Part shown: positions 1-14,950 of the stretch, piece after piece
Position numbering within the stretch: the stretch's first letter is position 1
How the letters are laid out: each line of letters opens with the position of its first letter
Source of the DNA: Bacteroidales bacterium UBA1733
Lineage (GTDB): Bacteria; Bacteroidota; Bacteroidia; Bacteroidales; UBA3663
Length of the DNA: 14,950 nucleotides
NCBI GenBank assembly: GCA_002315795.1
Contig: DCIF01000134.1
Location: forward strand, 7,736-22,685
Direction: 5' to 3'
The notes under the pieces: generated by a model
Seen by the model: only the letters and a program-made list of their open reading frames with translations
Told to the model about the DNA's origin: nothing
Databases searched by the model: none
Program-made: the position numbers and the translations under genes

Positions 1-396
1 ATCTCCAGGTGTGAAATAGAATTTCTCGTAATAAGCTGGGTCATCAGGGATGTGCATCTTGCGATACTTGCCGGCAATGGTGCCGTCTTTCTCAAAGACA
101 ACCGCAGTATTGTGATAGAGGCCAGGAGCACGTTTCTCGAAAAGGCTGGTTACCAGCACCACACCACACTCCTTAGCCACTTCGCCATAGAAGTCGGTGC
201 TTGGTCCAGGGATGGGCTCTGCCAGATCAAAGTTGTCGGTGCTTTCCACCTGACAGAAATAGAGGCTGTTGTGCAGTTCCTGCAGTGCCACCAGTTCAGC
301 GCCTTTCTGCGCAGCTTCCTTGATGGCATCGGCCAAAGTCAGTATATTGTTCTTGAGGTCAGAAGTGCGTGACTTCTGGATCAAAGCTACTTTCAT
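1..396 (-). CDS. aguB: N-carbamoylputrescine amidase, N-terminal 132 residues (cut by window start)
   Basis: Reading from the ATG at 396 gives 132 codons with no stop before the window edge. The product begins MKVALIQKSR and is a carbon-nitrogen hydrolase (nitrilase superfamily). The catalytic Glu is E40 in LVALQELHNS and the catalytic Lys is K113 in GKYRKMHIPDDP; the nucleophilic Cys would lie beyond the window. The stretch IPDDPAYYEKFYFTPGD is typical of the AguB branch, which hydrolyses N-carbamoylputrescine to putrescine, CO2 and ammonia in the agmatine route of polyamine synthesis in the cytoplasm. The start lies 19 bases after the hflX stop on the same strand, so it is probably the distal part of that operon. 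An agmatine deiminase gene would be expected nearby, outside the window. Family membership is clear; the exact substrate is inferred from motif resemblance. Confidence 0.82.
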   Translation of the reverse strand, partial: MKVALIQKSRTSDLKNNILTLADAIKEAAQKGAELVALQELHNSLYFCQVESTDNFDLAEPIPGPSTDFYGEVAKECGVVLVTSLFEKRAPGLYHNTAVVFEKDGTIAGKYRKMHIPDDPAYYEKFYFTPGD

Positions 397-415
397 TGTT
401 TACGAAGTTGTAACC

Positions 416-1885
416 TTAATATGAAGATGAGTCTTCCTCTTCTTCATAATGCTGAAAAAGGAAATCGTTATAAGGGAAGCGCTTGGTATGGATATCCTTG
501 ACCATAGCATAAAGACGCTCCTTGAGTGCATCGATACCTGAACCCTCTTTGGCTGAGATAAACATACAGTTACCTTCTCCCAACCGGCTCATCCATGTCT
601 CGCGTAACATGTCGAGCGAGATGTTCTCTTTGGTTATTGGCGTGAGATCGTCTTCTTCCTTTGGCGTGAAAGAGTAGTTATCCACCTTATTAAATATAAG
701 AAGGGTCGGCTTCTGATGTCCCTGGTCCTTCAGCGAACGTTCCCATTGCTTCTTGTCTTTGCGGTTGTAGCCGTTGCGGTCATCTTTCTTAGCATCGGTC
801 TGCGTCATGTCACGGCAGATCTCGTTGAGCGTTTCTTCCACCACCTTGATCTGATCTTCGAACTGTGGATGCGAGATGTCAACTACATGTACAAGAATAT
901 CTGCTTCACGCACCTCGTCGAGTGTCGATTTGAATGACTCAACCAAATGAGTAGGAAGCTTGCGGATGAAGCCGACGGTATCGGACATCAGGAATGGCAG
1001 ATTGTCAATGGTGACCTTACGAACAGTGGTGTCGAGTGTTGCAAAGAGCTTATTCTCAGCAAAGACATCTGATTTTGCCAGCAGGTTGAGCAGTGTAGAT
1101 TTGCCGACATTGGTATAACCGACTAAGGCCACGCGCACCAGCTTGCCTCGGTTCTTGCGCTGTGTGGCTTTCTGCTTGTCAATCTGCTCAAGCCACTGCT
1201 TACACAACGTGATACGGTTGAGGACGATACGACGGTCGGTCTCAATCTGTGTCTCACCAGGTCCGCGCATACCGATACCTCCTTTCTGTCGTTCCAAGTG
1301 GGTCCAGAGGCCGGTGAGTCGTGGTAATAGGTACTGATACTGCGCCAGTTCGACCTGTGTCTTTGCAGCTGCTGTCTGTGCACGCGAAGCAAAGATGTCG
1401 AGAATCAATGATGTTCGGTCAAGGATCTTGACACAGAGCTCTTTCTCAAGAATCTGCAACTGCTTTGGTCCGAGATCGTCATCGAACACCACCAAACCGA
1501 CACGAGGATCTGGTGGAAGATCAACTACCATCTTACCGCCACCAGGAGTCTTGAGTTCCACCTGGTTGGTACCGGCTTGGAACTGGAACTGTGTCATTGA
1601 ACCATACTCTTCCTTGAATGACTGGAGCATATCCTCATACTCGTTGTCCTTCAGGTCTATATAATCCTTTATCTCCTGCAGTTTGCCAGGACCGACGTAG
1701 GTGGAGTTGTTTGGAGAGTCAAGACGCTGCACGAAGCGCTTGACGGGCACGGCACCGGCTGTCTCAGCCAGAAATGCCAGCTCGTCAAGGTATTCCTGAG
1801 TCTTCTGTTCGTTCTGTCGGCCCGTGATGAGACCTACGAGGATACAGTTCTCGCTCTTCTTTGTTGAAAGGATAAATTCTTTCAA
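416..1885 (-). CDS. hflX: Ribosome-associated GTPase HflX, long form with two insertions
   Basis: The product has 489 residues. The N-terminal HflX domain includes YVGPGKLQEI (63-72) and VGLVVFDDDLGPKQ (129-142), then the glycine-rich linker GGIGMRGPGETQIETDRR (202-219). The G domain has G1 GYTNVGKST (256-264), switch I around TLDTTVRK (284-290), G3 DTVGF (302-306), G4 NKVD (399-402) and G5 SAK (444-446). HflX binds the 50S subunit and splits or rescues stalled ribosomes under stress. Two segments look longer than in ordinary HflX: about 77-126 in the N domain and about 361-390 between G3 and G4, the latter very rich in K, D and R. The start is TTG at 1885: there is no in-frame ATG before codon 86, an in-frame stop lies at 1904-1906, and the sequence from KEFILS onward matches the usual N-terminus. 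It begins 21 bases after the upstream gene. Confidence 0.93.
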   Translation of the reverse strand: MKEFILSTKKSENCILVGLITGRQNEQKTQEYLDELAFLAETAGAVPVKRFVQRLDSPNNSTYVGPGKLQEIKDYIDLKDNEYEDMLQSFKEEYGSMTQFQFQAGTNQVELKTPGGGKMVVDLPPDPRVGLVVFDDDLGPKQLQILEKELCVKILDRTSLILDIFASRAQTAAAKTQVELAQYQYLLPRLTGLWTHLERQKGGIGMRGPGETQIETDRRIVLNRITLCKQWLEQIDKQKATQRKNRGKLVRVALVGYTNVGKSTLLNLLAKSDVFAENKLFATLDTTVRKVTIDNLPFLMSDTVGFIRKLPTHLVESFKSTLDEVREADILVHVVDISHPQFEDQIKVVEETLNEICRDMTQTDAKKDDRNGYNRKDKKQWERSLKDQGHQKPTLLIFNKVDNYSFTPKEEDDLTPITKENISLDMLRETWMSRLGEGNCMFISAKEGSGIDALKERLYAMVKDIHTKRFPYNDFLFQHYEEEEDSSSY

Positions 1886-1906
1886 GTAGCTTTCAGTTAA
1901 TAGTTA

Positions 1907-2455
1907 TTAATATCCAGCTGCCTCCATGTCATCGAGGCTCTGGAAGCCATCCTCCATGTCAAACTCATCGTCGTTGAACTCATCTTCGCCATACATATCG
2001 CTGGTGTCGATGTCTCCAAAGAGAGAGTCAATGTCTCCTTCCTGCTTTGGAGCAACACCTTTTTCGAGTGTGATGGCTGGAGCCAGAAGATGTGCATGAT
2101 CCTTCACTTCCTTGAGCTGCATGTAGAGATAGCGCTCGCACATAGTGTCGAATTCAAAGAGGAACTTTACCTTGTCATGAGCCTGTTCGTCAGTAATGAT
2201 ATCTGACAGATGTGTATGTTCCATCAGGGGAGCAGGCTCCTTGGTTGGATCATCATTCATATCTACAGCAGTGATCTCCTGCTGCTTCTCCCAGTACTCG
2301 TCGCACAGGAAGAAAGAGGTCATCAGGTCTTTCTTATACTTGCAGGTCTTCAGCAGGAGATCGTTCAACTCCTGGAAGGTAGCCTCTGCATCGATGTCCA
2401 GTTCGCGACGGAAATCATCGACTTCGTCGCTCAAAACAACAAAGTGGTAAACCAT
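1907..2455 (-). CDS. pRiA4b ORF-3-like acidic protein of unknown function
   Basis: The product has 182 residues. Its first two thirds resemble the pRiA4b ORF-3 family (also called IS1096 passenger TnpR-like): an N-terminal YHFVVLSDEVDDFRRELDID, then FFLCDEYWEKQQEITAVDM (48-66) and VKFLFEFDTMCERYLYMQL (96-114). The last 40 residues (about 140-178) are very acidic, with repeated D and E and almost no basic residues, and are probably disordered. No signal peptide or membrane helix is visible, so it is likely cytoplasmic. The family name refers to elements where it was first noticed; no transposase or terminal repeats surround it here. It lies 18 bases after lpxA and 21 before hflX on the same strand, so it is probably co-transcribed with them. 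The molecular function is not known to me. Confidence 0.78.
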   Translation of the reverse strand: MVYHFVVLSDEVDDFRRELDIDAEATFQELNDLLLKTCKYKKDLMTSFFLCDEYWEKQQEITAVDMNDDPTKEPAPLMEHTHLSDIITDEQAHDKVKFLFEFDTMCERYLYMQLKEVKDHAHLLAPAITLEKGVAPKQEGDIDSLFGDIDTSDMYGEDEFNDDEFDMEDGFQSLDDMEAAGY

Positions 2456-2473
2456 ATTATTGAAATTAAAAAA

Positions 2474-3265
2474 TTACATCATATTTCCCGCAATGATGCC
2501 TCGATCAGAGCTGCGGATGAAGCTGAGTACATACTCACGCTCTGGTCCTTCAGGGATTTCGGCCTCGATATGTTCACATGCGTGTGTGGTGTTGTAACCA
2601 CTGGCATAGATGAGACGGTAGATCTCCTGGATGTTGAGAATCTGTTCACGAGTGAAGCCACGACGACGGAGACCAACGGTGTTCAGTCCCATATATTTTG
2701 CTGGACTGCGACCTACCATCGTGTATGGAGGGATATCCTTGGTCAGTCCAGAGCCTCCCTGGATCATGCAGTAGCTGCCGATATGGGTGAACTGATGGAT
2801 CAGTGTGCCACCACCGATGACTGCACATGGATCGACAACGACCTCACCAGCCATCTGTACAGAGTTTGACATGATTACGCCATCGCCCACGTTACAGTCG
2901 TGAGCCACGTGGCAGTATGCCATAATCAGACAGTTCTTGCCGATCTTGGTCACCAGCTTTGAGGCTGTAGCACGGTGTACGGTAACACACTCGTGAAGCT
3001 GGGTGCCATCACCGATCTCAACGGTAGTATATTCACCCTTGAACTTGAGATCCTGAGGGGTGGTCGCAATACAAGCACCAGGGAAGATGTGTACGTTCTT
3101 GCCGATACGTGCACCAGGGAAAATGGTAACATTGTTCTCGATGATGGTGCCATCGCCAATCACTGTGTCATTATAAATGCATGAGAACGGACCGATCTTG
3201 ACATTTTCGCCAATCTGTGCACCTTCTTCAATATATGCTAAAGGGCTAATTAAGTTTTCAGCCAT
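2474..3265 (-). CDS. lpxA: UDP-N-acetylglucosamine acyltransferase LpxA
   Basis: The product has 263 residues, the usual LpxA length. It carries out the first step of lipid A synthesis, moving a 3-hydroxyacyl chain from acyl carrier protein to the 3-OH of UDP-GlcNAc, as a cytoplasmic homotrimer. The left-handed beta-helix hexapeptide repeats run from about residue 5 to 185 (for example AQIGENVKIGPF). The catalytic histidine is H122 in CHVAHDCNVGD, equivalent to His125 of the E. coli enzyme. IHQFTHIG and LRRRGFTREQI mark the end of the helix and the alpha-helical C-terminal part. The open frame continues to 3334 inside the upstream gene, but the ATG at 3265 gives the standard N-terminus (MAENLISPLAYIE) and lies 10 bases after the lpxC-fabZ stop, so I chose it. 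Confidence 0.96.
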   Translation of the reverse strand: MAENLISPLAYIEEGAQIGENVKIGPFSCIYNDTVIGDGTIIENNVTIFPGARIGKNVHIFPGACIATTPQDLKFKGEYTTVEIGDGTQLHECVTVHRATASKLVTKIGKNCLIMAYCHVAHDCNVGDGVIMSNSVQMAGEVVVDPCAVIGGGTLIHQFTHIGSYCMIQGGSGLTKDIPPYTMVGRSPAKYMGLNTVGLRRRGFTREQILNIQEIYRLIYASGYNTTHACEHIEAEIPEGPEREYVLSFIRSSDRGIIAGNMM

Positions 3266-3275
3266 AAGGATTGAT

Positions 3276-4664
3276 TTACTTATTTTTGATAATTTGTGCC
3301 ATGAATTCAGCCTCGCTGACAATCTTATCGCCAACGAATGCGTAACCCTTCATCTGTGCAATGCCACGACGAAGTGGTGTCATGAAGCTGACGTGGAAAA
3401 CCAGTGTATCACCAGGGACAACTTTCTGGCGGAACTTCACATTGTCGATCTTCATGAAATAGGTTGAGTAGCGCTCTGGTTCATCGACACAACCAAGTAC
3501 AAGAATACCAGAACACTGAGCCATGGCCTCGACCTGAAGTACACCTGGCATTACGGGTTCTTCAGGGAAGTGGCCCACGAAGAATGGTTCGTTGGCGGTG
3601 ACGTTCTTGATACCGACTACGAAATCATTTGGTTCGAGTCTGGTGACTTTGTCAACCAACTGCATAGGGTAACGGTGAGGCAACATGCTCTTGATGGCGA
3701 TGTTGTCATAGAGTGGCGCTGCGTTTGGATCATAGACAGGTGCCTGGATCTCGGTGCGCTTCATGTCCTTACGAACAGCACGTGCCAACTTGTTGTTCAT
3801 GCCATGGCCAGGACGAGTCACGATGACACGACCTTCGATGAACTTGCCGATAAGAGCAAGGTCACCAATGATGTCGAGCAACTTGTGGCGAGCTGGCTCA
3901 TTGTCCCACTGGAGTGGACGCTTCTGAACATATCCAAGCTTCTCGGCTGATGGTGCTTCACTACCGATGGCAGCAGCCAACTGGTCGAGCTGTTCCTGTG
4001 GAACGATCTGATCGTAGATGACCATGGCATTGTCAAGGTCACCACCCTTGATGAGGTTCGCAGCAAGGAGAGGCTGGATCTCACGGACGAAAACGAAAGT
4101 GCGAGCTGCAGCCACCTGCTCAGCGAAGTCTGCAACATCATTCAGAACAGCAAACTGGTTGTTGAGTACCGGACTTGGATAATCGACGAAAGTAGTTACA
4201 GAGAAGTGGTCATCAGGGAAGATCTCCAGCTTCACGCCGTTCTCCTCGTCAACCACCTCGTATTTCTTCTGGATACGGAAAATGTCACGCTTCGGCTCCT
4301 GTTCTACGATGCCAGCCTTAGCAATTGCCTCTACAAATGGCTGAGCAGAACCGTCAAGGATAGGCATCTCCGGAGCATTCACCTGAATAAGACAGTTGTC
4401 GATACCTGCACAGTAGAGCGCTGCCATAGCATGTTCGATGGTGCTGACTACGATGTCTCCTTTCTTGACTACAGTGCCACGATTGGTAGCTGCTACATTG
4501 TCGGCAATAGCTTCGATGACAGGTTGGCCTTCAAGGTCAATACGCTGAATGTTATAACCGGTGTTTGCTTCTGCCGGACAGAAAGTAGCAGTGATCTCAA
4601 GGCCTGTATGCAAGCCTTTGCCTTGGAGGGTAAATGCCTCCTTGAGTGTCTGTTGATGTTGCAT
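3276..4664 (-). CDS. lpxC-fabZ: Bifunctional LpxC deacetylase / FabZ dehydratase fusion
   Basis: The product has 462 residues and two enzymes in one chain. Residues 1 to about 305 are LpxC, the zinc UDP-3-O-acyl-GlcNAc deacetylase that commits substrate to lipid A: GKGLHTG (15-21), STIEHAMAAL (74-83, with E77 and zinc ligand H78), RHKLLDIIGDL (259-269, zinc ligands H260 and D264) and RPGHGMNNKL (284-293, H287). Residues about 315-462 are FabZ, the 3-hydroxyacyl-ACP dehydratase of fatty acid synthesis: MLPHRYPMQLVDKV (327-340) and NEPFFVGHFPEEPVMPG (358-374), with catalytic H365 and E379 in VEAMAQ. Both halves keep every catalytic residue I can name. The fusion is known in Bacteroidota. It joins two enzymes that draw on the same hydroxyacyl-ACP pool. 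It lies 40 bases after lpxD and 10 before lpxA. Confidence 0.97.
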   Translation of the reverse strand: MQHQQTLKEAFTLQGKGLHTGLEITATFCPAEANTGYNIQRIDLEGQPVIEAIADNVAATNRGTVVKKGDIVVSTIEHAMAALYCAGIDNCLIQVNAPEMPILDGSAQPFVEAIAKAGIVEQEPKRDIFRIQKKYEVVDEENGVKLEIFPDDHFSVTTFVDYPSPVLNNQFAVLNDVADFAEQVAAARTFVFVREIQPLLAANLIKGGDLDNAMVIYDQIVPQEQLDQLAAAIGSEAPSAEKLGYVQKRPLQWDNEPARHKLLDIIGDLALIGKFIEGRVIVTRPGHGMNNKLARAVRKDMKRTEIQAPVYDPNAAPLYDNIAIKSMLPHRYPMQLVDKVTRLEPNDFVVGIKNVTANEPFFVGHFPEEPVMPGVLQVEAMAQCSGILVLGCVDEPERYSTYFMKIDNVKFRQKVVPGDTLVFHVSFMTPLRRGIAQMKGYAFVGDKIVSEAEFMAQIIKNK

Positions 4665-4704
4665 TATCTATATTATCTTTTACTATTATTGTCGGGTTGT
4701 GGTA

Positions 4705-5736
4705 TTATTTGTTTTCCAGCTGCTTCTTCAGTTGCTGGATGTCTTTCTGCATATCTGGCAGGCGCTTCATATAGACAGCCTGACGTGCCCAGTCGCGTGC
4801 AGGAATCACAGGATAGCCCATCAGCGTCTGCTTGTCTCCTACGTTGCCAGGGATGCCTGACTGCGCACCGAAGACGTTCTGGTTGCCGATCTCGCACTGG
4901 CCAGCTACACCAACCTGACCAGCGAAAGTGTTCCAGGCACCGATCTTGGTAGTGCCGGCCACACCAACCTGGCTACAGAAAATATTGTTCTCTTTAGTAA
5001 CGACGTTGTGGCCGATCTGGACGAGGTTGTCAAGCTTCGTGCCACGGCCGATGATGGTGTGTCCCATAGTAGCACGGTCGATAGTGGTGTTTGCACCGAT
5101 CTCATTGTCGCCTTCGAGAATGACGTTGCCAATCTGAGAAATCTTCTCATACTGACCATCTACAGGCGCGAATCCAAAGCCGTCTGCTCCGATTACACAG
5201 CCGCTATGAAGGATGGAATTGTCGCCAATGATGCAGTCGTGGTACACTTTAACACCTGCATAGAGGATGCAGTTCTTGCCAACCTTGACATTTTCGCCAA
5301 GATAGACTTGAGGGTAGATTTGTGCACCCTCGCCAATCTGAACACCCTTGGCCAGATACGCAAAGGCTCCAACGTATGCATCGGCAGGAACCTCCACACC
5401 TTCTGCAACGAATGCTGGTTGTTCAATACCTTGTTTCTTCGGATTGAGTGCGGCTTGCACCATGTTGAGGAGCATGCCCATAGCTGCACGGGCGTTGGCT
5501 ACCTTGACCATGGTAGTCTTCACTTCCTGCGCAGGATCAAGCTCAATGCTCTCGTCGAGCAAGACAATACTTGATTCAGTAGTGTAGAGAAACTCGGTAT
5601 ATTTAGGGTTAGCTAAGAAAGAAAGGCAACCGGGACGGCCTTCTTCAATCTTGGCAAGGTCGCGGACTTTGGCGTTAGCATCGCCAATGACAGTTCCTTG
5701 CAGAAATGCTGCTATCTGTTGAGCTGTAAATTCCAT
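4705..5736 (-). CDS. lpxD: UDP-3-O-acylglucosamine N-acyltransferase LpxD
   Basis: The product has 343 residues, normal for LpxD. It catalyses the third step of lipid A synthesis, adding a second hydroxyacyl chain to the 2-amino group made free by LpxC. Residues 1 to about 100 form the uridine-binding N-terminal domain ([25 protein letters not shown]). Hexapeptide repeats of the left-handed helix run from about 108 to 305. Typical LpxD signatures are [11 protein letters not shown] (181-191) and LVQIGHNV (238-245), where H243 corresponds to the catalytic His239 of E. coli. The C-terminal 30 residues ([21 protein letters not shown] region) are helical. It is the first gene of the lpxD / lpxC-fabZ / lpxA run, with a promoter-like sequence about 30 bases upstream of its ATG. 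Confidence 0.97.
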
Positions 5737-5767
5737 ATATGTGTATACGCGTACTTTTAAAACGCGA

Positions 5768-5799
5768 CAAAAATAGCGAAAATATCTGATATAACCAAA
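5768..5799 (-). promoter_or_regulatory. Promoter of the lpxD operon, Bacteroidota type
   Basis: On the minus strand, TTTG (5796-5799) is followed by exactly 20 bases and then TATTTTTG (5768-5775), a full match to the Bacteroidota pattern TTTG / TAnnTTTG. Transcription would begin near 5761, giving a leader of about 25 bases before the lpxD ATG at 5736. The element lies inside an inverted repeat (5771-5813). Confidence 0.65.
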
Positions 5800-5813
5800 T
5801 ATTCTCGCTATTT
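5771..5813 (-). terminator. Inverted repeat, probable terminator of the ATP-grasp gene overlapping the lpxD promoter
   Basis: AAATAGCGAAAATAT (5771-5785) faces ATATTCTCGCTATTT (5799-5813) with one mismatch and a 13-base loop. On the minus strand the right half of the stem runs into a short T-run, as in an intrinsic terminator, and it lies 43 bases after the stop of the upstream gene. The stem is A/T-rich, so termination may be partial. It also covers both promoter boxes for lpxD, so an operator role is an alternative. Confidence 0.5.
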
Positions 5814-5855
5814 CAGTGCTAAAAATCCCTAAATAGAAGTCAAAAACTGGGATTG

Positions 5856-6818
5856 TTATTCCGGATGTGTCAAAAACTGTGCTGTGAAATGTCCGTCTTT
5901 CTCCATAGGAGAGATGCGGAAGACTCCTTCCTGCTGGTGCTGATCATACCATAGTCGGCACACGACACCCATAGTGCAACGAAGGTTCATCTCAACGCAT
6001 GGCGATACTTTTAGGAGTCCTTCAGAGCGATAGGTAAGCATGTCGAATCCTACATATCCCACTTGCCAGGATTTTCCCATCAAAGGAGCAAACAATTTTG
6101 TGAGGATTGTCAGATATGCATCTTTTATGGCGTCTAACTTTGAGCGTTCTATCTGCAATTTCTCAACAATCTTTTCATTGCTTAGCAAATAACCTTGTCG
6201 GTAAGTGGTCCCATCATTATCGAAAAGAGAGTAGCCGATGAACTCTACCTTTTCGGAACCTATAAAGAAAAGCATGGCAAAGTCCTGTACTTTGTCTTCG
6301 ATCCATGGCTCTCCCATGATACCTCCCATTTTCTGTATGGTAGCTTTTGCATGCTTCAACAGCGTCTCAGCAGGAACAGAGGACCGCATTAAGCCTCGTC
6401 CGGATGAACTCCACGGAGTTTTAAGAACGTAGTCTTTGTGAGAGGCCATGAATGCCTCTGCATCAGCCATCGTTTCAAGATATTGTGGAGTTGGAATTGA
6501 CTGGTCTCTCAGTATCTTTTTCAGCTGTTCAACGAGTGTGACGGTAGTCTTTCTTGACGACAACTCACGTATTGATATTAATTCCTCGTCTGTAGGTAGT
6601 TGTGAGTATTTTATGTTGTAGTTTTCGTGGATGAATTTTCGCGTGTCCCAGTCCCATCCCCATGGTTGAGGAATAGCTACCTCCTTACGTATGAAAGGAC
6701 CATTCCAGACCTCTCCTAATGACTGCAAATCCTCCTGCAGGCGGAGGGCCGCTTGAGGAGGATTGAAATGTCTGACACCATGTGCCAATGCAATATCGTG
6801 ACTGGGGTAGAAGAGCAT
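5856..6818 (-). CDS. Uncharacterised ATP-grasp-like protein
   Basis: The product has 320 residues. I do not recognise a named family, but the layout suggests an ATP-grasp enzyme: [18 protein letters not shown] (129-146) resembles the nucleotide-binding lysine strand and glycine-rich loop, [16 protein letters not shown] (170-185) the hinge region, VGYVGFDML (253-261) a core strand, and [11 protein letters not shown] (274-284) the metal-binding E-x-N element. The N-terminal part ([25 protein letters not shown] at 51-60) has no motif I can name. No signal peptide or membrane segment is visible, so it is probably cytoplasmic. ATP-grasp enzymes usually join a carboxylate to an amine or thiol through an acyl phosphate; the substrate here is unknown. 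The ATG comes one base after the stop of the thioredoxin-like gene, which suggests translational coupling. Confidence 0.7.
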
Positions 6819-6819
6819 G

Positions 6820-7308
6820 TTACTTGACGTACTTCTTGACTACCTCATAGAGTGCATTCTCATCACCGTCCTTATAGCCGGTGTGCTTGTGTACGAGGTT
6901 GCCATCGCCATCGAATACCAGAATATAAGGGATGCTCTGAACTCCAAAATGACGAGCCAGTTCGGCGTTTGAGTCGAGTAGGACATCGAACTTAAATCCC
7001 TTGCTCTCAATCCAAGGCTTGACTTTGCTAGCGGTTTGTGGCTGGTCTGTGCTGATAGCATAGTATTTCACACCCGTCTCAGACTTCCATGTATCATAAA
7101 CTTTTGCTACATTTGTCATCTCCTTCAGACAAGGATGACACCATGTGGCAAAGAACGAGACAATAAATGGTTTGCCATTGTTGTTGAGAGTTGATGCGTC
7201 AATGGTTTGACCATTCAAGGTCTTGAGCTGAACAGAAGGTAACTGAGCCTGAAGTGCTGAGCAACCAACAAGCATCATGAGGACTATTGCGGCAAATACT
7301 TTCTTCAT
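6820..7308 (-). CDS. TlpA/ResA-like thioredoxin-fold lipoprotein
   Basis: The product has 162 residues. The N-terminus MKKVFAAIVLMMLVGC is a signal peptide with a lipobox LVGC (13-16), so C16 is probably lipidated and the protein anchored facing the periplasm; cleavage by signal peptidase I after LQA is an alternative. The rest is a single thioredoxin-like domain: FFATWCHPC (52-60) with the redox pair C57 and C60, STDQP (86-90), and the cis-proline P127 in QSIPYILVFD. This is the TlpA/ResA type, which reduces or exchanges disulfides in exported proteins or acts in cytochrome c maturation; the partner cannot be told from sequence. It is the first gene of a two-gene unit with the ATP-grasp-like gene and has a promoter about 60 bases upstream. 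Confidence 0.88.
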   Translation of the reverse strand: MKKVFAAIVLMMLVGCSALQAQLPSVQLKTLNGQTIDASTLNNNGKPFIVSFFATWCHPCLKEMTNVAKVYDTWKSETGVKYYAISTDQPQTASKVKPWIESKGFKFDVLLDSNAELARHFGVQSIPYILVFDGDGNLVHKHTGYKDGDENALYEVVKKYVK

Positions 7309-7370
7309 TTTTTATCTTTTTTAGTTTCAATTCTTAGATAGGAACTGCAATGAATCGTTTAAAAACGATG

Positions 7371-7402
7371 CAAAATTCTACATTATATTTTAATTATCCA
7401 AA
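7371..7402 (-). promoter_or_regulatory. Promoter of the TlpA-like / ATP-grasp-like unit
   Basis: On the minus strand TTTG (7399-7402) is followed by 20 bases and GAATTTTG (7371-7378), one mismatch from TAnnTTTG. Transcription would begin near 7364, leaving a leader of roughly 55 bases with a small hairpin. Confidence 0.55.
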
Positions 7403-7545
7403 TCAAATGGCCGTTTTTTTCTTCGATTCCTGCGAATTCTGTTGTAATTTGTGAATGTTGATATTAAGATTTTGCAAATCTGACCCTCTCTTTTCTCTGT
7501 TGTTCTTCTTTTATTTCTCATTATATAAAAGTATTTGGTATTTTG

Positions 7546-7577
7546 TTTGGCTGTGTCGGTAATCTGTTGTATATTTG
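7546..7577 (+). promoter_or_regulatory. aroK promoter, Bacteroidota type
   Basis: TTTG (7546-7549), 20 bases, then TATATTTG (7570-7577), a full match to the Bacteroidota consensus. Transcription should start near 7584, about 29 bases before the aroK ATG. Confidence 0.75.
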
Positions 7578-7612
7578 CATCGCAATAGCAGTTAACAGGC
7601 ATTGGAATTGAC

Positions 7613-8137
7613 ATGAAAAGAATTTTTTTGATAGGCTATATGGGAGCTGGTAAGACCACCATGGGAAAGTCTTTGGCTCAGGTAATGGGGTTGGAGTTTA
7701 TTGACCTTGACAATTTTATCGAGGCGCGTCATGCCAAGACTATCAAAGAAATCTTTGCCGAGGTCGGAGAAGAAGGTTTCCGTCAAATAGAGAGAAGATC
7801 TCTTCAGGAAATTGCTGAATATGAGAATGTCATTCTGTCTTTAGGAGGTGGAACTCCTTGTTTCTTCGATAATATGGAGGTAGTGAATGCGGCAGGAACA
7901 TCCGTTTATCTGAAGCCTTCTGAGGAAGTGTTGCTTAAACGACTGATCAAAGGCAAACACAAGCGTCCACTGTTGGCTGATAAGACTGATGACGAGATTC
8001 TGCAGGTCATCCGTGAACAACTGGCCTGGAGAGAACCCTATTATCTTAAGGCAAACCTTGTTTTTGAAGCTTCGCATCTCGAATGCAAGACCGATATCGT
8101 TAAGAATGCTGAAAAGTTAGCTGCATTATTGTCATAA
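7613..8137 (+). CDS. aroK: Shikimate kinase
   Basis: The product has 174 residues, the normal length. It phosphorylates the 3-OH of shikimate with ATP, the fifth step of chorismate synthesis, in the cytoplasm. Visible motifs: P-loop GYMGAGKTT (8-16); substrate-binding D33 in IDLDNFIE; FRQIE with R57; the glycine triplet of SLGGGTPC (77-83); the lid with R118 in KHKRPLL; and R140 in WREPYY. All key residues are present. The ATG at 7613 puts the P-loop at its usual distance from the start. It has its own promoter and lies 153 bases before korA, which also has its own promoter; no clear terminator separates them, so some read-through is possible. Confidence 0.96.
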   Translation: MKRIFLIGYMGAGKTTMGKSLAQVMGLEFIDLDNFIEARHAKTIKEIFAEVGEEGFRQIERRSLQEIAEYENVILSLGGGTPCFFDNMEVVNAAGTSVYLKPSEEVLLKRLIKGKHKRPLLADKTDDEILQVIREQLAWREPYYLKANLVFEASHLECKTDIVKNAEKLAALLS

Positions 8138-8213
8138 TTTTGGCACATACAAGTGTTATTTGCTATAATTATGCTATTGTTTTGTGAATATTTCAAGAAT
8201 TTTGTCAGCTATA

Positions 8214-8245
8214 TTTGGATATTCTTGGAATTTTCTGTATCTTTG
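8214..8245 (+). promoter_or_regulatory. korAB promoter, Bacteroidota type
   Basis: TTTG (8214-8217), 20 bases, then TATCTTTG (8238-8245), a full consensus match. Transcription should start near 8252, about 39 bases before the korA ATG. Confidence 0.75.
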
Positions 8246-8290
8246 TCCCACTTTATTTGATTATTTCAGGTTTATATAAATTAATGTGTT

Positions 8291-10123
8291 ATGGAGAATC
8301 CAAAGATTATTGAGACTCCCGAAGTAGTAGTTCGCTTTTCGGGTGACTCGGGTGACGGCATGCAGTTAGCCGGTACCATCTTCTCAACTGTCGCTGCCAT
8401 CCTTGGCAACGAGATCTCTACCTTCCCTGATTATCCTGCTGAGATGCGTGCTCCTGTTGGCTCGCTCGGTGGTGTGTCTTCCTATCAGGTACACGTTGGT
8501 AAGAAGGTCTATACCCCAGGAGATGAGTGTGACGTGCTCATTGCAATGAATCCTGCAGCTCTCAAGCAGAACGCTAAGTATCTTAAGAAGGGCGGTGTGC
8601 TGATCTATGACCAGGACACTTTTGTCAAGTCTGGTTTTGAGAAGGCTAAGTTCACGACCGAAGATCCTTTCCAGGAAATGGGCATTGCAGACAAGTATCA
8701 GATTCTTTCGGTCCCTGTTACTGAGAGTACCAAGGCCTCTTTGGCAGATTCTGGCATGGATGCTAAGTCTATTGGTCGTTGCCGAAATATCTTTGCTCTC
8801 GGTTTTGTATTCTGGTTGTTCAATCGTCCTATCGAGAAGGCTATCGACTTCCTTACTAGCAAGTTTGGCAAGAAGCCAGCGATCCTCGAGGCTAACATCA
8901 AGGTTATCACCGATGGTTTCAACTATGGTGCCAATACCCACGCCAGCGTCTCTACCTATCGCGTAGAGAGTGAGAAGGCTGAGACTGGTATCTACTGTGA
9001 TGTGAAGGGCAATGCTGCTACTGCTTATGGCCTGGTTGCAGCTGCAGAGAAGGCTGGTTTGAACCTCTTCCTTGGTTCTTATCCTATTACTCCTGCTACC
9101 GACGTTCTCCATGAGTTGTCAAAGCTTAAGTTCCTTGGCGTAACAACTGTTCAGGCAGAAGATGAGATCGCTGGTATCTGTACAGCTATCGGTGCTTCAT
9201 TTGGTGGCGCACTTGCTGCTACTTCTACTTCTGGTCCTGGCATTGCATTGAAGTCTGAGGCTATTGGCCTTGCTGTTATGGCAGAGTTGCCACTCGTTGT
9301 GATCGACGTTATGCGTGGCGGTCCTTCAACGGGTCTTCCTACCAAGACTGAGCAGACCGACCTCCTCCAGTGTCTCTATGGCCGTAATGGTGAGTGTCCT
9401 GCAGTGGTTATCGCTGCCAGCACTCCTGTCGATTGCTTCAAGAGCGCATATATGGCGTCGAAGATCGCACTGGAGCACAATACTCCAGTCATTCTCCTGA
9501 CCGATGCATTCATCGGTAATGGTTCTTCGTCATTCCGCATTCAGGATATCGACGCTATGCCAGCTATCAAGCCAGCTGTAGCGGCTGAAGGAACCATTGA
9601 CTATAAGCCATTTGACCGCGATTCAGAGACTTATGTCCGTCTGAAGGCTGTTCCTGGTACTGAGGGCCTGATGCACCGTCTTGGTGGTCTTGAGAAGACT
9701 CCAGCGGGTGCCATCACTACCGATCCTGTGATGCATGAGACCATGGTGAAGAACCGTCAGGCCAAGATCGACTACATTGCTAACGTCATTCCTGATCTTG
9801 AGGTGAAGGGTGATGCTGATGCAGATACTCTCGTCATCGGTTGGGGTGGTACTTATGGCCATATCGCTGCAGCTGTTGAGAACTGTCGCGCTGCAGGCAT
9901 GAAGGTGGCTCAGGCTCACTTCACTTATATCGCTCCACTTCCAAAGAACACAGAGGAGGTCCTCAAGAAGTACAAGAATGTCCTTTGCTGTGAGCTTAAC
10001 AATGGCCAGTTTGCTGGTCATCTCCGCTCTAAGATCGAGGGTGTAAGCATCAAGCAGTTCAACGAGGTGAAGGGCCAGCCATTCCAGATCTCAGATATTG
10101 AGAAGGCAATTAAAGCGCTTTAA
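8291..10123 (+). CDS. korA: 2-oxoacid:ferredoxin oxidoreductase, fused gamma-alpha subunit (probably 2-oxoglutarate)
   Basis: The product has 610 residues. Residues about 10-200 are the gamma domain (VRFSGDSGDGMQLAGTIFS at 14-32; EISTFPDYPAEMRAP at 41-55). Residues about 235-600 are the alpha, pyrimidine-binding part of the thiamine enzyme: GSYPITPAT (262-270), QAEDEIAGICTAIGAS (288-303) and GPSTGLPTKTEQTDL (344-358), the last a loop that contacts the 2-oxoacid. With KorB it oxidatively decarboxylates 2-oxoglutarate to succinyl-CoA and reduces ferredoxin, or runs in reverse in reductive branches of the citric acid cycle in anaerobes. Size and domain order fit KorA; a related 2-oxoacid such as a branched-chain keto acid cannot be excluded. 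It is followed by korB after 32 bases. Codon choice is strongly biased (GGT, CGT, AAG), as in a highly expressed gene. Confidence 0.9.
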   Translation: MENPKIIETPEVVVRFSGDSGDGMQLAGTIFSTVAAILGNEISTFPDYPAEMRAPVGSLGGVSSYQVHVGKKVYTPGDECDVLIAMNPAALKQNAKYLKKGGVLIYDQDTFVKSGFEKAKFTTEDPFQEMGIADKYQILSVPVTESTKASLADSGMDAKSIGRCRNIFALGFVFWLFNRPIEKAIDFLTSKFGKKPAILEANIKVITDGFNYGANTHASVSTYRVESEKAETGIYCDVKGNAATAYGLVAAAEKAGLNLFLGSYPITPATDVLHELSKLKFLGVTTVQAEDEIAGICTAIGASFGGALAATSTSGPGIALKSEAIGLAVMAELPLVVIDVMRGGPSTGLPTKTEQTDLLQCLYGRNGECPAVVIAASTPVDCFKSAYMASKIALEHNTPVILLTDAFIGNGSSSFRIQDIDAMPAIKPAVAAEGTIDYKPFDRDSETYVRLKAVPGTEGLMHRLGGLEKTPAGAITTDPVMHETMVKNRQAKIDYIANVIPDLEVKGDADADTLVIGWGGTYGHIAAAVENCRAAGMKVAQAHFTYIAPLPKNTEEVLKKYKNVLCCELNNGQFAGHLRSKIEGVSIKQFNEVKGQPFQISDIEKAIKAL

Positions 10124-10155
10124 TCATCATTAACCACTAAAAAAGAATTACAATT

Positions 10156-11187
10156 ATGAGCTATACACAAGCAGATTTTAAGTCTGATCAGCCTTTGAAG
10201 TTCTGTGCTGGTTGTGGTGACCACGCAGTAGCTGCCTCAATGCAGCGTGCTATGGCTGAACTCGGCATCGCTCCAAGTCAGACAGCTGTAATCTCAGGTA
10301 TCGGCTGCTCAAGCCGTATGCCATACTATATGAATACTTACGGCATGCATACCATCCACGGTCGTGGTTTGGCTATTGCTACTGGTTTGAAGACCGCTCG
10401 TCCTGACCTTACTGTCTGGAACGTCAGTGGTGATGGTGACTGTCTCGCTATCGGTGGTAACCATTTCATCCATGCTATGCGTCGTAATATCGACCTCAAT
10501 ATCATCCTCTTTAACAACAAGATCTACGGTCTCACCAAGGGCCAGTACTCTCCAACTTCTGACCGTGGCCTCGTGTCAAAGTCTTCTCCTTGGGGAACTG
10601 TAGAGGATCCTTTCTGTCCAGCAGAACTCTGTCTCGGTGCCCGTGGCAACTTCTTCGCTCGTGCTATTGACGCCGATATCAAGGGTTCGGTTGCCTGTAT
10701 GGTAGCAGCAGCCAAGCACAAGGGCGCTGCTGTTGTTGAGGAACTCTGTAACTGTGTTATCTTTGCTGATGGCATCCACAAGCTGGTCACCGATTCTGCC
10801 GTTCGTGCAGACAAGACTATCGTCCTCGAGCATGGTAAGCCAATGATCTATGGTAAGGATCGCAATAAGGGTCTCATTCTTGATGGCTGGGATATCAAGC
10901 CAGTGACCATCGGTGAGAACGGTATTACTGAGGCTGATCTTCTGGTTCATGATGCACATAAGGCCGATCCAACCTTCCACCTTAAGCTTGCTATGATGGG
11001 TTACAGTCCATACGGCTACGCTGGTGCAACAGACGAGTTGCCAATCGCCCTCGGTGTGATCCGTGACGTTGAGGCTATGACCTACGATCAGGCTGTCAAG
11101 GAGCAGATCGAGGAGGTCAAGGGCAAGAAGGCTCAGCGCACGTTGAAGGATCTCCTTCTCAGTGGTGACACTTGGGAAGTGAAGTAA
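10156..11187 (+). CDS. korB: 2-oxoacid:ferredoxin oxidoreductase, beta subunit
   Basis: The product has 343 residues. It binds thiamine diphosphate and one 4Fe-4S cluster and partners with KorA. The cluster ligands are probably C17 and C20 in FCAGCGDH, C51 in GIGCSSR and C200 in NCVIFADG. The thiamine diphosphate/Mg motif is SGDGDCLAIGGNHFIHAMRR (91-110) with NNKIYGLTKGQ (120-130) closing it. No additional ferredoxin-like domain (CxxCxxC sets) is present, and no KorD-like small subunit gene follows, so this is a two-gene KorAB type. The gene ends 43 bases before a strong terminator, closing the transcription unit. Confidence 0.93.
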   Translation: MSYTQADFKSDQPLKFCAGCGDHAVAASMQRAMAELGIAPSQTAVISGIGCSSRMPYYMNTYGMHTIHGRGLAIATGLKTARPDLTVWNVSGDGDCLAIGGNHFIHAMRRNIDLNIILFNNKIYGLTKGQYSPTSDRGLVSKSSPWGTVEDPFCPAELCLGARGNFFARAIDADIKGSVACMVAAAKHKGAAVVEELCNCVIFADGIHKLVTDSAVRADKTIVLEHGKPMIYGKDRNKGLILDGWDIKPVTIGENGITEADLLVHDAHKADPTFHLKLAMMGYSPYGYAGATDELPIALGVIRDVEAMTYDQAVKEQIEEVKGKKAQRTLKDLLLSGDTWEVK

Positions 11188-11230
11188 TCGCTACACTATA
11201 GATCGAACAGGAAATTTAATATTTCTATTG

Positions 11231-11311
11231 AACAAGGAATTTAAGGAATTGAAAGAATCTTTCGGATGCGGAGTTTCTTTTAATTCCTTAAATTCTTGTT
11301 TCTTTTTTTTT
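11231..11311 (+). terminator. korAB intrinsic terminator
   Basis: AACAAGGAATTTAAGGAATT (11231-11250) pairs with AATTCCTTAAATTCTTGTT (11282-11300) over 19 base pairs with one bulged G. Next to this the inner bases GAAAGAA and TTCTTTT extend the stem partly. A T-rich tail (11301-11311) follows directly. It lies 43 bases after the korB stop. Confidence 0.88.
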
Positions 11312-11373
11312 CGGACTTCAATGATTTAGTTATAAAGATTGTGTGTCTTTTGCCTTAAAATACACCAAAAAAC

Positions 11374-11387
11374 ATGTTATACAACAT
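11374..11387. promoter_or_regulatory. Candidate operator, palindrome upstream of the EF-G paralogue promoter
   Basis: ATGTT (11374-11378), four bases, then AACAT (11383-11387) form a perfect inverted repeat. Its centre lies about 70 bases before the expected transcription start, a position used by CRP-type activators. In Bacteroides thetaiotaomicron the gene for EF-G2 is activated under carbon limitation by the regulator Cur (BT4338). That this repeat binds a Cur homologue is inference only. Confidence 0.3.
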
Positions 11388-11413
11388 AAAATTGTAAAAA
11401 ATAACGGTAGAAA

Positions 11414-11445
11414 TTTTTCCTAATTCGTATTTTTATATATATTTG
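11414..11445 (+). promoter_or_regulatory. Promoter of the EF-G paralogue
   Basis: A full-consensus -7 box TATATTTG (11438-11445) is preceded, at the usual 20-base spacing, by TTTT (11414-11417) in place of TTTG. The imperfect upstream box would fit a promoter that relies on an activator. Expected start of transcription is near 11452. Confidence 0.6.
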
Positions 11446-11527
11446 CCCTCGTGTTTGGTGCGTATTATTGCGTGCTGAGCCTAATACCTTTATTATATTA
11501 TATACCTTAAAGTATAAAAAATAACCT

Positions 11528-13681
11528 ATGAAAGTCTACAGTTCTAAAGAAATCAAGAACATTGCCCTGCTTGGCAATGATGGTTCAGGTAAGACCACCC
11601 TCACCGAGACACTTCTCTACATTGCTGGCCAGATTGGTCGCAAGGGTCGCATCACTCAGCAGAGTACGGTCAGCGACTATTTCCCAGTTGAGAAAAATTA
11701 TGGCTATTCAGTATTCAGTACTGTATTCCATGTAGAGTGGAACGGTAAGAAGCTCAACATCATTGACTGTCCAGGTATGGACGACTTCGTAGGTCAGGCC
11801 ATCACCGCCATGAGTGTGACCGATACTACCATCCTTCTGATCAATGGCTCTGTAGGTCCAGAGGTTGGTACACAGAACCACTTCCGCTATACTGAGAAAC
11901 TCCAGAAACCAGTCATCTTCCTCGTCAATCAGCTTGATAGCAATGAGTGCGACTATGACACCATCGTAGAGGATCTCCAGTTGAATTATGGTTCGAAGGC
12001 AATGCCAGTGCAGTATCCTGTCGAGACTGGCGATAACTTCCATCAGTTGATCGACGTCATTCTGATGAAGCAGTTGACTTACGGACCAGACGGTGGCACT
12101 CCAACGATCGAAGATATTCCTGCTGACCAGATGGATAAGGCACAGGAGATGCACAAAGCACTCGTGGAAGCTGCAGCTGAGAACGATGAGGGTCTCATGG
12201 AGAAGTTCTTCGAGACTGAGCAGCTCACTGAGGATGAGATGCGTGAAGGTATCCGAAAGGGTATGGTTACCCGTTCCATTTTCCCAATCTTCTGCGTTTG
12301 CGCAGGCAAGAACATGGGTGTAGGCCGTTTGATGGAGTTCCTTGGCAATGTCGTTCCATTTGTTGACGAGATGCCAGCTGTTCACAATTCTCGTGGAGAA
12401 GAGGTTCCTGTTGATGCTGCTGCTCCAACCAGCCTCTATTTCTTCAAGACGGGTGTTGAGCCACATATTGGTGAGGTTCAGTACTTCAAGGTGATGAGTG
12501 GTACCATCAAGGAAGGTGACGATCTTGTAAATGCTGATCGTGGTACCACAGAGCACATGGCTCAGCTCTTTGTCTGCTCTGGTGCAAACCGTGAGAAGGT
12601 GAGTGAGCTCCAGGCTGGTGATATCGGCTGTGCTGTCAAGTTGAAGGATGTTCGTACCGGCAATACTCTGAATGCAAGTGCTGTTGATCATAAGTTCAAC
12701 TTCGTGAAGTATCCTGCTGCTAAATATACACGTGCTATCACTGCTAAGAACACACAGGAGACTGAGAAGATGATGATGGCTCTGACACGCATGCGCCTCG
12801 AGGATCCTACTTGGGTCGTTGAGCAGAGCAAGGAGCTTCGTCAGATTCTCGTTCACGGCCAGGGTGAGTTCCACCTCCGTACCCTCAAGTGGCGTCTTGA
12901 GAACCTCGATAAGGTACAGATCGACTTCGCACCACAGCGTATTCCATATCGTGAAACCATTACTAAGGCTGCACGTGCTGACTATCGTCATAAGAAGCAG
13001 TCTGGTGGCGCTGGTCAGTTCGGTGAGGTTCATCTGATTGTCGAGCCATACTTTGATGGTATGGAAGATCCTGTTGTTTATAACATGCAGGGCAAGGAGT
13101 ACCGCGTGACCATGAAGGGTAAGGAAGAAATTGAGCTCCCATGGGGTGGTAAGCTCGTCTTTATCAACTCTGTCGTAGGTGGCGCTATTGATAACCGCTT
13201 CATGCCAGCTATTCTTAAGGGTATCCAGCAGTGTCTGGAGCAGGGCCCTCTGACCGGTTCTTACGCTCGTGATGTACGCGTTGTTGTCTATGATGGTAAG
13301 ATGCATCCAGTCGATTCTAACGAGCTTTCGTTCATGTTGGCTGCACGTCAGGCTTTCAGCGAGGCATTCCGCAATGCTGGTCCTAAGATCCTCGAGCCAA
13401 TCTATGACGTTGAGGTATTCGTTCCTGGTGATAAGATGGGTGATGTGATGAGCGATCTCCAGAACCACCGTGGTATGATTATCGGTATGGGTGCTGAGTC
13501 AGGCTACCAGAAGCTTCAGGCTAAGGTGCCACTGAGTGAGATGGCCGATTACTCTACCACTCTTAGTTCTCTGACCCAGGGTGCAGCTTCGTTCATTATG
13601 AAGTTTGCAAGCTATGAGCTTACTCCAACAGACGTTCAGAACAAGTTGATTGCTGCATACGAAGCAGAAGCAAAAAACTGA
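11528..13681 (+). CDS. fusA2: EF-G paralogue of the EF-G2 type, probably unable to hydrolyse GTP
   Basis: The product has 717 residues with all five EF-G domains. The P-loop is GNDGSGKTT (16-24), but other GTPase motifs are altered: switch I has YGYSV (59-62 region) where EF-G has RGITI; G3 is DCPGMDDF (80-87) instead of DTPGHVDF, so the catalytic His is M84; G4 is NQLD (134-137) instead of NKMD. Domain IV keeps HKKQSGGAGQFGEV (488-501) and HPVDSNELSF (593-602), the tip that enters the decoding site, but carries an extra segment of about 26-30 residues near 508-540. Domain V (ILEPIYDVEVFVPGDKMGDV) is normal. This fits EF-G2 of Bacteroides thetaiotaomicron, reported to translocate ribosomes without GTP hydrolysis during carbon starvation and to depend on a 26-residue unique region. 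It is a single-gene unit with its own promoter and terminator. That it is EF-G-related is certain; lack of GTPase is inferred. Confidence 0.93.
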   Translation: MKVYSSKEIKNIALLGNDGSGKTTLTETLLYIAGQIGRKGRITQQSTVSDYFPVEKNYGYSVFSTVFHVEWNGKKLNIIDCPGMDDFVGQAITAMSVTDTTILLINGSVGPEVGTQNHFRYTEKLQKPVIFLVNQLDSNECDYDTIVEDLQLNYGSKAMPVQYPVETGDNFHQLIDVILMKQLTYGPDGGTPTIEDIPADQMDKAQEMHKALVEAAAENDEGLMEKFFETEQLTEDEMREGIRKGMVTRSIFPIFCVCAGKNMGVGRLMEFLGNVVPFVDEMPAVHNSRGEEVPVDAAAPTSLYFFKTGVEPHIGEVQYFKVMSGTIKEGDDLVNADRGTTEHMAQLFVCSGANREKVSELQAGDIGCAVKLKDVRTGNTLNASAVDHKFNFVKYPAAKYTRAITAKNTQETEKMMMALTRMRLEDPTWVVEQSKELRQILVHGQGEFHLRTLKWRLENLDKVQIDFAPQRIPYRETITKAARADYRHKKQSGGAGQFGEVHLIVEPYFDGMEDPVVYNMQGKEYRVTMKGKEEIELPWGGKLVFINSVVGGAIDNRFMPAILKGIQQCLEQGPLTGSYARDVRVVVYDGKMHPVDSNELSFMLAARQAFSEAFRNAGPKILEPIYDVEVFVPGDKMGDVMSDLQNHRGMIIGMGAESGYQKLQAKVPLSEMADYSTTLSSLTQGAASFIMKFASYELTPTDVQNKLIAAYEAEAKN

Positions 13682-13733
13682 TTTTGAAATCAAAAACGAA
13701 TTTGTTTTAAGAAAATCATCATTGTTTTAGATA

Positions 13734-13772
13734 AAAAAGCGGACTGAAATTCATATTTTCAGTCCGCTTTTT
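13734..13772. terminator. Intrinsic terminator after the EF-G paralogue
   Basis: AAAAAGCGGACTGAAA (13734-13749) and TTTCAGTCCGCTTTTT (13757-13772) form a perfect 16-base-pair stem with a 7-base loop, flanked by A and T runs, so it can act on both strands. It lies 52 bases after the fusA2-like stop. Its last T bases are also part of the next promoter. Confidence 0.93.
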
Positions 13773-13801
13773 GTGTTTCTAAGAAAAATTGATTATATTT
13801 G
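13770..13801 (+). promoter_or_regulatory. Promoter of the repeat-tailed membrane protein gene
   Basis: TTTG (13770-13773), 20 bases, then TATATTTG (13794-13801), a full consensus match. Transcription should start near 13808, giving a leader of about 22 bases. The TTTG shares three T bases with the terminator stem of the preceding gene. Confidence 0.75.
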
Positions 13802-13829
13802 CGCGTTTGATATACTGATTTTCGGCACG

Positions 13830-14950
13830 ATGAAATATACTTACCAATTCTTCTTACTTCTGAGCCTTGTTTGTAGCTTGTCTCTGCTTTCTCCTTTCTC
13901 GTTAAGGGCGGAGTCCCTTGATACATGTTTTGTGGGAATCTGTATTGATAATGCAGAACAGCCTTTTAGCGTGAAACCCGACGCTAAAGGTCAACCGACA
14001 GGCTATCTCACTCGCGATGCTCAGAATAATATTCAACTATACACCAATTGCGCTTTCATTAAGGTTACCAACGAATCGACCAATGAAATGCGTGATAAGC
14101 TGACTGGCGAGTACCGTGTCATTACGTTCAGTAGAGGCAAGACTACGACTTACGATTATCGTCGTGTTGCTACGGGTTCTGAAGTTCGTGAATTCCGTCC
14201 TACTCGTGTGAAGAACATGCAACGCTGTATCTATTTCCGTATTGATAGCGTTAAGAATGCAAAGATTACTTTTGATCTTGAGAATGGCGGTCAGATGGTG
14301 CGTGAGCTCAACGCTCATATTCTTGATGAAAATGCTCCGAAAGAAGCCATTGCTCTGCTCGGAGGGAAAAATGCAGATACTCCTGAAGCGGTAACAGTCC
14401 CTGCCGTCAACCCAAAATCAGATAACACTGCCGCAAAAACACTAGCAGACAAGACTGCAGTAGCAAACGACGAAGAGGAAGGTGCTGCAAAAAAAATTCT
14501 TTTGTGGCTCTTGCTCCTGGCATTTGTGGCTCTTGCTGGCTATCTCAGTTATCGCGAATATCAGAAGCGCACTGTAGCGTCTTCTACTATGGGTAAGCAG
14601 TACAAAGGAGAGGATAAAGCCAAAACTCCTATTATCAAGGCCCCGGTAGCTAAAAATTTGTCAGGAAAGGGAAAAGAGAATCTGATACAGAAACTCGCTG
14701 AGAAAAATGCTGGTGAAACTACATCTGCTCGTAATGTTGCCTCAAGTCCAATGGCTGTTCCTGCAACCTCGGCTCCTGCACCTCAAATAATCGAAAAGAT
14801 TGTTGAGGTCCCAGTGGAAAAGGTTGTCGAGAAGATTATTACCAAGGAGGTCCCTGTTGAGAAGATTATTACCAAGGAGGTCCCTGTCGAGAAGATTGTC
14901 GAAAAGATTGTTACTAAGGAAGTGCCAGTCGAAAAGATCATAGAAAAGAT
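13830..14950 (+). CDS. Unrecognised membrane protein with VPVEK-repeat tail (cut by window end)
   Basis: The frame opens at the ATG at 13830 and stays open to the window end, giving 373 complete codons. Residues 1-27 (MKYTYQFFLLLSLVCSLSLL...RA) look like a signal peptide. Residues about 28-215 form a presumed extracytoplasmic domain with four cysteines in its first part (C33, C38, C74, C133) and no motif I recognise. An acidic stretch NDEEEG is followed by one membrane helix (KKILLWLLLLAFVALAGYLS, about 221-240) and the positive YREYQKR, which predicts that the rest lies in the cytoplasm. Residues about 242-318 are rich in K, A, P and T. From 320 the chain becomes repeats of the type EKIITKEVPVEKI, which continue past the edge. 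The repeats could be an elongated linker or scaffold. I cannot assign a function. The start is supported by the signal peptide and the promoter 29 bases before it. Confidence 0.85.
   Translation, partial: MKYTYQFFLLLSLVCSLSLLSPFSLRAESLDTCFVGICIDNAEQPFSVKPDAKGQPTGYLTRDAQNNIQLYTNCAFIKVTNESTNEMRDKLTGEYRVITFSRGKTTTYDYRRVATGSEVREFRPTRVKNMQRCIYFRIDSVKNAKITFDLENGGQMVRELNAHILDENAPKEAIALLGGKNADTPEAVTVPAVNPKSDNTAAKTLADKTAVANDEEEGAAKKILLWLLLLAFVALAGYLSYREYQKRTVASSTMGKQYKGEDKAKTPIIKAPVAKNLSGKGKENLIQKLAEKNAGETTSARNVASSPMAVPATSAPAPQIIEKIVEVPVEKVVEKIITKEVPVEKIITKEVPVEKIVEKIVTKEVPVEKIIEK
14787..14950 (+). repeat. Coding tandem repeats (VPVEK-type), continuing past the window
   Basis: From residue 320 of the last gene the protein repeats units such as IITKEVPVEK and IVEKIVTKEVPVEK. 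At DNA level, two 30-base units (14829-14858 and 14859-14888) differ by a single T/C at the last base; later units are more diverged. The unit is a multiple of three, so gain or loss of copies would keep the frame. It is a coding minisatellite-like array. Confidence 0.85.

Follow-up and report, generated by a model that had tools for sequence, protein, structure and literature searches.

Does the elongation factor encoded in this stretch of DNA move the ribosome without hydrolysing GTP, and which of its altered residues would account for this? The window, meaning the whole analysed stretch of 14,950 nucleotides, contains an open reading frame at 11528–13681 (plus strand) that begins with ATG and specifies a product of 717 amino acids. 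An earlier note had described this product as a paralogue of elongation factor G (EF-G) with altered GTPase motifs and had likened it to EF-G2 of Bacteroides thetaiotaomicron (BT2167). For the latter, GTP-independent translation has been described (PMC10294740, PMC6989115), and PMC12775393 states that it catalyses translocation without GTP hydrolysis; the title of Han (2023, EMBO J) presents it as lacking GTPase activity. The corresponding gene, fusA2, is needed in the mouse gut and is induced by Cur (PMC6989115).

All five EF-G domains were found in the window protein. It scored 1236.6 bits against the NCBIfam model NF058620 (EFG2_Bacteroid; cut-off 1000) and 489 bits against the canonical EF-G model TIGR00484, below the cut-off of 659.4. 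As this cut-off was missed and the motifs RGITI and DTPGHVDF are absent, an identity as canonical EF-G is ruled out. The top match in the PDB was 7uvp/8dmf (1203 bits, residues 1–714), presumably BT2167 itself; the 7uvp chain carries YGYSV, DCPGSDDF and NQLD. Sequence relatives were taken as the best 80 of 556 matches, a set that is for this reason biased toward close kin. Closest among them was Candidatus Liminaster caballi (88% identity), which is placed in Bacteroidales incertae sedis. A locus titled Christensenellaceae bacterium (L027) codes for an EF-G2 that shares 77% identity with the window protein, and its title likely stems from a mis-binned or mis-named metagenome contig.

An EFG II-lineage protein was present in 109 of 296 Bacteroidota genomes, the set being bounded by an empty interval in the scores between 727 and 566 bits. 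Three of these proteins belong to the EF-G2 group of the window, and the other 106 are referred to as sisters. One gene, listed as both L093 and L010, is common to the sets of 80 and 109. A tree of 64 rows was built from the window protein, 27 hand-picked proteins of the 80 near loci, L091 and L092, 27 of the 106 sisters and seven canonical EF-Gs. The window protein fell into a clade of 11 rows (support 100/100) nested within an EF-G2 group of 30 rows (100/100, stem length 0.56), whose titles name Bacteroides, Prevotellaceae, Bacteroidaceae and unplaced Bacteroidales; the seven canonical EF-Gs fell outside this group. Residues of the EFG II type were found at all six type I positions of the window protein (G16, L25, S61, T308, G352, and K371). 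The reference positions are Gly16, Leu25, Ser61, Thr291, Gly333, and Lys352 in 1WDT numbering, with T308, G352, and K371 equated to the last three by motif on the alignment.

Judged by these comparisons, the gene is an orthologue of Bacteroides EF-G2 (fusA2), a member of the EFG II subfamily, from an uncultured member of the Bacteroidales related to Candidatus Liminaster. The proposal that it and BT2167 are factors of one kind agrees with the NF058620 score and the fully supported EF-G2 group, and the closest match bears out its occurrence outside the genus Bacteroides. The latter cannot be presented as a novelty, because YGYSV was printed in 2011 as a motif of Bacteroidetes EFG II (Margus, Remm, & Tenson, 2011, PMC3150367, as excerpted) and an NCBI family model exists. 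The gene is not decayed, since its frame is intact and dN (0.115–0.125) is low relative to dS (1.26–1.44, saturated) in the four pairwise comparisons that were obtained out of six tried, the other two pairs having indels. A pseudogene is thereby ruled out.

The altered GTPase motifs were all found, on the plus strand, as the earlier note had described them. The P-loop GNDGSGKT (residues 16–23; 11573–11596) retains Lys22 and Thr23. Switch I reads YGYSV (residues 58–62; 11699–11713) in the place of canonical RGITI, with Tyr58 replacing a basic residue; G3 reads DCPGMDDF (residues 80–87; 11765–11788) with Met84 (11777–11779) at the position of the catalytic His; and G4 reads NQLD (residues 134–137; 11927–11938). 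The contrast with canonical motifs was also drawn correctly, as the canonical EF-Gs of two relative genomes (L205 and L200) show AHIDAGKT, RGITI, DTPGHVDF, and NKMD. Two changes were absent from the earlier note. Gly19 replaces the Asp of the canonical P-loop (HIDAGKT), and domain IV carries an insert of 26 residues relative to canonical EF-G (residues 514–539; 13067–13144), the equivalent of which in sister EFG II proteins has 17 residues. Elsewhere domain IV stays close to the canonical form: its loop HKKQSGGAGQF (12989–13021) is near to YKKQSGGRGKF, and the tip GKMHPVDSNE (13295–13324) retains its His.

The replacement of the catalytic His had been read as the mark of a lost GTPase. Methionine occupies this position in the window protein and in the nine relatives closest to it (9/80 of the best 80 of 556), and the remaining relatives carry Ser (67), Ala (2), Thr (1), or Leu (1); none has His (0/80). 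Met84 is thus a trait of the Liminaster clade, found in the window and L001–L009, with Leu in the eleventh clade member (L056). None of the 109 EFG II proteins has the His either: the three of the EF-G2 group carry Ser (2) or Ala (1), and the sisters Tyr (50), Thr (37), Leu (8), Phe (6), Ser (3), Pro (1), or Ala (1). EFG-2 of Thermus thermophilus has Tyr here, and is reported to show an intrinsic GTPase activity above that of EF-G and to be only slightly less active in poly(Phe) synthesis (Margus 2011, PMC3150367, as excerpted). In E. coli EF-G, the exchange H91A slowed ribosome-stimulated hydrolysis about 7-fold and left the intrinsic rate unaffected, and H91Q hydrolysed GTP on the ribosome at about the normal rate (PMC4532990, as excerpted). 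The exchange of His for Met in EF-G2 is not diagnostic of lost GTP hydrolysis, because His is missing throughout both sets as well as from the T. thermophilus protein, a reported GTP hydrolyser. Absence of the catalytic His should therefore no longer be read as the mark of a GTPase-dead elongation factor.

Other features separate EF-G2 from its sisters more sharply. Position 58 of switch I is Tyr in 80/80 relatives (best 80 of 556; YGYSV in 78 and YGYSI in two) and in none of the 106 sisters, which have Arg (59) or Lys (47). G3 reads DCPG in all 80 relatives of the same set, and the Cys occurs in 2/106 sisters. The domain IV insert measures 26 residues in 79 of these 80 relatives, the sole exception (L003) being a row that is incomplete in the alignment, and 17 residues in every sister. 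On the sequences compared, EF-G2 is set apart from the sisters by these three features: the change of switch I Arg/Lys to Tyr, DCPG, and the longer insert. A 26-residue region of the B. thetaiotaomicron protein is reportedly necessary for its function. The position of the canonical P-loop Asp is occupied by Gly in 79 and by Asn in one of the best 80 of 556 relatives, and Asp is found in 2/106 sisters; the P-loop Lys and Thr are retained in all 80. The change in G4 (NQLD in 75/80 relatives of this set) is less telling, as the Lys of G4 is also replaced by Gln, His, or Ala in 46/106 sisters. Of the 15 proteins in the 296 Bacteroidota genomes that exceeded the cut-off of NF058620, 12 (L094–L105) fall among the sister EFG II proteins: they share less than 50% identity with the window protein and have a basic residue in switch I. 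The name "elongation factor G2" of this model may come to be applied to proteins in which GTP hydrolysis persists.

The intact P-loop Lys and Thr, together with Ser61 of the Mg site, would also suit a factor that is an EF-G2 by descent and yet hydrolyses GTP slowly on the ribosome, and thus would be slow and tightly binding rather than GTP-free. The activities of T. thermophilus EFG-2 despite its Tyr, and the roughly 7-fold ribosomal loss of H91A with the intrinsic rate intact, point in the same direction. Against this stand the loss of the basic switch I residue in the EF-G2 group, a residue that all 106 sisters retain, and the title under which the B. thetaiotaomicron protein was published. 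We consider slow hydrolysis unlikely.

The domain IV insert, which is unlike canonical EF-G, and the division of labor between two EF-G paralogues in human mitochondria and Borrelia burgdorferi (Margus 2011, PMC3150367, as excerpted) raise a further alternative, namely that the window protein acts in ribosome recycling or rescue, by ribosome splitting or back-translocation, and not in elongation. The retained tip of domain IV argues against it: its His is present in 79 of the best 80 of 556 relatives, again with the incomplete row of L003 as the sole exception, and in 106/106 sisters, as expected of a working translocase. Since the B. thetaiotaomicron orthologue is moreover described as catalysing translocation (PMC12775393, as excerpted), a role outside elongation appears very improbable. 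That the protein protects ribosomes from tetracycline, as the PDB molecule name of 7uvp/8dmf ("Tetracycline resistance protein TetQ") would suggest, can be discarded with near certainty, and an identity as TetQ is ruled out, by 248.5 bits against NF012153 tet_protect (cut-off 775), 136 bits against the Tet(Q) model (cut-off 1425), and 21% identity to the Tet-type protein L084 of a P. timonensis genome, which retains RGITV and DTPGHMDF. The motifs of 7uvp/8dmf, together with its match to the window protein, assign it to EF-G2 and not to the protection proteins. The genomes of P. timonensis (L084, G001) and B. rodentium (L085, G003) code for Tet-type protection proteins besides EF-G and EF-G2.

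We now turn to the control of the EF-G2 gene. In B. thetaiotaomicron, Cur activates fusA2 (PMC6989115, PMC10294740), and tests of the circuit of EF-G2 and Cur cover this species as well as B. fragilis, B. ovatus, and B. vulgatus (PMC10294740). Both TATGTTnTAnAACATA, as the consensus for Cur, and a proven site at B. thetaiotaomicron fusA2 have been published (PMC6989115, as excerpted). Counted by eye, the proven site deviates from TATGTTnTAnAACATA by two mismatches. A Cur/BT4338-like palindrome, CATGTTATACAACATA, with one mismatch to the consensus lies at 11373–11388 of the window (plus strand), its centre 147 bp 5' of the EF-G2 ATG. The Bacteroidetes −7 consensus is TAnnTTTG. The octamer TATATTTG at 11438–11445 (plus strand), which starts 57 bp 3' of the palindrome centre, fits this consensus, and we take it to be the −7 box.

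The window alone was not striking in this respect: two places with up to three mismatches compare with 0.61 expected, and 23 of 200 shuffles had as many. The weight rests on conservation. A Cur-like site with 0–3 mismatches is present in the window and in each of L001–L009, the nine relatives closest to it, in 10/10 cases at a spacing of 57–58 bp to TAnnTTTG, and L056 shows a site with two mismatches at 58 bp from such a box. In Prevotellamassilia timonensis (L010), a cultured relative, the site deviates by one mismatch. In nine of these ten loci (window and L001–L009, together 127 kb), this is the sole place with no more than two mismatches; the tenth, L003, has a site with three. Sites with up to two mismatches were found in 30/81 EF-G2 upstream regions (the window and the best 80 of 556 relatives), compared to 0.30 expected from dinucleotide shuffles, and upstream of none of the 106 sister genes (0.20 expected). 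The restriction of the palindrome to the group with Tyr58 is a result of the present analysis, and in the openly licensed literature we found no report of it in front of EF-G2 for species other than the four of the Bacteroides type. Genome-wide enrichment of the motif was moderate, with 8, 2, 10, and 8 places in four genomes (28 in total), as compared to 2, 2, 2, and 5 (11) for the reversed motif and 0, 0, 1, and 2 (3) for a scrambled palindrome in the same genomes.

Cur control of EF-G2 is not universal, as no site with up to two mismatches was present in 51 of the 81 upstream regions, nor in L091 and L092, which branch off deepest among the EF-G2 proteins of the tree, carry the protein changes of EF-G2, and have best sites with four and three mismatches, respectively. 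Such a site was also lacking from 23 of the 25 EF-G2 genes of L011–L035, Alloprevotella records included; these genes may be under different control. CRP-like proteins with a common recognition helix were found in G001, G002, and G300 (L216, L217, and L221), and no cNMP-binding regulator was found in G304, one of seven genomes examined. The comparison of recognition helices leaves out L218, L224, L225, L228, and L237, whose reading frames had been assigned wrongly. For the CRP-like proteins L216, L217, and L223, every NCBIfam match was below the cut-off. The role in starvation that the earlier note had proposed gains backing from a candidate Cur-like site in the EF-G2 promoter.

The EF-G2 gene lies downstream of korAB-like genes, named by eye from their open reading frames. 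Between korB and fusA2, a hairpin followed by a T-run (11230–11311, plus strand; −33.7 kcal/mol, z −7.0) is probably a terminator that separates the two units. Neither korA nor korB was found beside EF-G2 in any of 80 related loci (best 80 of 556; flanks of 6 kb at most, and shorter at many loci, with matches shorter than half the query uncounted). An operon with korAB is unlikely in view of the intervening terminator-like hairpin and the missing korA/korB neighbours. The window contained no Rfam family and no tRNA. An open reading frame 3' of EF-G2 (13773–14948), which is open at the window end, has a signal-like N-terminus and, toward the C-terminus, a run of repeats of the type VPVEKI(V/I)EKI(I/V)TKE. 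Another at 3276–4664 resembles, by eye from the sequence, an LpxC-FabZ fusion and lies between LpxA- and LpxD-like genes. Among 14 relative genomes, nine contain a canonical EF-G above the cut-off. The genomes of L001, L002, L003, L004, and L006 do not; all five are metagenome assemblies, and in two of them (L004 and L006) EF-G-like pieces occur at contig ends.

Given its orthology and the published properties of B. thetaiotaomicron EF-G2, the window protein most likely acts as an elongation factor, is induced on starvation, and carries out translocation with no hydrolysis of GTP. Under carbon shortage, a Cur-like regulator of the CRP type would bind the palindrome at 11373–11388 and activate the EF-G2 gene through the −7 box at 11438. 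EF-G2 would then bind ribosomes and shift tRNA and mRNA by one codon by means of the retained domain IV. Owing to the altered switch I, P-loop Asp position, and G3, this step would proceed without GTP hydrolysis, and canonical EF-G would handle translation in fast growth. We have good confidence in this combination of Cur-type activation, GTP-free translocation, and a canonical EF-G for fast growth. The analysis itself establishes the orthology, the changed motifs, the preserved tip of domain IV, and the conservation of site and box in the promoter. We infer that Cur activation, GTP-free translocation, and the need in the gut carry over from B. thetaiotaomicron to the organism of the window; the loss of hydrolysis, and the choice of the residues that would matter for it, follow the same reasoning. 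The EF-G2/Cur starvation circuit would thereby extend toward uncultured Bacteroidales of gut and rumen.

How such a factor may have arisen can be outlined tentatively. GTP-free translocation could have evolved in two steps, with the His lost early across EFG II, and switch I, the Thr of G3, and the domain IV insert changed later on the single long EF-G2 branch, where Cur-type starvation control would have been added then or soon after. This is a possible course of events and a rather doubtful one. If true, the change in the enzyme and the starvation switch would be one evolutionary package, and the set of switch I residues, not the His, would decide on hydrolysis. As all EFG II proteins examined lack the His, EF-G2 and the sisters with a basic switch I residue offer a clean comparison for hydrolysis.

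Among known systems, canonical EF-G (EFG I, TIGR00484) shares with the window protein the five-domain architecture and the domain IV tip; unlike it, the window protein has no RGITI, DTPGHVDF, NKMD, or P-loop Asp, and it stays below the model's cut-off (489 vs. 659.4 bits). The mycobacterial EF-G2 (FusA2), which resembles the window protein as an EFG II paralogue with an altered G2, is reported to show no ribosome-dependent GTPase activity (Seshadri 2009). Its G2 reads QQRSV (PMC8446442, as excerpted), and it belongs to a different EFG II sub-subgroup (Margus 2011, PMC3150367, as excerpted). With EFG II and T. thermophilus EFG-2 (1WDT/2DY1), the window protein has in common the six type I positions and the missing catalytic His; it differs in lacking the basic switch I residue, in DCPG instead of DTPG or DAPG, in a domain IV insert longer than in the 106 Bacteroidota sisters, and in the presence of a Cur-like site. 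The closest counterpart is the EF-G2/fusA2 of B. thetaiotaomicron (BT2167, NF058620, and presumably 7uvp/8dmf), which it resembles in full-length orthology, in YGYSV, DCPG, and NQLD, and in the candidate Cur-like site of the promoter. It differs from this counterpart in its genus, in Met84 (Ser in 7uvp and in 67 of the best 80 of 556 relatives), and in the spacing of 57–58 bp to TAnnTTTG that characterizes promoters of the Liminaster clade.
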